Below the pieces are notes generated by a model. That model ran no database searches and was not told the origin of the DNA. It saw nothing but the letters and a program-made list of their open reading frames with translations. A DNA stretch of 64,000 nt from Streptomyces sp. ICBB 8177. GTDB lineage: Bacteria; Actinomycetota; Actinomycetes; Streptomycetales; Streptomycetaceae. A program made the translations under genes and the position numbers. This document shows positions 1 to 64,000 of the stretch, piece after piece. Numbering within the stretch: the first letter of the stretch is position 1; the number at the start of each line of letters is the position of its first letter. The DNA lies in NCBI RefSeq assembly GCF_003144095.1, contig NZ_NSKH01000018.1, forward strand, positions 1,056,743-1,120,742, written 5' to 3'.

Positions 1-1
1 G

Positions 2-838
2 CTGGGCCGTGACAACGGCCACATCGTGATCGCGGGCGCGGGCTGGATCGGCCTGGAGGTGGCCGCCGCCGCCCGCTCCTACGGCGCCGAGGTCACCGTC
101 GTGGAGCCCGAGCCGACCCCGCTGCACGGCGCCCTCGGCCCCGAGCTGGGCGCGGTCTTCGCCGACCTGCACCGCGAGCACGGCGTCCGCTTCCACTTCG
201 GCGCCCGCCTCACCGAGATCACCGGCCAGGACGGCATGGTGCTCGCGGTGCGCACCGACGACGGCGAGGAGCACCCCTGCCACGACGTGCTCGCCGCCAT
301 CGGCGCCGCCCCGCGCACCGCGCTCGCCGAGGCCGCCGGGCTCACCATGGCCGCCCGCGCGGACGGCGGCGGCATCGCGGTCGACGCCTCCCTGCGCACC
401 TCCGACCCGGACATCTACGCCGCCGGTGACTGCGCGGCCGCCCAGCACCCGCTGATCGGCGCCCGGCTGCGGGTCGAGCACTGGGCCAACGCCCTCAACG
501 CCGGGCAGGCCGCCGCCCGCGCCATGCTGGGCGAGTTGGTCAGCTACGACCGCGTCCCGTACTTCTTCACCGACCAGTACGACCTGGGCATGGAGTTCTC
601 GGGACACGCCGCGCCCGGCACCTACGACCAGGTGGTGTGCCGCGGCGACGTCGGCAAGCGGCAGTTCATCGCGTTCTGGCTGCGCGCGGGCGAGGAGGGC
701 CACCAGGTGCTGGCCGCGATGAACGTCAACGTGTGGGACGTCACCGGACCCCTCCAGGAGCTGATCCGCACCGGCCGCCCGGTCGACCCCGAGCGGCTGT
801 CCGACCCGGGTGTGCCGCTGGAGTCGCTGCTGGGCTGA
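2..838 (+). CDS. NAD(P)/FAD-dependent oxidoreductase (ferredoxin-reductase type), 5' end outside window
   Basis: The reading frame is already open at the first bases, so the N-terminal FAD-binding part is missing. The visible part begins just before a second Rossmann glycine motif (IAGAGWIGLEVA), which binds NAD(P)H. It then has the conserved 'DIYAAGDCA' segment that contacts FAD, and ends with a C-terminal reductase domain. This layout is that of rhodocoxin/putidaredoxin-reductase-like flavoproteins, which move electrons from NAD(P)H to a ferredoxin, often for a P450. No ferredoxin or P450 lies directly beside it here, so the partner is unknown. It ends 82 bases before dnaG. The family call is firm; the substrate is not visible. 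Confidence 0.85.
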   Translation: MGRDNGHIVIAGAGWIGLEVAAAARSYGAEVTVVEPEPTPLHGALGPELGAVFADLHREHGVRFHFGARLTEITGQDGMVLAVRTDDGEEHPCHDVLAAIGAAPRTALAEAAGLTMAARADGGGIAVDASLRTSDPDIYAAGDCAAAQHPLIGARLRVEHWANALNAGQAAARAMLGELVSYDRVPYFFTDQYDLGMEFSGHAAPGTYDQVVCRGDVGKRQFIAFWLRAGEEGHQVLAAMNVNVWDVTGPLQELIRTGRPVDPERLSDPGVPLESLLG

Positions 839-920
839 GACGCCCCGACCGCGGGGGCGGCCGGCCGGCGACCGGGCCACCGGGCGAGGGGCGCTCCCGC
901 GGTCGCCGTAGAATCCAGAC

Positions 921-2822
921 GTGGCGGGTCGGATCAGGGACGAGGATGTCAAGGCGGTACGGGACGCGGTCCCGATCGACGCCGTGGTCTCCGAATACCT
1001 CCAGCTGCGGCCCGCGGGCGGCGGCAACCTCAAGGGCCTGTGCCCGTTCCACGACGAGAAGTCGCCGTCGTTCCAGGTCAGCCCGAGCAAGGGCCTGTAC
1101 TACTGCTTCGGCTGCCAGGAGGGCGGGGACACCCTCGACTTCGTGATGAAGCTCGACCACCTCTCGTTCTCCGAGACGGTCGAGCGGCTCGCCGCCCAGG
1201 CGGGCATCACCCTGCGCTACGACGAGGGCGGCTACACCCCCGGCCGCCAGCAGGGCGAGCGGATCCGCCTGATCGAGGCGCACAAGGCCGCCGCCCAGTT
1301 CTACGTCGAGCAACTCGGCGGCGCCGAGGCCGAGATCGCCCGCGCCTTCCTCGCCCAGCGCGGCTTCGACCAGGCCGCCGCCGAGCACTTCGGCGTCGGC
1401 TACGCCCCCGCGGGCTGGGACCACCTGGTGCGCTACCTGCGCGGCAAGGGCTTCACCGACAAGGAACTGCTGACCTCGGGACTGGCCAGCGACGGCCGCC
1501 GCGGCGCCATCGACCGCTTCCGGGGCCGGCTGATCTGGCCGATCCGGGACATCACCGGAGAGGTCATCGGCTTCGGCGCCCGCAAGTTGCGCGAGGACGA
1601 CAACGGGCCGAAGTACCTCAACACCCCCGAGACGCCGCTGTACAAGAAGTCGCAGGTGCTCTACGGGATCGACCTGGCCAAGAAGGAGATCGGCCGCACC
1701 GCCCGCGCGGTCGTGGTGGAGGGCTACACCGACGTGATGGCCTGCCACCTGGCCGGCGTCACCACCGCCATCGCCACCTGCGGCACGGCCTTCGGCGCGG
1801 ACCACGTGAAGATCCTGCGGCGGCTGCTGATGGACAACTCCACCGCCGAGGTGGTCTTCACCTTCGACGGCGACGCGGCCGGCCAGAAGGCGGCGCTGCG
1901 GGCCTTCGAGGACGACCAGAAGTTCGCCGCGGAGACCTCCATCGCGATCACCCCCGGCGGCATGGACCCGTGTGAACTGCGGCTCGCCGAGGGCGACGCG
2001 GCGGTGCAGCGGCTGGTCGAGGGCCGCACCCCGCTGTTCGCCTTCGCGCTGCGCTCCATCGTCGGCCGCTACAACGTCGACACCGACGAGGGCCAGGTCG
2101 CCGCCGTGGACGCCGCGCTGCCGGTGGTCGCGGCCATCAAGGACCGCGCGCTGCGCGACCGTTACGCGATCCGGCTGGTCGGCATGGTCGGCATCACCTC
2201 CAAGACGGAGGAGGACGCCATCGTGCGCCGGGTGCGGGCGCTGGCCAGGAGCCGTTCGGAGCGCGGCCCGGTCGAGGCGTCCGCCCGGCGCGGCCAGGCC
2301 CGCCGGCAGCAGGCCGCCCCGCCGCCGCGCCGCACCCCCGCGGGCCCCCGGCTCGACCTGCGCAGCCCGCACCACCGGGTCGAGCGCGAACTGCTCAAAC
2401 TCGCCCTCCAGCACCCGCAGTTGGTGGCCCCCGCCTTCGACGCCTACGGCGAGGACGAGTTCACCGGCCCGCCGTACGCCGCCGTGCGCCGCGCCATCGG
2501 CGACGCGGGCGGGGTGACGCACGCCGACGAGTCGTACCTGACCCGCGTCCGCGACCTCGCGCCGGACGACGCGGTGCGCGCGATGATCACGGAACTGGCC
2601 GTCGAACCGGTCATGCACAAGGCCCCCGACCTCTACGCGGGACAGGTCCTCGTCGAGGTGCGGCTGTACGCGGTCAAGCGCCGCGAGTCCGAGCTGCGCG
2701 CCGACTTCGCCCGCCTCGGCCCGCGCCCGGACCCGGCCAAGGCGGCCGCCGTGCAGAGCGAGTTGTGGGCCCTCCAGCAGTACGGGCAGCGGCTGCGGGA
2801 GCAGGGCGCGGCGGGCCTTTGA
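921..2822 (+). CDS. dnaG: DNA primase DnaG
   Basis: Makes the RNA primers used by the replisome on both strands. The N-terminal CHC2 zinc finger is intact (C41, H44, C62, C65). It is followed by the catalytic core with a Toprim domain (EGYTDVMA for the acidic residue, then FDGDAAG as the DxD-type metal site) and a C-terminal helicase-interaction region. At 633 residues it has the normal actinobacterial length. The GTG start lacks a Shine-Dalgarno, but a TAGAAT hexamer (909-914) sits six bases upstream, so the mRNA may be leaderless. It is followed by a sigma factor gene, echoing the dnaG-rpoD arrangement of other bacteria. Confidence 0.97.
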
Positions 2823-2828
2823 CCCCAA

Positions 2829-2866
2829 CGAGGGGTTTCGCAGAGAAACTGAGCGCACACCCCTCG
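2829..2866. repeat. inverted repeat between dnaG and the sigma gene
   Basis: CGAGGGGT (2829-2836) is matched by ACCCCTCG (2859-2866), an exact 8-bp inverted repeat with a 22-base loop, beginning seven bases after the dnaG stop. There is no T-run, so it is more likely an attenuator, RNA stability element or operator than a classical terminator. Confidence 0.45.
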
Positions 2867-2970
2867 TAGTCGGCGCGTGTCGTACCGCACACTGGTTGCC
2901 GGTGCCTGAGTCCTCGAAGCGCGGACCTCCGGTCGCGTCCGGTCGCCCGCCCAGTGTGGAGGCTGACCAC

Positions 2971-4167
2971 GTGCAGACGCAGACCCTTGCCCCCGGGACC
3001 GCCGAATCCGACGCCGCGGCCGACTCCGCGTCCGGCGAGGCGGCCGACGCCGTGACCACGGAGCCGCTGCTCGACCGGGTGCCGGCGCAGGGACTGCCGC
3101 CGGGGCACCCCGAGGCGCGCGCGGCGGCAGGGGCGGACGCGAACGCCGACGCCGGTTCCGACGCCGATTCCGATTCCGACGCCGCCGGCGACGCCCGCAG
3201 GGATGCCGACGACGACGCCCCGCAGGCGCGGCGGCCGGTGCGCGAGGACGCCTCCGGCCCGTCCGCCGACCTCTTCCGCCAGTACCTGCGCGAGATAGGC
3301 CGCATCCCGCTGCTGAGCGCCGCAGAGGAGGTCGAACTCGCCCGCAGCGTGGAGGCCGGGCTGTTCGCCGAGGAGAAGCTGAGCACCACCCCCGACCTCG
3401 ACTCCCGCCTCGCGAGCGACCTCGACCGGCTGGTGGTCCGCGGCCGGATGGCAAAACGCCGCCTGATCGAGGCCAACCTGCGGCTGGTCGTCTCGGTCGC
3501 CAAGCGCTACATAGGGCGCGGCCTGACCATGCTCGACCTCGTACAGGAGGGCAACCTCGGGCTGATCCGCGCGGTGGAGAAGTTCGACTACGCGCGCGGC
3601 TACAAGTTCTCCACGTACGCGACCTGGTGGATACGCCAGGCCATGAGCCGCGCGCTGGCCGACCAGGCCCGCACCATCCGCGTCCCGGTCCACGTCGTCG
3701 AGCTGATCAACCGGGTCGTACGGGTGCAGCGCACCCTGCTCCAGGAGCACGGCGTCGAGCCCGCCGCGGCCGACGTCGGCGAACGCCTGGGCCTGACCGA
3801 GGAACGCGTGCTGGAGGTGCTGCGCCTCGCCCTGGAGCCGGTCTCGCTGCACGCCCCGGTCGGCGACGAGGAGGACGTGGCGCTCGGCGACCTCATCGAG
3901 GACGGCGACGCGGCCTCCCCCGTGGAGTCGGCCGCGTTCCTGCTGCTGCGCGAGCACCTGGAGGCGGTGCTGTCCACGCTGGGGGAGCGGGAGCGCAAGG
4001 TGGTGCAGCTGCGCTACGGACTCGACGACGGCCGCCCGCGCACCCTGGAGGAGATCGGGCGGCTGTTCGGCGTCACCCGCGAGCGGATTCGCCAGATCGA
4101 GTCCAAGACCCTGGCCAAACTGCGTGACCACGCCTTCGCCGACCAGCTCCGCGGCTACCTCGACTGA
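2971..4167 (+). CDS. hrdA: RNA polymerase primary-like sigma factor (HrdA group)
   Basis: Sigma-70 family factor that directs RNA polymerase to promoters. Sigma region 1.2 ([16 protein letters not shown]), regions 2.1-2.4 (including [14 protein letters not shown]), region 3 and region 4.2 ([17 protein letters not shown]) are all present. They follow a roughly 100-residue acidic, Ala/Asp-rich N-terminus. I chose GTG 2971 because GGAGG (2958-2962) lies eight bases before it; a frame open from 2896 has no such site. The 398-residue length and the position after dnaG fit HrdA rather than the longer HrdB, but HrdC/HrdD-type naming cannot be excluded from sequence alone. Confidence 0.88.
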
Positions 4168-4194
4168 CCGTGCCGGCCGTACCGCGATCGGGCC

Positions 4195-5652
4195 TCAGTT
4201 CGCCGGGAACGCCCCCGGATGGGTCTGGTCGCGCACCGCCGTGAACTGCTGGCGCACCGCGGAGCCCGCGGCCAGGTCCTCGTCGCCCGGCTCGCTCACC
4301 CGGCTGCCGGAGCGCACCGCGGACTCCCAGTGCGGAGGATCCTGCGGCGAGAGCGACCCCTGCTGCGCGCCCAGCGCCCAGGCCGCCTGCCGTGCCGCGC
4401 CCAGCGCCGCGTAGTCCGCCGGCGGCGGGACCACCACCGGTGCCCCGAACAGCGCGGGCGCCAGCGCCTGGACGGCGGGAAGCTCGCCCGCCTGGCCCAG
4501 CAGGAAGACCCGGCGCACCGGCACACCCCGGCCGCGCAGTACGTCCAGTGCGTCCGCCAGCCCGCACAGCATGCCCTCGAACGCCGCCCTCGCGAGGTGC
4601 TCCGGCTTCATGCTCTCCCGCCGCAGGCCCGCCAACGTGCCCGCTGTGTGCGGCAGTTGGGGAACGCGTTCGCCCTCCAGGTACGGCAGCAGCACGAGGC
4701 CGTAGGCGCCGGGCGTCGAGCGCAGCGCCAGGTCGGACAGGCCCGCGAGGTCGGTGCCCAGCAGTTCCGCGGCGCCGCGCAGCACCCGGACCGCGTTGCG
4801 GGTCTGGACGACGGGCAGGTGGCGTCCGGTGGCGTCGGCGAACGCGGTGATGGCGCCGGTCGGATCGGTCAGCGGCGCGTCGTGCACCGCGAACACCGTG
4901 CCGGCCGCGCCCAGCGCCACGACCGCGTCGCCGGGGGCCAGGCCCAGGCCCAGCGCGGCGGCCATGTTGTCGCCGGTGCCGGCCGAGATCAGCAGGCCCT
5001 CCGGGGTCTGCCCGGCGGGCTCGGCGGGCCCCAGCACCTCCGGCAGCCGCACCCGGTGGCCGAGTGCCAGCTCCACCAGGTCCATCCGGTACCCGCCGGC
5101 CGCCGCCGACCAGTAGCCGGTGCCGGAGGCGTCGCCCCGGTCGGTGGTGCGGCGGGCCGGCCGCCCGAGCAGTTGCCACACCAGCCAGTCGTGCGGCGAG
5201 AGCACCTCGGCGGTGCGCTGCGCGGAGGTCGGTTCGTGCTGGGCCAGCCAGCGCAGCTTGGCCACCGGGTACGGGGCCTGTGGCACGCAGCCGACCGCTT
5301 CGGCCCAGCCCGCGGGCCCGCCCAGCGCCTCGGTCAGGTCGGCGGCGGCCACCTGGGCGCGCTTGTCGTTCCACAGCAGCGCGGGGCGGACCAGCACCCC
5401 GCCCGCGTCCAGCGCGACCAGGCCGTGCTGCTGGCCCGAGACCCCGATGGCCTGGACGCCTTCGAGCAGGCCGTCCTTGGCCGCCTCGCCCAGCGACAGC
5501 AGCCATGCCTGCGGATCGGTCTCGCTGCGCGGGACGGACTCGTCGACCGGGTGCGGCGCGTAAGCCTGCCTGAGCACGGCGCCGGTGTCCGTGTCGCAGA
5601 CGACGACGGTGGTGCCTTCGGTAGAACTGTCCAGTCCGGCGACTATCCCCAT
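4195..5652 (-). CDS. xylB: xylulokinase-like FGGY carbohydrate kinase
   Basis: Phosphorylates a sugar, most likely D-xylulose to xylulose 5-phosphate for entry into the pentose phosphate pathway. The N-terminus has the ATP phosphate-binding segment (GLDSSTEGTTVVV) and the substrate segment (SGQQHGLV, with LLWNDKR after it). The C-terminal half has GAAGTVFAVHD and a glycine-rich nucleotide site. At 485 residues it matches XylB. It stands alone, with no xylA or xylose transporter beside it, and converges on the sigma gene with a 27-base gap. Other FGGY kinases (gluconate, rhamnulose) are possible but the SGQQHG segment favours xylulokinase. Confidence 0.85.
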   Translation of the reverse strand: MGIVAGLDSSTEGTTVVVCDTDTGAVLRQAYAPHPVDESVPRSETDPQAWLLSLGEAAKDGLLEGVQAIGVSGQQHGLVALDAGGVLVRPALLWNDKRAQVAAADLTEALGGPAGWAEAVGCVPQAPYPVAKLRWLAQHEPTSAQRTAEVLSPHDWLVWQLLGRPARRTTDRGDASGTGYWSAAAGGYRMDLVELALGHRVRLPEVLGPAEPAGQTPEGLLISAGTGDNMAAALGLGLAPGDAVVALGAAGTVFAVHDAPLTDPTGAITAFADATGRHLPVVQTRNAVRVLRGAAELLGTDLAGLSDLALRSTPGAYGLVLLPYLEGERVPQLPHTAGTLAGLRRESMKPEHLARAAFEGMLCGLADALDVLRGRGVPVRRVFLLGQAGELPAVQALAPALFGAPVVVPPPADYAALGAARQAAWALGAQQGSLSPQDPPHWESAVRSGSRVSEPGDEDLAAGSAVRQQFTAVRDQTHPGAFPAN

Positions 5653-5730
5653 GGGCCGATCATGCCGTACGGACGCGCGCGGCGGCGCCCGCGGTCCCGG
5701 TTACCGCCGGTCCGCGGGCGCCGCCGGAAT

Positions 5731-5798
5731 GCCGTTGGGGGCTGCCGTTGGCGTGCCGCTTGGGGCTGCCGCTTGGGTGCCGCTTGGGTGCCGCGGCG
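5731..5798. repeat. short tandem repeat of 11/13-base units
   Basis: Five imperfect units beginning GCCG(C)TTGGG follow each other: 13, 11, 13, 11 and 11 bases, then a partial unit ending near 5798. The first four form a 24-base higher-order period. It lies between the xylulokinase start and the stop of the YtxH-like gene and codes for nothing convincing. Confidence 0.7.
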
Positions 5799-5799
5799 T

Positions 5800-6099
5800 T
5801 CAGGTGTTGCTGGTGCCCCAGTCGTCCTCCGCCGCGCCGGAGCGCTCGCGCAGGTAGGGGACGCGGTCGGTGACCGAGTCCGGCAGCCGCTCGCCCGCCT
5901 TGTCGGCCAGCGACCCCGCGGCCTTGCGCGCGAACGCGCGGCCGTTGGTGCTCGCGGACTCCACGGTGTTGCGCACCGCGGGGTTCTGCGCGATCTGCTG
6001 GGCGGTCTTGCGCAGCTGCTCGTACCGGTCGCGACCGGCCCGCGCGCCGAGCACGTATCCCACGGCGACCCCGGAAATGAACGTCAGCCGGTAGCGCAT
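5800..6099 (-). CDS. YtxH-like small membrane protein
   Basis: 99-residue protein with one N-terminal hydrophobic segment (about residues 5-20, containing GVAVGYVLGARAGRDRYEQL) followed by a charged, Ala-rich helical tail. The 'GYVLGARAGRDRY' signature at the end of the membrane segment is typical of actinobacterial YtxH-domain proteins, which are membrane-anchored and of unclear role, sometimes linked to general stress. ATG 6099 is preceded by GAGGGAAGGGTGGAGCC, a good ribosome site. It is transcribed away from the tRNA genes and has no obvious operon partner. Confidence 0.75.
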   Translation of the reverse strand: MRYRLTFISGVAVGYVLGARAGRDRYEQLRKTAQQIAQNPAVRNTVESASTNGRAFARKAAGSLADKAGERLPDSVTDRVPYLRERSGAAEDDWGTSNT

Positions 6100-6275
6100 G
6101 GCTCCACCCTTCCCTCTCGTCCTCAGGCTCTTCGCGCCTACCCCTCGTAGCGGAGCGACAACCCCGGCGATACGAGTTGGCGGAGCACCCCCCCACTTGC
6201 GCTAATGTATGTGGCGCAGCGAGCGCGCGCCGTCCGGGAGCCCCGGGCGTGGGTGCATTCGAGGCACCGAGGCGA

Positions 6276-6348
6276 TCCCCTGTAGCTCAATTGGCAGAGC
6301 AGCCGGCTGTTAACCGGCAGGTTACTGGTTCGAGTCCAGTCGGGGGAG
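6276..6348 (+). tRNA. tRNA-Asn (GUU), first copy
   Basis: A 73-base cloverleaf can be folded by eye. The acceptor stem pairs 6276-6282 with 6341-6347, the D-arm contains AGCTCAATTGGCAGAGC, the anticodon loop is CTGTTAA (GUU) on a CCGG-rich stem, and the T-arm contains GGTTCGAGTCC. CCA is not encoded. It is the first of two identical copies. Confidence 0.96.
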
Positions 6349-6354
6349 CTTCGA

Positions 6355-6427
6355 TCCCCTGTAGCTCAATTGGCAGAGCAGCCGGCTGTTAACCGGCAGG
6401 TTACTGGTTCGAGTCCAGTCGGGGGAG
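6355..6427 (+). tRNA. tRNA-Asn (GUU), second copy
   Basis: Identical over all 73 bases to the copy at 6276-6348, from which it is separated by six bases. It probably shares one transcript with that copy, ending at the hairpin 6457-6485. Confidence 0.96.
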
Positions 6428-6456
6428 CGCGACCGACGAGGACGAGCAGTCGAGAC

Positions 6457-6485
6457 GGACCCCAGGACCCTCCGGGGTCCTTTTT
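6457..6485 (+). terminator. intrinsic terminator after the tRNA-Asn pair
   Basis: GGACCCC (6457-6463) pairs with GGGGTCC (6474-6480) around a 10-base loop and is followed at once by TTTTT. This is a textbook rho-independent terminator for the tRNA-Asn transcript. Confidence 0.9.
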
Positions 6486-6641
6486 GATGTCGGCCCGGCC
6501 CACGTTCTGATGTTGGCCCCGGCCGGCGGGAACCGTCCCACGCGCGGTGAAGTCCTTAGGGATGTGCGTGTGGGACCCGTGAGGGCGACAGATCGTATGA
6601 GCGGCTATGCTGCGGCAGACGATGTGCACGACACACCGTAC

Positions 6642-6715
6642 GGGGCGGTAGCTCAGCCGGTTAGAGCAGCGGACTCATAATCCGTCGGTCGTGGGTTCGA
6701 GTCCCACCCGCCCCA
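6642..6715 (+). tRNA. tRNA with CAU anticodon (elongator Met, or Ile with lysidine)
   Basis: A 74-base cloverleaf: acceptor stem GGGGCGG (6642-6648) pairs with CCGCCCC (6708-6714), discriminator A, T-arm GTGGGTTCGAGTCCCAC, anticodon loop CTCATAA. The CAU anticodon fits elongator tRNA-Met or the tRNA-Ile whose C34 is turned into lysidine by TilS; sequence alone does not decide. Initiator tRNA is unlikely because the three G-C pairs at the base of the anticodon stem are absent. A TATGCT hexamer (6606-6611) is a possible -10 element. CCA is not encoded. Confidence 0.93.
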
Positions 6716-7490
6716 CCGGCAGCCTTCTGAGCCGAATCGTTTCTACCTCAGCATTGGCATGGAATCAGGCCCCACGGACCCGACATGCCGGGCCCTGTCA
6801 CCCGTTCGGCAGGCACTTCAAGACCGCTTGCTCGCCCATTGCTCGCCCGAAGTGCGAACGACTCCTCGCGCCCGCTGCGCTTCACGCCGCGACCCCAGGA
6901 GGCTCGACCGCCTCGCACGGAGCGGAGGGACGCACTGGTGGCGCGTCGCCGATAGCTCCGCGACTGCCCGCTGCTGCGCCCTCAGGCGGATGTTCGTCGT
7001 TGCGGCACCGTGCGGCGCAACCCACCTTTGGCTCATCGCCGGACGTTCGAGTTCATTTCGGTTTTGATCACTGGCCGTGGTCGTCAGTGGCAAACGCCGG
7101 GGCTACCGCCTTGCCGCGAACCCGTTCTACGATCACCCGTATGCCGGGGCCGTGACCCCGGCTCCCTTGTGGGACTCACCGCCCCCTCTCCTCGTGATCT
7201 TTGTCGGCAAACACTGGGTGCGAGGCGCGAGGGACGGTTACTTATGGCGTGATTTATGGGGTAGAGGGTTATCCGAACGTCAAGGCGCGCTCAAGTGCGG
7301 CGGAAGGGGTAGCGCCCCGTACCCGGGGTCTGCGACCCTGCCGTTACATTCGCCGGTTTGCACCCCCCATCAACCCCAGAGTGCGGAGAGACAGACGCGC
7401 GCGACCGCGGGCCACCCCTCGGACCCCGGCGACGAGCCGTACGTGGCCCCGGTCCTGAATCTCGCCGCCCGACGCGGGCAGGTGAGGGCC
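6716..7490. other. non-coding stretch downstream of the CAU tRNA
   Basis: About 775 bases without a credible gene. Open frames here lack conserved motifs and ribosome sites and show none of the codon bias of the neighbours. The one structured element I see is a perfect 7-bp hairpin (GCCGGGG / CCCCGGC, about 7143-7162). A tRNA flank with empty sequence is a typical place for remnants of integrated elements, but no att repeat of the tRNA 3' end was found. Confidence 0.5.
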
Positions 7491-7784
7491 GTGGCTGATG
7501 AGGTACCCGACGCCGACCACCTGGCCCAGGCTCGCGAATTCTGGGCCCGCGCATTCAGCGGCGCCGGCCTCGACATCGATGCCCCGCATACCACCGCGGT
7601 CGTGCAGCTCGTCAGCAAGCAGCTCGAACGGCTCGTGATGGGCATGCTTGAGGTCAGGGAAGGCAACGAGCGGATGGAGCCGAACCCGGAAGAGGGCATG
7701 GACTACCAGTCGGCTCTGGAGATGACCTCGCTCCTGCGTGAGCTGAGGCAAGTGGCACAGGTCGGGCACGTCCAGGGCGGGTGA
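7491..7784 (+). CDS. hypothetical protein, 97 residues
   Basis: Not recognised. The frame encodes a mainly helical, acidic protein (VADEVPDADHLAQAREFW at the start, then many Glu, Leu and Met). There is no signal peptide, membrane segment or metal motif. GTG 7491 is my choice because GGTGAGG lies a few bases upstream; an in-frame GTG at 7443 is possible. The frame stays open to 7077, but the upstream part looks non-coding. It ends 19 bases before the stop of the convergent methyltransferase. The helical character suggests a small regulatory or structural protein, but nothing more can be said. Confidence 0.55.
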   Translation: MADEVPDADHLAQAREFWARAFSGAGLDIDAPHTTAVVQLVSKQLERLVMGMLEVREGNERMEPNPEEGMDYQSALEMTSLLRELRQVAQVGHVQGG

Positions 7785-7803
7785 CCGCTTCGCCCTCCAG
7801 AGT

Positions 7804-8877
7804 TCAGCCGGGCACGGTGGTGTGGAAGGCGTGCAGATAGGCGTTGACCGGGGTGACGCGGCCGAGGCGCAGCCCGGCTCCGGTGATGAGCGCCGTGAGG
7901 CTGTCGCGGGAGTGCTTGGCACCGCCGACGTTGAGGAGCAGAAGCAGGTCCATGGCGCTGGTGAACCGCATCGACGGCGTGCCGTCCACGAGGTTCTCCA
8001 CGATCACGACCGAGGCGCCCGGCCGTGCCGCCTTCATGATGTTGCCCAGCGTGCGGCGGGTGCTGTCCTCGTCCCACTCCAGGACGTTCTTGATGACGTA
8101 CAGGTCCCCGCTCACCGGTACCGTCCGGCGGCAGTCGCCGGGCAGCAGGCGGGCCCGGGCGGCGAGGGGGCCGCCGTCCCGCAGCCGGGTGTCGGCACCG
8201 GCCACCACCTGGGGCAGGTCCAGCAGCGTCCCGCGCAGCGTCGGCTGCTTCTCCAGGAGCGCGGCCAGTACGTGTCCCTGGCCGCCGCCGATGTCCACGA
8301 CCTCGGTGACGCCGGTGAGGTCCAGCGCCTGCGCGAGGTCCGCGGCGGCCTGACGGCTGGAGCGGGTCATGGCCAGGTCGAACACCCTCGCGCTGTCGGG
8401 CGCGTCCTCCTGGAGGTAGGGGAAGAACTCCTTGCCGAACACCTCGGGGAAGACGCTCGTCCCGGTGCGGACCGCCTCGTCCAGCCGCGGCCACAACTGC
8501 CAGGTCCACGGCTCGGTGCACCACAGGGCGATGTGGTGGAGGCTGTCCGGAGCGTCGGTGCGCAGCATCCGCGACATCGGTGTGTGGGCGAACGTCCCGT
8601 CGGGGCGCTCTTCGAACACGCCGTACGACGACAGTGCGCGCAGCAGCCGGCCGAGCGCGCGAGGGTCGGCGTCCACCCGCCGGGCGAGCTCGTCGGCGGG
8701 GAGCGGGGCGTCGTCGAGGGCGTCGGCGAGGCCGAGCCGGGCGGCGGCCCGTACCGCGCCCGCGCAGGCACAGCCGAAGACGAGCTCACGCAGCCGCATC
8801 GGCCCCTGGCCGTCGTGGTGGCCGGTGCCGATGCCGGTGTGGGTACCGGCACCGGGGCCGGTGCTGGTGCCGGTCAC
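7804..8877 (-). CDS. SAM-dependent O-methyltransferase (plant-OMT / AOMT-like family)
   Basis: Transfers a methyl group from SAM, usually to a hydroxyl on a small aromatic or secondary metabolite. The N-terminus has the dimerisation winged-helix region (LVFGCACAGAVRAAARLGLADAL). The SAM site is VVDIGGGQGHVLAAL, followed by the acidic loop and LYVIKNVLEWDED near the active site. In many members the catalytic His sits in the sequence corresponding to KNVLHEW; here it reads KNVLEWD, so the usual base may be missing. I chose GTG 8877; ATG 8799 would give a 331-residue protein lacking the Thr/Gly-rich leader. It stands alone in the accessory stretch, so no substrate is suggested. Confidence 0.82.
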   Translation of the reverse strand: MTGTSTGPGAGTHTGIGTGHHDGQGPMRLRELVFGCACAGAVRAAARLGLADALDDAPLPADELARRVDADPRALGRLLRALSSYGVFEERPDGTFAHTPMSRMLRTDAPDSLHHIALWCTEPWTWQLWPRLDEAVRTGTSVFPEVFGKEFFPYLQEDAPDSARVFDLAMTRSSRQAAADLAQALDLTGVTEVVDIGGGQGHVLAALLEKQPTLRGTLLDLPQVVAGADTRLRDGGPLAARARLLPGDCRRTVPVSGDLYVIKNVLEWDEDSTRRTLGNIMKAARPGASVVIVENLVDGTPSMRFTSAMDLLLLLNVGGAKHSRDSLTALITGAGLRLGRVTPVNAYLHAFHTTVPG

Positions 8878-9221
8878 ATCGAGCACCGGTGGATGGCTGA
8901 CGGGGGTGCCACGTGGCGAAAGTCGCCGGTGACAAGGTGTGCGGCTGCGAAGCCGCGGCGTTCGGTCATGAGGTTCCCTAGCCTCTCCGCGTTCCGTGCG
9001 GCCTGCGACACAGCCACTCCCAAGCGAAGTTATGGGAGGTTCCCCCGCTCCGCACGCGCACGGAGCGCCGGATCGGCCGGATGGTTCAACGGCCAGGCGT
9101 GTCGGCGCCGGGAGACGGGACGCGTTGTCGCCGCGCCGACGCTGACGCGAGCCGGTCGGGGAATGGCCTCCACAAGGACACGACCAGGCCATTACTGCCA
9201 AAGGCTTGCAACTGGGACCAC
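8878..9221. other. intergenic region between methyltransferase and riboswitch promoter
   Basis: No gene is supported here. The region should hold the methyltransferase promoter (minus strand), but I see no clear -35/-10 pair. Its right edge meets the promoter of the cobalamin riboswitch. Confidence 0.4.
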
Positions 9222-9251
9222 TTGTCAGTGGCTCGATCCGGCCCCTAGCCT
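9222..9251 (+). promoter_or_regulatory. probable promoter of the cobalamin riboswitch transcript
   Basis: TTGTCA (9222-9227) and TAGCCT (9246-9251) are separated by 18 bases, a good match to the TTGACN-TANNNT pattern of the principal Streptomyces sigma factor. Transcription would begin near 9258, exactly where the riboswitch P1 stem starts, which supports both calls. Confidence 0.7.
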
Positions 9252-9257
9252 TGCCGG

Positions 9258-9424
9258 GCCGTGGTGTTCGGGAAGACCGGTGTGATGCCGGAGCGGCCCT
9301 CGCCACTGTGATCAGGGAGTCATCGTGTCGTCCCCGCCGTGCGCGCGGCGGGAGCCACTGGGCCTCGGCCCGGGAAGGCCGACGCGGCGGCGTTCGACCT
9401 GTCAGCCAGGAGACCGGCCACGGC
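9258..9424 (+). ncRNA. cobalamin (adenosylcobalamin) riboswitch
   Basis: The closing stem P1 is exact: GCCGTGG (9258-9264) pairs with CCACGGC (9418-9424). Conserved parts follow in order: a GGGAAGACCGGTG segment, CGCCACTGTGATCAGG, GAGCCACTGG with CCCGGGAAGGC, and the terminal CAGCCAGGAGACCGGCC. Such RNAs bind coenzyme B12 and shut down genes for B12 synthesis or for cobalt/B12 uptake. The next gene, starting 46 bases later, is the remnant of a cobalt/nickel transporter, which is a normal target. The RNA looks complete although its gene is broken. Confidence 0.93.
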
Positions 9425-9470
9425 ACCGCACGACGAACTGTCCACGAGGTGCTGGAGAGGCTGTCCCGAC

Positions 9471-9739
9471 ATGGCCCTGCCCGAAAACACGTCCGCTTCC
9501 CCCGACACACCCGCGATCCCCCAGCGCTTCGGCCGGGCCGACTGGATACGCACCGGCGTCCTGCTGTCGGTGATCGCCGCCCTGCACGTGCTGGCCTTCG
9601 CGATCCTGGTGATGATGGTCGCGCCGCACCACTACACCGTGGGCAAGCAGGCGTTCGGCGTCGGCCTCGGAGTGACCGCCTACACCTTCGGCATGCGGCA
9701 CGCCTTCGACGCCGACCACATCGCCGCCATCGACTACAT
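9471..9739 (+). pseudogene. truncated nickel/cobalt transporter (HoxN/NixA/NiCoT family)
   Basis: The first 88 or so codons are clearly those of a NiCoT permease: an N-terminal membrane segment (about residues 29-48) and then the family signature RHAFDADHIAAID, whose HX4DH residues bind the metal in transmembrane helix 2. After AAID, near base 9734, similarity stops. Full members have about 350 residues and eight helices, so at least three quarters is missing. The frame stays open to 10244, but that part is antisense to another operon and is not transporter. The gene was probably cut by an insertion or deletion, and the 3' part is not in the window. Confidence 0.85.
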
Positions 9740-9931
9740 CACGGCGTTGCCGAGAACGCGTTCTGCCAGGTCACGGACCATGACCTCGTCCCGCAGCAGA
9801 AGGGCGACCTCGCGGTCCCAGACCGTCATGCCGCTGTCGAAGACGTTGACGCTGAGATTCCTGATGTGCGGCCGGACTTCGTTGAGCAGAACACGCGGGT
9901 CACGCGTCTGCGTGTGGGCAACTGTATTCAT
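9734..9931 (-). CDS. hypothetical protein, 65 residues, last gene of the resolvase-like operon
   Basis: Not recognised. ATG 9931 has a good ribosome site (GGAGAGG, about six bases upstream). The start overlaps the end of the preceding gene by 32 bases. The product is soluble, with RDPRVLLNEVRPHIRNLSVN and DREVALLLRDEVMVRDLAERV segments likely to form helices. Its stop codon lies exactly at the point where transporter homology is lost on the other strand, so the C-terminal end may itself have been changed by the rearrangement. Confidence 0.55.
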   Translation of the reverse strand: MNTVAHTQTRDPRVLLNEVRPHIRNLSVNVFDSGMTVWDREVALLLRDEVMVRDLAERVLGNAVM

Positions 9932-10187
9932 CGAAGGCCTCTCCAGTCGTCGGTTCCTGTGTGTGCGGGCCGTCCCGGCCAGGACGTGCGGGCAAGTCCT
10001 GTTCGGGCCGGAACGCCTCGATGAGCGCGCGGCCGTTCGCGGCGATGACGCAGGCGCGGCAGGCGTGGACGCCATGGCCGGGGCCCGAGTCGCCGTGGCC
10101 GAGGGCGATCTGGACCGGGTCGACGGTCAGGTGGAACGGGACGCCGTGGCATTCGCCGTACCAGCAGGGGGCGGGGAACGGGGTCAT
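9900..10187 (-). CDS. small Cys/His-containing hypothetical protein, 95 residues
   Basis: Not recognised. It contains scattered Cys and His residues (CWYGECHGVPFHL near the start, HACRACVIA in the middle), which could bind zinc. Its ATG overlaps the stop of the preceding gene as ATGA, so translation is coupled. The gene belongs to the minus-strand operon that starts with the resolvase-like gene. Similar Cys/His-rich small proteins are common in Streptomyces accessory loci next to XRE regulators; the role is unknown. Confidence 0.6.
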   Translation of the reverse strand: MTPFPAPCWYGECHGVPFHLTVDPVQIALGHGDSGPGHGVHACRACVIAANGRALIEAFRPEQDLPARPGRDGPHTQEPTTGEAFDEYSCPHADA

Positions 10188-10399
10188 CGCTGCTCTCCGG
10201 CTCGCCGGTGTATGTGCGGGCCTTGGGCCCGTAACCGCTGGTAGGCCATCCGCTCAAGGGCGTTGAGGCAGTCCGGGCAGGCGTACATGGGGACGGTTCC
10301 CCCGCTGACGTGGACGGGACCGATCCAGGCGACCAGTGCGTCCGTCCGTCGGCAGTACAGCCAGCACGTTCCGCGTTGCCACTGGGCCGCGCGCGTCAT
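10184..10399 (-). CDS. small Cys-containing hypothetical protein, 71 residues
   Basis: Not recognised. It has CWLYCRR near the N-terminus and YACPDCLNALERMAYQRL in the middle, two CxxC-like pairs that could form a zinc ribbon. Start and stop overlap both neighbours as ATGA, so it sits inside a tightly coupled operon. No membrane segment or signal is seen. Confidence 0.6.
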   Translation of the reverse strand: MTRAAQWQRGTCWLYCRRTDALVAWIGPVHVSGGTVPMYACPDCLNALERMAYQRLRAQGPHIHRRAGEQR

Positions 10400-10797
10400 G
10401 CGGTGATCGGTGCTCCGTCGAGGCGGGCGCGTTCGATCAACGACGCGCCGGGGCGCCGGTGTTCGCCGAGGGTCGTCTCGACGCGGGCGCCCAGCAGGAG
10501 GACGCGGCGCGTCAGCAGGCCGCAGGCCGCCGGGTCGCGGGAGAGCCGGTCCCAGTCGGCTACGAGGACGACGCGCTCAACGGCCGTACCGGCGGCGTGG
10601 ATTGCGTTGAGCATCGCGTCGAACGCGGGACGCCGGTTATCACTGAGGGCGTCGTCGCCGATGTCCAGCCAGCGCCCGCCCCCGGCCCAGCCCTTGGCCT
10701 CCATGTACGCCGTGCAGGCGTCCATGCGAGCGTTCAGCATGCCGGTGGCGGTGGTGGCGTGACGGTCGTAGACGTACGCGACGGTGGCGGCTGTCAT
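10396..10797 (-). CDS. resolvase-like protein with degenerate active site, 133 residues
   Basis: The fold is that of the serine-recombinase N-terminal domain: the segment RMDACTAYMEAKGW and the later VLVADWDRLSRDP match conserved parts of resolvases. However, the usual YxRVS motif reads YVYDRHA, so the nucleophilic serine appears to be replaced, and there is no C-terminal DNA-binding domain. It is therefore unlikely to recombine DNA and may be a regulatory or accessory protein. It is the first gene of a four-gene coupled operon on the minus strand, downstream of the XRE regulator. The fold assignment is by motif only. Confidence 0.65.
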   Translation of the reverse strand: MTAATVAYVYDRHATTATGMLNARMDACTAYMEAKGWAGGGRWLDIGDDALSDNRRPAFDAMLNAIHAAGTAVERVVLVADWDRLSRDPAACGLLTRRVLLLGARVETTLGEHRRPGASLIERARLDGAPITA

Positions 10798-10952
10798 GGT
10801 CGGCTCCAGCTTCGTCCAACGGGGCGGCGCCGAACGCGAACGTCGGGATGTCCGGGTGGCGCCGCAGGGCATGCCGATCACGCTAAGTGTGCGGGCGATC
10901 ACGCCCCAGGGGCGGGCGGCCCCAGCTTGGAGCCGGGCTGGGGCATACTGTC

Positions 10953-12170
10953 CTAGTTCAGGCCCAGGCGGTCGGCCAGTCCGATGACCGGTGCGTCGCG
11001 GCGGCGCGCTCGGGCGCGTAGGTCTTCGACCAGCCTCCGGGACGTCGAGTGGTACCTCATCCACTCCGGGGCGTCGGCCTCCGCCATCAGCAACGCCCGC
11101 TGGGCGGCGGATTCGTCGCCGAGGTCGGTGTACGCCAGCGCCCTGTCGACGTGGAACCTCGCCCGCCACGTCGGCGGAAGCGAGCCCACGTCGGGGACCG
11201 CCCGCGCCGCCCTGACCGCCTCGTCGCTCTCCTCCATCTCGACCAGGAAGTTCACCCGTGCGATCCCGGCGTTCGTCGGACCGAACGGAGTCGCGTACAC
11301 GAGCAGGTCCTCGCCGATCGACGCGGCGGCGCCGGACGCCAGGTTCAGCAGCTCTCGCACGTCCGCCCGCTTGTCCTGCCGGGACGCGGCCGTCGCGGCC
11401 CGCAGCAGCAGCACGCCCCACAACGCCAGGTCGACCGGCGCCGAGCGGAACGTCGGCTCGATCCTCCCGGCTTGGGCGAGCGCCACCCGCTCGGCGTCAC
11501 CGAGCCGCCCCTGCTTGGTGAACACCCACGAGAGGGTCGAGGCCGCCAGCGTCTCCAGTCGCGGATCGTCGCAACGGCTGATCGCGGCGAGGGACCGCTC
11601 GATGGCTGTGAACGCCGCGTCCTCCTTCCCGAGCGCCGTCAACGTCGTGGCGGCCACCTGATAGGCCACGGCCAGAACGGAGTTCGCCGCGGCGGCGGCC
11701 GGCCCCGTGTTCGCGTGCACCGCGGCCCGTGCGTCACGGATGAGTTGGGGCAGCAGGGCTCCGATCTCCGCCATGCGGCCTTCCCGGCGGATGACCTCCG
11801 TCGACCGAAGCGCCTCCCGCAACTGAGCGATGCTCGGAGGCTCTTCGGGGTCGCCGTCGCCACCCAGCAGGTCCGACACCGGTGATACCGCTTGACGCAG
11901 CGCCAGCACCGACGGCAGGTCGTCGCTCCTGAGCGGGTGGGCCTCGAAGGTCGTGGGCTGTCCTACGAGGTGACTCGGCTCGGTGTCCAGAGCGCGGGCG
12001 AGGGCGTTGATGCTCGTCAACCGGGCGGTCTTGCGGCGCCCTTGTTCCAGTTTGCGCACGACGTCGACGGACAGGCCGGCGGCTTCGGCCAGCTCCTCCT
12101 GGGTCAGGCCGCGACGACGCCTCAGTTCCGCGATGCGGTCGCCCATGCCCGTCTCGAATGCCGCGCCCAT
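10953..12170 (-). CDS. XRE-family regulator with TPR-like C-terminal domain
   Basis: 405 residues. An N-terminal Cro/XRE helix-turn-helix (IAELRRRRGLTQEELAEAAG, then VVRKLEQGRRKTARL) is followed by a long Ala/Leu-rich helical region consistent with tetratricopeptide-like repeats. This pairing is common in Streptomyces, where such proteins may sense a peptide or protein partner. ATG 12170 is my choice; a GTG two codons earlier is possible. It is followed after 155 bases by the resolvase-like operon on the same strand and is divergent from an alpha/beta hydrolase, so either or both could be its targets. Confidence 0.85.
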   Translation of the reverse strand: MGAAFETGMGDRIAELRRRRGLTQEELAEAAGLSVDVVRKLEQGRRKTARLTSINALARALDTEPSHLVGQPTTFEAHPLRSDDLPSVLALRQAVSPVSDLLGGDGDPEEPPSIAQLREALRSTEVIRREGRMAEIGALLPQLIRDARAAVHANTGPAAAAANSVLAVAYQVAATTLTALGKEDAAFTAIERSLAAISRCDDPRLETLAASTLSWVFTKQGRLGDAERVALAQAGRIEPTFRSAPVDLALWGVLLLRAATAASRQDKRADVRELLNLASGAAASIGEDLLVYATPFGPTNAGIARVNFLVEMEESDEAVRAARAVPDVGSLPPTWRARFHVDRALAYTDLGDESAAQRALLMAEADAPEWMRYHSTSRRLVEDLRARARRRDAPVIGLADRLGLN

Positions 12171-12372
12171 GCGCACCCCCCCGGTCAGAGGACTCACTTC
12201 CCACGGTACGCGGAACGCGACCGCAGCGGAGGCGGGGAGCGCTCCCGCACTCGAAAGTGGCGAAGGCGCCCTTGAGGCGCCGGCCGGTCCGTCTGGCCTG
12301 ATTGATCCCACGCGGGCGGCCGGCTCCAGGACCGGAGCGTACCGGCGGGGCGGCACGGGGTAGGTCTCCACG

Positions 12373-13242
12373 ATGACCTTGAGAAAGTCGCGGGGCCTCG
12401 TGTCGTTGGCCGACGGGGCGCGGCTGCGTTGGACGGCAGCGGGGGAGACCACTCGGCGGCCTCCCGTGGTCATGCTCCACGGCGGCCCCGGGCTGCCGGA
12501 CTATCTGGGCGACGTGGCCCCCATGGTCGCGGACCTCGCGCTCGTGTACCGGTACGACCAGCGCGGCACCGGCCGATCCCCCTGGCAAGGCCGCCATTCC
12601 TTTGCCCGGCACGTCGCTGATCTCGCGGAACTGCTCGACGTCTGGGACGCGCCCAAGGCCGTGTTGATCGGGCACTCCTACGGCGCCGACCTGGCGAGCC
12701 GGTTCTGCCTGACGCACTCCGACCGGGTCGCCGCGATGCTGCTGATGTGCGGGCCGTTCGTCGGTGACTGGCGTACCGGGGACCGGGCTGAGCGTGACCG
12801 CCGCATGTCCTTGGCACAGCGGAAACGGCTTCGCGAGCTGAAGGAGTCGCCCCACCGCACGGAGGAGGAGGAAGGCGAACTGCTCACGCTCGCCTGGTTC
12901 ACCGATCACGCGGATCCCGAACGAGCCTGGGGCTGGGCCACGTTGGGTGCCCGGCGGCGGCGCCCCGTCAACTGGGTCATGAACGGCGAACTCGGCGAGG
13001 AGCGGCGTGCGGACCCGCTCGACGCGCACGTTGCTGAACTGCGCGCGTGCCTGCCCCCGCGGGCGGAACTTCTCGGCGGGGCAGACGATCCCCGGCCCGT
13101 GTCGGCACTCGCGTCACTCGCGCACCGGCTCGGCCTTCCGCTGACGCGGATCGAGGGCGCCGGGCACGAGCCCTGGCTGGAGCGGCCCGCCGTCGTACGG
13201 GCGCATCTTCGGCGGTTCGTGCGGGGCGCGGTGGACGTCTAG
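12373..13242 (+). CDS. alpha/beta hydrolase, proline-iminopeptidase-like
   Basis: 289 residues. The HGGPG oxyanion motif (H36-G40) and nucleophile elbow GHSYG (Ser102) are typical of the S33 proline iminopeptidase/hydrolase group. The acidic residue probably lies in GGADDPRP and the catalytic His in GAGHEPW near the end. Members cut N-terminal proline from peptides or hydrolyse small esters and amides; the substrate here is unknown. There is no signal peptide, so it is cytoplasmic. It is divergent from the XRE regulator across about 200 bases, which may mean local control. Confidence 0.85.
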   Translation: MTLRKSRGLVSLADGARLRWTAAGETTRRPPVVMLHGGPGLPDYLGDVAPMVADLALVYRYDQRGTGRSPWQGRHSFARHVADLAELLDVWDAPKAVLIGHSYGADLASRFCLTHSDRVAAMLLMCGPFVGDWRTGDRAERDRRMSLAQRKRLRELKESPHRTEEEEGELLTLAWFTDHADPERAWGWATLGARRRRPVNWVMNGELGEERRADPLDAHVAELRACLPPRAELLGGADDPRPVSALASLAHRLGLPLTRIEGAGHEPWLERPAVVRAHLRRFVRGAVDV

Positions 13243-13521
13243 GCGGCGCAAGGTTCGCCCTCCCGGCTTCGACGCCCTGTTCGGCGGCGACGTCAGAGAC
13301 CTGCTTCGCTCCACGCGGGACGGCCGCCGAGGAGCGGCTCCGCGCAAAGGCGGCGCAGGCGTGCGCCCCGCACGGCGCGACCGCCCCCGCACCCCACATG
13401 CCCCCTTTCGACCTGCGAGCCCGGGACACCCCCGGCATCATGGGAAGCGAGGACGCGGACCCGCGGCCTGCCCGGTCCGGCTCCCCGCGCGGAGAACCCC
13501 CTACGTGGAACGGGACGGTCC

Positions 13522-13989
13522 ATGAGCGAGCAGCACGCCCCCGGCGCATCCGGCCCCGTCGCGCGGGCCCTGGACGAGGAGGAGTGCCTGCGGCTGATCG
13601 CGCCCGGCGGCATCGGGCGGGTCGCCTACAGCGGGCGCTACGACCTCACCGTCCTGCCGGTCAACTTCCGCCTCTACGAGGGCGACATCGTGTTCCGCAC
13701 CGAAGAGGGCAGCACGATGGACGAGGACCTGCGCAGCGGCATCCCCGACGCCGCGTACGAGGTGGCCTTCCAGGTGGACGACTTCGACGCCGACACCGAA
13801 CAGGGCTGGAGCGTGCTGGTCCATGGGCCCGCCTACCACGTCGTGGACGAGCAGGAACGCGAGGCGCTGTCCGGGGCGGGCGTGCGCCCGTGGGCTCCAG
13901 GGGAGCGCCGCCTGTTCTTCCGCATCAAGCCCCACCGCGTCTCCGGCCGCTGGGTGCGCGGAGCCGAGGGCGAGGGCGGCGACGAGTGA
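13522..13989 (+). CDS. pyridoxamine-5'-phosphate-oxidase-like flavin-binding protein
   Basis: 155 residues with the split-barrel PNPOx fold: LDEEECLRLIAPGGIGRVAY at the start, then VLPVNFRLYEGDIVFRT and WSVLVHGPAYHV. This is the large actinobacterial group (PF12900-like) that binds FMN, F420 or haem and is often annotated only as PNPOx family protein. The ATG start follows a CCTACGTGGAACGGGACGG stretch that offers a weak ribosome site. It lies 437 bases upstream of the RiPP exporter gene with a distinct, AT-richer gap between, so I do not count it as part of that cluster. Confidence 0.8.
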   Translation: MSEQHAPGASGPVARALDEEECLRLIAPGGIGRVAYSGRYDLTVLPVNFRLYEGDIVFRTEEGSTMDEDLRSGIPDAAYEVAFQVDDFDADTEQGWSVLVHGPAYHVVDEQEREALSGAGVRPWAPGERRLFFRIKPHRVSGRWVRGAEGEGGDE

Positions 13990-14425
13990 ATCCGGTCTGC
14001 TGAATTTTCCGTTCCGGATTCCTGGATCATTTTTGGGCCCGTTCCGTTCCGGTCCGGCTCGTCAGTGGGTTTTTGTGAGGCTGAATCCGGCGGGCGGACT
14101 TTTGGGCTTCGGCGCCGCTTTCGGTCGTTCGGGAAATGGCGCATTCCGGGCGGGGTGTGTGACCCGCGGGGCGTGGATTCGGCGATTCCGGTGCCTTCCA
14201 CCTGCATACACGGTGCTCACCTGGCCTTTCTTGAATCGTTCGGGAACGTACGGGCGGGCCTTGTCGTGCGCTGCGCACCGCTGCTAGCCTTCCGGCGATT
14301 TCGTGGAGATTCCGTGTTCATTCGGTAATGCGCGCCCTGGCGACGCAATACCTTGATCCGTCGTCCCGGGGGGTTCGCGTCATGCGTCATGGCGGTTTCG
14401 CGGCACGTCGCACGTTCCCGTCCCG
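13990..14425. other. AT-richer intergenic region before the RiPP cluster
   Basis: No gene is supported. Base composition drops well below the surroundings, with many TTTT and TTCC runs (for example GGATCATTTTTGGG near 14020). It should contain the promoter of the MFS-peptidase-precursor-radical-SAM operon, but I could not fix a convincing -35/-10 pair. Confidence 0.5.
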
Positions 14426-15703
14426 ATGAGAACGCGAGCGGCGGAAACCGCCCCGGCCCACACGCCGGCATCACGGGACTTCCGGCTCTACTGGGGTGCC
14501 GACGCCGTCGACCGGCTCGGCACGCAGATGTCCCAGATCGCCCTGCCGCTGCTCCTGCTGGACGCGGGCGGTTCCGCCGCGCGGGCCGGGCTGGTGGCCA
14601 CGCTCGCCGGGGCCGGCGGCGTGGCGGCGGGGCCGGTCGCGGCGGCGCTGGCCGACGGGCGGTGGCGCGGGCCGCTGATGCGCTGGTCCTCGCTGGCCGC
14701 CGCCACCGCGATGGGGTGGGCGACCCTCACCGTGCTCGGCCACCGGATCTGCCTGCCCTGCCTGGTCTGCGCCCTGCTGGTGGAACGGGCCGCCGCGTCC
14801 TGCTTCGAGGCGGCCGCCGCGGGCAGCGTGGCGCGGCTCGTACCACCCGAGTGGTATCCGCGGGCGGTGTCCCGCCTCCAGGCCGGTGAGCAGGGCGGCG
14901 CGATCGCCGGACCGGCGCTGGCCGGTTTGCTGCTGCGGCAGGCGAGGGCCCTGCCGTTCCTCGCCGACACCGTGTCCTACCTGGCCGCCGCCTTCCTCGT
15001 ACGGGCGATCCGCACCGACCTGGCCCCGCCCGCCCTCGCGGACGCCCGGGAACAGCGGTTCGCCCGCCGGATGGGCGCGGGCGCCGGTTTCGTGCGCACC
15101 AGCCCGTTCCTGCGCTTCCTGCTCGTGTGGTCGTTCGGCGTCAACGCCCTTCTGGCACTGCTGAGTTACACCGCCGTCTTCGCTGTCCACGCCGCGCACG
15201 GGAGCGCCGCGGTCGGGCTGGTGCTGGGCGCGGCGGCCGGAGCCGGGCTGGTCGGATCGCTGCTCGCGCCGGTGGCGGTGCGCCAGGTGCCCGGCGGCGT
15301 GCTGGTGGTCGCGCTGTCCTGGCTGACCGTGCCGGCCGCGGCCGGGCTCGCCTTCGCCGGTCCCGCCTGGGTCTGCGGCGCGCTGCTCGGCCTCGTCGCG
15401 CTGCTGGTCCCGTCGGTGGCCGTGGTGCTGCACGCCCGCGCGGTACGTGTCGTCCCGCAGCACCTCCAGGCCCGGGTCGCGACGGTGGCCGGGACCGCGA
15501 CGGCGGCGGTGGCCATGGCGGCGCCCGCGTCGGCGGGAGCGCTGACGGACGCCGTGGGGCCGGCCTGCGTGGACCTGGCCTGCGCGGCCGGCCTCGCCCT
15601 GCTGGCGCTGTACGCGGCGACGGGCCCCGCCGCCCGCGTCGACGCTTCGCCCGCCTTCGTGGACGTCGCACCCGAAGGTCCGACCGCCCTGGAGCGAGGA
15701 TGA
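14426..15703 (+). CDS. MFS transporter, probable exporter of the RiPP cluster
   Basis: 425 residues with about 12 hydrophobic segments and the MFS layout of EntS-like exporters (DFRLYWGADAVDRLGTQMSQIALPLLLLD at the start of helix 1). It probably exports a small product across the cytoplasmic membrane by proton exchange. Its stop overlaps the start of the S9 peptidase as ATGA, and the precursor and maturase genes follow directly, so it is most likely the exporter or immunity pump for the RiPP. The specific cargo is an inference from context. Confidence 0.85.
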   Translation: MRTRAAETAPAHTPASRDFRLYWGADAVDRLGTQMSQIALPLLLLDAGGSAARAGLVATLAGAGGVAAGPVAAALADGRWRGPLMRWSSLAAATAMGWATLTVLGHRICLPCLVCALLVERAAASCFEAAAAGSVARLVPPEWYPRAVSRLQAGEQGGAIAGPALAGLLLRQARALPFLADTVSYLAAAFLVRAIRTDLAPPALADAREQRFARRMGAGAGFVRTSPFLRFLLVWSFGVNALLALLSYTAVFAVHAAHGSAAVGLVLGAAAGAGLVGSLLAPVAVRQVPGGVLVVALSWLTVPAAAGLAFAGPAWVCGALLGLVALLVPSVAVVLHARAVRVVPQHLQARVATVAGTATAAVAMAAPASAGALTDAVGPACVDLACAAGLALLALYAATGPAARVDASPAFVDVAPEGPTALERG

Positions 15704-17535
15704 CCGCCGCCCGCGACTTCCAGGTCTTCCGCCCCGCCCTCCCGCAGGCCGCCCGCCGCGCACCGCACCGGATGGTCTTCACCGGCGACGCGGACGGCCG
15801 GTGCGAGGTCTTCACCTGGGACAGCCGTACCGGCGCCGCCCGCCGGGTGACGAGCCGCCCACACGGCACCCTGCGCTGCGCGATCGGCTCCGGCGGCACG
15901 GTGTGGTGGTTCGACGAGGACGGCGGCGGCCGTGGCCGCTGGCTGCTTCAGGACTTCGACGGCGGCCCCGACGCCCCCGCGCTGGCGGGCGTGCCCACCG
16001 GACACCCGCGCGGGCTCGCCATCAGCGACTCCGGCACCGCCGCGATCGGCCTCGCCGAGGGGTCCGGCCTCGCGGTCCACCTCGGCCCGCCCGGCGGACG
16101 CGTGGAGCACGTGGTCCGCACCGGGTATCCCGCGACGCTCGTCGACATCGCCCCGGACGGCGGCCTGCTGGCGGTCACCGGCGGGTCCGGGACCGAGCAC
16201 GCGGCCGTGCTGCTGCGGCCGGACGGGCACGTCGTCGCCGCGCTGCGGGGGTGCGAGGAGGCGCTGTGGCCGCTGGGCTTCCGCACCGCGCCGAGCACCA
16301 CGGAACCCGCGGCGGGACCTGCCCCGGAACCCGCCGCGCAACCCGTCTCGGGGCCGGAACTGCTGCTCGTCGTCCGCTCCGGCGACGGCTACCGGCTGGC
16401 CACCTGGACCCCGGGCCGGGGCCTGCGCCGGTACGCGTGGTGCTCGTTCGACACCGAGATGACCGCCCGCTGGTACCCGGGCCGCCGCCAGGCCCTGGTG
16501 CGCCGCGACCGGAACGGGCGCAGCGAGCTGTACCGCGCCGACCTGGACCGGGCCGTGCTGGAACCGCTGCGGGTGCCGCCGGGCGCGGTGCTCGACGCGG
16601 TGCCGCGCGAGGACGGCGACGTGCACTACCTGTGGACCGACACGCTGACACCGCCCGTCGCGGTGTCGTCGCGCGGCACGCCGCTGCCGCAGCCGATGGC
16701 CGATCCGCCCCGGGTGCCCGGCCGCGCCCTGGAGGTGTGGACGCCGGGACCGGACGGCGAGGCGCACACCCTGCTCACCGTCCCCGAGGGCGCCCGGGCG
16801 CCGTACCCCACCGTCTTCCTGGTGCACGGCGGCCCGGCGGAGCACGACCGCGACGCCTACGACCCGGCCGTGCACTCGCTGGTCGCCTCCGGGCTCGCGG
16901 TGGCCCGCGTCAACTACCGCGGCTCGACCGGTTACGGACCGCACTGGCGGGACGCCTGGCGCGAGGGCGTCGGCCTCACCCAGGTCGCCGACCTCGCCGC
17001 GGCCCGCGACCACCTGGTGCGCGACGGCCTCGCCGACCCCGGCGCCACCGGCCTGTGGGGCACGTCCTGGGGCGGCTACCTCGTACTGCTGGCACTCGGC
17101 ACCCGGCCGGAGCTGTGGCGGGCGGGGGTGGCCGTCAAGCCGGTGGCCGACTACCCGATGGCGCACCGCGACGGCACCCCGCACCTGCGCGCCCTCGACG
17201 AGCGGCTGTTCGGCGGCACCCCGCTCCAGGCCCCGCGGCGGTGGGCCCGCTCCTCCCCGCTGACCTACGCCGCGCGGGTGCGGGCCCCGCTGCTGGTGGT
17301 CGCCGCGCGCCAGGACGCCAAGTGCCCGCCCGCACAGGTCGAGTCGTACCTCGCCGCGCTGCGCGACCACGGCGTGCCGCACGAGTCGGTGTGGCTGGGC
17401 ACCGGCCACGACGGCCTGGACGGCCGGGACCACCTGAAGGTCCTGCGCCACTCCCTGGTCTTCCTGTCCCGGCACCTGAACGGTCCCGGGCCCGGAAGGA
17501 ACGACCCCAACCCCATCGCAACCACAAGGAGTTGA
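15700..17535 (+). CDS. S9 family prolyl-oligopeptidase-like serine peptidase
   Basis: 611 residues: an N-terminal beta-propeller-like part (about 1-370) and a C-terminal alpha/beta hydrolase domain. The triad can be placed: Ser456 in GTSWGGY, Asp539 in RQDAKCPP and His570 in GTGHDG, with the VHGGP oxyanion segment upstream. S9 enzymes cut after proline in short peptides that fit inside the propeller. It overlaps the exporter stop by four bases and ends five bases before the precursor peptide gene, so it is the likely maturation protease. No signal peptide is seen, so cutting would happen in the cytoplasm. Confidence 0.9.
   Translation: MTAARDFQVFRPALPQAARRAPHRMVFTGDADGRCEVFTWDSRTGAARRVTSRPHGTLRCAIGSGGTVWWFDEDGGGRGRWLLQDFDGGPDAPALAGVPTGHPRGLAISDSGTAAIGLAEGSGLAVHLGPPGGRVEHVVRTGYPATLVDIAPDGGLLAVTGGSGTEHAAVLLRPDGHVVAALRGCEEALWPLGFRTAPSTTEPAAGPAPEPAAQPVSGPELLLVVRSGDGYRLATWTPGRGLRRYAWCSFDTEMTARWYPGRRQALVRRDRNGRSELYRADLDRAVLEPLRVPPGAVLDAVPREDGDVHYLWTDTLTPPVAVSSRGTPLPQPMADPPRVPGRALEVWTPGPDGEAHTLLTVPEGARAPYPTVFLVHGGPAEHDRDAYDPAVHSLVASGLAVARVNYRGSTGYGPHWRDAWREGVGLTQVADLAAARDHLVRDGLADPGATGLWGTSWGGYLVLLALGTRPELWRAGVAVKPVADYPMAHRDGTPHLRALDERLFGGTPLQAPRRWARSSPLTYAARVRAPLLVVAARQDAKCPPAQVESYLAALRDHGVPHESVWLGTGHDGLDGRDHLKVLRHSLVFLSRHLNGPGPGRNDPNPIATTRS
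17526..17531 (+). promoter_or_regulatory. ribosome binding site of the RiPP precursor
   Basis: AAGGAG nine bases before ATG 17541, inside the last codons of the peptidase gene. It is one of the stronger ribosome sites in the cluster and supports this small frame as a real gene. Confidence 0.8.
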
Positions 17536-17540
17536 CCGTC

Positions 17541-17663
17541 ATGCAGAAGGACATCATCGACAACGACCCGCTCGTCGAGGCCGACGAGTCGAGAAGCGTC
17601 GGCGTGATCGTGGGCGTCCGCATCCCGTTCCGCGAGGCGGAGACCACCGAAGAGCAGATCTGA
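17541..17663 (+). CDS. putative RiPP precursor peptide, 40 residues
   Basis: A 40-codon gene between a prolyl oligopeptidase and a B12-type radical SAM maturase, with a strong ribosome site. The N-terminal part (1-17) is acidic and leader-like (MQKDIIDNDPLVEADE). The middle is a small hydrophobic block, SVGVIVGVRIPF (19-30), and the C-terminus is acidic (REAETTEEQI). It has no cysteine, so it is not a lanthipeptide or sactipeptide substrate. The block of Val, Ile and Gly offers unactivated carbons of the kind that B12 radical SAM enzymes methylate. Proline occurs only at 10 and 29, which brackets the block. The role is inferred from position and composition; no family match is claimed. Confidence 0.75.
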   Translation: MQKDIIDNDPLVEADESRSVGVIVGVRIPFREAETTEEQI

Positions 17664-17817
17664 CGCTCAGCCGGCCGTGAGTATTCGCTGACACTTCGTC
17701 AGCTGTGAGCCCCGCCGGACGCGTGTGCTCCCGCGCGCGTCCGGCGGCACCGCCCGCTCCGGCCCCCCGCACAGAGCCAGAACCAGCACAGGACAGCGAA
17801 GGAAGCAGAGGCAAGCC

Positions 17818-19767
17818 GTGCGCGTACTCCTGGTCAACATGCCGTGGTCGCCCGTCGACCTGCCGTCGCTCGCCCTCGGCATCCTGAAGCGGGCCGTCAA
17901 CGAGCGGGTACCCGGCGCCGAGGCGGAGGTCCTGCACGCCAACCTGGAGTACGTCGACTGGCTCACCGCCGCCGACCCCCGCTTCGGATACGCGGACTAC
18001 GACTACTACGCGCTGTCCTCGTACTTCCTCGGCTGCGGCGACTGGGTCTTCTCCTCCGCCCTCTACGACGACCCCGAGTGGCGGGTGGCCGAGTTCACCG
18101 CGGCGATGGGCGCGAAGATCGGCGAGGAGCGCCTGGCGGCCTCCATGCGCCTGCACGCCGAGGCGCCGCGCTTCGTGGCCCGGATCGTCGACCAGATCGT
18201 CCAACAGCGGCCGGACGTCGTCGGGTTCAGCTCCACGTTCCAGCAGAACACCGCCGCCCTCGCCGCCGCCCGCCACCTCAAGCGGCTCGCCCCGCACATC
18301 GTCACGGTGATGGGCGGCGCCAACTGCGACGGCGAACAGGGCGCCGCGGCGCACCGCAACTTCCCGTTCGTGGACTACGTGGTGCGCGGCGAGGGCGAGG
18401 CGTCCTTCCCCGCGCTGCTGACCGCGTTGCGCGACGGGACCGGCACCGACGCCATCCCCGGGGTGTGCCGCCGGGACGGCGAGCGGTCGGTGGCGAACCC
18501 GATGGCCACCGCGCCGCTGCCGCCCGCCGCGATCCTGCCGCCCGACTACTCCGGCTACTTCGAGCGGCTGGCCGCGTCCACCGCCCGCTCCTGGGTCGAA
18601 CCCAAGCTGGTGGTCGAGGGCGCGCGGGGCTGCTGGTGGGGCGAGAAGCACCACTGCACCTTCTGCGGGCTCAACGGCTCGTTCATGGAGTTCCGCAGCA
18701 AGAGCCCGGAGACCTTCCACGACGAGATCATGGCCCTGGTGCGCGAGCACCGGGTCCTCGACATGTACCTGGTCGACAACATCCTCGACATGGGCTACCT
18801 CACCAGCGTGCTGCCCCGCATCATCGACAGCGGCTACGACCTGCGCATGCACGTCGAGATCAAGGCCAACCTCAAGAGCGCCCAGTTGCGCACCCTCGCC
18901 GACGCGGGCCTGGTCTTCGTCCAGCCGGGCATCGAGAGCCTGGGCGACCGGGTGCTCGACCTGATGGACAAGGGCGTCAGCGGATGCCAGAACGTCCGCA
19001 TGCTGCGCGACGGCCAGGCCGCCGGGCTCTCGGTCTTCTGGAACTACCTGCACGGCTTCCCCGGTGAGCAGGACACCGACTACGACCCGGTGATCGCCCA
19101 ACTCCCGGCGCTGGAGCACCTCGACCCGCCGGTCGACCAGTCCGCGCGGATCGCCATCGAGCGCTTCAGCCCCTACTTCACCCGCCCCGAACTCGGCTTC
19201 TGCGAACTGCGCCCGGCCCTGCCGTACCGCGTCACCTACGACCTGCCGGAGTCCGAACTGCTGGATCTGGCCTACGTCTTCGACGTGCCGCCGCGCGGCA
19301 TCGGCGAGGCGACCACCGCCCGGCTCAACGCGGCCCTGCGCGTCTGGCAGGAGGCGCACCCCGGCAGCAGGCTCACCCACGTCGACCTCGGCGACCGCAT
19401 CGTGCTGGCCGGCCGCCGCCGCGCGTTCGCCTGGCGCGCGCACGAGATCACCGACCCCGTCGAGGTCGCCGCGTTCCGGCTGCTGGACCAGCCGCACACC
19501 CTCGCCGCCCTCACCCGCAAGCTCGCCGCCCGGGTGGACGGCGAGCCGCCCGAGACGTCCGCGGTGCGGGAGATCCTCGACCGCTGGCTGGACTTGGGCC
19601 TGGTCTTCACCGACGCGGGCTCCTACGTCCACCTCGCCCCGCGCTCGGTCAACGACGACCTGCTCAGGCTCGGCTTCCTGCGGGCCCTGGACGCGGACGG
19701 CGCGCCGGTGGCCGCGACCGGGGCCGAGCCGGAAGCGGCGGCGGAACGCGCTCCGGCGACGGTCTGA
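17818..19767 (+). CDS. RiPP maturation radical SAM enzyme (B12-binding type, TIGR03975-like)
   Basis: 649 residues. The N-terminus (RVLLVNMPWSPVDLPSLALG) resembles the Rossmann-like cobalamin-binding domain of class B radical SAM enzymes. The radical SAM site is C272-x7-C280-x2-C283 (RGCWWGEKHHCTFCGLNG), the unusual spacing and CWWGEK wording of the 'ribosomal peptide maturation radical SAM protein 1' family. These are thought to C-methylate or otherwise modify precursor peptides using SAM, a [4Fe-4S] cluster and B12. A C-terminal domain of about 120 residues (DPVEVAAFRLLDQPHTLAAL) could bind the peptide. I chose GTG 17818, with GAGG a few bases upstream, because the conserved RVLLVN begins there. 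The window also has a B12 riboswitch 8 kb away, but no direct link. Confidence 0.92.
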   Translation: MRVLLVNMPWSPVDLPSLALGILKRAVNERVPGAEAEVLHANLEYVDWLTAADPRFGYADYDYYALSSYFLGCGDWVFSSALYDDPEWRVAEFTAAMGAKIGEERLAASMRLHAEAPRFVARIVDQIVQQRPDVVGFSSTFQQNTAALAAARHLKRLAPHIVTVMGGANCDGEQGAAAHRNFPFVDYVVRGEGEASFPALLTALRDGTGTDAIPGVCRRDGERSVANPMATAPLPPAAILPPDYSGYFERLAASTARSWVEPKLVVEGARGCWWGEKHHCTFCGLNGSFMEFRSKSPETFHDEIMALVREHRVLDMYLVDNILDMGYLTSVLPRIIDSGYDLRMHVEIKANLKSAQLRTLADAGLVFVQPGIESLGDRVLDLMDKGVSGCQNVRMLRDGQAAGLSVFWNYLHGFPGEQDTDYDPVIAQLPALEHLDPPVDQSARIAIERFSPYFTRPELGFCELRPALPYRVTYDLPESELLDLAYVFDVPPRGIGEATTARLNAALRVWQEAHPGSRLTHVDLGDRIVLAGRRRAFAWRAHEITDPVEVAAFRLLDQPHTLAALTRKLAARVDGEPPETSAVREILDRWLDLGLVFTDAGSYVHLAPRSVNDDLLRLGFLRALDADGAPVAATGAEPEAAAERAPATV

Positions 19768-19823
19768 CGCCCGGCCCCGACGCCCTCCCCCTCGACTCCC
19801 GCCGACGACAGGAGACTTCCGCC

Positions 19824-20525
19824 GTGACCACCGCCCCCAACGCCCGCGCCGTCGTCAACGCAGTCGTCAACGCCGACGCGGGCGCCGACGCCTCCTTCGC
19901 GCGCGTCCTCGCCTGGCGGGACTACGATCCGGTCGTCCGCGCGCTGGACGGGATGTCCCTGGGCACCGTCGAGGTGGGCGGTGATCCGGCTGAGGCCGCG
20001 CGAGGGCTGTGGGACGCGGGCGCGCGCCGGGTGGAGCTGCCCGGGACGGTGGACCTGGCCGACCCCCGTGATCCGGTCGCCACCGTGTGGGCGCTGTGCC
20101 TGGTGCGCGACCTGACCGCGCTCGGCGCCGTCGTGGACTGGCGGCTGGCGCTCGGCCCCGGCACCGACTGGCGCACCCTGTCCCACCTCCAGCCGCCGCG
20201 CGCCACGACCGGCACCCCGGACGACACCGAGGTGCCCGGACGGTGGCGGCACGGCTACTACCTGGGCAAGTGCCTGTGGCGGCGCGGTCCCGGCTTCGTC
20301 CAGATCCGGGACCGGCGCTGGGGCGCGCTGCACCGCTTCACCGTGGACGAGCCCGAGTACCAGGAGGCGATCGCCCTGCTGTCGCGCGGCGTCCCGCGCT
20401 CGGCCGTGCCGCCCGCCGTGCTCGCCGACCTGGAGCGGGAGCGCCTGGTCGGCTCGGTCGGCGAGCAGGCGTGGTTCCTGCCCTACCGGGTGCGGCGCTG
20501 GGCCAAGGGCGCCATCACGCTGTGA
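19824..20525 (+). CDS. DUF5825-like partner of the radical SAM maturase
   Basis: 233 residues, GTG start with CAGGAGAC just upstream. It has no metal motif; recognisable parts are VAWRDYDPVV-like start, LWDAGARRVELPGTVDL, and YYLGKCLWRRGPGFVQIRDRRWG, then a winged-helix-like C-terminus (LSRGVPRSAVPPAVLADLERERLVGSVGEQAWFLPYRVRRW). Proteins of this kind (DUF5825) are, to my knowledge, found mainly next to RiPP radical SAM maturases. The C-terminal LxxLxxxRLV pattern resembles the small winged helix of peptide-recognition elements, so it may bind the leader. That role is inference. It is the last gene of the cluster. Confidence 0.75.
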   Translation: MTTAPNARAVVNAVVNADAGADASFARVLAWRDYDPVVRALDGMSLGTVEVGGDPAEAARGLWDAGARRVELPGTVDLADPRDPVATVWALCLVRDLTALGAVVDWRLALGPGTDWRTLSHLQPPRATTGTPDDTEVPGRWRHGYYLGKCLWRRGPGFVQIRDRRWGALHRFTVDEPEYQEAIALLSRGVPRSAVPPAVLADLERERLVGSVGEQAWFLPYRVRRWAKGAITL

Positions 20526-20562
20526 GCCGAGGCCGCCCCGCCGGCCGTGAACGGGGGCCGTC

Positions 20563-22248
20563 CTAGCAGGCGGTGGACGGCCCGTTCTGCCGCACCATGT
20601 TGTCGGCCGACATCCAGCCCGCCTCACTGGTGCCGTCGACCCGCACGTACCACCACTTGTTGCCGAACGCGTTGTCCACCCAGCAGTGGTACATCAGCTT
20701 CGCGCCCGACTTGACCAGCACCAGGTCGGGGCAGGTCTGGTACGGGCCGCTCTCCAGGTGGTAGTCGCCCTGGAGGTAGGCGTACGTGCCGGGGTTCGGG
20801 TCGCGGTGGCTCCAGCCGGCGCACCCGCGCGAGACCGCCGTCGCGGTGGGCGCCGCCTTGCCCGGCGCGCTCGCGGAACCGCTGGGGGACGGCGGCGCCG
20901 GTGCCGAGGCGGAGGGGGAGACGGACTGCGAGGCGCTGGGGGAGGGCGGCGCGGAAGGGCGGGCGCTGGTCATGCCGGTGACCGCCTTGCCCATGCTGGG
21001 CTGCGGCACGCTCGCCGGAACGCTGATCGCGGGCGGCGCGGCGGGACCGTCGGACACGTCGTCCCGCGCCCCGCCGCCGCCCACCAGCGCGTACGCGACC
21101 CCGCCGCCCGCGAGCACCACGGCCGCCGCGGCGGCGACGATCGCGGTGCGGTTGCGGCGCCGGGCGGACGTACGGCGTCCGGGGGCGCTCGCTGTCGTGC
21201 GGGCGCTCGCCGTCCCGGCGCCGGGCGGCGGCTGGGGCAGGGTGCGGGCCCGGGCCGGCGGGGTGTAACCCGGCCGCGCGGGCTGCGGGCCGGAGGACGG
21301 CGCCGGTGCGCGCTGCCCGTACGGCGCGGGCCGGGGCGCCTGACCGCCCGTCGCGAGCGTGCCGGGGGCCGTGCCCAGGTTCGTCGTCGCCCCGGAGGCG
21401 ACCGCCTCCAGCAGTTCGCGCGCTCTGGCGGCGGTGGGCCGCTCCGCCGGGTCCTTCGCCATCAGCGCGCGCAGCACGGGAGCCAGCGGGCCCGCCGCCC
21501 GGGGCTCCGGCAGCGGGTCGGAGACGATCGCGGTGAGCGTCGACCACACCGAGGTCCGGCGGAACGGCGAGGCGCCCTCCACGGCCGCGTACAGCGTCAT
21601 TCCCAGCGACCAGACGTCGCAGGCGGGTCCCGGCTCGTGGCCCTGGGCGCGCTCCGGGGGCAAGTAGTCGAGCGAGCCGACGAGTTCACCGCTGCGGGTC
21701 AGCTTGGAGGCCGCCTCCCCGCCGCCGGCCTCCACGCTGGCGATGCCGAAGTCGGTGAGCACGACCCGGCCGCCGCGCTCCAGCAGCACGTTGCCCGGCT
21801 TGACGTCGCGGTGCAGCACACCCGCGCGGTGCGCGGCGGCGAGCGCGTCCATCAGCCGCGCGCCGATCCCGGCCGCCTCCCGCGGGTCCAGCGTGCCGCG
21901 TTCGGCCAGCACGTCGTCGAGCGAGGGACCGTCGACCAGCTCCATGACGATGACCGGAAGGCCCTGGTCCTCGATCACGTCGTGCACGGTGACGACGCCC
22001 GAGTGCCGGATGCGCGCGGCGGCCTGCGCCTCGCGCCGCATCCGTTCGCACAGGTCGGCCAGTTCGTGCGGGGAGGCGTCGGTGTACGCGCGCAGGATCT
22101 TGACCGCCACCTCGCGGCCCAGCAGTTCGTCGACCGCGCCGCCGACCACGCCCATGCCGCCGCGCCCCAGCGTCCGCGTCACCCGGTAGCGCCCGCCCAG
22201 CACCCGCCCGACCGGCTCACCTGCGCCGATTGCGTCCCCCGCCGTCAC
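20563..22248 (-). CDS. membrane-anchored Ser/Thr protein kinase (PknB type)
   Basis: 561 residues. An N-terminal kinase domain (about 15-275) has the glycine loop LGRGGMGVV, Lys in VAVKIL, catalytic VLHRDVKPGNVLL, metal-binding TDFGIASV and LPPERAQG. A Pro/Ala-rich linker leads to one membrane segment (AAAAAVVLAGGGVAYALVGG) and a Ser/Pro-rich extracytoplasmic stalk. The C-terminal domain (about 500-561) has WSHRDPNPGTYAYLQGDYHL and three Cys, and looks like an SH3-like sensor fold. Such kinases sense an outside signal and phosphorylate cytoplasmic proteins. It is convergent with the RiPP cluster, 38 bases from its last gene, so it could regulate it, but there is no direct evidence. Confidence 0.92.
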   Translation of the reverse strand: MTAGDAIGAGEPVGRVLGGRYRVTRTLGRGGMGVVGGAVDELLGREVAVKILRAYTDASPHELADLCERMRREAQAAARIRHSGVVTVHDVIEDQGLPVIVMELVDGPSLDDVLAERGTLDPREAAGIGARLMDALAAAHRAGVLHRDVKPGNVLLERGGRVVLTDFGIASVEAGGGEAASKLTRSGELVGSLDYLPPERAQGHEPGPACDVWSLGMTLYAAVEGASPFRRTSVWSTLTAIVSDPLPEPRAAGPLAPVLRALMAKDPAERPTAARARELLEAVASGATTNLGTAPGTLATGGQAPRPAPYGQRAPAPSSGPQPARPGYTPPARARTLPQPPPGAGTASARTTASAPGRRTSARRRNRTAIVAAAAAVVLAGGGVAYALVGGGGARDDVSDGPAAPPAISVPASVPQPSMGKAVTGMTSARPSAPPSPSASQSVSPSASAPAPPSPSGSASAPGKAAPTATAVSRGCAGWSHRDPNPGTYAYLQGDYHLESGPYQTCPDLVLVKSGAKLMYHCWVDNAFGNKWWYVRVDGTSEAGWMSADNMVRQNGPSTAC

Positions 22249-22339
22249 CGCACGCTCCGTTCCGTGATCGTTCCGGACCGGCCCGTCGCGCCGGACCGGT
22301 GCCTCTTCGCCGGCGGGCTACAGCGTAGGGGGTGTCCCG

Positions 22340-22558
22340 CTACGGGCGTGTCGCGCCCCGTACCACCAGGTCGTCCAGCAGCCGCGCGGTCGCCTCGGCG
22401 ATCTCGTCGACGGCGCGGTCGAACACCTCCCGGTTGTGCGCGGCGGGCGTCCGGAAGCCGGACACCTTGCGCACGTACTGGAGCGCCGCCGCCCGGATGT
22501 CGGCCTCCCCCACGGCCTCGGTCACCGGCGGCCTGAGTGTCTTGATGCTGCGGCACAT
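22340..22558 (-). CDS. DUF2277 family protein, 72 residues
   Basis: Small protein beginning MCRSIKTLRPP, the signature of DUF2277 (an uncharacterised, widely conserved family). The rest, ending in VRGATRP, is helical (AALQYVRKVSGFRTP, NREVFDRAVDEIAEATARLL). It looks like a complete member: the family has about 70-90 residues. There is no operon partner; the kinase start is 92 bases downstream. Confidence 0.85.
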   Translation of the reverse strand: MCRSIKTLRPPVTEAVGEADIRAAALQYVRKVSGFRTPAAHNREVFDRAVDEIAEATARLLDDLVVRGATRP

Positions 22559-22621
22559 GTCTTCAGTGTGCCGCGCTCCCGTCCCCGGCGCGCCGTGCCG
22601 GGGACGGGAGCCGCGTAGCCG

Positions 22622-23863
22622 TCAGCCGAGCAGCACCGGCAGTTCGCGGTGGCCGTTGGAGATGAACGAGCTGACCGGACGCAGTTCGCGCTCCGGGACC
22701 GCCAGCCTGGCGTGCGGGAAGCGGTCGAAGAAGGCGGGCAGCGCGATCGACGCCTCCAGCCGGGCCAGCGGCGCTCCCAGGCAGAAGTGCACCCCGTGAC
22801 CGAAGGCCAGGTGCTCCTTGTCGGCGCGGGTGACGTCGAAGTCGGCGGCGTTGGCGCCGTGCCGGGCGACGTCGTGCCCGGCGGCCTGGTAACCGGCGAG
22901 GATCGGCTCGCCCCGGGCGATGGTCACGCCGTCCAGCTCGATGTCCTCGACCGCGTAGCGCAGCGGAAGGTGGGCGACGGGAGCGCGGTGGCGCAGCGAC
23001 TCCTCGATCACGTCGTCCCAGCTCGCCGCACCGGAGCGGACCAACTCCAGCTGGTCGGGGTGGGTCAGCACGGCGTGCACGGCGTTGTCGATGAGGTTGA
23101 CCGTGGTCTCGTGGCCCGCGCTGATGACCAGCAGCAGGGTGTCGACCAGTTCCTGCTCCGACAGCTTCGTGCCGCCGTCCTCCTCGCGGGTGGCGATCAG
23201 CAGGCTGGTCATGTCGTCGGCGGGTTCCTTCCGCTTGACGGCGACCAGTTCGGTCAGCAGGGCATGGATCGCGTGGTAGGTGGCGAGCGCCTCCTCGGGG
23301 GTGCTGGAGGTGGCGAAGACGCCGTCCACGGCGGTGCGCAGCGGCTCGCGCAGGCGCTGCGGGACGCCGAACAGCTCGCAGATGACCTGGATCGGGATCG
23401 GGTACGCGTACCCCTCGCGCAGGTCGACGGCCGTGCCCTGGGCGGTCCGCGCGAGTGCGTCAAGCAGGTCCTGGGCGATCCGCTCGATCCTCGGGCGCAG
23501 CGCGGCGGTGCGCCGGGCGGTGAAGGCGGGCGCCACCAGCTTGCGCAGCCTGCGGTGGTCGGCGCCGTACGCGGTGAACATGTTGGTCACCGCCACCCAC
23601 GTGAACAGCTGCCAGTCCTGCGGGATCTCACCGTTCGCGAAGGCCGGCCAGTGCTGCTTGGGGTCCTTGGAGACTCTGGGGTCGGTCAGCAGCTGCTTGA
23701 GCAGGTCGGCGTCGCCTATCGACCACGCCACCACCTGGCCAGGAAGTTCCACCCGCGTCGCCGCCCCGCGCTCGGCGATCCGCCGGGCCTCGCCGGGGAT
23801 GTCGGTTCCTGCGGGGTCGATGACGTAAGGGGCGAGCTGGGTCGTGCCTGACTGCTGGTCCAT
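22622..23863 (-). CDS. cytochrome P450 (CYP154-like), last gene of the conservon
   Basis: 413 residues with all P450 marks: I-helix AGHETT, K-helix ExxR in EESLRHR, and haem loop FGHGVHFCLG with Cys361. It needs a ferredoxin and reductase for O2 activation; none is in the cluster. ATG 23863 follows GGAG by eight bases. In Streptomyces conservons a CYP154-type P450 commonly follows a CYP157-type one, and that is what is seen here. The pair is cotranscribed with the GTPase module, and its substrate is unknown. Confidence 0.92.
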   Translation of the reverse strand: MDQQSGTTQLAPYVIDPAGTDIPGEARRIAERGAATRVELPGQVVAWSIGDADLLKQLLTDPRVSKDPKQHWPAFANGEIPQDWQLFTWVAVTNMFTAYGADHRRLRKLVAPAFTARRTAALRPRIERIAQDLLDALARTAQGTAVDLREGYAYPIPIQVICELFGVPQRLREPLRTAVDGVFATSSTPEEALATYHAIHALLTELVAVKRKEPADDMTSLLIATREEDGGTKLSEQELVDTLLLVISAGHETTVNLIDNAVHAVLTHPDQLELVRSGAASWDDVIEESLRHRAPVAHLPLRYAVEDIELDGVTIARGEPILAGYQAAGHDVARHGANAADFDVTRADKEHLAFGHGVHFCLGAPLARLEASIALPAFFDRFPHARLAVPERELRPVSSFISNGHRELPVLLG

Positions 23864-25245
23864 CGGACGTCTCCGGGGGTCTCGGGGGATGCGGGAGATG
23901 CGGTGGGCGGTTCCTTCGGCAGTGCGGTACGGGGGGTGGTGGTACGGGGTGCGGCGTCGGGCACCGGGACCTCGGCGGGCAGCGGCACCCGTACCCCGGT
24001 CACCGGCGGGAAGCGCACCGGCAGCGCGGCCAGCGCCCGGTGGAACGGTCCCGGCCGCCAGGTCAACTCCTCGGCGGGAACGGCGAGTTCGAGGTCGGGC
24101 AGCCGGTCGAGCAGCCGCTCCAGCGCGACCGAGGCGATGATCCGCGCCTCGCGCTGCGCCGGGCAGCCGTGCGGTCCCGCACTCCACGCCAGGTGGGCCC
24201 GGTTGCCGGAGCGCCGGTCGGTGGCGAGGGCCGGGTCGGTGGTGGCGGCGGCGAAGCTGACCACCAGCGGGACGCCCGCGCGCAGCGGCACGCCGTCCAG
24301 CTCCACGTCGCGGAACGCGTAGTGGACGCCGTAGTTGGCCATCGGCGGGTCGGTCCACAGCACCTCGTCGAGCGCATCCTCGACCGGCAGGCTGCCGACG
24401 CCCAGGTCGCCCGCGAAGCGGTCGTCGGACAGCAGCAGCCGCAGGCCGTTGGCGATCAGGTTCTGCTGCGGCTCGGTGCTCGCGCCCATCAGCACGACCA
24501 GCTGGTGGATCATCTCCTCGTCGGTCAGCCGCGCCTCGTGCGCCAGCAGCCGCGAGACCATGTCGCCGCCGGGGCGCCGTCGCTTGAGCGCGATCAGCTC
24601 GACCAGGGCCTCGGTGATCAGGGCGTCGGACTTCTCCGCGTCGATGCCGTCGAAGATCCCGCGCATGCCGGTGTAGAGCCGGTCGCCCAGGTCGGCGGGG
24701 CAGCCGAACATCTGGCCCAGGACCCGCAGCGGAAGGTGCTTGGCGTAGTCGTTCAGCAGGTCCGCCTCGCCGACCGGGCCGAAGGCGTCGATGAGCGCGT
24801 CGGCGCTGTGCTCGACGTAGCCGCGCAGCGCGTCGGGCTCCACCGCGCGCAGGCAGTCGTCGATCGCCCCGCGCAGCCTGCGGTGCGCGTCGCCCTCGGA
24901 GAACAGCGCGTTGGGCCGGTACGCCATCATCGGCACGACCGGGTTGTCGGGCGCCACCGTCCCGTCGGCCAGCGCGCGCCAGCGGCGGGCGTCCTTGCCG
25001 AACGTCTCGGTGCCGCGCAGCACTTGCAGCGCCGCCGCGTAGGAGGTGACGAGCATCGCGTCGACGTCCGGCGCGAGCCGCACCGGGGCGGCGGGCCCGT
25101 ACGCGCGCAGTCTCGCGTAGATGGCGCCGGGGTCCGCGGCGAACTCCGGGCCGTACAAGGGCGTCGCGCCGGCGGGGGCGTGCGCGGGGCAGCCGGGCGG
25201 CGGCGTGCCGGGGCGCGGGTCGTCCTGGGGTGCGGGGTGGGTCAC
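23716..25245 (-). CDS. cytochrome P450-like protein (CYP157-like) of the conservon
   Basis: 509 residues. P450 fold with unusual motifs: the I-helix reads GASTEP instead of AGxET, the K-helix ExxR reads EVLW with no Arg, and the haem loop is GPHGCPAQ with Cys361. Loss of the K-helix Arg is known from Streptomyces CYP157 enzymes, so the family assignment is sound. GTG 25245 overlaps the GTPase stop (GTGA). The last 75 or so residues are Pro/Thr/Ser-rich and extend past the usual end (near 435), overlapping the next P450 gene by 148 bases. That is long for an overlap and could reflect a lost stop or a frameshift. Confidence 0.85.
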   Translation of the reverse strand: MTHPAPQDDPRPGTPPPGCPAHAPAGATPLYGPEFAADPGAIYARLRAYGPAAPVRLAPDVDAMLVTSYAAALQVLRGTETFGKDARRWRALADGTVAPDNPVVPMMAYRPNALFSEGDAHRRLRGAIDDCLRAVEPDALRGYVEHSADALIDAFGPVGEADLLNDYAKHLPLRVLGQMFGCPADLGDRLYTGMRGIFDGIDAEKSDALITEALVELIALKRRRPGGDMVSRLLAHEARLTDEEMIHQLVVLMGASTEPQQNLIANGLRLLLSDDRFAGDLGVGSLPVEDALDEVLWTDPPMANYGVHYAFRDVELDGVPLRAGVPLVVSFAAATTDPALATDRRSGNRAHLAWSAGPHGCPAQREARIIASVALERLLDRLPDLELAVPAEELTWRPGPFHRALAALPVRFPPVTGVRVPLPAEVPVPDAAPRTTTPRTALPKEPPTASPASPETPGDVRWTSSQARPSSPLTSSTPQEPTSPARPGGSPSAGRRRGWNFLARWWRGR

Positions 25246-25841
25246 GCGGGCTCCTGGCCTTCGCGGGCGGACAGGTACTGGACGAGGGCGATGAGGGCTT
25301 CGGTGGACGACCGCCGGTCGCGGGCGTCGCAGGTCACCAGCGGGGTCTCGGGCAGCAGGTCGAGCGCCTCGCGCAGCTCCTCCTCGGCGAACTCCGGCGC
25401 GCCGTCGAAGCGGTTGACGGCCACCGCGTAGGGCAGCCCGTACTCCTCCAGCAGCCCCATCACGTCGAAGGAGTGCTCCAGGCGGCGGGTGTCGGCCAGG
25501 ACCAGGGCGCCGAGCGCGCCGCGTGCCATGTCCTCCCACAGCCGGGTGAAGCGCTGCTGCCCGGGGGCGCCGAACAGGTAGAGCACCAGGTGGTCGTTGA
25601 GGGTGAGGCGGCCGAAGTCCAGGGCGACGGTGGTCGTGGTCTTGTCCGGCACCCCCCGCAGGTCGTCGGTGAGCGCGCCCGCCTGCGTCATCGTCTCCTC
25701 GGTGCGCAGCGGCCTGATCTCGGACAGGGTGCCGACGAACGTGGTCTTGCCCACCGCGAAGTGACCGACCACCAGGAGCTTGACGGCCGTGCTCACCGTC
25801 GAGGGCAGGTAGACGTCGTCACAGGCGAGCGCGGAGCCCAT
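25242..25841 (-). CDS. cvnD: conservon GTPase CvnD
   Basis: 199 residues, small Ras-like GTP-binding protein. The P-loop is GHFAVGKTT, the switch II region is FGAPGQQRF (where Ras has DTAGQ), the NKxD equivalent is NRFD, and a late TCDA fits the SAK element. CvnD proteins are peripheral membrane GTPases thought to act with the CvnABC proteins like a G-protein coupled sensor. I chose ATG 25841; a TTG one codon earlier is possible. It overlaps the CvnC end by 23 bases. Confidence 0.93.
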   Translation of the reverse strand: MGSALACDDVYLPSTVSTAVKLLVVGHFAVGKTTFVGTLSEIRPLRTEETMTQAGALTDDLRGVPDKTTTTVALDFGRLTLNDHLVLYLFGAPGQQRFTRLWEDMARGALGALVLADTRRLEHSFDVMGLLEEYGLPYAVAVNRFDGAPEFAEEELREALDLLPETPLVTCDARDRRSSTEALIALVQYLSAREGQEPA

Positions 25842-26175
25842 CAAGGACCTCCTGGAGGATCCGGGGTTCGGTGGGTCGGGCGGACGGGACGGGGGAGCGG
25901 GTGAGGATCAGGCCGTCGTCGGCGAGATCCCCCAGCAGCACCTTGGTGACGCTCACCGGGATGCCCAGGTGCCCGGCCACCTCGGCGACCGACAGCGCGC
26001 CGCCCCGGCACAGCCGCAGCACGCGCTCCTTCTCCGGGCTCAGGGCCCCCGGTTCGGCGCCGGTGGCGATCACCAGCGTCACCAGGTCGAAGGTGTCGCG
26101 GGTCGGATGGGCACGGCCCTCGGTGATCACGTACGGCCGCACCAGCCCCCGCCTGCCGGGCCGCGGCGCGGTCAT
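25819..26175 (-). CDS. cvnC: conservon DUF742 protein CvnC
   Basis: 118 residues, DUF742 family: LVRPYVITEGRAHPTRDTFDL at the start and a winged-helix-like middle (GGALSVAEVAGHLGIPVSVTKVLLGDL) ending in ILQEVLDGLRARL. It probably links CvnA and the GTPase. Start and upstream stop overlap as ATGA, and its end overlaps cvnD. Confidence 0.93.
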   Translation of the reverse strand: MTAPRPGRRGLVRPYVITEGRAHPTRDTFDLVTLVIATGAEPGALSPEKERVLRLCRGGALSVAEVAGHLGIPVSVTKVLLGDLADDGLILTRSPVPSARPTEPRILQEVLDGLRARL

Positions 26176-26576
26176 CCGGCGGTGCCCGCGCCCTGCCGCG
26201 GCGGGCTGGTCAGCGCCTTGCCGAGGCGGTCCACCAGCTTGTGCATGCGAAACGTCACCGCCTCCATGTCCACCTCGGCGGCGGCGGACACCGCGAGGTA
26301 GGCGCCGGGGCCCGCGGCGACCAGGAAGACGAAGCCGTCGGCGAACTCGATCAGGGTCTGCCGCCACACGGTGTCCGGGCGGTCGCAGAACTCCGCCGTG
26401 CTGCGGCTGATGGACTGGAGCCCCGACAGGGCGGCGGCCTGGCGCTCCGCCTCGTCCCTGCCGATGCCCTGGGAGTGGGCGCGCAGCATGCCGTCGGCGG
26501 ACAGCAGGATCGCGTGCCGGGCACCGGGCACGGCCAGCGCGTCGTCCAGCATCCAGTCCAGGCGGTCGTCGGTCAT
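26172..26576 (-). CDS. cvnB: conservon roadblock/LC7 protein CvnB
   Basis: 134 residues, roadblock/LC7 fold (LDWMLDDALAVPGARHAILLSADGML at the start). Relatives of this fold act as GTPase-activating or scaffold proteins for MglA-type GTPases, so it is expected to work on CvnD. ATGA overlap with cvnA and with cvnC shows a coupled operon. Confidence 0.93.
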   Translation of the reverse strand: MTDDRLDWMLDDALAVPGARHAILLSADGMLRAHSQGIGRDEAERQAAALSGLQSISRSTAEFCDRPDTVWRQTLIEFADGFVFLVAAGPGAYLAVSAAAEVDMEAVTFRMHKLVDRLGKALTSPPRQGAGTAG

Positions 26577-28003
26577 GTCGCGGGGTTCCCTTCGTGGTCC
26601 GGGCGTGAGCCGTCGGACGGCGTCCCGGCGGCGGGGGGCCGGCGGACGGTCAGCGTTTCCTCGTCGGCGGGCGGTTCTGAGGCCGGCGCCGGGCGCGCGG
26701 CGGGGGCCGGTTCTCCCGCCGCGCGGCCCGAGCGGGTGCCGCGGGCGAACGCGCCGATCATCGCGGCGGCCTGTTCCGGCGAGCGGCCCGCGGGCTCCTC
26801 GGCCGGGACGGGCGGGGCGGCCACCGGGGCGTGCGCGCCCAGTTGCCTGCGACGGCGCCGGGGCAGCCCGTTGGCGGTCGTCGCCAGGGCGGTCGGCGGG
26901 GTGACGGCCGGCGCGCCGCCGGCGGCCGGGGCGGGCGCGGGGGCCGCGGGTACCGGGCGGGCGGCGGATCGCGCGGGGGCGGCGTCGACCGCGGGCGCGG
27001 GGTCCTCCTCGACCCGGGTGAGCAGCTCACCCGGCAGGAAGAGCACCGCCCGCACACCGCCGTACGGCGACTGGGTGTCGACCGAGACCCGGAAGCCGTA
27101 CCGCGCCGCGAGCGCGCCGATGACCGCGAAGCCGAACTGCGGCGGGTCGCCGAGGTCGGCGATCTCCACCGGCCGGTGTCCCGACAGCAGTTCCGCGGCC
27201 CGGCGCACCTCCTGGTCCAGCAGCCCGACGCCCGCGTCGTCGATGACGATGGCGGCGCCGTTGTGCGCGGGCTGGATGCCGACCTGGACGGTGGTGTTGG
27301 GCTGCGAGTGCCGCGCCGCGTTGTCCAGCAGCTCGGCGACGGCCAGCACCACCGGTTCCACGGCGCGGCTGACCACGCCGGAGCCGACCTGGGAGTGCGC
27401 CTCGACGCGGCGGTAGTCGCGGATGCGGGAGGTGGCGCCGCGCACCACGTCCAGCAGCGTGGAGGCGGCCCGCTGGCGGCCCGGCCACGATCCGCACAGC
27501 ACGGCGATGGCCTGGGCGCGGCGGCCGAACTGCGCGTTGGTGTGGTCGATCTCCAGCAGGTCCTGGAGCACGGCCGGGTCGTCGTGCCGGTCCTGCATCG
27601 CCGAGATCGCCAGCTGCTGCTCGTTCGCCAGGCCCTGCAGTGCCCGCATCGACGCCTTCAGCGCGTTGCGCGCGGTGCGGTCGGCGCGGGCCCGGGTGGT
27701 CTCCACGGAGGTGGTGAAGGACCGGATCACCGCCGCCAGGCTCAGCGCGTAACCGGAACCGACCAGCGAGGGCGGCACCGGCACGTTAGCGGCGGCGGCC
27801 GGCCCGCCGTCCAGCAGGGCGGGCAGCCGCACCTCGGCCAGGTCCCGCAGCGCCTCGTCGCGGTCGCGGGCCAGGCCCTCCAGCTCGGTGATCCGGCGGC
27901 GCAGTCGTACGACCGCCAGCCGCTCGCGGACCAGCAGGACGACCACGGCCAGGGCGACCGCCGCCAGGCACCACAGCCACGCCTGGAGTGTCTCTCGTGT
28001 CAT
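26573..28003 (-). CDS. cvnA: conservon sensor-kinase-like protein CvnA
   Basis: 476 residues. One N-terminal membrane segment (about 7-26), a helical linker, and an HATPase domain with an N-box (ELLDNAARHS) and G1 (DDAGVGL). There is no typical phosphoacceptor His box (H-box), as expected for the conservon type. The C-terminus is a long Pro/Ala-rich tail. It heads the six-gene operon cvnA-B-C-D-P450-P450; in S. coelicolor similar operons with one P450 affect aerial growth and antibiotic production. Which cvn number it corresponds to cannot be fixed here. Confidence 0.93.
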   Translation of the reverse strand: MTRETLQAWLWCLAAVALAVVVLLVRERLAVVRLRRRITELEGLARDRDEALRDLAEVRLPALLDGGPAAAANVPVPPSLVGSGYALSLAAVIRSFTTSVETTRARADRTARNALKASMRALQGLANEQQLAISAMQDRHDDPAVLQDLLEIDHTNAQFGRRAQAIAVLCGSWPGRQRAASTLLDVVRGATSRIRDYRRVEAHSQVGSGVVSRAVEPVVLAVAELLDNAARHSQPNTTVQVGIQPAHNGAAIVIDDAGVGLLDQEVRRAAELLSGHRPVEIADLGDPPQFGFAVIGALAARYGFRVSVDTQSPYGGVRAVLFLPGELLTRVEEDPAPAVDAAPARSAARPVPAAPAPAPAAGGAPAVTPPTALATTANGLPRRRRRQLGAHAPVAAPPVPAEEPAGRSPEQAAAMIGAFARGTRSGRAAGEPAPAARPAPASEPPADEETLTVRRPPAAGTPSDGSRPDHEGNPAT

Positions 28004-28404
28004 CAGATCCTCGGGACGGGACGCGTGAGGGGACGGGAAAGTGCCTCACACGTCGGTCGTCGGGTCGGTGGCTCGTTCGCGTGTCCGGGCGGGAGCCTAC
28101 GGGGCCCGGCGACCGGAACGCGACCGGGGGTGATCGCCAACTGCCCGTTCGAGTGCGGGATTTGGCCGGTATCGCGGCAGATCGACGGGCTGATCACCAC
28201 AGCGAAGTGACCCGTTCGCGTTCCGTGACGATCGTCACCCGGCGCCCTCGTCCCGCGGGGTACGGCGGCCGTGCGCTGCCCGGCGCCCACCTCCCGCGGG
28301 CTACGGCGGCCGTGCGCCCGCGGTCAGGCCGCCGTACTCACGGGATTCTCGCATCGGACACCGAATAGTTCGGGAGCCGATGTATTCTGGAACCGGAGTA
28401 TTCG
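28004..28404. other. divergent promoter region between the conservon and the MFS gene
   Basis: No gene is supported. Two copies of a 16-base sequence (TACGGCGGCCGTGCGC) lie at 28261-28276 and 28302-28317, with similar CCCGCGGG flanks. Closer to the MFS gene is an inverted repeat described separately. The conservon promoter must also be here but is not clear. Confidence 0.5.
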
Positions 28405-28407
28405 GTG
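28359..28407. promoter_or_regulatory. probable operator of the MFS gene (inverted repeat)
   Basis: CACCGAATA (28359-28367) and TATTCGGTG (28399-28407) form an exact 9-bp inverted repeat, 31 bases apart, around a possible -10 hexamer TATTCT (28383-28388). The second arm covers the GTG 28405 start. A regulator dimer bound here would block transcription; the MarR gene downstream is the obvious candidate. Confidence 0.6.
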
Positions 28408-29862
28408 AGCGGCAGCCGTACCCCGGGCCGCCGCGGGACCAGGAAGGCGGGTGGACCGGTGGCGAGCGCCACGGCACGGCAGCTGACCGCCCTGCTCACC
28501 CAGGAGCGGCCCCGGCCCGCACGGATACGCGAGCGCCCCGGCGGCTGGTGGCTGGCGGTGACCACGGTCTGCTTCGGCGCGTTCATGGGCCAGCTCGACG
28601 CCAGCATCGTCACCCTGACCTACCGCGGTCTGGGCAGCGACTTCCACACCTCGCCCGCCGCCGTCGAATGGGTCTCGCTGGCCTACCTGATCACCCTGGT
28701 CGCCCTGCTGGTCCCGGTCGGGCGGCTGGCCGACGCGCACGGCCGCAAGCTGTTCTACCTGTACGGATTCGTGGTCTTCACCGCCGCGTCGGCGGCCTGC
28801 GGACTCGCGCCCTCGCTGGCGGCGCTGGTCGTCTTCCGGGTGGTGCAGGCCGCCGGGGCCGCGATGATGCAGGCCAACAGCGTCGCCCTGGTCGCCACCA
28901 GCGCCCCCAGGGAGCGGATGCGCACCGCGCTCGGCGTGCAAGCCGCCGCCCAGGCGCTCGGGCTCGCCCTCGGCCCGACGGTCGGCGGCGCGCTGGTGAC
29001 CACCCTGGGCTGGCGCTGGGTCTTCGGCATCAACGTGCCGATCGGCGTGATCGCCCTGGTCGCCGGGCACTACCTGCTGCCCAGGACCCGCACCCGCAAC
29101 CGGGTGCCCGGCTTCGACTGGCCGGGCCTGGCCCTGCTCGCGCCGGCCACCACCGCCGGGCTGCTGGGCGTCTCGGCGGCCTCGGGCCTGCGGGTGCCGG
29201 GCTGGGCGGTCGGCACGCTGTTCGCCGCCGCGGTGGCGGCCGGGTGGGGCTTCGCCGTACGGCAGGGCCGGGCCGCCGCACCGCTGCTCGACCTCGGGCT
29301 GCTGCGGCGCCGGGCGGTCTCCACCGGTCTGGCGGGGGCGCTCTTCGGCTACCTGGTGCTCTTCGGGCCGCTGGTGCTGGTGCCGGCCGCGCTGACGGCG
29401 GCGGGGCGCAGCGAGCTGACCGCGGGGGTGGTGCTGACGGCGCTGCCCGCCGGGTTCGCGGCCGCGGCCACCGGCGCCGACCGGGTGCTGCCGCGCGGCC
29501 TGCCGGACCGCACCCGCTGCCTGCTGGGCGCGGGCGTGTGCGTGGCCGCCCTCGCCTGGCTCGCCGCCACCGGCCCGGCCGCCCTCGGCACGCTGACGGC
29601 GGCGCTCGCGGTGCTGGGCCTCGGACTCGGGCTGTTCACCCCGGCCAACAACACCCTGATCATGAGCGCGATACCGGCCGGCTCCTCCGGGACCGGCGGC
29701 GGCCTGGTCAACATGGCCCGGGGCCTGGGCACCGCACTGGGCGTCGCGCTGGTGACGCTCGCCCTGCACCTGACCTCGGCCACCGGAGCGCTGGTCGTGC
29801 TGCTGGCGGCGGGCGGAGCGGCGCTGGTGGCGGCGGCCCTCGGACCGCGTACCGGACGCTGA
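28405..29862 (+). CDS. MFS drug transporter, DHA2-like
   Basis: 485 residues with about 14 hydrophobic segments. The motif QLDASIVTLTYRGLGSDFHTSPAAVEWVSLAYLI at helix 1-2 and GRLADAHGRKLFYL (MFS motif A) place it in the DHA2 multidrug efflux group. The GTG start given here overlaps a probable operator; an internal GTG at 28459 with AGGAAGG about ten bases upstream is an equally good start and would give 467 residues. A MarR regulator follows 102 bases downstream. Confidence 0.85.
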   Translation: MSGSRTPGRRGTRKAGGPVASATARQLTALLTQERPRPARIRERPGGWWLAVTTVCFGAFMGQLDASIVTLTYRGLGSDFHTSPAAVEWVSLAYLITLVALLVPVGRLADAHGRKLFYLYGFVVFTAASAACGLAPSLAALVVFRVVQAAGAAMMQANSVALVATSAPRERMRTALGVQAAAQALGLALGPTVGGALVTTLGWRWVFGINVPIGVIALVAGHYLLPRTRTRNRVPGFDWPGLALLAPATTAGLLGVSAASGLRVPGWAVGTLFAAAVAAGWGFAVRQGRAAAPLLDLGLLRRRAVSTGLAGALFGYLVLFGPLVLVPAALTAAGRSELTAGVVLTALPAGFAAAATGADRVLPRGLPDRTRCLLGAGVCVAALAWLAATGPAALGTLTAALAVLGLGLGLFTPANNTLIMSAIPAGSSGTGGGLVNMARGLGTALGVALVTLALHLTSATGALVVLLAAGGAALVAAALGPRTGR

Positions 29863-29875
29863 CCGGCCGCTCGCA

Positions 29876-29933
29876 GGTCCGCGTTCCGGACGGTGGCCCG
29901 CCGTGCCCGGTCCGCGTTCCGGACGGTGGCCCG
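29876..29933. repeat. 25-base direct repeat before the MarR gene
   Basis: Two exact 25-base copies (29876-29900 and 29909-29933) with an eight-base gap. Each has the core TCCGCGTTCCGGA, which is nearly palindromic. The gap between the MFS stop and the MarR start is a fitting place for an autoregulatory site, though it may only be a duplication. Confidence 0.65.
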
Positions 29934-29964
29934 GCCCGCGCGGCCCGCCGACTATGGTCGTGCC

Positions 29965-30546
29965 ATGCCGACCCCGCACCACCCCGACGACCCGAACCCC
30001 GCGGCCCCCGGGCGCGGCGGGCCCGACGCCCGCCTGCTGACCGAGGTCGTCACCCGGCTGCGCAGGGCGCTGCGCGCCTCGATCCGCACCGACTACCCGT
30101 GGGAGACGCTGCCCATGGCCCAGGTCGAACTGCTCCAGGTGCTCGCCGAGCACTCGCCCGCCCGCATCGGCGACCTCGCCGCCCGGCAGCGGCTGGCGAC
30201 CAGCACCGTCAGCGGGCTCATCGGCCAGATGATCACCTCGGGCCTGGTGGCCCGCGCCGTCGACCCCGCCGACCGCAGGGCGTCCGCCGTCACGCTGACC
30301 GATGCGGGCCGCGACCAGCTCACCGCCTGGGCGCGGGCCCACGAACGCCGCCTGGACGCGGCCCTGGACGCGCTGGACGCCCACGACCGCGCGATCGTCC
30401 GCTCCGCGCTGCCCGCCCTCTTCCGCCTCGCGGAGCACCTCGACGACACCGGAGCCCCGGACGGCCCGGCCACCGCCGCGCCGGACGGCCCGCGAGCCGC
30501 GTCCGGCTCTCCTACCCCCGCTGATCCGCCCGCGCCGCGGGGCTGA
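29965..30546 (+). CDS. MarR family transcriptional regulator
   Basis: 193 residues. Winged helix with the MarR wording: PMAQVELLQVLAEHSPARIGDLAARQRLATSTVSGLIGQMITSGLVARAVDPADRRASAVTLT is the recognition helix and wing region. A TATGGT hexamer (29953-29958) is six bases before ATG, so the gene may be read as a leaderless mRNA. The last about 30 residues are a Pro/Ala-rich tail overlapping the convergent next gene by 35 bases. It follows the DHA2 MFS pump and probably controls it. Confidence 0.88.
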   Translation: MPTPHHPDDPNPAAPGRGGPDARLLTEVVTRLRRALRASIRTDYPWETLPMAQVELLQVLAEHSPARIGDLAARQRLATSTVSGLIGQMITSGLVARAVDPADRRASAVTLTDAGRDQLTAWARAHERRLDAALDALDAHDRAIVRSALPALFRLAEHLDDTGAPDGPATAAPDGPRAASGSPTPADPPAPRG

Positions 30547-33070
30547 ACCGCCGCATCCGGCGCGCCGTCAGCACGCCCTCCGCGCCCGCGTTGGCGACCG
30601 CGATGCGGGGCAGCTCGGTGGGCCGCTCGTAGAGCAGGAAGCGCGGCTGCCAGCGCGGGCGCAGCCCGGCGTTGTCCCGGTGCACCCCCTCAAGGCCGCG
30701 GCGCGGCGACAGCAGCCGCACGATGAGCCGGTGCACCCGGAAGACGAACCCGGTGCCCAGGCCCTGGCCGTACGTCACGGGGGCGTGGAAGACGGTGAAG
30801 TTGAGCGCGATCCGCTCGACGTCCGCCACCGGATCGGCGCCCGCACGCGCCCGCAGCAGCAGTTCGGTCAGCATCAGCGCGAAGACGCTGTCCGGCGACT
30901 CCCGTTCACGCCGCATCAGGTCCAGCGAGAGGCCGGCGCCGCCGCCCCACGGCACCAGGTCCAGCAGGGCGCAGGTGCGGTCGTTGGGGTCGCGGCACTC
31001 GACGATCACGCAGGCGCCGTCGGCCGGGTCGCCCATCCTGCCCAGCGCCATGGTGAAGCCGCGGTCCACCGCGCCGTTGCGCCAGGCGTCGGCCAGGTGG
31101 ACCAGGCCGTCCATCTCCTCCCGGGTCACCTCCCGGTGCCGTCGCACCGTCACCGAGTAGCCGGCCGCCAGCAGTTCCTCGCGGGCGGCACGCAGCGTGC
31201 GGGCCTCGGGCGCGGTCAGGTCGACGTCCGCGACGGTGGTCACCGCCTCGTCGCCGAACGCCAGCACCCTCATCCCGGCGCGTTCGAACGCGCCGGCCGC
31301 CCGCTCGCTCGCCCCGGTCACCGCGGGCACCCAGCCGTGGGTGCGCGCGGTGCGCAGCCAGACGCCGATCGCGGCTGGCCAGGCCGCCGGGTCGCCCACC
31401 GGGTCGCCGGAGGCCAGCGCGACCCCGTTGACCACCCGGTAGGTCACGCCGGCCTCCTGGCCCGCCGACCAGGCGACCGCCTTGTCCCGGTGGAGCGCGA
31501 AATAGCCGAGCGAGTCGTCCGCGCCGAACCGGGCGAGCAGCCCGCGCAGCCTGTCCTCGTCGTCCGGCCCCAGCCGGGCCCGGCCGCGCGGGCTGCGGAA
31601 GAACGCGCGCAGCACCTGGAGCAGCAGCGCCACGCTGAGCACGTTGATCAGCAGGTCGATCCAGCCGGGGACGGTGATGTCGGGCAGTTCGAAGAGCGTG
31701 GAGAGGGTGAAGACCCGCAGCAGCGCGTAGCGCAGGCAGTCCGTCCAGGACGCGGCCGGTTCGGTGTCCGTCCCGTGCACCAGCACGGTGCCGAGCCCGG
31801 CGGCCAGCACCCCGCCCAGCACGAACCAGCCGATCCCCAGCGGGATGTTGCCGCGCTCCCCGCGTACCTGGCAGGCCGGCCGGGCGATCACCAGCGCCAC
31901 GGCGACCGCGCTGGTCAGCCCCGCCGAGACCCAGTTGATCACGTGCTGCCGGGCGTCCGGCAGCACCAGCAGCGCCCCCCAGTACACCAGCGCGTTCAGC
32001 CCCGCCAGCGTGAAGGTGATCAGCCACGCGGCGCGCTTGCGGCGCCGCAGCATGACCGCGAGCAGGCTGGCCACCAGCGCCGCGGTGAAGCCCGCGGTCA
32101 CCAGGAACGGGGTGAACAGGTCCCCGCTGTCGGCCCGGTAGATGCGGTCGCGGAACGGAGCGATCAGCCCGGTGAGCACGTCCAGCGCGGCGGCCAGCCG
32201 CAGGTACCACACGACGGCGACCGCGCACGGCTCCGCCAGCGGGCGCAGGAGCCGCTCGGCCCGGGTCGGCGGCAGGTCGGCCAGCGACACCCTCGGTGGT
32301 GCCGGGCGCCTGGACGGCGCGGGCCGCGGGCTCTCCAGGTGCGGCGCCCCGGCGACCGCGTTGTAGACCTTGCGGCGGGCCGCGTCCAGCCGCCCGTGCA
32401 CCCGCTGCTCGCGGCGCTCGGCCCGGGCGAGCCTGCGCGGCCGCGAGTAGTAGCGCCAGCGCGCCCAGGGGCTCGCCGGGCGGGCCAGCCGGATCGCGCC
32501 GAAGAACGCGGGCAGCACCAGGAACAGCCCGAACAAGCCGGTCCACAGCTTGCCCTTGAGCAGGCTGATCACCACCAGCGCCAGCAGCACCCCGATGGCG
32601 ACGGTCCGAGTCAGCAGCGAGCCGGTGAAGCCGCCCAGCGGGGTCACCCCGAGCAGCAGCAGCCCGATCACGGTGACCGCGAGGATCACCGCGTCCACCG
32701 ACTGGCGGCCCTCCTCGCGCCAGTAGACGTCCTCCAGGTGCAGCACGAGCGCGAACTCGTCGAGCACCAGCCCGCACCCGATGCCGAACAGCAGCCCCAG
32801 CAGGTCGTGCCCCGTCCGCGCCTCGCCGCGCAGCGCGAAGGAGCCGATGCCCCCGACCAGCATCCCGGCAAGGCCGAAGACCACGTGGTGGATGTGGAGC
32901 CCGCCGGGCTGGACGTTCCCCGGCCACCAGCTCACCCCGCGGCGGATCATCCGCACGCTGAAGCGGATGAACAGGAACGACCCGAGCAGGCCGACGAGCA
33001 GCAGGAACAGCGGCTCACGCCCGGTGTCCACGATCCGGGTCTGGTAGCCGTGCGCCAGCCACTCCCACAT
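30512..33070 (-). CDS. membrane protein with DUF2156 / lysylphosphatidylglycerol-synthase-like domain
   Basis: 852 residues. The N-terminal half holds many hydrophobic segments, with HIHHVVFGLAGMLVGG near residue 60. The C-terminal half (about 500-850) is a GNAT-like DUF2156 domain (VNGVALASGDPVGDPAAWP, DLVPWGGGAGLSLDLMRR, YRVVN). This domain occurs in MprF/LysX proteins that add lysine to phosphatidylglycerol. Here there is no lysyl-tRNA synthetase part, so the enzyme would use charged tRNA made elsewhere. The gene probably changes membrane lipid charge and helps against cationic peptides. It overlaps the MarR tail on the other strand. Confidence 0.82.
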   Translation of the reverse strand: MWEWLAHGYQTRIVDTGREPLFLLLVGLLGSFLFIRFSVRMIRRGVSWWPGNVQPGGLHIHHVVFGLAGMLVGGIGSFALRGEARTGHDLLGLLFGIGCGLVLDEFALVLHLEDVYWREEGRQSVDAVILAVTVIGLLLLGVTPLGGFTGSLLTRTVAIGVLLALVVISLLKGKLWTGLFGLFLVLPAFFGAIRLARPASPWARWRYYSRPRRLARAERREQRVHGRLDAARRKVYNAVAGAPHLESPRPAPSRRPAPPRVSLADLPPTRAERLLRPLAEPCAVAVVWYLRLAAALDVLTGLIAPFRDRIYRADSGDLFTPFLVTAGFTAALVASLLAVMLRRRKRAAWLITFTLAGLNALVYWGALLVLPDARQHVINWVSAGLTSAVAVALVIARPACQVRGERGNIPLGIGWFVLGGVLAAGLGTVLVHGTDTEPAASWTDCLRYALLRVFTLSTLFELPDITVPGWIDLLINVLSVALLLQVLRAFFRSPRGRARLGPDDEDRLRGLLARFGADDSLGYFALHRDKAVAWSAGQEAGVTYRVVNGVALASGDPVGDPAAWPAAIGVWLRTARTHGWVPAVTGASERAAGAFERAGMRVLAFGDEAVTTVADVDLTAPEARTLRAAREELLAAGYSVTVRRHREVTREEMDGLVHLADAWRNGAVDRGFTMALGRMGDPADGACVIVECRDPNDRTCALLDLVPWGGGAGLSLDLMRRERESPDSVFALMLTELLLRARAGADPVADVERIALNFTVFHAPVTYGQGLGTGFVFRVHRLIVRLLSPRRGLEGVHRDNAGLRPRWQPRFLLYERPTELPRIAVANAGAEGVLTARRMRRFSPAARADQRG

Positions 33071-33288
33071 GGGTACGCGTCACCTCGTCGTCGTCGTCGT
33101 CGCGGCAGCGGCGGTCGTCCGCCGTCGGAGGGGCGGCCACGGCGGGCCGCCCCTGGTCAACGACAGCTTCGCACCCGGGGCGACGCGAACGCCCGAGCGG
33201 CGTCGCGTGGCGGTCCGCGACGGCGTGCGGTGCGTGCGGCGGCACGGGGTGCGTGCGGCGGCGGATGGGCGCGGGACGGCGCGCGCGG

Positions 33289-34017
33289 CTACTTCACGGA
33301 CGTCAGCTTCGCGTACACCACGACGTTGCCCAGGTAGCTGCGGGTGGCCTTGGAGAAGCCGCCGCCGCAGGTGATCAGGCGCAGCTCCGGCGTGGGGGTG
33401 TCGGCGTAGACCTTGGCGTCGGGAAAGTCCTTCTTCTCGTAGGCGTTGACGCCGTAGACGGTGAAGACCGCGACGTGCTTGTCGGCGCGGGTGACCTCGA
33501 CGGTGTTGCCCTTGTGCAGCGAGCCGAGGTCGTAGAAGACGGCCGGGCCCTTGAGGTTGTCCACGTGGCCGGCGAGCACCGCGGCGCCCTTCTCGCCCGG
33601 CGCGGGGCCGCCGTCGTACCAGCCGGCCAGGTTCTTGTCGGCCTCCGGCGGCACCTGGAGCTGATTGCTCGCGTCCACGCCCAGCTTCATCAGCGGCGCG
33701 TCCACCTTGATGGCCGGGATGCGCACCCGTTCCGGCAGCGAGTACGGCAGCGGCGCGACGCTCGGGCTCGGCGAGGCGGAGGCCGCCGGGGCGCCGTGGC
33801 CCGGGGAGGGGGCGCCCACCGCCTGGGCTGCGGTCGGGGCGGGCGGCTGCGAGGTCTCGGTGCCGTTGTGCAGCAGCCAGGCCCCGGCGAGCAGCGCGGC
33901 GGCCGAGAAGGCGATGACGGCCCGGGGGGCGCGACGGGGGCGGCCGGTGCCGGGCGGATCGTCCGTCTGCTGGGGTTCGCCGGGTCCGTAGGGCCAGGGG
34001 CGCGGGGTGGACGGCAT
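33289..34017 (-). CDS. class F sortase
   Basis: 242 residues. A membrane segment (AVIAFSAAALLAGAWLL) is followed by a Pro/Ala/Ser linker and the sortase barrel: His151 in LAGHVDNLKG, Cys217 in LRLITCGGGF (LITC in place of TLxTC), and a late conserved Arg in KATRSYLGN. Class F sortases are typical of actinobacteria, have a low-activity or housekeeping anchoring role, and usually have no paired substrate nearby, as here. I chose ATG 34017; the open frame runs further but without support. Confidence 0.88.
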   Translation of the reverse strand: MPSTPRPWPYGPGEPQQTDDPPGTGRPRRAPRAVIAFSAAALLAGAWLLHNGTETSQPPAPTAAQAVGAPSPGHGAPAASASPSPSVAPLPYSLPERVRIPAIKVDAPLMKLGVDASNQLQVPPEADKNLAGWYDGGPAPGEKGAAVLAGHVDNLKGPAVFYDLGSLHKGNTVEVTRADKHVAVFTVYGVNAYEKKDFPDAKVYADTPTPELRLITCGGGFSKATRSYLGNVVVYAKLTSVK

Positions 34018-34238
34018 GGTCGGCGGCCTTTCGACGACGGTTGCGCGGCACGGCGGTCGGTACGGCTGGACGCCGGACGGCGAACACGGCGCGCACGTGA
34101 TGACGTTATGTCCGATGTTCGCCTCATCTGACAGGGGATCACACGACACGGCGGACGGCGAGCGATGACCGACCCGTACGGAGCACACCCACCGGGCGCT
34201 TGTTACCGTTCGGTGTGCCACCGATACCCAGCCGGGAC

Positions 34239-35525
34239 GTGAGTCCGGGCAAGCCCGCTCCGCAGCCAGGCCCGGCCCCCGCACGCCGCCGCCTGTTCGC
34301 CGACCTCACGCCCCTGCGCACCTCGGTCGACTACCGGCGGCTGTGGTTCGGCAACACCATCTCCTGGATGGGCCAGCAGATGACCGCCCTCGCGGTCTCG
34401 CTCCAGGTCTACGCGATCACCAGGTCGACCTTCGCGGTCGGCCTGGTCGGGCTGTGCTCGCTGGTGCCGCTGGTCGTCTTCGGGCTGTACGGCGGCGCCA
34501 TCGCCGACACCCTCGACCGCCGCAAGCTCGGCCTGGTCAGCGCGACCGGGGCGAGCGTGATGTCGGTGGTCCTGGCGGGAGCGGCGCTCGCGCACTACCA
34601 CCACGTCTGGCTCCTGTACTCGGTCGTGGCCCTCCAGGCGGTCTGCTTCGCCATGAACTCCCCGGCCCGCAGCTCCATGATCCCCCGGCTGCTGCCGCCC
34701 GAGCAGCTGCCGGCGGCGAACGCGCTCAACTCGCTGACCTCCAACCTCGGCCTGATGGTGGGACCCAGCCTCGGCGGCATCATCGTCGGCCTGTGGGGTT
34801 ATCAGGCCGCCTACCTGGTCGACGTGGTGGCGTTCGGCGCCTCCCTCTACGCGATGTGGCGGCTGCCCGCGATGCGCCCGGACCACGGCGAGCGGGACGG
34901 TGCCGCGCCGCGCCGGGCCTCGGTCGTGGACGGGCTGCGCTTCCTGGCCACCCGGCCCAACCTGCGCATGACGTTCTTCGTGGACCTGGCCGCGATGGTG
35001 CTGGCCCAGCCGCGCGCGCTCTTCCCGGCGATCGCGGCGCTGTGGTACGGCGGCGACGCCAAGACGGTCGGCCTGCTGGTCGCGGCGCCCGCGGTCGGCT
35101 CGGTGCTCGGCGGGCTGTTCTCCGGCTGGCTGGGGCGGGTGCGCAGGCACGGGCGGGCGATCCTGTGCGCCGTGGCCGCCTGGGGCGCCGCGATCGCGGT
35201 GTTCGGGCTGACCCGGCAACTGTGGCTGGGGCTGTTCTTCCTCGCGGTCGCGGGCGCCGCCGACACCGTCTCGATGGTCTTCCGCTCCACGATGCTCCAG
35301 GCGGCCACCCCGGACCGGATGCGCGGTCGCCTGCAGGGCGTGTTCATCGTGGTGGTCGCGGGCGGACCGCGGCTGGGCGACTTCCTCGCGGGCTCCGCGG
35401 CCGACCTGACCTCGCCGTCCACCACGGTGTTCTGCGGGGGGCTGGCCTGCCTGCTGGTGCTGGCGTTGCTGGCGCTGCGGTGGCGGGGCTTCGCGCGCTA
35501 CGACGCACGCGATCCACAGGCGTGA
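34239..35525 (+). CDS. MFS transporter, EntS/enterobactin-exporter-like
   Basis: About 12 hydrophobic segments with the EntS-type start (DLTPLRTSVDYRRLWFGNTISWMGQQMTALAVSLQVYAITRSTFAVGLVG) and RSSMIPRLLPPEQLPAANALNSL, an MFS motif common in permissive drug and siderophore exporters. The open frame begins at a TTG 13 codons earlier. I prefer GTG 34239 (VSPGKPAPQPG), leaving a 428-residue protein, but the start is uncertain. It is divergent from the sortase. Confidence 0.85.
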   Translation: MSPGKPAPQPGPAPARRRLFADLTPLRTSVDYRRLWFGNTISWMGQQMTALAVSLQVYAITRSTFAVGLVGLCSLVPLVVFGLYGGAIADTLDRRKLGLVSATGASVMSVVLAGAALAHYHHVWLLYSVVALQAVCFAMNSPARSSMIPRLLPPEQLPAANALNSLTSNLGLMVGPSLGGIIVGLWGYQAAYLVDVVAFGASLYAMWRLPAMRPDHGERDGAAPRRASVVDGLRFLATRPNLRMTFFVDLAAMVLAQPRALFPAIAALWYGGDAKTVGLLVAAPAVGSVLGGLFSGWLGRVRRHGRAILCAVAAWGAAIAVFGLTRQLWLGLFFLAVAGAADTVSMVFRSTMLQAATPDRMRGRLQGVFIVVVAGGPRLGDFLAGSAADLTSPSTTVFCGGLACLLVLALLALRWRGFARYDARDPQA

Positions 35526-35678
35526 CCTGGAACGATCTGGGCCGGCCAGGCGTGAACGGGCCGACCGTGGGCACAACTGGCTACGCAACCGCGTTCGACG
35601 CGGGGGCGTCTGACCGGGTGTAGGCGGTTGAAGGACCAGGGCGACCGGCCCGGTCCGCACGGAAGGCGGGACGAAGAC

Positions 35679-35954
35679 GTGGGCATCATCGGCTGGATCC
35701 TCCTGGGGCTGATCGCCGGGGCGATCGCCAAGATCCTGCTGCCCGGGCGGGACCCGGGCGGCCTGGTCGGCACCACCCTCATCGGCATCGCGGGGGCGTT
35801 CGTGGGCGGCTGGCTGTCCATGCACTTCCTGCACCGCCCGGTGCAGCACACCTTCTTCGACGCCCGCAGCTGGGGCTCGGCCATCGTCGGTTCGCTGGTC
35901 CTGCTGATCCTCTACCGCATCTTCTTCGGCAACTCCCGCTCGCGGCGCGGCTGA
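35679..35954 (+). CDS. GlsB/YeaQ/YmgE-type small membrane protein
   Basis: 91 residues. Three hydrophobic segments and the family wording: GIIGWILLGLIAGAIAKILLPGRDPGG, then IGIAGAFVGGWL. These 'transglycosylase-associated' proteins are stress-linked integral membrane proteins of unknown mechanism. GTG 35679 is chosen because the family starts with IIGWI and AAGGCGGG lies just upstream. It is probably an independent unit, 153 bases after the MFS stop. Confidence 0.85.
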   Translation: MGIIGWILLGLIAGAIAKILLPGRDPGGLVGTTLIGIAGAFVGGWLSMHFLHRPVQHTFFDARSWGSAIVGSLVLLILYRIFFGNSRSRRG

Positions 35955-35987
35955 CGCCGGGATCGCCGGGGACGCGTCCCCGGCCGG

Positions 35988-36419
35988 TCAGCCCAGCATC
36001 TGCCGCAGCAGGTCGCGCAGCGTCGTGCGGTCGTGCTCGGACAGGGCGGCCAGGGGCTCGCGGGCGAAGCCCAGGGAGGCGCGCAGGCGGGTGGCGGTGT
36101 CCTTGCCGGTGTCGGTGGCGGCGGCGAGCTTGACGCGGCGGTCGGCCGGATCGGGGCGCCGCTCCACCAGGCCGCGCGCCTCCAGGCGGTCCACGATGCC
36201 GGTGACGTTGGACGGCTCGCACTTGAGCTGCTCGGCGATCCGCCGCATCGGCATCGGCTCGCGGGACAGCAGCCCGAGCACGCGCGCCTGGGCGCCGGTG
36301 AGCTGGTGCCGGGCCGCCGCCGTGTCGTACTCCTCGTAGTAGCGCGCCACGACGGTGCCGATCAGTTCGACGACCTCCAGCGTGAGGGGGTCCATGGGGG
36401 CGGGGGCCGGTGCGGTCAT
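35988..36419 (-). CDS. MarR family transcriptional regulator
   Basis: 143 residues with the MarR winged helix (LTGAQARVLGLLSREPMPMRRIAEQLKCEPSNVTGIVDRLEARGLVERRPDPADRRVKL). A TAGACT six bases before ATG suggests a leaderless mRNA. It is divergent from the oxidoreductase gene, whose promoter region carries repeats that may be its operator. One Cys (LKCEPS) in the recognition helix could be a redox sensor, which is inference. Confidence 0.9.
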   Translation of the reverse strand: MTAPAPAPMDPLTLEVVELIGTVVARYYEEYDTAAARHQLTGAQARVLGLLSREPMPMRRIAEQLKCEPSNVTGIVDRLEARGLVERRPDPADRRVKLAAATDTGKDTATRLRASLGFAREPLAALSEHDRTTLRDLLRQMLG

Positions 36420-36440
36420 GGGGTCAGTCTACCCACTTGC

Positions 36441-36496
36441 TTGACATCATGAAATATCCAGGTGCATGGTTAGTTCAGTTAGTGAAGTACCTGGTG
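36441..36496. promoter_or_regulatory. divergent promoter/operator between marR and oxidoreductase
   Basis: This AT-rich block contains TTGACA (36441-36446), two GTTAGT copies with a 9-base period (36469-36474 and 36478-36483), and outer CCAGGT / ACCTGG arms (36458-36463 and 36488-36493) that form an inverted repeat. It is a good candidate for the MarR binding site for both genes. No clear -10 could be placed. Confidence 0.55.
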
Positions 36497-36545
36497 GTAC
36501 CCGGAACTGCCTGCAAGTGCCGAAGAAGCAAGGAGATGCCCCCCG

Positions 36546-37586
36546 ATGTCCGCGTCCGCACCCGCACACCCCCAGCTCCCCGCCACCGGCCGCGAATGGC
36601 ACCTGGTCGCCCGCCCCGACGGCTGGCCCGTCCCCGGTGACTTCGCGCTGCGCGAGGCCGAGGTGCCCGCCCCCGGCCCCGGCCAGATCGCGGTGCGCAA
36701 CCTCTTCATGTCGGTCGACCCATACATGCGCGGCCGGATGAACGACGTCAAGTCCTACGTGCCGCCCTTCCGGCTGGACGCCCCCATGGACGGCGGGGCG
36801 GTCGGCGTGGTCGTCGCCTCCGAGGCCGAGGGCGTCGCGGTCGGCGACCACGTGCTGCACGGGCTCGGCTGGCGCGAGTACGCGGTGCTCGACGCCCGGC
36901 ACGCCACCGCCGTCGACCCGGACGTCGCGCCGCTGTCGGCCTACCTCGGCGTGCTGGGCATGCCCGGCCTGACCGCGTACGCCGGTCTGCTGCGGGTCGG
37001 CGCCTTCCAGGAGGGCGACGCGGTCTTCGTCTCCGGCGCGGCCGGAGCGGTCGGCAGCCAGGTCGGCCAGATCGCGAAGCTCAAGGGCGCCTCCCGGGTC
37101 ATCGGCTCGGCCGGCTCCGACGAGAAGGTCAAGGTGCTCGTCGAGGAGTACGGCTTCGACGCCGCGTTCAACTACAAGAACGGCCCCGTGCGCGACCAGC
37201 TCAGGCAGGCCGCCCCGGACGGCATCGACGTCTACTTCGACAACGTCGGCGGCGAGCACCTGGAAGCGGCGATCAGTTCCCTGAAGGTGCACGGGCGCGC
37301 CGCGATCTGCGGCATGATCGCGCAGTACAACGCCACAGAGCCGCCCGCCGCCCCGCGCAACCTCGCCATGGTCATCGGCAAGCGGCTGCGCCTGGAGGGC
37401 CTGCTCGTCGGGGACCACGCCGACCTCAAGGACCAGTTCGTCGACGAGGTCGGCGGCTGGCTGCGGGACGGCAGCCTGCGCTACCGGGAGACCGTGGTCG
37501 ACGGCATCGACCACGCCGTGGACGCCTTCCTCGGCCTGCTGCGCGGCGAGAACACCGGCAAGATGGTCGTCCGCCTCGACGCCTGA
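36546..37586 (+). CDS. NADP-dependent oxidoreductase (zinc-free MDR; prostaglandin/leukotriene-reductase-like)
   Basis: 346 residues. Medium-chain dehydrogenase/reductase fold without zinc ligands. The FMSVDPYMRGRMND segment and VFVSGAAGAVGSQVGQIAKLKGAS nucleotide motif, then YFDNVGGEHLEAAIS, are those of NADPH-dependent double-bond reductases such as PTGR and plant reductases that act on 2-alkenals. The gene is controlled by the divergent MarR, which makes detoxification of reactive carbonyls or xenobiotics likely. The actual substrate is not known. Confidence 0.9.
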   Translation: MSASAPAHPQLPATGREWHLVARPDGWPVPGDFALREAEVPAPGPGQIAVRNLFMSVDPYMRGRMNDVKSYVPPFRLDAPMDGGAVGVVVASEAEGVAVGDHVLHGLGWREYAVLDARHATAVDPDVAPLSAYLGVLGMPGLTAYAGLLRVGAFQEGDAVFVSGAAGAVGSQVGQIAKLKGASRVIGSAGSDEKVKVLVEEYGFDAAFNYKNGPVRDQLRQAAPDGIDVYFDNVGGEHLEAAISSLKVHGRAAICGMIAQYNATEPPAAPRNLAMVIGKRLRLEGLLVGDHADLKDQFVDEVGGWLRDGSLRYRETVVDGIDHAVDAFLGLLRGENTGKMVVRLDA

Positions 37587-37621
37587 GACCGGCGCCGTCC
37601 GCGATCGGCACCGGGGGTGTG

Positions 37622-37652
37622 TTGCGTCCGCCCGCCCCCGCTCGCTTACGCT
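37622..37652 (+). promoter_or_regulatory. probable ohr promoter
   Basis: TTGCGT (37622-37627) and TACGCT (37647-37652), 19 bases apart, precede the Ohr gene. Spacing is one base longer than ideal, so this is a moderate match. Confidence 0.4.
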
Positions 37653-37712
37653 TCATCCGACCGCCGCGACCGTGGGCGCGAGTCGCGACGCATCTCAGGA
37701 GGATCATCCCGT

Positions 37713-38141
37713 ATGTCCATCCAGTCCGTAGACGTCCTGTACACCGCCGTGGCCACCGCGGAGAACGGCCGTGACGGCCGCGTCGCCAGCGATGACGGCA
37801 AGCTCGACGTGGTCGTCAACCCGCCCAAGGAGATGGGCGGCAGCGGCGCGGGGACCAACCCCGAGCAGCTGTTCGCCGCCGGCTACAGCGCCTGCTTCCA
37901 GGGCGCGCTGGGCGTCGTCGCCCGGCAGGAGAAGGCCGACATCTCCGGCTCGACGGTGACCGCGAAGGTCGGCATCGGCAAGACCGAGGCGGGCGGCTTC
38001 GGCCTCACCGTCGAGATCTCCGCGTCCATCCCGAACGTGGACGCCGCCACCGCCCAGGCCCTGGTGGAGAAGGCGCACCAGGTCTGCCCGTACTCCAACG
38101 CCACCCGTGGCAACATCGAGGTGAAGCTCTCCGTGGCCTGA
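37713..38141 (+). CDS. ohr: organic hydroperoxide resistance protein Ohr (OsmC/Ohr family)
   Basis: 142 residues. It reduces organic hydroperoxides with a pair of cysteines: Cys61 in GYSACFQGAL is the peroxidatic residue and Cys125 in HQVCPYSNATRGN the resolving one. The family wording NPEQLFAAGYSACF is clear. ATG 37713 is preceded by AGGAGG (37697-37702). No OhrR-type MarR is adjacent downstream; the MarR at 35988 is two genes away and divergent from the other oxidoreductase, so control is not obvious. Confidence 0.94.
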   Translation: MSIQSVDVLYTAVATAENGRDGRVASDDGKLDVVVNPPKEMGGSGAGTNPEQLFAAGYSACFQGALGVVARQEKADISGSTVTAKVGIGKTEAGGFGLTVEISASIPNVDAATAQALVEKAHQVCPYSNATRGNIEVKLSVA

Positions 38142-38225
38142 CGCCTCGTCAGGATCACTCGCTTCGCGACTAACGCCCGTCCCGGACGCCGCTCAACGGC
38201 GCGCTCCGGGGCGGGCGTTCGCGTC

Positions 38226-38870
38226 TCATTCGCCCTTACCCGCGGTCCGCGCGGGGCTCGTCCCGTCCGCGGCGCCCGGGTCCAGCAGCCTGAGGAAGTC
38301 GCGGAAGGCCACCGCCATGTCCACCGACTCCGGGTCCAGCAGCCACTGGAGCTGGAGGCCGTCAAGCACCGCCGCCAGCAGCGGCGCCGCCCGCTCCGGG
38401 GTCAGGCCGCCCGCCAGCCGCTGCCCGTACTCCTCCCGCAGCGCGTTCGCGCCGCCCTCCCGGGCCCGGCGGTAGCGGCGCCGGAAGAAGGCGCGGGCCG
38501 GATGGCGCGCGGTGACGCTGTCGGCGGCGAGCACGGTGTAGGTCCTGACCAGGGCGGGCCGGGTCGCGTGGTACTCGACCAGCGAGGCCAGCATCTCCAG
38601 CGGCCAGCCCGTCCCGCGCAGCGCGGCGGCGGTGAGGTCCCACTGGCCTGACGCGTCCAGCACGGCTGCCAGCAGCGCCTCCTTGGTGGGGAAGTAGTGC
38701 AGCAGCCCCTGCTGCGTCAGGCCGACGCGGTCCGCCACGGCACCCAGGGTCGTGCCGCGGTAGCCGCGCTCGGCAAGCACCGCGAGCGCGGCCTCGACGA
38801 TCTCGGCGCGCCGGTCCTCGGACCGTGCGGTCCGGCCCCCGCGGCGCCCGTCCGGGCTCTTCGCGGTCAC
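38226..38870 (-). CDS. TetR family transcriptional regulator
   Basis: 214 residues. N-terminal helix-turn-helix (RRAEIVEAALAVLAERGYRGTTLGAVADRVGLTQQGLLHYFPTKEALLAAVL) with a helical ligand domain. I chose GTG 38870; a TAGGCT seven bases before it suggests a leaderless mRNA. The upstream frame is open but unsupported. The neighbours (Ohr, phosphatase) give no target. Confidence 0.88.
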   Translation of the reverse strand: MTAKSPDGRRGGRTARSEDRRAEIVEAALAVLAERGYRGTTLGAVADRVGLTQQGLLHYFPTKEALLAAVLDASGQWDLTAAALRGTGWPLEMLASLVEYHATRPALVRTYTVLAADSVTARHPARAFFRRRYRRAREGGANALREEYGQRLAGGLTPERAAPLLAAVLDGLQLQWLLDPESVDMAVAFRDFLRLLDPGAADGTSPARTAGKGE

Positions 38871-39182
38871 GGTCGAGAGCCTAGGGGGTCCCGGGTGGAT
38901 CCGCGCGGCGTCATGGCATCCACCCGGCCCTGGCACAACGTGACGCTCCCTGCGAAAAGGGGCGACGGCCCGCAACCGGCGCCTACCGGCCGTTCTGTCC
39001 GACATCGTTGTCTGACCCCGGCGGCGGTGAAGGGGACTCCGTACCCCAACTCACCTGCACCGAAGCGGATTTGAGCATGGGGGAGGAGGGGGCTACGGTC
39101 CATGGGTAACGGTGGCCGTCCGCCCGCGCGGCGGCGGTCCCGAGCGTGGCGCGAGGACGCCGAGGTATGCCTCGTGTCCGCG
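38871..39182. other. intergenic region holding a possible small RNA
   Basis: About 310 bases with no credible protein gene. It ends in a strong terminator on the plus strand that has no coding gene in front of it (see 39183-39216), so a small untranslated RNA may be made from here. No promoter could be fixed with confidence. Confidence 0.4.
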
Positions 39183-39216
39183 GGGGCGGAGCGTCCTGAC
39201 GCGCTCCGCCCCTTTT
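39183..39216 (+). terminator. strong intrinsic terminator without upstream gene
   Basis: GGGGCGGAGCG (39183-39193) pairs with CGCTCCGCCCC (39202-39212) over 11 bp with an eight-base loop, followed by TTTT. The nearest plus-strand gene upstream ends a kilobase away. Confidence 0.8.
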
Positions 39217-39289
39217 CTCGTGCGCCCCCTTCGGACGGGCTGCGGGCCTGCCCGTGCTGACGCGCGTAGACGACCCGCGTAGACACTCC

Positions 39290-39319
39290 TTGACCTGCCA
39301 CGGTCAACGGCTCTAGGTT
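39290..39319 (+). promoter_or_regulatory. promoter of the secreted phosphatase gene
   Basis: TTGACC (39290-39295) and TAGGTT (39314-39319) are 18 bases apart, a close match to the principal sigma consensus. The start codon is 52 bases after the -10. Confidence 0.75.
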
Positions 39320-39338
39320 CACGTCACCGTCACATCCC
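39317..39338 (+). promoter_or_regulatory. candidate PHO box (PhoP binding site)
   Basis: Two adjoining 11-base units, GTTCACGTCAC (39317-39327) and CGTCACATCCC (39328-39338), match the direct repeat of Streptomyces PHO boxes (GTTCACCnnnn-type). It overlaps the promoter of a secreted phosphatase, which is a sensible PhoP target. Confidence 0.6.
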
Positions 39339-39370
39339 CTCAGGGGCCGCCACCCCGAAGGAGCCTTCCC

Positions 39371-40165
39371 ATGCGCCGACTTCGCCCCCTTCCGACGACC
39401 CGCCGCGGCCGGGCCACCGCCGCCGTCGCGGCCGCCGCGGTCGCCGGGACCGCGCTGTTCGCCACCGGAGCGGCCACCGCCGACAACTCCGTGCCGCGCT
39501 CCGACAAGGAGATCCCGAACCTCACCAAGGTCGAGGACCAGATCGAGGCCTACTACGGCGACACGGTCATCAACGGCGAGCACTACGCGTCGCCCAACTC
39601 CCCGTACGCGCAGCAGGTCGAGGGCGTCGAGGCCAAGGCGAAGGCGTACTTGAGGCAGGCCGTCCGGCACGACCACGGCAAGAAGCCGGCGATCGTCCTG
39701 GACGTGGACGACACCACGCTGCTGACCTACAACTACGAGCTGGAAGTGGGCTTCGCCTACACCACGGCCTCCAGCGACACCTACATCCGCACCAGGACCA
39801 TGCCGGCCGTCTTCGGCATGACGCGGCTGGTCGACTGGGCGGCCCAGCAGGGCGTCACGGTCTTCTACGTCACCGGCCGTCCGGAGGCCCAGCGCGCGCC
39901 GAGCGCCGCCAACCTGGCCGCGGTGGGCTACAAGCCGGCCGCCGACGCGAGCCACTTCTTCCTGAAGAACCCCACGAACCCGCCCGCGTACCTGCCGTGC
40001 GGTGCGACCTGCACGACCGTCCAGTACAAGTCCGGCACCCGCGAGCACATCGAGTCGCTCGGCTACGACATCGTGGCCAACTTCGGCGACCAGTACAGCG
40101 ACCTGTCCGGCGGCTACGCCGACAAGGACTTCAAGCTGCCGAACCCGATGTACTACATCCCCTGA
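39371..40165 (+). CDS. secreted HAD-family acid phosphatase
   Basis: 264 residues. A signal peptide (RRLRPLPTTRRGRATAAVAA then hydrophobic core to about residue 37) precedes the HAD domain. Motif I is IVLDVDDTTLL with Asp111 and Asp113, motif II is in VFYVTGRPEA, and late GDQYSDLSGG gives motif IV. This is the class B/plant-type secreted acid phosphatase group. It probably frees phosphate from organic phosphates outside the cell. A candidate PHO box upstream suggests induction at low phosphate. Confidence 0.9.
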   Translation: MRRLRPLPTTRRGRATAAVAAAAVAGTALFATGAATADNSVPRSDKEIPNLTKVEDQIEAYYGDTVINGEHYASPNSPYAQQVEGVEAKAKAYLRQAVRHDHGKKPAIVLDVDDTTLLTYNYELEVGFAYTTASSDTYIRTRTMPAVFGMTRLVDWAAQQGVTVFYVTGRPEAQRAPSAANLAAVGYKPAADASHFFLKNPTNPPAYLPCGATCTTVQYKSGTREHIESLGYDIVANFGDQYSDLSGGYADKDFKLPNPMYYIP

Positions 40166-40203
40166 ACCGCCCGCGTCCCTGCCGCGCCGGGAGTGACGGC
40201 GTG

Positions 40204-40785
40204 TCACACCCCGGGTGCGGCAGGGGGAGGCGGGGGTGGGCCCGGGCGGTGCGGGGGCTCGGGCGGGGGCGGGCCCGGGGGCGGATGGTGCGGCCCTGGC
40301 GGCTTGGGCGGGGGCTCCGGGAGCGAGTCCACGTCGGGCGCGGCCTGCGGCCACACCAGCAGCACCGGGCACGGCGCGTGGTCCACCACGAACCGCGTCG
40401 CGGGGCCGAGGCTGTGCGGGCCCAGCCGCTCGCGGTCGCCGTCGCGTGCGCACACCAGCAGGTCGGCGCCCTCAGCAGCGCGCACGATCTCCCGCTCGAC
40501 CCGGCCGCTCAGCTCCCGCCGCCGCGCGGGCCTGCCCAGCCGCCGTGCCGCCGCGTCCAGCAGCTCACCGGCGGCGGTCGCCGACAGCTCCTCCAGCCGC
40601 GCCCCCGGGTCGCGCCCGGCCCGTCCGCGTCCCAGCAGTCCGCCGAACACCGCGTGCGCGGCCTGCGCGGGAGCGGGGTCGGTGACGTGCGCGAGCGTCA
40701 ACTCCTCGTCGTCGCGGGCCCGTTCGCGGGCGGCGTCGACGCAGGCCGGCCAGGTGCCCTCGGCGATCCAGATCACGATCCCCAC
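40204..40785 (-). CDS. universal stress protein family protein with Pro-rich tail
   Basis: 193 residues. The N-terminus (GIVIWIAEGTWPACVDAARERA) and later DLLVCARDGDRERLGPHSLGPATRFVVDHAPCPVLLVW match the second half of USP domains (the usual G-2X-G-9X-G-S/T). The last 40 residues are almost only Pro, Gly and His. GTG start. It lies six bases downstream of the transporter gene on the same strand, so both are probably one operon. Confidence 0.78.
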   Translation of the reverse strand: MGIVIWIAEGTWPACVDAARERARDDEELTLAHVTDPAPAQAAHAVFGGLLGRGRAGRDPGARLEELSATAAGELLDAAARRLGRPARRRELSGRVEREIVRAAEGADLLVCARDGDRERLGPHSLGPATRFVVDHAPCPVLLVWPQAAPDVDSLPEPPPKPPGPHHPPPGPPPPEPPHRPGPPPPPPAAPGV

Positions 40786-40791
40786 GGCGGC

Positions 40792-42048
40792 TCACCCTCC
40801 GATCGTCGTCAGCGACACCCACAGTGCCACGCTCGCGGCGATCAGCGTGGCAGGCACGGTCAGCAGTCCCAGCAGGGTGAAGGAGCCCAGCGCCGGACGC
40901 TCGTCGTGCTCGTGCAGCACCCGCCGCCACAGCAATGTCGCCAGCGAGCCCACGTACGTCAGGTTGGGCCCGAGGTTGACCCCGAGCAGGACGGCGAGCA
41001 CCGGGGCCGCGCCGCCCGGCGAGACGATCGGCAGCAGGGCCAGCAGCGCGGGCAGGTTGTTGATCAGGTTGGCCAGCACCGCCGCGACCGCCGCGACGCC
41101 CAGCAGCGCGGGCAGCGAGGTGCCACCGGGCAGCACGTCGCGCAGCCCGTCGGCGAGCCCGTTGTCCACCACCGCCTTGACCACCACGCCGAGGGCCAGC
41201 ACGAACAGGCAGAACGGCAGCCCGGCCGACTTCACCACCTCGACCGGCGTGGTCCGCCCCCGCCTCAGCGCCCGCACGGCCAGCACCAGCGCACCGGCGA
41301 ACGCCGCCCACGCCGGATTCACCCCGGCGAACGAGGTCACCACGAACCCGGCCAGCGTGCAGCCCAGCACGGCGAGGGTGAAGACCGGCGGCGCGACGCG
41401 TTCCGCCTGGTGCCCGCCGCCCGCCCCGGCCGCGAGGTCGGCCCGGAAGAAGCGCCGGAAGACCCCGTACTCCACACCGATGGCCGCGAGCCACGGCAGT
41501 GCCATCAGCCCGGCGAAGCGGGCGAACGACAGCCCGCTCGCGGAGAACGCCAGCAGGTTCGTCAGGTTGGACACCGGCAGCAGCAGCGAGGCGGAGTTCG
41601 CCAGATGGGTGCAGGCGTACACGTGCGGCCGGGCCCTGGCCCCCGCCGTGGCCGCCGTGGCGAACACCACCGGCGTGAGCAGCACCACGGTGGCGTCCAG
41701 ACTGAGCACGGCGGTGACCAGGGACGCGACGACGAAGACCCCGGCCAGCAGCCGCCCCGGGCGCTCGCCGCACACCCGTGCCACCAGATCGCCCGCCGCG
41801 CCGAACAGCCCGTCGTCGTCGCAGAGCTGGGCCAGCACCAGCACCGCGGCCAGGAACCCGACGACCGGCAGCAGGCCGCGCAACTGCGTCCAGGCGTCGT
41901 GCCACGGCACCGCTCCGACCGCCACCAGCACCACCGCGGCGGGCACCGCGGCCACCGCCTCGGGCAGCCCGCGCGGCCGCACCACGGCGAACGCCAGCAC
42001 CACCAGCAGCAGGGCGACGGAGAGCACCTCGGCACCCGCGCCGTTCAC
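40792..42048 (-). CDS. ArsB/NhaD-type (SLC13/IT superfamily) membrane transporter
   Basis: 418 residues with about 11 hydrophobic segments. The paired signatures VLSLDATVVLLTPVVFATA and SASLLLPVSNLTNLLAFSAS are those of the ArsB/SLC13-like ion transporters; the first resembles arsenite and sodium/proton antiporters. It probably exports an anion or exchanges Na+/H+, but there is no ars gene around and the substrate stays open. It is followed closely by the USP gene. Confidence 0.82.
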   Translation of the reverse strand: MNGAGAEVLSVALLLVVLAFAVVRPRGLPEAVAAVPAAVVLVAVGAVPWHDAWTQLRGLLPVVGFLAAVLVLAQLCDDDGLFGAAGDLVARVCGERPGRLLAGVFVVASLVTAVLSLDATVVLLTPVVFATAATAGARARPHVYACTHLANSASLLLPVSNLTNLLAFSASGLSFARFAGLMALPWLAAIGVEYGVFRRFFRADLAAGAGGGHQAERVAPPVFTLAVLGCTLAGFVVTSFAGVNPAWAAFAGALVLAVRALRRGRTTPVEVVKSAGLPFCLFVLALGVVVKAVVDNGLADGLRDVLPGGTSLPALLGVAAVAAVLANLINNLPALLALLPIVSPGGAAPVLAVLLGVNLGPNLTYVGSLATLLWRRVLHEHDERPALGSFTLLGLLTVPATLIAASVALWVSLTTIGG

Positions 42049-42081
42049 CAGGAGCCTCCCGGGGTTCGCGTCGTCGTCACA

Positions 42082-42160
42082 GACCGGACCGTCACCACGG
42101 ACCGGACGGTCATCACAGGCCGGACCGTCACCACGGGCCGGACAGGGGTCGGACGGCCAT
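42082..42160. repeat. imperfect 18/19-base tandem repeat
   Basis: Three close copies of GACCGGACCGTCACCACG-like units (42082-42099, 42100-42118, 42119-42136) followed by a degenerate fourth. It lies in the gap between the ArsB-like gene and the SGNH lipoprotein gene. Confidence 0.65.
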
Positions 42161-42276
42161 CGTCACACGCGGGCGCCACCGCGCCGCGCCCGCCCTCGCG
42201 TGTCCGCCGTCAGGGCCCACGGGAAGGCCTGTTTCCGGGCCCCCGGGCCGCGCGTCAGCCCGGTGGCGCGCGGTGC

Positions 42277-43179
42277 TCACTTACGGGTGACACCCGCGTA
42301 GGCGATCCTGGCCAGCTCCCCCTGCCCCTCGGTGCTCGGGTGGAACCAGTCCCACGGGCTCAACTCGGCCGTGGTGAACGGCTCGTCGTGCACCGCGCCG
42401 CCGTCGTAGCGGCACAGCGGGTACTGGCCGCAGACCTGCTGAAGCACCTGGTCGTACGCCGCCACCCGGGCGCGCACGGCCTCGCGGCGGGTGGTGTCGG
42501 CGGCCGTGGTGCCCGTGGGGTCGGCCAGCATCGACGGGCAGATGCCCAGGTTCCACACGGAACGGCCGAGCACGCTGGAGCGGCCCACCGACCACAGCCG
42601 GTACAGGTCCGGCACGCTCGCCACGTACACCTCGGTGTGCGGCGAGCCGGTGCGCAGTGCCCGCAGCGCGTCGGCGAACCGGGCCCTGAAGTCGGCCACC
42701 GGGGTCATCGCCGCCACCGAGTCCGCGCACGCGTCGTTGGCGCCGATCAGTATGGTCGCCAGCCCCGGGCGCTTCGCGGCGGCCTCGCGTGCCTGGTCGA
42801 CGAGGGTGTCGACGCGGGCGCCGCTGACCGCGAAGTTCCAGGTGTGGCCGGCCGGCGAGGCGAGCAGCCGGGTGGCGAGGCTGTCGACACCGGAGCGGTC
42901 GCCGGTGGCCCAGGAGGCGTCCGGGCAGTCCGACAGCAGCGAACAGGCGTCGAAGCCGCGGGTGATGGAGTCGCCGAGCGCGGCGACGGAGGAGGGCCGT
43001 GGGTTCCACGCCGGCCCGCTCGGTGAGGGTGACCCGCTCGCCGCCGGACGCCCGGAAGGCCCGCATCCGGCCACCACCAGCAGCGCGGCGCACACCGCGG
43101 CGACGAGCCCGGCCCGCCGTCGCCGGACGGCCCGCGCCGGGTGACGGCGCTCGCGGCGGGGCCGCGGTGTCTCGCGCAT
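42277..43179 (-). CDS. SGNH/GDSL hydrolase lipoprotein
   Basis: 300 residues. A signal peptide with lipobox LVVAGC (Cys39) makes it a surface lipoprotein. The SGNH motifs are: Ser71 in ALGDSITRG (block I), GANDACADS (block III) and DWFHPS with the His (block V). It is an esterase or lipase of unknown substrate. ATG 43179 is in the sequence CATATG. Divergent from DUF3145. Confidence 0.9.
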   Translation of the reverse strand: MRETPRPRRERRHPARAVRRRRAGLVAAVCAALLVVAGCGPSGRPAASGSPSPSGPAWNPRPSSVAALGDSITRGFDACSLLSDCPDASWATGDRSGVDSLATRLLASPAGHTWNFAVSGARVDTLVDQAREAAAKRPGLATILIGANDACADSVAAMTPVADFRARFADALRALRTGSPHTEVYVASVPDLYRLWSVGRSSVLGRSVWNLGICPSMLADPTGTTAADTTRREAVRARVAAYDQVLQQVCGQYPLCRYDGGAVHDEPFTTAELSPWDWFHPSTEGQGELARIAYAGVTRK

Positions 43180-43465
43180 ATGCGCCCCCTCATCGGATGA
43201 CCGGGTGATATCTGCGTCAGCCCGACGGTACGTCACTCCTCCAGGGGCGCCGCACGGTAGCTTTTCCTCGACAGCCACGTCACGGTCACACCGATTGGTT
43301 CAACTCGGTGGCACAGTGGGTGATCGACATAAGTTTGAATACGAGCGATCAGTTCTTGTCCCGTTTGGTAAGAATGGTGCAGAATGTCGGGCATTGTCCC
43401 GAGATGACCGGACCGGGCACGAGGCCGCTGGGGAAGGCGAACCTCGTCCCACACTGGAGGTCCCG

Positions 43466-43960
43466 GTGACGACACGTGGAGTTCTTTACGTGCACTCCGC
43501 ACCCCGCGCGCTGTGCCCGCACGTCGAGTGGGCGGTCGCGGGAGTGCTGGGTGCGCGGGTCAGCCTCGACTGGATCCGCCAGCCCGCCTCGCCGGGCACC
43601 TGGCGGGCCGAGTTGTCCTGGCACGGCGACTCCGGCACGGCGTCCAAGCTGGCGTCCGCGCTGCGCGGCTGGCATCTGCTGCGCTTCGAGGTGACCGCCG
43701 AGCCCAGCGCCAACGCCGAGGGCGAGCGCTACAGCAGCACACCGGAGCTCGGCATCTTCCACGCCGTCACCGGGCTGCACGGCGACATCCTCATCCCGGA
43801 GGACCGGCTGCGCGCCGCGCTGGCCAGGGCACGCCGCGGCGAGGCCGACCTGGAGGCGGAGGTCGCCAAGCTGCTGGGCAAGCCGTGGGACGACGAGCTG
43901 GAGCCGTTCCGGTACGCGGGCGAGGGCGCGCCGGTGCGCTGGCTGCACCAGGTGGTGTGA
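43466..43960 (+). CDS. DUF3145 family protein
   Basis: 164 residues. Conserved actinobacterial protein (TTRGVLYVHSAPRALCPHVEWAVAGVLG...LDWIRQPASPGTWRAELSW). GTG 43466 has GGAGG five bases upstream. It is found next to the fab genes in many actinomycetes; the function is unknown, but its constant position suggests a link to fatty acid synthesis. Confidence 0.9.
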   Translation: MTTRGVLYVHSAPRALCPHVEWAVAGVLGARVSLDWIRQPASPGTWRAELSWHGDSGTASKLASALRGWHLLRFEVTAEPSANAEGERYSSTPELGIFHAVTGLHGDILIPEDRLRAALARARRGEADLEAEVAKLLGKPWDDELEPFRYAGEGAPVRWLHQVV

Positions 43961-44013
43961 GCACCAGGCTGTGTCGTTGACCCGGCTCGGGCGCCGGGGC
44001 ATAGCGTGATCGC

Positions 44014-44901
44014 ATGACCGACACGATCACCGTCGCCGTCCTGGGCACCGGCACCATGGGTGCCGCCATGGCCCGCACCCTCCTGAGGGCCGGTCACGAC
44101 GTACGGGTGTGGAACCGCACCCGTTCCCGTGCCGAGCCCCTCGCCGCCGACGGCGCCACCGTGGCCGACGACCCGGCCGCCGCGGTCCGCGGCGCCGACG
44201 CCGTGCTGACCGTGCTGCTCGACGGGCCCACCGTGCTGGAGACGATGCGGGCCGCCGCGCCCGGGCTGCGCGAGGGCGCGGTGTGGCTCCAGGCGAGCAC
44301 GGTCGGCCCCGAAGGGCTGGCGCCGCTGGCCGCGCTCGCGGAGGAGCACGGCGCGCTCTTCGTGGACGCCCCGGTGCTGGGCACCAAGCAGCCCGCGGAA
44401 GCGGGGGAGTTGCAGGTGCTGGCGGCCGGCCCCCAGGAGGCCCGCCCGGTCGCCGACCGGGTCTTCGACGCCATCGGCCGCCGTACCGACTGGCTCGGCG
44501 AGGAGGCCGCCTCGGGCGCGGCCAGCAAACTGAAGCTGGTCTTCAACAACTGGGTGCTCACGGTGATCAACGGAACCGCCGAGTCGCTGGCGCTGGCCAA
44601 GGGGCTGGGCGTGGACCCCGAGCGCTTCCTCGCCGCCCTGGAGGACACCGCGCTGGACTCGGGCTACCTGCGGATGAAGGCCAAGGCGATCCTGACCGGC
44701 GACTACTCGGTGAACTTCACCGTCGACGCCGCCGCCAAGGACGCCCGGCTGATCGAGCGCTCGGCCGAGGGCGCGGGCGTGCGGCTGGACCTCGCTCCGG
44801 CAGGCGTCGTCCGCCTGGCCCGCGCCTCCGAGGCGGGTCACGGCGACCAGGACGCCGCCGCCTCGTACTTCGCGAGCTTCGAGGGCCCGGCGGGCGGCTG
44901 A
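44014..44901 (+). CDS. 3-hydroxyisobutyrate-dehydrogenase-like NAD(P) oxidoreductase
   Basis: 295 residues. Rossmann motif VLGTGTMGAAMARTLLRAGHDVRVWNRT, the DAPVLGTKQPAEAGEL loop and the catalytic Lys in GAASKLKLVFNN are those of the beta-hydroxyacid dehydrogenase family. A TAGCGT six bases before ATG suggests a leaderless mRNA. It stands between DUF3145 and the fab operon but on the opposite strand to the latter. The exact substrate is not visible; related enzymes act on hydroxyisobutyrate, tartronate semialdehyde or glyoxylate, and imine reductases are also close. Confidence 0.88.
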   Translation: MTDTITVAVLGTGTMGAAMARTLLRAGHDVRVWNRTRSRAEPLAADGATVADDPAAAVRGADAVLTVLLDGPTVLETMRAAAPGLREGAVWLQASTVGPEGLAPLAALAEEHGALFVDAPVLGTKQPAEAGELQVLAAGPQEARPVADRVFDAIGRRTDWLGEEAASGAASKLKLVFNNWVLTVINGTAESLALAKGLGVDPERFLAALEDTALDSGYLRMKAKAILTGDYSVNFTVDAAAKDARLIERSAEGAGVRLDLAPAGVVRLARASEAGHGDQDAAASYFASFEGPAGG

Positions 44902-44920
44902 TCGGCTCAGCGGACGGTGA

Positions 44921-45031
44921 TCAGCCCAGCAGGCGGGTGAGCGCGCGGCGGTCGCGGTCCGCCGCCTCCGTCCCGCTCGCCGTGAGACCGTCCGCCGCGG
45001 TGAGGTGACGGCTCGTCAACTCCCGTGTCAC
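44921..45031 (-). CDS. possible 36-residue peptide gene after accD
   Basis: A 36-codon frame whose GTG overlaps the carboxylase stop (GTGA), giving a coupled small protein: TRELTSRHLTAADG at the start and DRDRRALTRLLG at the end. In the same spot many acyl-CoA carboxylases have a short epsilon subunit gene, but this sequence does not match that family and is only half as long. It could be a real small protein or a chance frame. Confidence 0.35.
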   Translation of the reverse strand: MTRELTSRHLTAADGLTASGTEAADRDRRALTRLLG

Positions 45032-46425
45032 AGGGGGATGTTGCCGTGGGCCCCGCGTCGCTGCGGGGCCCCGGCGATCGCGCGGGCCAGCGCGGAGCGG
45101 GTCGCGTCCGGCTCGATCACCTCGTCGACGACGCCCAGTTCCATGGCCTTCGGCAGACCGCCCGCCACGATCTCGTGCTCGGCGGCCAGCTCCAGCTCGA
45201 CCTGCTCGCGCAGTTCCTCGGGGACCTCCGACAGCTTGCGGCGGTGCAGGATTCGCACCGCCGCCACCGCGCCCATCACCGCCACCTGCGCCGTCGGCCA
45301 GGCGAACACCCTGGTCGCGCCCAGCGAGCGCGCGTTCATCGCGATGTAGGCACCGCCGTACGACTTGCGGGTGACCAGCGTGATCCGCGGCACCACGCAC
45401 TCGCCGAAGGCGTGCAGCAGCTTCGCGCCGCGCCGCACCACGCCCTCCCACTCCTGCCCCACGCCCGGCAGGTACCCGGGGACGTCCACCAGCACCACCA
45501 GCGGCACCCCGAACGCGTCGCAGGTGCGCACGAACCGCGCCGCCTTCTCCGCCGACAGCGAGTCCAGGCAACCGCCCAGCCGCAGCGGGTTGTTGGCGAC
45601 CACGCCGACCGTGCGGCCACCGAGCCGCCCCAGCGTCGTCACCATGTTCGGCGCCCACCGCGGGTGCAGTTCAAGACCGGGGACGTCCAGCACCGCGTCC
45701 GCCAGCGGGTGCACGTCGTACGCGCGGCGCGGCGAGTCCGGCAGCAGCCCGCCCAGCGGCCGGTCGTCCACCGCCCGCGGGTCCACCTCGCCCTGCGCGC
45801 CGAGCAGCACCGCCAGCCGGCGGGCCCCGGCCAGCGCGTCCGCCTCCGAGTCGGCCACCACGTGCACCACGCCGGAACGCCTGCCGTGCGGTTCAGGGCC
45901 GCCGAGCCGGGCCATGTCCACCCGCTCACCGGTGACCGAGCGGACCACGTCAGGGCCGGTGACGAAGATGCGGCCCTCGGGCGCCAGGACCACGACGTCG
46001 GTCAGGGCCGGGCCGTAGGCCGCGCCGCCCGCCGCCGCGCCCAGCACCACCGAGATCTGCGGCACCCGCCCGGACGCCTGGATCATCGCCTGGAAGACCC
46101 GTCCGACCGCGTGCAGCGATCCCACGCCCTCCTGGAGCCGGGCGCCGCCGGAGTGGTAGATCCCGATCACCGGGCAGTTCTCCGCGACCGCGCGGTCGTA
46201 GGCGCGTACCACCACGTCGCAGCCGTCCGCGCCCATCGCGCCGCCCTGCACCGTGGGGTCGCAGGCGAACGCGACGACCTTCACGCCGTCGGCCGTGCCG
46301 ATCGCGGCGAGCATCCCCGAGGCGTCGTACGGGGAGACCTCCTGGTAGCCGCCCTCGTCGAGAAGGGCCCGCAGCCTGAGCCGGGGATTGCGCGGATCGC
46401 TGTCACGCGGTGGTCGTCCGGCCAT
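45028..46425 (-). CDS. acyl-CoA carboxylase carboxyltransferase subunit (AccD6/PccB-like)
   Basis: 465 residues. Carboxyltransferase fold: GGARLQEGVGSLHAVGRVFQAM (binding the acyl-CoA), PVIGIYHSGG, and the biotin-facing GAAAGGAAYGPALTDVVV plus PTAQVAVMGAV near the end. It moves the carboxyl from biotin to acetyl- or propionyl-CoA to make malonyl- or methylmalonyl-CoA. Its position after fabF mirrors the fab-accD6 operon of mycobacteria, so malonyl-CoA supply is likely. The alpha (biotin) subunit is elsewhere. Confidence 0.9.
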   Translation of the reverse strand: MAGRPPRDSDPRNPRLRLRALLDEGGYQEVSPYDASGMLAAIGTADGVKVVAFACDPTVQGGAMGADGCDVVVRAYDRAVAENCPVIGIYHSGGARLQEGVGSLHAVGRVFQAMIQASGRVPQISVVLGAAAGGAAYGPALTDVVVLAPEGRIFVTGPDVVRSVTGERVDMARLGGPEPHGRRSGVVHVVADSEADALAGARRLAVLLGAQGEVDPRAVDDRPLGGLLPDSPRRAYDVHPLADAVLDVPGLELHPRWAPNMVTTLGRLGGRTVGVVANNPLRLGGCLDSLSAEKAARFVRTCDAFGVPLVVLVDVPGYLPGVGQEWEGVVRRGAKLLHAFGECVVPRITLVTRKSYGGAYIAMNARSLGATRVFAWPTAQVAVMGAVAAVRILHRRKLSEVPEELREQVELELAAEHEIVAGGLPKAMELGVVDEVIEPDATRSALARAIAGAPQRRGAHGNIPL

Positions 46426-46481
46426 GCTGCGGGCCTCCTACGACCGGCACCGGGCCGGTCACGCTACGGCTGCCGTGCCGG

Positions 46482-47744
46482 TCAGCTCCTGCGGAAGGCC
46501 AGCACGATGTTGTGACCGCCGAAGCCGAACGAGTTGTTGAGCGCGGTGATCGTGCCGTGCGGCAGTTCGCGCGGCTGGTCGCGCACGATGTCGGCGTCGA
46601 CCCCGGGGTCGAGGTTCTTGATATTGATCGTCGGCGGAGCGACCCGGTGGTGCAACGCGAGGACCGTCGCCACGGTCTCCACGCCGCCGGCACCGCCCAG
46701 CAGGTGGCCGGTCATCGACTTGGTGGCGGAGACCGCCATGTGGTCGAGGTCGTCACCGAAGACCGAGCGCAGCGCCTTCACCTCACCGACGTCACCGGTC
46801 GGGGTGGACGTCGCGTGCGCGTTGACGTGGGTGATCTCGGCGGGCTTGACGTCGTTGTTCGCCAGCAGGTTGCCGATCGCGTCCGCGATGCCGCGGCCCG
46901 AGGGCTCCGGCTGCGCGATGTGGTGCGCGTCGCCGGACACGCCCTGGCCCAGCGCCTCGCAGTACACCCGGGCACCGCGCCGCTCCGCGTGCTCGGCGGA
47001 CTCCAGCACGACGACGCCGGCGCCCTCACCGAGCACGAAGCCGTCCCGGTCGACGTCGTAGGGGCGCGAGGCGCCCTGCGGGTCGTCGTTGTTCTTGCTC
47101 ATCGCCTGCATGTTGCCGAACGCGGCGATCGGCAGCGGGTGGATCGCCGCCTCGGTGCCGCCCGCCACCACGACGTCGGCGCGGCCGGTGCGGATCATCT
47201 CCACGGCGTAACCGATCGCCTCGGCGCCCGACGCGCAGGCGCTGACCGGGGTGTGCACCCCGGCGCGGGCGTTCAGCTCGATGCCGACGTTGGCCGCCGG
47301 GCTGTTGGGCATCAGCATCGGCACGGTGTGCGGGGAGACCTTCCGCACGCCCTGCTCCCGCAGGATGTCGTACTGCCCCAGCAGGGTGGTCACGCCACCG
47401 ATGCCGGAGGCCACCACGGTGCCCAGGCGGTCCGGGTCGACCGACGCGTCCTCGCCCGCCTTGCCGGAGAAGCCCGCGTCCGCCCACGCCTCACGGGCCG
47501 CGATCAGCGCGAACTGCGCCGAGCGGTCCAGCTTGCGGGCCTGCGGCCGGGCAATGACCTCACCGGGCTCCACGGCGATCTGCGCCGCGATGCGGACCGG
47601 CAGCTGCTCCGCCCAGTCCTGTTCCAGCGGGGTCACCCCGGACCGGCCGGCCAGCAGGGCTTCCCAGGTCGATGCGCTGTCGCCACCCAGGGGTGTGGTT
47701 GCGCCGATACCGGTGACGACCACGGTGCGATTGGTCGAGTTCAC
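46482..47744 (-). CDS. fabF: 3-oxoacyl-ACP synthase II FabF
   Basis: 420 residues, elongating ketosynthase of fatty acid synthesis. Cys170 in VSACASGAEA is the acyl acceptor; the two His are in NAHATSTPTGD and SMTGHLLGGAG. GTG 47744 is the chosen start with GGAGAC 11 bases upstream. Part of fabD-fabH-acpP-fabF. Confidence 0.95.
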   Translation of the reverse strand: MNSTNRTVVVTGIGATTPLGGDSASTWEALLAGRSGVTPLEQDWAEQLPVRIAAQIAVEPGEVIARPQARKLDRSAQFALIAAREAWADAGFSGKAGEDASVDPDRLGTVVASGIGGVTTLLGQYDILREQGVRKVSPHTVPMLMPNSPAANVGIELNARAGVHTPVSACASGAEAIGYAVEMIRTGRADVVVAGGTEAAIHPLPIAAFGNMQAMSKNNDDPQGASRPYDVDRDGFVLGEGAGVVVLESAEHAERRGARVYCEALGQGVSGDAHHIAQPEPSGRGIADAIGNLLANNDVKPAEITHVNAHATSTPTGDVGEVKALRSVFGDDLDHMAVSATKSMTGHLLGGAGGVETVATVLALHHRVAPPTINIKNLDPGVDADIVRDQPRELPHGTITALNNSFGFGGHNIVLAFRRS

Positions 47745-47846
47745 AGGAATTCTTGTCTCCACGTTTCGAGGGTGAAGCAAACGCGTACCACCCGTCGGGG
47801 TGGCGACAGACGCGTCGGCCTACGAGGTGCGACTGGGGGGCGTCCC

Positions 47847-48095
47847 TCAGTCCTGGTGCTTGAGGATGTAGTCGGCAGCGTCGCCGACGGTCTTGAGGTT
47901 CTTGACGTCCTCGTCCGGGATCTTGACGTCGAAGCGCTCCTCGGCGGCGACGACGACCTCGACCATCGACAGCGAGTCCACGTCCAGGTCGTCCGTGAAG
48001 GACTTGTCGACCTGGACGTCCTCGGTCGGGATGCCGGCGATCTCGTTGACGATCTCCGCGAGACCCTCGACGATCTCTTCCTGAGTGGCGGCCAT
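47847..48095 (-). CDS. acpP: acyl carrier protein AcpP
   Basis: 82 residues; the 4'-phosphopantetheine site is Ser41 in DVDSLSMVEVV. A short acidic helical protein of normal length. It lies between fabH and fabF, with gaps of 72 and 102 bases. Confidence 0.96.
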   Translation of the reverse strand: MAATQEEIVEGLAEIVNEIAGIPTEDVQVDKSFTDDLDVDSLSMVEVVVAAEERFDVKIPDEDVKNLKTVGDAADYILKHQD

Positions 48096-48167
48096 GTTGG
48101 CGCTCCTTCGATGTGTTGCTCGGTGGTCGTGCGACCCGCGGAACTGCGGGTCGCCGGGATCTTGTGC

Positions 48168-49178
48168 CTAGGGGAGGGTAACGACCGAGGCCGCGAACAC
48201 CAGACCCGCCCCGAAGCCGATGACGAGGGCCGTGTCGCCGCTCTTGGCCTGACCGGTGGCGAGAAGCCGCTCCATCGCCAGCGGGATCGACGCCGACGAG
48301 GTGTTGCCGGTGGTCTCGATGTCACGGGCGACCGCGACGTGCTCCGGCAGCTTCAGCGCCTTGATCATCGAGTCGATGATGCGCATGTTCGCCTGGTGCG
48401 GGATGAACGCGTCCAGCTGGTCGGCGGTGACACCCGCGGCGTCCAGCGCCTGCTGGGCCACCTTGGCCATCTCGAAGACGGCCCATCGGAAGACCGCCTG
48501 GCCCTCCTGGGTGATGGCCGGGAACCGCACCTCGTCCGGCCGGCCCTCGCGGTAGACGTCCCACGGCAGGGTCTGCTTGATGGTCTCCGCCTTGTCGCCC
48601 TCGGAGCCCCAGATCACCGGGCCGATCGCGGGCTCGTCGGACGGCCCCACCACGACCGCGCCCGCGCCGTCGCCGAACAGGAAGGCGGTCGCCCGGTCCT
48701 CCTTGTCGGTCAGGTCGCTCAGCCGCTCCACGCCGATGACCAGCACGTACTGCGCCGAACCGTCGGTGACCATGCCCTTGGCCAGCGACAGGCCGTAGGT
48801 GAAGCCCGCGCAGCCGGCGGAGATGTCGAACGCGGGCGGCGTGCCGGCGCCGACCCGGTGCGCGATCTCCGTGGCGACGGCCGGGGTCTGCTTGAAGTGC
48901 GAGACCGTCGCCACGATGACCGCGCCGATGTCCTCGGGGGCCAGCCCCGCGTCCGCGATGGCCTTGCCGGCCGCCTCGACCGACATCTCGGCGACCGTCT
49001 CGTCCGGGCCCGCCCAGTGCCGGGTGACGATGCCGGAACGCGACCGGATCCACTCGTCGGAGGAGTCGATGTACCGAAGGATCTCCTCGTTGGGCACCAC
49101 ACGGGTCGGCCGGTAGCCGCCGACGCCGAGGATCCGGGCGTGACGCGCGCCCTGGCTCGGCTTGATCTTCGCGGACAT
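48168..49178 (-). CDS. fabH: 3-oxoacyl-ACP synthase III FabH
   Basis: 336 residues. Starts chain growth by condensing an acyl-CoA with malonyl-ACP, in Streptomyces favouring branched starters. The triad is Cys in ISAGCAGFTYG, His in IPHQANMRI and Asn in GNTSSASIPLA. It begins 16 bases after the FabD stop. Confidence 0.95.
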   Translation of the reverse strand: MSAKIKPSQGARHARILGVGGYRPTRVVPNEEILRYIDSSDEWIRSRSGIVTRHWAGPDETVAEMSVEAAGKAIADAGLAPEDIGAVIVATVSHFKQTPAVATEIAHRVGAGTPPAFDISAGCAGFTYGLSLAKGMVTDGSAQYVLVIGVERLSDLTDKEDRATAFLFGDGAGAVVVGPSDEPAIGPVIWGSEGDKAETIKQTLPWDVYREGRPDEVRFPAITQEGQAVFRWAVFEMAKVAQQALDAAGVTADQLDAFIPHQANMRIIDSMIKALKLPEHVAVARDIETTGNTSSASIPLAMERLLATGQAKSGDTALVIGFGAGLVFAASVVTLP

Positions 49179-49194
49179 GCGGGGCTCCTCAGTC

Positions 49195-50388
49195 TTATTC
49201 GGCCGCGGGGTGGAGGCGCAGCAACGGCTGGCCGGGGGCGACCGGGTCGCCGTCCTCGACGAGCCACTCGACGACGGTGCCGCCGTGCTCGGCGACGACC
49301 GCCTGCCGCTCCCGGTTGTTGCCGACGTGGGCCACCGTCGCGCCCGGCGCCAGGACCTCGCCCGGCTTGACGGACGGCTCCATGCTCACCGTGCCCTTGA
49401 ACGGGGCCACCGCGAGCCGCCACGTCGGCGCGTGCTCGAGCGGGTTCGAGGACTCGTCGCCGTGCTCCGCCACGATCTCGCGGGCCGCCTCGATGTCGTC
49501 CGGGGTCTTGAGTGCCAGCGTCTTCACGCCGGGCAGGGCGCGCTTGGCCAGCCCCACCAGAGTACCCGCGGGGGAGACCTCGATGATCGCGGTGACGCCC
49601 AGTTCCTTGAACGTCTCCATGCACAGGTCCCAGCGGACCGGGCCAGCCACCTGCTTCACCAGCCGCCGCGCGATCTCCGCGCCGCTGTGCACGACCTGGC
49701 CGTCGGCGTTGGACACGTAACGGGTCCGCGGGTCGCGCACCGTGACGCCGGGCAGCAGGGCCTGGAGCGTGGCGACGGCGGGCTCCATGTGGGTGGTGTG
49801 GAACGCGCCCGCCACCTTCAGCGGCATCACCCGGGCGCCCTCGGGCTTGTCGGCGGACAGCGCCGCGAGCTGCTCCGTGGTGCCCGCGGCGACGATCTGG
49901 CCGGCGCCGTTGACGTTCGCCGGGGTCAGGCCCAGCTCCGCGAGCTTGGCGTGCACGACCTCCGGGTCGCCGCCCAGCACCGCGGACATGCCGGTCTCGG
50001 TCACCGCGGCGGCCTTCGCCATCGCCAGGCCCCGCTGCCGTACCAGCGCCATCGCCGACTCGGCGGTGATCACCCCGGCACCGGCGGCGGCGGTCAGCTC
50101 GCCGACGCTGTGGCCGGCGACCGCGGCGATCCTGCGGCGGGCGTCCGCCGGGTGCGGGAAGAGCGACAGCGCGGAGACCAGGCCCGCGGCCACCAGCAGC
50201 GGCTGCGCCACGGCGGTGTCGCGGATCTCGTCCGCGGTGCCCTCGGTGCCGTAGTGCACCAGGTCCAGGCCGGCGACCGCCGACCACCAGTGCAACCGGT
50301 CGGCCACGCCCGGGAGTTCGAGCCAGGGGTTGAGGAAGCCAGGAGTCTGGGCACCCTGGCCGGGAGCTACGAGTACGAGCACCTTCAC
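49195..50388 (-). CDS. fabD: malonyl-CoA:ACP transacylase FabD with C-terminal lipoyl-like domain
   Basis: 397 residues. The first 310 are a normal malonyltransferase: Gln in PGQGAQTPG, nucleophile Ser in AGHSVGE, and the later FHTTHM with the catalytic His. After that comes a segment of about 80 residues (APTWRLAVAPFKGTVSM to the end) that folds like a biotinyl/lipoyl domain, with GTVVEWLVEDGDPVAPGQPLL. The lysine that should carry biotin is replaced (NNRERQ in place of EAMKME), so it is not likely to be modified. GTG 50388 is chosen. It is the first gene of the fab operon. Confidence 0.92.
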   Translation of the reverse strand: MKVLVLVAPGQGAQTPGFLNPWLELPGVADRLHWWSAVAGLDLVHYGTEGTADEIRDTAVAQPLLVAAGLVSALSLFPHPADARRRIAAVAGHSVGELTAAAGAGVITAESAMALVRQRGLAMAKAAAVTETGMSAVLGGDPEVVHAKLAELGLTPANVNGAGQIVAAGTTEQLAALSADKPEGARVMPLKVAGAFHTTHMEPAVATLQALLPGVTVRDPRTRYVSNADGQVVHSGAEIARRLVKQVAGPVRWDLCMETFKELGVTAIIEVSPAGTLVGLAKRALPGVKTLALKTPDDIEAAREIVAEHGDESSNPLEHAPTWRLAVAPFKGTVSMEPSVKPGEVLAPGATVAHVGNNRERQAVVAEHGGTVVEWLVEDGDPVAPGQPLLRLHPAAE

Positions 50389-50449
50389 ACTCTCTCTCGC
50401 GTCAGGTGGTCCCCGCCGGTGAGGACAGGGACCAAGAACGGTCAGGCGA

Positions 50450-50468
50450 TTTGTGGGTGTCCCACAAA
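50450..50468. promoter_or_regulatory. perfect palindrome in the fab promoter region (candidate FasR site)
   Basis: TTTGTGGG-TGT-CCCACAAA (50450-50468), 8-bp arms with a 3-base centre, lies about 60 bases upstream of fabD and four bases past the fasR stop. FasR-type regulators are known to bind the fab promoter in Streptomyces. The lack of a T-run argues against a terminator. Confidence 0.65.
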
Positions 50469-50471
50469 AGC

Positions 50472-51689
50472 TCAGCGCGGTTGATCGGTACTGGAGAGGC
50501 GGCCCAGGATCAGCGCGATCCGCAGGGTGAACGCGGAGCGCACATCGGAGGGTGACCAGCCGGTGACGTCGGTCACACGTCGCAGCCGGTAGCGAACGGT
50601 GTTGGGATGCACGAACAGCATCCGCGCCGCGCCCTCCAGCGAGGAGGCCTGTTCCAGGTAGACGCTGAGGGTCTCCAGCAGCGCCGAGCCCGCCTCCTCC
50701 AGCGGTCTGTAGATCTCCTCCACCAACTGCTCGCGGGCCGCGGGATCGCCCGCCATCGCGCGCTCCGGCAGCAGATCGTCCGCGAGCACCGGGCGCGGCG
50801 CGTCGGGCCAGGCGGCGCACGCCTTCAGCCCCGCCGCGGCGGCCTGCGCGGAACGGGTCGCGGCCAGCAGGTCCCCGACCACGGGGCCGGCCACCACCGG
50901 CCCGGCGGCGAACGGGCCGATCAGGTCCTTCGCGGTACGGATCGGGTCGTCGCTGCCGCCCGCCACCACCACCAGCCGGTCCCCGAACACCCCCGTCAGC
51001 ACCTGGAGTTTGGCGTGCCGGGCGGCGCGGCGGATCGCCTCGACGGTCAGTTCGCTGTCGCCGTTGGGCGCCGTGCCGAGCACCACGATCACCCGATCCG
51101 GCGAACTCCAGCCGAGCGCGGCGGCCCGCGAGAGCACCCCCTCGTCGGCCTCGCCGGACAGCACCGCGTTGACGACCAGCGACTCCAGACGGGCGTCCCA
51201 GGCGCCGCGGGCCTCGGCGGCCTGCGCGTAGACCTGCGCGGTGGCGAACGCGATCTCGCGGGCGTAGACCAGCAGCGCCTCGCGCAGCACGGACTCGTCG
51301 CCGGGGGCCGCGATCTCGTCGATCGCGGACTCCATGACCTCGATCGTGGTGCGGACCATCTCCACGGTCTGCCGCAGCGAGATCGCCCGGGTCAGCTCGC
51401 GGGGCGCGGTGCCGAAGACGTCCGTGCTGATCGCCTGCGGCGCCTCCGGGTGCCGGAACCACTCGGTGAACGCGGCGATGCCCGCCTGCGCGACCAGGCC
51501 GATCCACGAGCGGTTCTCCGGGGGCATCGCCCGGTACCACGGCAACTGCTCGTCCATCCGCGCGATCGCCGCGGCAGACAGTCTCCCGGAGGACTTCTCC
51601 AGCCGCCGCAGGGTGGCGCTGTGCGGGTGGGAGCCGCTGGGGCTGCTGGAAGATCGCGTGGATTCGGACACGGGACAAGCCTGCCTCAT
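50472..51689 (-). CDS. fasR: PucR-family regulator FasR of the fab operon
   Basis: 405 residues. A C-terminal PucR helix-turn-helix (EGAARMLFVHPNTVRYRLRRVTDVTGWSPSDVRSAFTLRIALIL) and a long N-terminal ligand domain with two GGDEF-like halves. It is the type that activates fabDHPF in Streptomyces. The start is uncertain: ATG 51689 (GGGAG nearby) or GTG 51671. It is directly upstream of fabD on the same strand. Confidence 0.88.
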   Translation of the reverse strand: MRQACPVSESTRSSSSPSGSHPHSATLRRLEKSSGRLSAAAIARMDEQLPWYRAMPPENRSWIGLVAQAGIAAFTEWFRHPEAPQAISTDVFGTAPRELTRAISLRQTVEMVRTTIEVMESAIDEIAAPGDESVLREALLVYAREIAFATAQVYAQAAEARGAWDARLESLVVNAVLSGEADEGVLSRAAALGWSSPDRVIVVLGTAPNGDSELTVEAIRRAARHAKLQVLTGVFGDRLVVVAGGSDDPIRTAKDLIGPFAAGPVVAGPVVGDLLAATRSAQAAAAGLKACAAWPDAPRPVLADDLLPERAMAGDPAAREQLVEEIYRPLEEAGSALLETLSVYLEQASSLEGAARMLFVHPNTVRYRLRRVTDVTGWSPSDVRSAFTLRIALILGRLSSTDQPR

Positions 51690-52245
51690 GCACGACCGCT
51701 CCCGAACCGCTGGGTCACTCCGTGGGGGCCTTCTGCCCACCCGCCCAGCCGTTGGCGCGGTCAGGGGCGGTTCGGTTGACGCGGCCCGGTGGGTGGCCGG
51801 GGCCGGTCCCGCGTGGGTCTTCTGCCCACCCACCCGCCCGTTGGCGCGGGCGGTGCGTGCGGGGCTCAAGACATGGGGTCCGGAGGCCGGGTCGCGTGTG
51901 GGACCGTCTGCGATCACGGGCGGACGGGTGGGAGCCCGCGGCCGAAGGTGCGATCGCGTGCGTGTGCAGGGCAGGGGGGCGGGCCGGTGCCGGGACTGAT
52001 CGAGTGAACGGGCGGGTGGGTGGGGGACTGCGTTCGGAGGCGCGATCGCGTGCGGGTGGTGCTGGGCAGAACCCCCTGCCGGTGCCGGGCTGACTGCGGT
52101 GGACGGGCGGGTGGGGGACCGCGTCCGAAAAGCCCGATCGCGGGGGCGTGGTGCTGGGCAGAACCACCCCCCGGTGCCGGGCGGCTGAAAGCCGCCTTCC
52201 TGCACGTGCGCCCGGAAGCTCGGGCCGTCGCCTACCGTGGTCCAC
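51690..52245. other. repeat-filled region between fasR and pirin
   Basis: No gene is supported. Two families of imperfect repeats fill it: two copies near 51721 and 51812, and three near 51921, 52006 and 52099, both with about 90 bases per unit. The open frames crossing it are products of the repeats and do not continue into known proteins. Confidence 0.6.
51721..52187. repeat. about 90-base imperfect tandem repeats, two families
   Basis: Family A: CTTCTGCCCACCC...GTTGGCGCGG at about 51721 and 51812 (91 bases apart). Family B: ACGGGCGGGTGGG...GCGATCGCGTGCG...CCGGTGCCGGG at 51921-52005, 52006-52098 and 52099-52187. Each B unit carries a GCGATCG-type palindrome and a closing CCGGTGCCGGG. They lie in the fasR/pirin gap. 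Confidence 0.7.
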
Positions 52246-52884
52246 GTGATCCGTCGGATGCCCGCCGCCGCCCGCTACCGGGGAGGCGATCCCGCCGCAG
52301 GGATCGAGACCCTGCACAGCTTCTCCTTCGGCCCGCACTACGACCCCGGCAACCTCCGCTTCGGCGCCCTCGTCGCGGTCAACGAGGAGCGCCTCGCCCC
52401 GGGCGCCGGGTTCGCGCAGCACGCGCACCGCGACGTGGAGATCGTCACCTTCGTCGTCGACGGCGAACTCGCGCACGACGACACCGCGGGCCACCGCCAC
52501 CTCGTGCGCGCCGGTGAGCTCCAGTGGCTGAGCGCGGGCGGCGGCGTCCGCCACACCGAGCGGAACGCCAGCCCCGACCGCCCCCTGGCGTTCGTCCAGA
52601 TGTGGCTGGAGCCGGGCGAGTTCGGCGGCCCGCCCGCGTACGGCCGCACGAGCGGTGACCGCGTCAGCACGCCCCGCCGCCCCGGCGCCGCCCTCGTCGT
52701 GCACCGGGGCCCGGCCCGCCTGACCGCCGCGCCACTGCGCCACCTGCACGTCGTACGGGGCCAACTCCTGCTCGACGGGCAGCCGTTCGGCCCCGGGGAC
52801 GCCGCCCGCGTCACCGGCGGCGGCGAGTTGGCCGTCGACGCGGACCCGGAGGCGACCTACCTGGTCTGGTCGCTGGACGCCTGA
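52246..52884 (+). CDS. pirin family protein
   Basis: 212 residues, double cupin. The pirin signature HAHRDVEIVTFVVDGELAHDDTAGH with the metal-binding His residues, and LQWLSAGGGVRHTERNA, are clear. Pirins are iron-binding proteins; some are quercetinases, others modulate enzymes. I chose GTG 52246; a TACCGT seven bases upstream suggests leaderless mRNA. A GTG at 52237 is possible. Confidence 0.87.
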   Translation: MIRRMPAAARYRGGDPAAGIETLHSFSFGPHYDPGNLRFGALVAVNEERLAPGAGFAQHAHRDVEIVTFVVDGELAHDDTAGHRHLVRAGELQWLSAGGGVRHTERNASPDRPLAFVQMWLEPGEFGGPPAYGRTSGDRVSTPRRPGAALVVHRGPARLTAAPLRHLHVVRGQLLLDGQPFGPGDAARVTGGGELAVDADPEATYLVWSLDA

Positions 52885-52894
52885 GAGGGCGTCC

Positions 52895-53710
52895 CTACCG
52901 CGCGAGTTCCGCCAGCACCGCGTCCGTCAGCCGCGGCCACACCTCGATCGCCCACTCCCCGAAGTCCCGGTCGGTCAGGCAGACGCACGCCGCCCCCGCG
53001 TCCGGGTCCACCCACAGGAACGTGCCGGACTGGCCGAAGTGGCCGAAAGTGCGCGGCGAGGACGAACCGCCGGTCCAGTGCGGGGACTTGGCGTCGCGGA
53101 TCTCGAAGCCCAGGCCCCAGTCGTTGTGCCGCTGCACCCCGTAGCCGGGCAGCACGCCGCGCAGCCCGGGGAACGCCACCGTGATGGCCCGCTCCAGGGT
53201 CTCGGCGGCCAGCAGCCGCGGCGCCTGCAACTCCGCCGCGAAGCGCACGAGGTCGTCCACGGTGGAGACCGCCCCGGCGGCGGGGGAGCCGTCCAGCGAG
53301 GTCGCCGCCATGCCCAGCGGCTCGAAGACCGCCTCGCGCAGGTAGTCCGCGAAGGGGATCTCGGTGGCCTTCGCCACGTGGTCCGCCAGCACCTCGAACC
53401 CGGCGTTGGAGTAGATGCGGCGGTCGCCCGGCGCGGCCTGCGCCCGGCGCTTGGCGAAGGCCAGCCCCGAGGTGTGCGCGAGCAGGTGGCGTACGGTCGA
53501 GCCCTCGGGGCCGGCCGGCTCGTCGAGTTCGACGGCGCCCTCCTCGACGGCGAGCAGCACCGCGTACGCGGTGAGCGGCTTGGTGACCGAGGCGAGCGGG
53601 AAGCGGTGGCCGGTCGGGCCGAAGGTCCCCGCCACCGTGCCGTCCGCGCGCACCACCGCCGCCGAAGCGGTCGGAACCGGCCAGTCCCCCATGCGTCCCA
53701 GGCTTTCCAT
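52895..53710 (-). CDS. serine hydrolase of the beta-lactamase / DD-peptidase superfamily
   Basis: 271 residues. S41-V-T-K44 is the SxxK motif, Y100-S-N the YxN motif, and HFGQSG near the end stands for the KTG-like element. There is no signal peptide, so it is cytoplasmic and probably an esterase rather than a cell-wall enzyme or lactamase. ATG 53710 has TACGCT seven bases before it (leaderless type). It converges on pirin, 10 bases apart. Confidence 0.85.
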   Translation of the reverse strand: MESLGRMGDWPVPTASAAVVRADGTVAGTFGPTGHRFPLASVTKPLTAYAVLLAVEEGAVELDEPAGPEGSTVRHLLAHTSGLAFAKRRAQAAPGDRRIYSNAGFEVLADHVAKATEIPFADYLREAVFEPLGMAATSLDGSPAAGAVSTVDDLVRFAAELQAPRLLAAETLERAITVAFPGLRGVLPGYGVQRHNDWGLGFEIRDAKSPHWTGGSSSPRTFGHFGQSGTFLWVDPDAGAACVCLTDRDFGEWAIEVWPRLTDAVLAELAR

Positions 53711-53837
53711 GACCGCGAGCGTATCCGGTGCGGCTTGCCTAGAGTGCACTCAAGGTCTCTAGCGTGGAGATCACCGCGAGGGCGGGCGGCCCGGGGGACG
53801 GCCGCGAGGGCGCGAGCAGGCGGAAGGACGGTACGGC

Positions 53838-54362
53838 ATGACAGTCGTGGACACCGCGATGGCCACCGCGCACCGGGCGGAGGCCGTGCGGCACTCCGCC
53901 ACCGCGGGCGCGACGTCCGGCGATCCGATCCGGGACTGCGCGACGACGGCCCGGCCCGCGCGCCGGCCGGCCGGCCGAGACGGCTACACGATCAGCGAGG
54001 TCGTCTCGTACACCGGCCTGAGCGCCCACACCCTGCGCTGGTACGAGCGGATCGGGCTGATGCCGCACATCGACCGCTCCCACACCGGCCAGCGCCGCTA
54101 CAGCGAGGCCGACCTCGGCTGGCTCGACTTCGTCAACAAACTGCGGCTGACCGGGATGCCGGTCGCCGACATGGTCCGCTACGCGGAGCTGGTCAGGGAG
54201 GGCGAGCACACCTATCCCGATCGGCTCCAGCTGCTGGTCGCGCACCGCGAGGACGTGCGCCGCAGGATCGCGGAGCTGGGCGACACCCTCGGGGTCATCG
54301 ACCGCAAGATCGATCTCTACGCGAGCGCCCCCACGGGCGCGGGAGAGGTACGGAATCCATGA
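53838..54362 (+). CDS. MerR family regulator
   Basis: 174 residues. A 45-residue non-conserved head precedes the MerR helix-turn-helix (GYTISEVVSYTGLSAHTLRWYERIGLMPHIDRSHTGQRRYSEADLGWLDF). The C-terminus is a coiled dimer helix without the metal-binding cysteines, so it is not a metal sensor. The stop overlaps the aldo/keto reductase start as ATGA, so both are one operon and the regulator probably controls it. Confidence 0.9.
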   Translation: MTVVDTAMATAHRAEAVRHSATAGATSGDPIRDCATTARPARRPAGRDGYTISEVVSYTGLSAHTLRWYERIGLMPHIDRSHTGQRRYSEADLGWLDFVNKLRLTGMPVADMVRYAELVREGEHTYPDRLQLLVAHREDVRRRIAELGDTLGVIDRKIDLYASAPTGAGEVRNP

Positions 54363-55378
54363 GCAGCAACAAGCTCGGCACCATCGCCCTGGGCACCGGC
54401 GGTCCGCTGGTCGGCGTCCAGGGGTTCGGCTGCATGGGCATCAGCGAGTTCTACGGGGGCACCGACGAGGCGGCCGCCCGCGACACGCTGGACGCGGCCC
54501 TGGAGGCGGGCGTCACCCTCTTCGACACCGCCGACATCTACGGGTCGGGGGCGAACGAGGAGTTCCTGGCCCCCTTCGTGAACGCGCACCGGGACGACAT
54601 CACGCTCGCCTCCAAGTACGCCATCGTCCGCAAGGCCGACGACCCGGACTACCGCGGGGTCCGCAACGACCCGGCGTACATCCGGCAGGCCGTCGAGGCG
54701 AGCCTGACCCGGCTGAAGACCGACGTCATCGACCTGTACTACATGCACCGCAGGGACCCGGCGGTGCCGTTCGCCGAGTCGGTGGGCGCGATGGCGGAGC
54801 TGGTCGAGGCGGGCAAGGTCAGGTACCTGGGCCTGTCCGAGGTCACCGGCGCCGAACTGCGCGAGGCGCACGCCGTCCACCCGATCGCCGCCGTGCAGTC
54901 GGAGTGGTCGCTCTTCAGCCGGGACGTGGAGATCTCACTGGTCGGCGCGGCGAAGGAGCTGGGCGTCGCCGTCGTGCCGTACTCGCCGCTCGGCCGGGGC
55001 TTCCTGACCGGCGCCTTCACCGACGCGGGCAAGGACCTGGGCAGCGGCGACTTCCGCACGCAGCAGCCGCGCTTCACCGGCGACAACGCCAAGGCCAACG
55101 CCGCGCTGCTGGAGCCGGTCCGCGAGATCGCCGCCGCGCACGACGCCACGCTCGGCCAGATCGCCCTGGCCTGGGTGCACCAGCGGCAGCAGGTGCACGG
55201 CCTGACCGCGGTAGTGCCGATCCCGGGCACCCGCAAGCGTTCCCGCGTGCTGGAGAACACCGCGGCCGCCGCCATCACGCTGACCGACGACGAGCTGGCC
55301 CGCCTGGAGCCGATCGCCGGACAGGTCGCGGGAGACCGCTACCCGGACATGTCCAGCACCTCGGCCGCGCGCGAGTAA
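54359..55378 (+). CDS. aldo/keto reductase
   Basis: 339 residues. The (beta/alpha)8 fold with GFGCMGISEFYGG, the catalytic Tyr in DTADIYGSGANEE, and the Lys in LASKYAI, plus GRGFLTGAF and PIPGTRKRSRVLEN (NADPH binding). This is the AKR11/13-like group common in actinobacteria. Start overlaps the MerR stop. Confidence 0.92.
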   Translation: MSSNKLGTIALGTGGPLVGVQGFGCMGISEFYGGTDEAAARDTLDAALEAGVTLFDTADIYGSGANEEFLAPFVNAHRDDITLASKYAIVRKADDPDYRGVRNDPAYIRQAVEASLTRLKTDVIDLYYMHRRDPAVPFAESVGAMAELVEAGKVRYLGLSEVTGAELREAHAVHPIAAVQSEWSLFSRDVEISLVGAAKELGVAVVPYSPLGRGFLTGAFTDAGKDLGSGDFRTQQPRFTGDNAKANAALLEPVREIAAAHDATLGQIALAWVHQRQQVHGLTAVVPIPGTRKRSRVLENTAAAAITLTDDELARLEPIAGQVAGDRYPDMSSTSAARE

Positions 55379-55444
55379 CGCCTCGCCGGCTCAGCCGTCA
55401 CCGGGCTCAGCCGTGACCCGCCGCCGACGGGCGCGGGCTTCGGC

Positions 55445-56719
55445 TCAGGCCACCGCCGCCGCGCCCGCCGTGCAGGTCGCGTCGTCCGAGGCGCACACGA
55501 CCTGCCCGTAGCGGCCCAGCGCTATGCGGGTGAAGTTCTTCAGGCTCTCGGTGCCGGAGGCGAAGTAGCCGGTGTGCTGCTGCGCCCCGGCGGCCGAGAC
55601 CACCCGCGCGCCGAACGACGGCGAGACCGGGTCGGGGCCGTGGCCGAGCCCGCCGACCTCGACGTAGGGCACGTCCTGGATCCAGTCGGTGGCGTCCCGC
55701 GCCGCCCACACCCGCGCGTCGGTGTGCAGGCCCGCCACGTTCTGGGCGCGCATGCCGGGGGAGCCGTAGACCGCGATGTCGGTGACCTTGTGCTGCGGCA
55801 GCCGCCCCGCGCCGACCCCGCACAGCACCGAGCCGTAGGAGTGGCAGAACAACTGCACGCTGGTGGTCGCGGGCAGGGCGCGCACCATCGCGTTGAGCCG
55901 GACCGCGCCGGCCTCGGCCATCGTGCCGGTGGAGGCGTCCAGGCCCAGGCCGTCCGGCGTGGTGTAGTCGGCCCAGGCGATCACCGCGTAGTGACCGGCC
56001 GGGTCGGCGGCGCGCTCGGAGTCGTACAGCGCCTCGGCCATGCCGTCCGGCGCGGAGTACGGCTTGCTGGTCTTCTCGAAGGTCAGGATGTCGGTGTCGA
56101 CGCCCGGCACCACGACCGCGGTGCGCCGCGCGGTCGCGAGGTCGCCGAAGACCTCCGCGACGCGGCCCTGCCCGGTCGGGTCGAAGGCCAGGATCTGGCG
56201 GCCGGGGGCGCGCAGCGAACCGTAGCGGTGCGCGAGCTGGAGCGCCTCCGAGCGGCCGTCCGGGGTCAGGTCCTCGGCGTGCGAGCGCTTGATCTCCGCC
56301 GCCTGCTGCTGGCCGAGGGCGAGCCGGTTGGCCGCGTAGCGCAGCGGGATCGGTGCGCCGTTGAGGTTGCCGACGACCAGCGGGTAGCGGTCGGCCAGCC
56401 TCTCGCGCTGCGCGGCGGTCAGCGAGGCGAAGAACCGTGTGACGGTCCTGGCGCTCGCCGAGTCCGGGTTCGGCAGGTGGCGGCCGGCCACAGAGCCGTG
56501 CAGCCAGGCCGAGACGGCGGCGGCGCGCGGGTCCTGGGCGGGCTTTTGATGGCGCATCGCGGTCCAGCCACTGGTCGACAGCAGCACGAAGACGACCATG
56601 ATGGCCAGCGCCGCGCGCCCCGGCGAGCTCAGGTCCTGCACGATCACGCGCAGCCAGGCCCAGCCGAGGGAGCGGGAGGAAGTGGGGGGAGCGCCGACGC
56701 GCTCGTCGAAGACATTCAC
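55445..56719 (-). CDS. alpha/beta hydrolase, DUF1023 family, membrane-anchored
   Basis: 424 residues. One N-terminal hydrophobic segment (LAIMVVFVLLSTSGWTAM) and then the DUF1023 domain with nucleophile elbow FCHSYGSVL, GSPGMRAQNV and HTGYFASGTESLKNFTRIALGRY near the His. GTG 56719 is the start used here, with TATGGT eight bases upstream. Members are Actinobacteria-specific and uncharacterised; secretion toward the outside is likely. Confidence 0.85.
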   Translation of the reverse strand: MNVFDERVGAPPTSSRSLGWAWLRVIVQDLSSPGRAALAIMVVFVLLSTSGWTAMRHQKPAQDPRAAAVSAWLHGSVAGRHLPNPDSASARTVTRFFASLTAAQRERLADRYPLVVGNLNGAPIPLRYAANRLALGQQQAAEIKRSHAEDLTPDGRSEALQLAHRYGSLRAPGRQILAFDPTGQGRVAEVFGDLATARRTAVVVPGVDTDILTFEKTSKPYSAPDGMAEALYDSERAADPAGHYAVIAWADYTTPDGLGLDASTGTMAEAGAVRLNAMVRALPATTSVQLFCHSYGSVLCGVGAGRLPQHKVTDIAVYGSPGMRAQNVAGLHTDARVWAARDATDWIQDVPYVEVGGLGHGPDPVSPSFGARVVSAAGAQQHTGYFASGTESLKNFTRIALGRYGQVVCASDDATCTAGAAAVA

Positions 56720-56976
56720 CGCGGGCCACCATAGGAGACTTTCCGCGGCGTTCGTGAATCCGGTGACGTACGTCACGTTTGAAGTGGTCTCAAATGGTCG
56801 TTTCCGACACGAAACAGCCGCTGACCGAACGTAAGGCGACGGTGTGTCAGGCGTGATGCATCAGGGACACGCCAATGACGTCCCGGTGTTGAGCGGCGCA
56901 CACGAACGGCGGCGGCCCGCACCCGGGAAACCGGGTGCGGGCCGCCGCCGTTCGAGGCGACGCCCGAGCGCGTGCG

Positions 56977-59724
56977 TCAGGCGTCGCCGCCCGCCGCGCC
57001 GGGGTCGGCCGCCGCCACGTCCAGCAGCTGGTAGCGCTCGATCGCCTGCTTCGGCGCGGAGCGGTCGACCTTGCCCTCCTTGGCCAGCTCGGTCAGGACC
57101 GCCAGCACCACCGACTGCGCGTCGATGTGGAAGAAGCGCCGTGCCGCGCCGCGGGTGTCGGCGAAGCCGAAGCCGTCCGCGCCCAGCGACTGCCAGGTGC
57201 CCGGCACCCAGCGGGCGATCTGGTCCGGCACCGCCCGCATCCAGTCGGAGACCGCCACGAACGGCCCCTGCGCGCTCTGGAGCTTGCTGGTGACGTACGG
57301 CACGCGCTGCTCCTCCTCCGGGTGCAGCAGGTTGTGCTCCTCCACGGCGACGGCGTCACGCCGCAGCTCGTTCCAGGAGGTCGCCGACCACACGTCGGCG
57401 CGCACGTCCCACTCCTCGGCGAGGATGCGCTGGGCCTCGACCGCCCACGGCACGGCCACGCCGGAGGCCAGGATCTGCGCCGGGACCGAGCCCTTCTCGC
57501 CCGCCTTGTAGCGGTACAGGCCCTTGAGGATGCCCTCGGCGTCCACGTTCTCCGGCTCGGCCGGGTGCTGGATCGGCTCGTTGTAGACCGTCAGGTAGTA
57601 GAAGACGTCCTCGCCGGCCTTGCCGTCGGCGGTCGGGCCGTACATCCGGCGCAGACCGTCCTGGACGATGTGCGCGATCTCGAACCCGAACGCCGGGTCG
57701 TAGGCGACGCACGCCGGGTTGGTGGACGCCAGCAGCTGCGAGTGGCCGTCGGCGTGCTGGAGGCCCTCACCGGTCAGCGTGGTGCGCCCGGCGGTGGCGC
57801 CCAGCACGAAACCGCGGGCGAGCTGGTCGGCCATCTGCCAGAACTGGTCGCCGGTGCGCTGGAAGCCGAACATCGAGTAGAAGACGTAGACCGGGATCAG
57901 CGGCTCGCCATGCGTGGCGTAGGCCGAGCCCGCCGCGATCAGCGAGGCGGTGCAGCCCGCCTCGGTGATGCCGTCGTGCAGCATCTGGCCGCTCGGCGAC
58001 TCCTTGTACGCCAGCAGCAGTTCGCGGTCGACCGACTCGTAGGTCTGGCCCTGCGGGTTGTAGATCTTGGCGGACGGGAAGAGCGAGTCCATGCCGAAGG
58101 TGCGGTACTCGTCCGGCGCGATCGGCACGAAGCGCTTGCCGATCTCCTTGTCCCGCATCAGGTCCTTCAGCAGCCGGACGAACGCCATGGTGGTGGCGAT
58201 CGACTGCTGGCCGGAGCCCTTCTTGACGGCCGCGTAGGCCTTCTCGTCCGGGAGGGCGAGCGGCTTGGCGCGCACCACCCGGGTCGGCACGTAGCCACCG
58301 CAGGCCTTGCGGTGGTCGTGCATGTACTGGATCTCCTCCGAGTCGCGGCCCGGGTGGTAGTACGGCGGCGCGCCGGACTCCAGCTCCTTGTCGGCGATCG
58401 GCAGGTGCAGCCGGTCACGGAACCGCTTGAGGTCCTCGACCGTCAGCTTCTTCATCTGGTGGGTCGCGTTGCGGCCCTCGAAGTTCGGGCCCAGCGTCCA
58501 GCCCTTGATGGTCTGGGCGAGGATGACGGTCGGCTGGCCCTTGTGCTCCTTGGCCGCCGTGTACGCCGCGAAGATCTTGCGGTGGTCGTGGCCGCCGCGG
58601 CCGAGGTGCAGGATCTGCTCGTCGGTCATGCCCTCGACCATCTTGCGCAGCCGCTGGTCACTGCCGAAGAAGTGCTCGCGGATGTACGCGCCGGTCTCGG
58701 TGGCGTACGTCTGGAACTGGCCGTCCGGGGTGGTGTTGAGCTTGTTGACCAGCAGGCCGTCCCGGTCCTGGGCGAGCAGCGGGTCCCAGCTGCGGTCCCA
58801 GATGAGCTTGATCACGTTCCAGCCGGCGCCGCGGAACTGCGACTCCAGCTCCTGGATGATCTTGCCGTTGCCGCGGACCGGGCCGTCGAGGCGCTGGAGG
58901 TTGCAGTTGACCACGAAGGTCAGGTTGTCCAGGCCCTCGCGGGCGGCGAGCGAGAGCTGGCCGAGCGACTCCGGCTCGTCCATCTCGCCGTCGCCGAGGA
59001 ACGCCCACACGTGGCTGTCGGAGGTGTCGGCGATGCCGCGGGCCTCCATGTAGCGGTTCATCCGCGCCTGGTAGATCGCGCCGAGCGGGCCGAGGCCCAT
59101 CGAGACGGTCGGGAACTCCCAGAAGTCCGGCATCAGCCGGGGGTGCGGGTAGCTGGACAGGCCGTCGGGGGCCTTCGACTTCTCCTGGCGGAAGCCGTCG
59201 AGCTGCGCCTCGGTCAGCCGGTCGAGCAGGTAGGCGCGGGCGTAGATGCCGGGGGAGGCGTGGCCCTGGAAGAAGACCTGGTCACCGCCCTTGCCGTCGT
59301 CCTTGCCCCGGAAGAAGTGGTTGAAGCCGACGTCGTACAGCGACGCGGAGGAGGCGAAGGTGGCGATGTGGCCGCCCACGCCGATGCCGGGGCGCTGGGC
59401 GCGCGAGACCATGACGGCGGCGTTCCAGCGGGTCGCGTTGAGGACCTTGCGCTCGATCTCCTCGTTGCCGGGGAAGAACGGCTCGTCCTTGGTCGCGATG
59501 GTGTTGATGTAGTCCGTGCTGCGCATCTCGGGCACGGCGACCCGCTTCTCACGGGCGCGTTCGATGAGGCGGAGCATCAGGTAGCGGGCGCGCTCACGGC
59601 CGCGTTCGTCAATAGCCGCATCGAGCGAGTCGAGCCATTCCGCCGTCTCCTCGGGATCGAAATCCGGGACCTGGCTGGGAAGGCCGCCAATGATGATCGG
59701 GTTGCGATCGGATCCGGAAGCCAC
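56977..59724 (-). CDS. aceE: pyruvate dehydrogenase E1 component AceE (homodimeric)
   Basis: 915 residues. Decarboxylates pyruvate with thiamine diphosphate and passes the acetyl group to the E2 lipoyl domain. The ThDP/Mg site is [10 protein letters not shown]...[10 protein letters not shown]; the N-terminus ([22 protein letters not shown]-like start) and [17 protein letters not shown] are typical of AceE. No E2 or E3 gene adjoins; in actinomycetes these lie elsewhere. Confidence 0.97.
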
Positions 59725-60219
59725 GCTGTTCCTTCGCTACTAGGTCTTGCTCTGCTGTGTCGCGCCGCCTCCATCGTGTACCGCGGCTGGAGATTCCGTC
59801 ATCTCTACTGAGTGGTAACTACCACTGGCTGAGACACATCGAGCTGCGACGGTGTTCGGCCCCGGTTCAGCCGGGCCAAATCGCAACTCTACGCCCAGGC
59901 CGGAAGCGGTCGGACACCCGTATCGGAAGAGAACTTCCATTCGCTCGCGTGGGGCTCGCGCCGCCCTCGGCTCCCCGGGCCCGCCACCGCGCGACCGGGT
60001 CCGAATCCTTCGGCGGGTAGCGGCGCCGCAAATGGGTAAAATCGGCTGTGGCGCCCGTCATGGCCGAGTGTGCGTCTTGCGGCGACACGGCCCCAATAGT
60101 CACCGTTTCGGCGATCTCGGCAGCCGGGTACTTGCGCGATCCGCCCGGTCCGTGTGGACTACGGCCAACGCCTCGCGCACGTGCGGGGCAGCACACATCC
60201 CCAAGACAGGAGGCAATCC
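59725..60219. other. divergent intergenic region between aceE and DUF3052
   Basis: No gene is supported. GGAAG-agaa-CTTCC (59925-59938) is a short inverted repeat, and TAAAAT (60037-60042) is a possible -10 for the DUF3052 gene. The aceE promoter must also lie here but is not clear. Confidence 0.45.
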
Positions 60220-60657
60220 GTGAGCGCGACCGCGGACCACGCGGAGGAGACCAACCCGGCGAGCCGGTTGGGGTTCCAGCCCGGACAGGTGGTCCAGGAG
60301 TTCGGCTACGACGACGACGTCGATCACGATCTCCGTGAAGGTATCGAGGAGCTTACGGGTACGGAGCTCGCCGACGAGGACTACGAGGAGCTGCCGGACG
60401 CGGTGCTGCTGTGGTTCCGGGAGGAAGACGGTGACCTCACCGACGCCCTGGTGGACGCCACCCAGGCCGTCGACGACGGTTCGCCCATCTGGCTGCTGAC
60501 GCCCAAGACCGGCCGCGACGGCTACGTCGAGCCCAGCGACATCGGCGAGGCCGCCACCACCGCAGGCCTCACCCAGACCCGCACCTTCAACGCGGGCAAG
60601 GACTGGTCGGGCAGCCGCCTGGTCACCCCGAAGACCGCCAAGGCCGGAAAGCGCTGA
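60220..60657 (+). CDS. DUF3052 family protein
   Basis: 145 residues. Conserved actinobacterial family: LGFQPGQVVQEFGYDDDVDHDLREGIEELTG, YEELPDAVLLWFREEDGDLTDALVDA. It is acidic with no membrane segment; the function is unknown, but it is usually divergent from aceE as here. GTG 60220 has AGGAGG six bases upstream. Confidence 0.9.
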   Translation: MSATADHAEETNPASRLGFQPGQVVQEFGYDDDVDHDLREGIEELTGTELADEDYEELPDAVLLWFREEDGDLTDALVDATQAVDDGSPIWLLTPKTGRDGYVEPSDIGEAATTAGLTQTRTFNAGKDWSGSRLVTPKTAKAGKR

Positions 60658-60755
60658 GCGGGCCGGAAGGCACCCGGAAGCGCTGAGAAGGCGCAGAGCG
60701 CCCCCCCTGGCGCCCGCCACGAGCCAGGCCACGACGACCCTCGCGCCCCCGCCGG

Positions 60756-60807
60756 CCCCCCGTGCCCGCGGGGGCGCGTCGCGAGGCCCCCCGCGCCCGC
60801 GGGGGCG
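60756..60807. repeat. two near-identical GC-rich hairpins
   Basis: CCCCCC-GTGCCCGC-GGGGGCG (60756-60776) and a copy with one change (60787-60807) each fold into a 6-bp GC hairpin. They may stop transcription of the DUF3052 gene, but there is no T-run. Confidence 0.5.
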
Positions 60808-60867
60808 GCACACCGCGGTGACAGACTGTCCCGCGACGTAACCGCCCTACCGAAGGGACGCGACCCC

Positions 60868-61326
60868 ATGGCGATCGAGGTCGGCACCAAGGCTCCGGAC
60901 TTCGCACTGCGCGACCAGCACGGCCAGACCGTCCGGCTCTCCGACTTCCGGGGAGACAAGAACGTCGTCCTGCTCTTCTACCCCTTCGCCTTCACCGGGG
61001 TGTGCACCGGCGAGCTGTGCGCCCTGCGCGACGAACTGCCGAAGTTCGTCAACGACTCCGTGCAGCTGCTCGCGGTCTCCAACGACTCACCGTTCAGCCT
61101 GCGGGTCTTCGCCGAGCGCGAGGGCCTGGAGTACCCGCTGCTGTCCGACTTCTGGCCGCACGGCGAGGCCAGCCGCGCCTACGGCGTCTTCGACGAGGAG
61201 AAGGGCTGCGCGGTGCGCGGCACCTTCATCATCGACACCGAGGGCGTGGTGCGCTGGACCGTGGTCAACGGCCTGCCGGACGCCCGTGACCTCGACGAGT
61301 ACGTCAAGGCGCTCGCCGAGCTGTGA
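60868..61326 (+). CDS. peroxiredoxin AhpE-like
   Basis: 152 residues. One-Cys-type peroxiredoxin: [20 protein letters not shown] with peroxidatic Cys46; Cys51 is also near. The AhpE wording ([11 protein letters not shown]) separates it from BCP. It reduces peroxides and peroxynitrite with an outside thiol partner such as mycothiol. Start ATG 60868 with GAAGGGACG upstream. Confidence 0.92.
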
Positions 61327-61507
61327 CGCGCCGCCCCCGTGGCGCTTGGCTGCCGCGGTGGCGGGGAACCGGTCACTAGGATCGGTTCGTTGACCCGGCG
61401 GAAGCCGGTGAGCACGACCGACCGGCGACCACCACCGGTGACCACCGGTGACCACGCACCACGGGGGCACCGCACCAGACGTTCCCCCTTTAGACCTTGG
61501 AGGACTC

Positions 61508-62083
61508 GTGGGAGTCAGCCTCAGCAAGGGTGGCAACGTCTCGCTGACCAAGGAGGCGCCCAACCTCACCGCGGTCCAGGTCGGCCTGGGCTGGGACGCG
61601 CGCACCACCACCGGCGCCGACTTCGACCTCGACGCCAGCGCCCTGCTGACGAACCCGGAGGGCAAGGTCCTCAGCGACCAGCACTTCGTGTTCTTCAACA
61701 ACCTCAAGAGCCCCGACGGCTCCGTCGAGCACACCGGGGACAACCTCACCGGTGAGGGCGAGGGCGACGACGAGGTGATCAACGTCGACCTGGCCTCGGT
61801 CCCGGCCGACGTCGCCAAGATCGTCTTCCCCGTCTCCATCTACGAGGCCGAGACCCGCCAGCAGAGCTTCGGCCAGGTCCGCAACGCCTACATCCGCGTG
61901 ATCAACCGGGCCGACGGCAACGAGCTGGCGCGCTACGACCTGAGCGAGGACGCCTCGACCGAGACCGCGATGGTCTTCGGCGAGCTGTACCGCAACGGCG
62001 CGGAGTGGAAGTTCCGCGCCATCGGCCAGGGTTACGCCTCCGGCCTGCGCGGCATCGCCCAGGACTTCGGCGTCAACGTCTGA
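61508..62083 (+). CDS. TerD family protein, copy 1
   Basis: 191 residues. Calcium-binding TerD fold: [41 protein letters not shown] and the late [18 protein letters not shown]. TerD proteins are linked to tellurite and other stress resistance. GTG 61508 has GGAGG four bases upstream. It forms a row with the next TerD and the DUF475 gene. Confidence 0.94.
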
Positions 62084-62243
62084 CGCTCCTACGTCGACGT
62101 CTGACGCCCCGGCGCCGGCGCGCGCCCGGCGCCCCCGCACCACCCGCCCCGTACGCCCGGCGTCGCGTTCCCCAGCGGACGCGGCGCCGGGCGCGCTGGG
62201 GCGGTACGCACCACGCACGCATCACCGGGGAGGAAGCAACAAC

Positions 62244-62819
62244 ATGGGTGTCACGCTCGCCAAGGGGGGAAACGTCTCCCTCAGCAAGGCCGCGCCGAAC
62301 CTCACGCAGGTCATGATCGGCCTCGGCTGGGAGGCCAGGTCCACCACCGGCGCCGACTTCGACCTGGACGCCAGCGCGCTGCTGTGCGCGAACGGCCGGG
62401 TGCTGGGCGACGAGTACTTCGTCTTCTACAACAACCTCAAGAGCCCGGACGGCTCGGTCGAGCACACCGGTGACGAACTCGTCGGTGGCACCGGCGGTGA
62501 CGACGAGACCATCCTCGTCGACCTCTCCAAGGTCCCGCAGACCGTCGACAAGGTCGTCTTCCCGGTCTCCATCTACGAGGCGGAGAGCCGCTCCCAGACG
62601 TTCGGCCAGGTCAGCAACGCCTACATCCGGGTGGTCAACCAGGCCGACCAGTCGGAGCTGGCGCGCTACGACCTGAGCGAGGACGCCTCCAGCGAGACGG
62701 CGATGATCTTCGGTGAGCTGTACCGGTACGGCGGCGAGTGGAAGTTCCGTGCGGTGGGCCAGGGGTACGCGTCCGGACTGCGCGGCATCGCTCTAGACTT
62801 CGGGGTCAACGTTTCGTAA
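62244..62819 (+). CDS. TerD family protein, copy 2
   Basis: 191 residues, close relative of the upstream gene: GVTLAKGGNVSLSKAAPNLTQVMIGLGWEARST and [10 protein letters not shown]. About three of four residues match the first copy, so it is a tandem duplication. ATG 62244 with GGGAGGAAG nearby. Confidence 0.94.
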   Translation: MGVTLAKGGNVSLSKAAPNLTQVMIGLGWEARSTTGADFDLDASALLCANGRVLGDEYFVFYNNLKSPDGSVEHTGDELVGGTGGDDETILVDLSKVPQTVDKVVFPVSIYEAESRSQTFGQVSNAYIRVVNQADQSELARYDLSEDASSETAMIFGELYRYGGEWKFRAVGQGYASGLRGIALDFGVNVS

Positions 62820-62867
62820 AACTGCGCGGACTGCACGCGCGGGGGACCCTCAAGGATTGGATCGAGT

Positions 62868-64000
62868 GTGCTAGTCCGTACCTTCGGCTGGTCAATGGTG
62901 ATCACGGTCATCGGCCTCGCCTTCGCCGGGCTCGTCTGGGGGTGGTCGGGTCTTGCGGTCGTCGCGATCCTGTCCGTCCTGGAGATCTCCCTCTCCTTCG
63001 ACAACGCGGTCATCAACGCCGGCATCCTGAGGAAGCTCAACGCCTTCTGGCAGCGGATCTTCCTCACGGTCGGCGTGCTGATCGCGGTGTTCGGCATGCG
63101 GCTGGTCTTCCCGGTCGCCATCGTCGCCATCACCGCGAAGATCAACCCGGTCGACGCGGTGAAGGTGGCGGTGAACGACCCGGACCGCTACCAGCACCTG
63201 GTCACCAACGCGCATCCGGCGATCGCCGCGTTCGGCGGGGTGTTCCTGCTGATGATCTTCCTCGACTTCATCCTCGAGGAGCGCGAGATCGCCTGGCTCG
63301 CCTGGCTGGAGCGGCCGTTGGCCAAGCTCGGCAAGCTGGACATGCTCTCGGTGGTCGTGGCGCTCGTCGCGCTGCTGGTCGCCGCGATGACGGTGGCCAC
63401 CGCGGTCCCGCTGCACGGCGGTCACGGCACGGTCGACAAGACCGCCACCGTGCTGCTCGCCGGGGTCGCCGGAATGGTCGCCTACCTCGTGGTGGGCGGC
63501 ATCTCCGGCTTCTTCGAGGAGCAGTTGGAGGACGAAGAGGAAGGCGAGGAGGGCGAGCAGGCCGACGGCGAGGAGGCCTCCGGCGAGACCGCCGGTGGGG
63601 CGGCCGGTGGGGTGGCCGTCAACTCGGCGCAGAAGTCCGGCACTTCCGCGCTCGGGCTGGTCGGCAAGGCCGCGTTCTTCATGTTCCTCTACCTGGAGGT
63701 CATCGACGCCTCGTTCTCCTTCGACGGTGTGATCGGGGCCTTCGCCATCACCAACCAGATCTTCCAGATGGCCCTGGGCCTGGGCATCGGCGCGCTCTAC
63801 ATCCGCTCGCTGACCGTCTTCCTGGTCCGCAAGGGCACCCTGGACGACTACGTCTACCTGGAGCACGGCGCCCACTACGCGATCGGAGCGCTGGCGGTCA
63901 TCCTGCTGGTCACCATCAAGTACGAGATCAACGACGTGATCACCGGCCTCGTCGGTGTGGTACTGATCGGTGCGGCGTACCTGTCGTCGGTGGTGAGGAA
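62868..64000 (+). CDS. DUF475 / TerC-like integral membrane protein, 3' end outside window
   Basis: At least 377 residues are visible; the frame runs off the window. It has about nine hydrophobic segments, an early SFDNAVINAGIL and a later VIDASFSFDGVIGAFA, the metal-site pair typical of TerC-like proteins (DUF475 group). The acidic loop (EEQLEDEEEGEEGEQADGEE) separates the halves. TerC-like proteins act with TerD in metal/tellurite stress or as manganese exporters; GTG 62868 is the start. It is the third gene of the ter row. Confidence 0.88.
   Translation, partial: MLVRTFGWSMVITVIGLAFAGLVWGWSGLAVVAILSVLEISLSFDNAVINAGILRKLNAFWQRIFLTVGVLIAVFGMRLVFPVAIVAITAKINPVDAVKVAVNDPDRYQHLVTNAHPAIAAFGGVFLLMIFLDFILEEREIAWLAWLERPLAKLGKLDMLSVVVALVALLVAAMTVATAVPLHGGHGTVDKTATVLLAGVAGMVAYLVVGGISGFFEEQLEDEEEGEEGEQADGEEASGETAGGAAGGVAVNSAQKSGTSALGLVGKAAFFMFLYLEVIDASFSFDGVIGAFAITNQIFQMALGLGIGALYIRSLTVFLVRKGTLDDYVYLEHGAHYAIGALAVILLVTIKYEINDVITGLVGVVLIGAAYLSSVVR

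Follow-up and report, generated by a model that had tools for sequence, protein, structure and literature searches.

A predicted clavusporin-type RiPP operon pairing a B12-dependent radical SAM maturase with a DUF5825 protein in Streptomyces sp. ICBB 8177

We identify in Streptomyces sp. ICBB 8177 a five-gene operon that we assign, with a probability of about 0.87, to the clavusporin type of RiPP systems, in which a B12-dependent radical SAM enzyme (B12-rSAM) would methylate alternating beta-branched residues of a short precursor; this assignment goes by the enzyme set as the cited papers describe it, and not by the sequence of the precursor. The locus thereby adds a new family member to a class described in 2025 and does not represent a novel type of system. 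The clavusporins of the mpc operon are reportedly C-methylated peptide surfactants, described by Zhang, Li, Overton and Seyedsayamdost in Nature Chemical Biology in 2025 (10.1038/s41589-025-01882-8). Two elements of our reading come from published work, as given in the accessible portions of these sources: a homologous B12-rSAM/DUF5825 pair carries out C-methylation in clavusporin biosynthesis (PMC12257519; preprint PMC12026744), and the clavusporin leader is removed by the prolyl oligopeptidase MpcP (PMC12951456). As far as those portions describe it, the clavusporin system shares with the present operon the B12-rSAM, the DUF5825 protein and a prolyl oligopeptidase gene, C-methylation being known there and predicted here. 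A preliminary description of this DNA had proposed C-methylation, which the analogy with the homologous pair supports as likely, and had known of no named product for such a gene set; the latter statement is outdated, since B12-rSAM/DUF5825 together with a prolyl oligopeptidase is the clavusporin machinery published in 2025 (PMC12257519, PMC12951456, in the parts available).

The analyzed DNA, a stretch of 64,000 nucleotides that we term the window, carries all five frames on its forward strand in the order exporter, peptidase, precursor, maturase and DUF5825 protein. They code for an MFS exporter of 425 aa (14426..15703; PF07690, 66.6 bits), an S9 prolyl-oligopeptidase-type peptidase of 611 aa (15700..17535; PF00326, 126.6 bits), a 40-aa precursor peptide (17541..17663; MQKDIIDNDPLVEADESRSVGVIVGVRIPFREAETTEEQI), a B12-rSAM maturase of 649 aa (17818..19767) and a DUF5825 partner protein of 233 aa (19824..20525). 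The exporter and peptidase frames overlap by 4 bases (15700-15703), and the precursor starts 5 bases past the stop of the peptidase gene, preceded by the ribosome site AAGGAGTT; gaps of 154 and 56 bases separate the precursor from the maturase gene and the latter from the DUF5825 gene, respectively. A search of the genome at E <= 0.001 recovered a single match each for TIGR03975 and DUF5825.

The compact RiPP operon of the preliminary description is borne out by comparative analysis: the full set recurs in the same order in 72 of 80 related loci, a figure that describes close relatives, because the DUF5825 profile used for these loci was made from 12 members of five-gene operons and the 80 are the best of 121 confirmed loci. 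An MFS homologue precedes the peptidase gene, in order, in 73 of the 80, and in 74 the gene order includes a homologue of the precursor. The eight loci without the full set were kept in the denominator; contig ends truncate five of them (L124, L151, L160, L161 and L171), 10 N before the maturase gene may hide the precursor in L179, L127 yielded no MFS match, and L103 has the maturase/DUF5825 pair with no match to the exporter, peptidase or precursor, despite the presence of upstream DNA. Among 60 regions of our own choice from family-wide DUF5825 matches, some of whose genomes overlap with those of the 80-locus set, all five genes occur in 29; the other 31 are without the full set and speak against the assignment, as does L103. 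In the overlap between the two sets, L040 and L100 lie on contigs of equal length (141177). The five genes are a conserved operon, and the gene set is common. We place the PNPOx-like gene at 13522-13989 and the downstream kinase gene outside the operon, because they are matched in only 5/80 and 4/80 loci, respectively (E <= 1e-10). The HTH gene at 10953-12473 was matched in 0/80 loci, whose coverage upstream of the MFS gene is a median of just 2542 bases (range 823-2829).

The maturase matches TIGR03975, which NCBIfam names a C-methyltransferase, with 595.7 bits against a cut-off of 281.85, and contains the B12-binding domain PF02310 (45.7 bits against a cut-off of 32.1) and the Radical_SAM domain PF04055 (38.0 bits, above its cut-off). 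Its CX7CX2C motif, C272/C280/C283, is invariant in 32/32 aligned enzymes, and its best PDB sequence match is TokK (7kdx, E 5.8e-13). The family and motif had thus been correctly named at the outset. The same Cx7Cx2C motif marks PoyC, the B12-rSAM that methylates Ile3 and Val5/10/21 of polytheonamide according to the accessible part of PMC11285071; we liken the two by motif and description, the C-methylation of Val and Ile being that of PoyC. B12-rSAM enzymes in RiPP pathways are also described, in the available portions of two sources, as cross-linking aromatic residues, in the case of PbsB (PMC12257519), and as catalyzing ring contraction, thioether formation and ring formation (PMC13331322). 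Hence, the present enzyme might instead form a C-C cross-link or a ring, as in the biphenomycin-like peptides, a reading that we consider improbable: the precursor has one Phe and neither Tyr nor Trp, and Phe30 is not conserved (40/55 in the gapped alignment); no MNIO, arginase or second radical SAM gene occurs among the five; TIGR03975 bears the name of a C-methyltransferase; and the DUF5825-paired enzyme in the accessible text of PMC12257519 is the methylating one. That text describes a YHxYxY subset of biphenomycin-like clusters that shares the pairing of a B12-rSAM with a DUF5825 protein, where this B12-rSAM is the second of its kind; those clusters add an MNIO, its partner protein and the first B12-rSAM, none of which is among the five genes of the window. 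At its C-terminus, about residues 545-600, the maturase tentatively displays a PqqD/RRE-like region: this slice aligned over 45 columns to a lasso RRE profile of 19 sequences, 14 above and 5 below the NF033530 cut-off (hhalign 76%, E 2.2e-5), and the Pfam PqqD match there falls below its cut-off (13.8 bits against 23.4, E 0.073). The structure model of the maturase is poor (pLDDT 63.3).

TIGRFAM/NCBIfam and Pfam profile searches gave no family match for the 40-aa precursor, which sets it apart from polytheonamide with its long, nitrile-hydratase-like leader and many further modifications. Conversely, its relatives are readily collected: the 74 homologous frames, less two that were dropped (L115, N-masked; L156, with no near start codon), gave 55 distinct precursors, one of them identical to that of the window, and the precursor gene is identical at 123/123 bases in the sister locus L100 of Streptantibioticus parmotrematis. 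In this way the clavusporin kind would be extended to Streptantibioticus. The short frame lies within a longer open frame on the same strand (15801-17663), as nested frames commonly do at such G+C, which leaves room for the reading that it is no precursor and that the maturase acts on the product of another gene. We regard this as very improbable indeed, given that 74/80 loci have a homologous frame in the corresponding position, that the frame is under strong sequence constraint, that a ribosome site precedes it, and that a genome search at E <= 1 yielded no second copy, its single match being this precursor. Of the two findings that the preliminary description held would count against it, neither turned up: relatives do have homologous precursors at this position, and the genome search at E <= 1 gave no second substrate of this type.

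The precursor carries the conserved leader motif K-D-[IV]-I-x-[NG]-[DN]-P-L, followed by a predicted hydrophobic core of about SVGVIVGVRIPF. With residues compared by number, positions 22, 24 and 26 are Val or Ile in 55/55 distinct precursors and position 28 in 49/55; the remaining six are gapped out there, a MAFFT alignment placing a two-residue deletion at 28-29 in these precursors and giving identical counts for 18-27. From the alignment of 55 sequences we predict methylation at residues 22/24/26/28, together with a recognition motif. A leader-like motif, defined after the sequences had been seen, occurs in a short frame upstream of the maturase gene in 36/60 DUF5825 loci, 8 of these outside the five-gene type, versus 0/60 in each of two controls. 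Cys is absent from 55/55 distinct precursors, and we reject the sactipeptide reading as well as a lanthipeptide, the thioether Cys being missing; the preliminary description had likewise placed the peptide outside both classes. The window precursor differs from the usual family member in its core and in having Val in place of the Pro found at position 20 in 53/55 members, and accordingly a post-proline cut at this position is not to be assumed. On account of this Val, shared with L100, L157, L060 and L061, one might posit a distinct RiPP class with clavusporin-like enzymes and a different cleavage and function, and residues 23, 25 and 27 (I, G and R) also depart from the commonest G, T and T. 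This proposal is unlikely, though somewhat less so than a cross-linking or ring-forming maturase, as the operon, the leader and the 22/24/26/28 pattern are all shared, the S9 triad is intact, and the V20 locus L157 carries the full five-gene set.

The DUF5825 partner, too, had been recognized in the preliminary description, and matches PF19142 with 235.6 bits against a gathering cut-off of 25. Its AlphaFold2 model (pLDDT 86.3) comprises an alpha/beta N-terminal part and a winged-helix-like C-terminal part (148-213). The top VIA-align row for this model is TbiB1 (5v1v; Z 6.1, 63 aligned, rmsd 2.7), but the function-unknown domain 3h92 ties with it at Z 5.7, and ThcOx follows with Z 4.8. Foldseek returned 0/480 matches at E <= 0.001, a PDB profile search none at E <= 10, and at the sequence level hhalign did not back an RRE in the C-terminus (probability 0.6%); nor did it detect similarity to the maturase, either between the two C-termini or between the two N-terminal parts. 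We tentatively regard residues 148-213 as RRE-like, the match being structural only and modest. If DUF5825 were an RRE partner, this would explain its pairing with B12-rSAM enzymes on peptide substrates. A more elaborate proposal, which we consider possible although the odds are against it, is that DUF5825 serves as a previously unrecognized chaperone with an RRE: it would hold the KDxIxNDPL leader and present the core to the B12-rSAM as a beta-strand, whereby methylation would fall on one face, at the alternate residues 22, 24, 26 and 28. In the same proposal the Streptantibioticus branch, as it lacks Pro20, would follow a different rule of leader removal.

For the clavusporin-type reading we draw on the genes present and their order, on conservation and motifs, on single-copy occurrence and on a hairpin statistic, all established directly, and envisage the following pathway. 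The precursor would consist of a leader with the conserved motif and a hydrophobic core; DUF5825 would help the B12-rSAM, maybe by binding the leader via its RRE-like domain, and the latter would methylate beta-branched residues at unactivated carbons; V22, V24, V26 and I28, which alternate along an extended strand, are the likely targets. The S9 protein, whose predicted triad S456, D539 and H570 is invariant in 71/71 aligned sequences (window included), is the probable leader peptidase, which would then remove the leader and perhaps the acidic tail too. The MFS protein probably serves in export of the mature product and self-protection.

Between the precursor and maturase genes lies a 16-bp hairpin (17712..17747, forward strand), and an Rfam scan of 13900-20600 found no family at its threshold. 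The spacer at 17664-17817 folds with an MFE of -69 kcal/mol (z -2.70), 2/200 shuffles being equally good. The hairpin would probably keep precursor mRNA above that of the enzymes. Among spacers of 55-200 bases without N, z is below -2 in 54 of the 69 precursor-maturase spacers of relatives versus 1 of the 31 maturase-DUF5825 spacers.

We find that the five-gene operon is real and well conserved, and that it is very probably a further member of the clavusporin kind; clavusporins are reportedly surface-active peptides that aid aerial growth in Streptomyces. The preliminary description's placement of all five genes on the forward strand was borne out: an MFS exporter (14426-15703), an S9 peptidase (15700-17535), a 40-residue precursor (17541-17663), a B12-radical SAM enzyme (17818-19767) and a DUF5825 protein (19824-20525). 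The last two are the diagnostic genes, both scoring far over their family cut-offs (595.7 bits against 281.85 for TIGR03975 and 235.6 bits against 25 for PF19142). The maturase combines B12-binding and radical SAM domains, and its motif C272-X7-C280-X2-C283 is invariant in all 32 aligned enzymes. Family profile searches gave no family match for the window's precursor, and its genome holds a single match each for the precursor (E <= 1), TIGR03975 and DUF5825 (both E <= 0.001). Upstream of the operon lies a Pyridox_ox_2 gene (PF12900, 96 bits; 13522-13989); in the related loci L131, L136, L162 and L179 its homologues lie on the other side, 3.6-4.5 kb beyond the DUF5825 gene.

Among the 80 named related loci (the best 80 of 121 confirmed), the MFS, S9, precursor, rSAM and DUF5825 genes occur in this order on one strand in 72, and a precursor homologue is present in 74. 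Of the eight loci without the full set, five end at contig ends and one contains a run of N; the real exceptions are L127, with no MFS match, and L103, with no MFS, S9 or precursor match. The DUF5825 profile that fetched these 80 loci was built from 12 operon members. A DUF5825 match is present in 88 of 394 genomes of the host's family and, in a class-wide draw, in 11 of 296, with 10 over the cut-off. The full set was recovered in 29 of 60 regions that we chose from the family-wide DUF5825 matches. The precursor gene of L100 (Streptantibioticus parmotrematis) is identical to the window's over 123/123 bases, and between their rSAM genes 39 codons differ synonymously and 29 otherwise. The operon can be plasmid-borne, since that of L118 lies on the record of Streptomyces nigrescens HEK616 plasmid SNP1. 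In Streptacidiphilus sp. 4-A2 (L156, also L063) the rSAM frame is shortened to 443 aa, as against about 630-660 elsewhere, and no start codon is found close to the precursor frame, reflecting either a decayed operon or an assembly error.

According to PMC12257519, a homologous B12-rSAM/DUF5825 pair carries out C-methylations in the making of clavusporins, whose leader is removed by the prolyl oligopeptidase MpcP (PMC12951456). PoyC, an enzyme with a Cx7Cx2C motif, methylates Ile3 and Val5, 10 and 21 (PMC11285071). Given the clavusporin literature and this methylation of Ile and Val by PoyC, the best reading is that the B12-rSAM maturase would iteratively C-methylate beta-branched residues of the precursor. 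Residue-by-residue comparison of 55 distinct precursors, also aligned with gaps, showed K3, D4, I6, P10, L11 and R18 to be invariant, with no Cys in any of them. All 55 carry V or I at residues 22, 24 and 26, and 49 also at residue 28; the gapped alignment shows residues 28 and 29 to be missing from the other six. Because of this conserved V/I alternation, residues 22, 24, 26 and 28 are predicted to be the prime methylation sites, a prediction worth following. Position 20 likewise merits following: P20 is found in 53/55 precursors and P29 in 49/55, and the window peptide has V20 in place of P20 while keeping P29; V20 recurs in L157, and together with S29 in L060 and L061.

A leader-like motif near the short-frame start, [IVLS]-x-[NGS]-[DN]-P-[LIQ], written after seeing the sequences and hence post hoc, precedes the rSAM gene at 36 of the 60 DUF5825 loci; it was found in 0/60 downstream and 0/60 on the other strand. 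Twenty-eight of these 36 loci are of the five-gene type, and among the other eight are cores quite unlike the window's (e.g. L068 and L082), a pattern that fits retention of a recognition element while the core varies. In L081-L083, frames of 26-28 aa resembling precursors, with N-D-P or S-D-P and ends such as VVTVGIGF or ITVGVTVSF, precede DUF5825-linked rSAM genes; these loci are possibly a minimal form of the system. L084-L086, L089, L091 and L095 hold more distant DUF5825/rSAM pairs and have no S9 match; the short frames ahead of these pairs are of a different type and may represent a separate precursor family (that before the L089 pair reads MEIKKVVVREEESTHRVPRVVEKRPTR).

The leader may be held by the DUF5825 protein, the rSAM enzyme, or both, since RRE-like matches arise in the DUF5825 model and at the rSAM C-terminus. 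The AlphaFold2 model of DUF5825 (pLDDT 86.3) combines an alpha/beta part with a winged-helix-like part at the C-terminus. Its first structural match among 990 aligned chains was TbiB1, a lasso-peptide RRE, with leader peptide (63 residues of the model's 148-213 aligned at Z 6.1 and rmsd 2.7), tied with the second, 3h92 (Z 5.7), whose domain has no known function, and followed by N-terminal residues 11-87 of ThcOx, likewise an RRE domain (Z 4.8), all three lying below the Z of 8 under which, as the tool warns, a match may reflect a common arrangement. Foldseek alone gave 0/480 matches to this model at E <= 0.001, and hhalign found no sequence support for an RRE in the C-terminal part of DUF5825 (0.6%). 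The rSAM C-terminus matched a lasso RRE profile in hhalign (76%, E 2.2e-5, 45 columns), and this region appears as three helices and a strand pair in a model that is poor overall. The passages on DUF5825 in PMC12257519 and PMC12026744 make no mention of an RRE in it. We offer an RRE role for DUF5825 as a hypothesis worth following.

A 16-bp hairpin (17712-17747) lies between the precursor and maturase genes. Relative to shuffles, folding of this spacer has a median z of -3.43, with 54 of 69 relatives below -2; for the rSAM-DUF5825 spacer the values are 0.38 and 1 of 31. Hairpins between RiPP precursor and enzyme genes are a proposed means of lifting the precursor level over that of the enzymes, and the window's hairpin probably has this role. 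In 31 of 32 locus pairs sharing the same precursor, pairs which are not independent, synonymous codon differences in the precursor are fewer than predicted from rSAM, the remaining pair having none in either gene. A highly expressed gene would be predicted to show such low synonymous change. The precursor pairs of L138, L141 and L158 have synonymous changes in 0/40 codons, as against 7.2-8.5 expected from rSAM.
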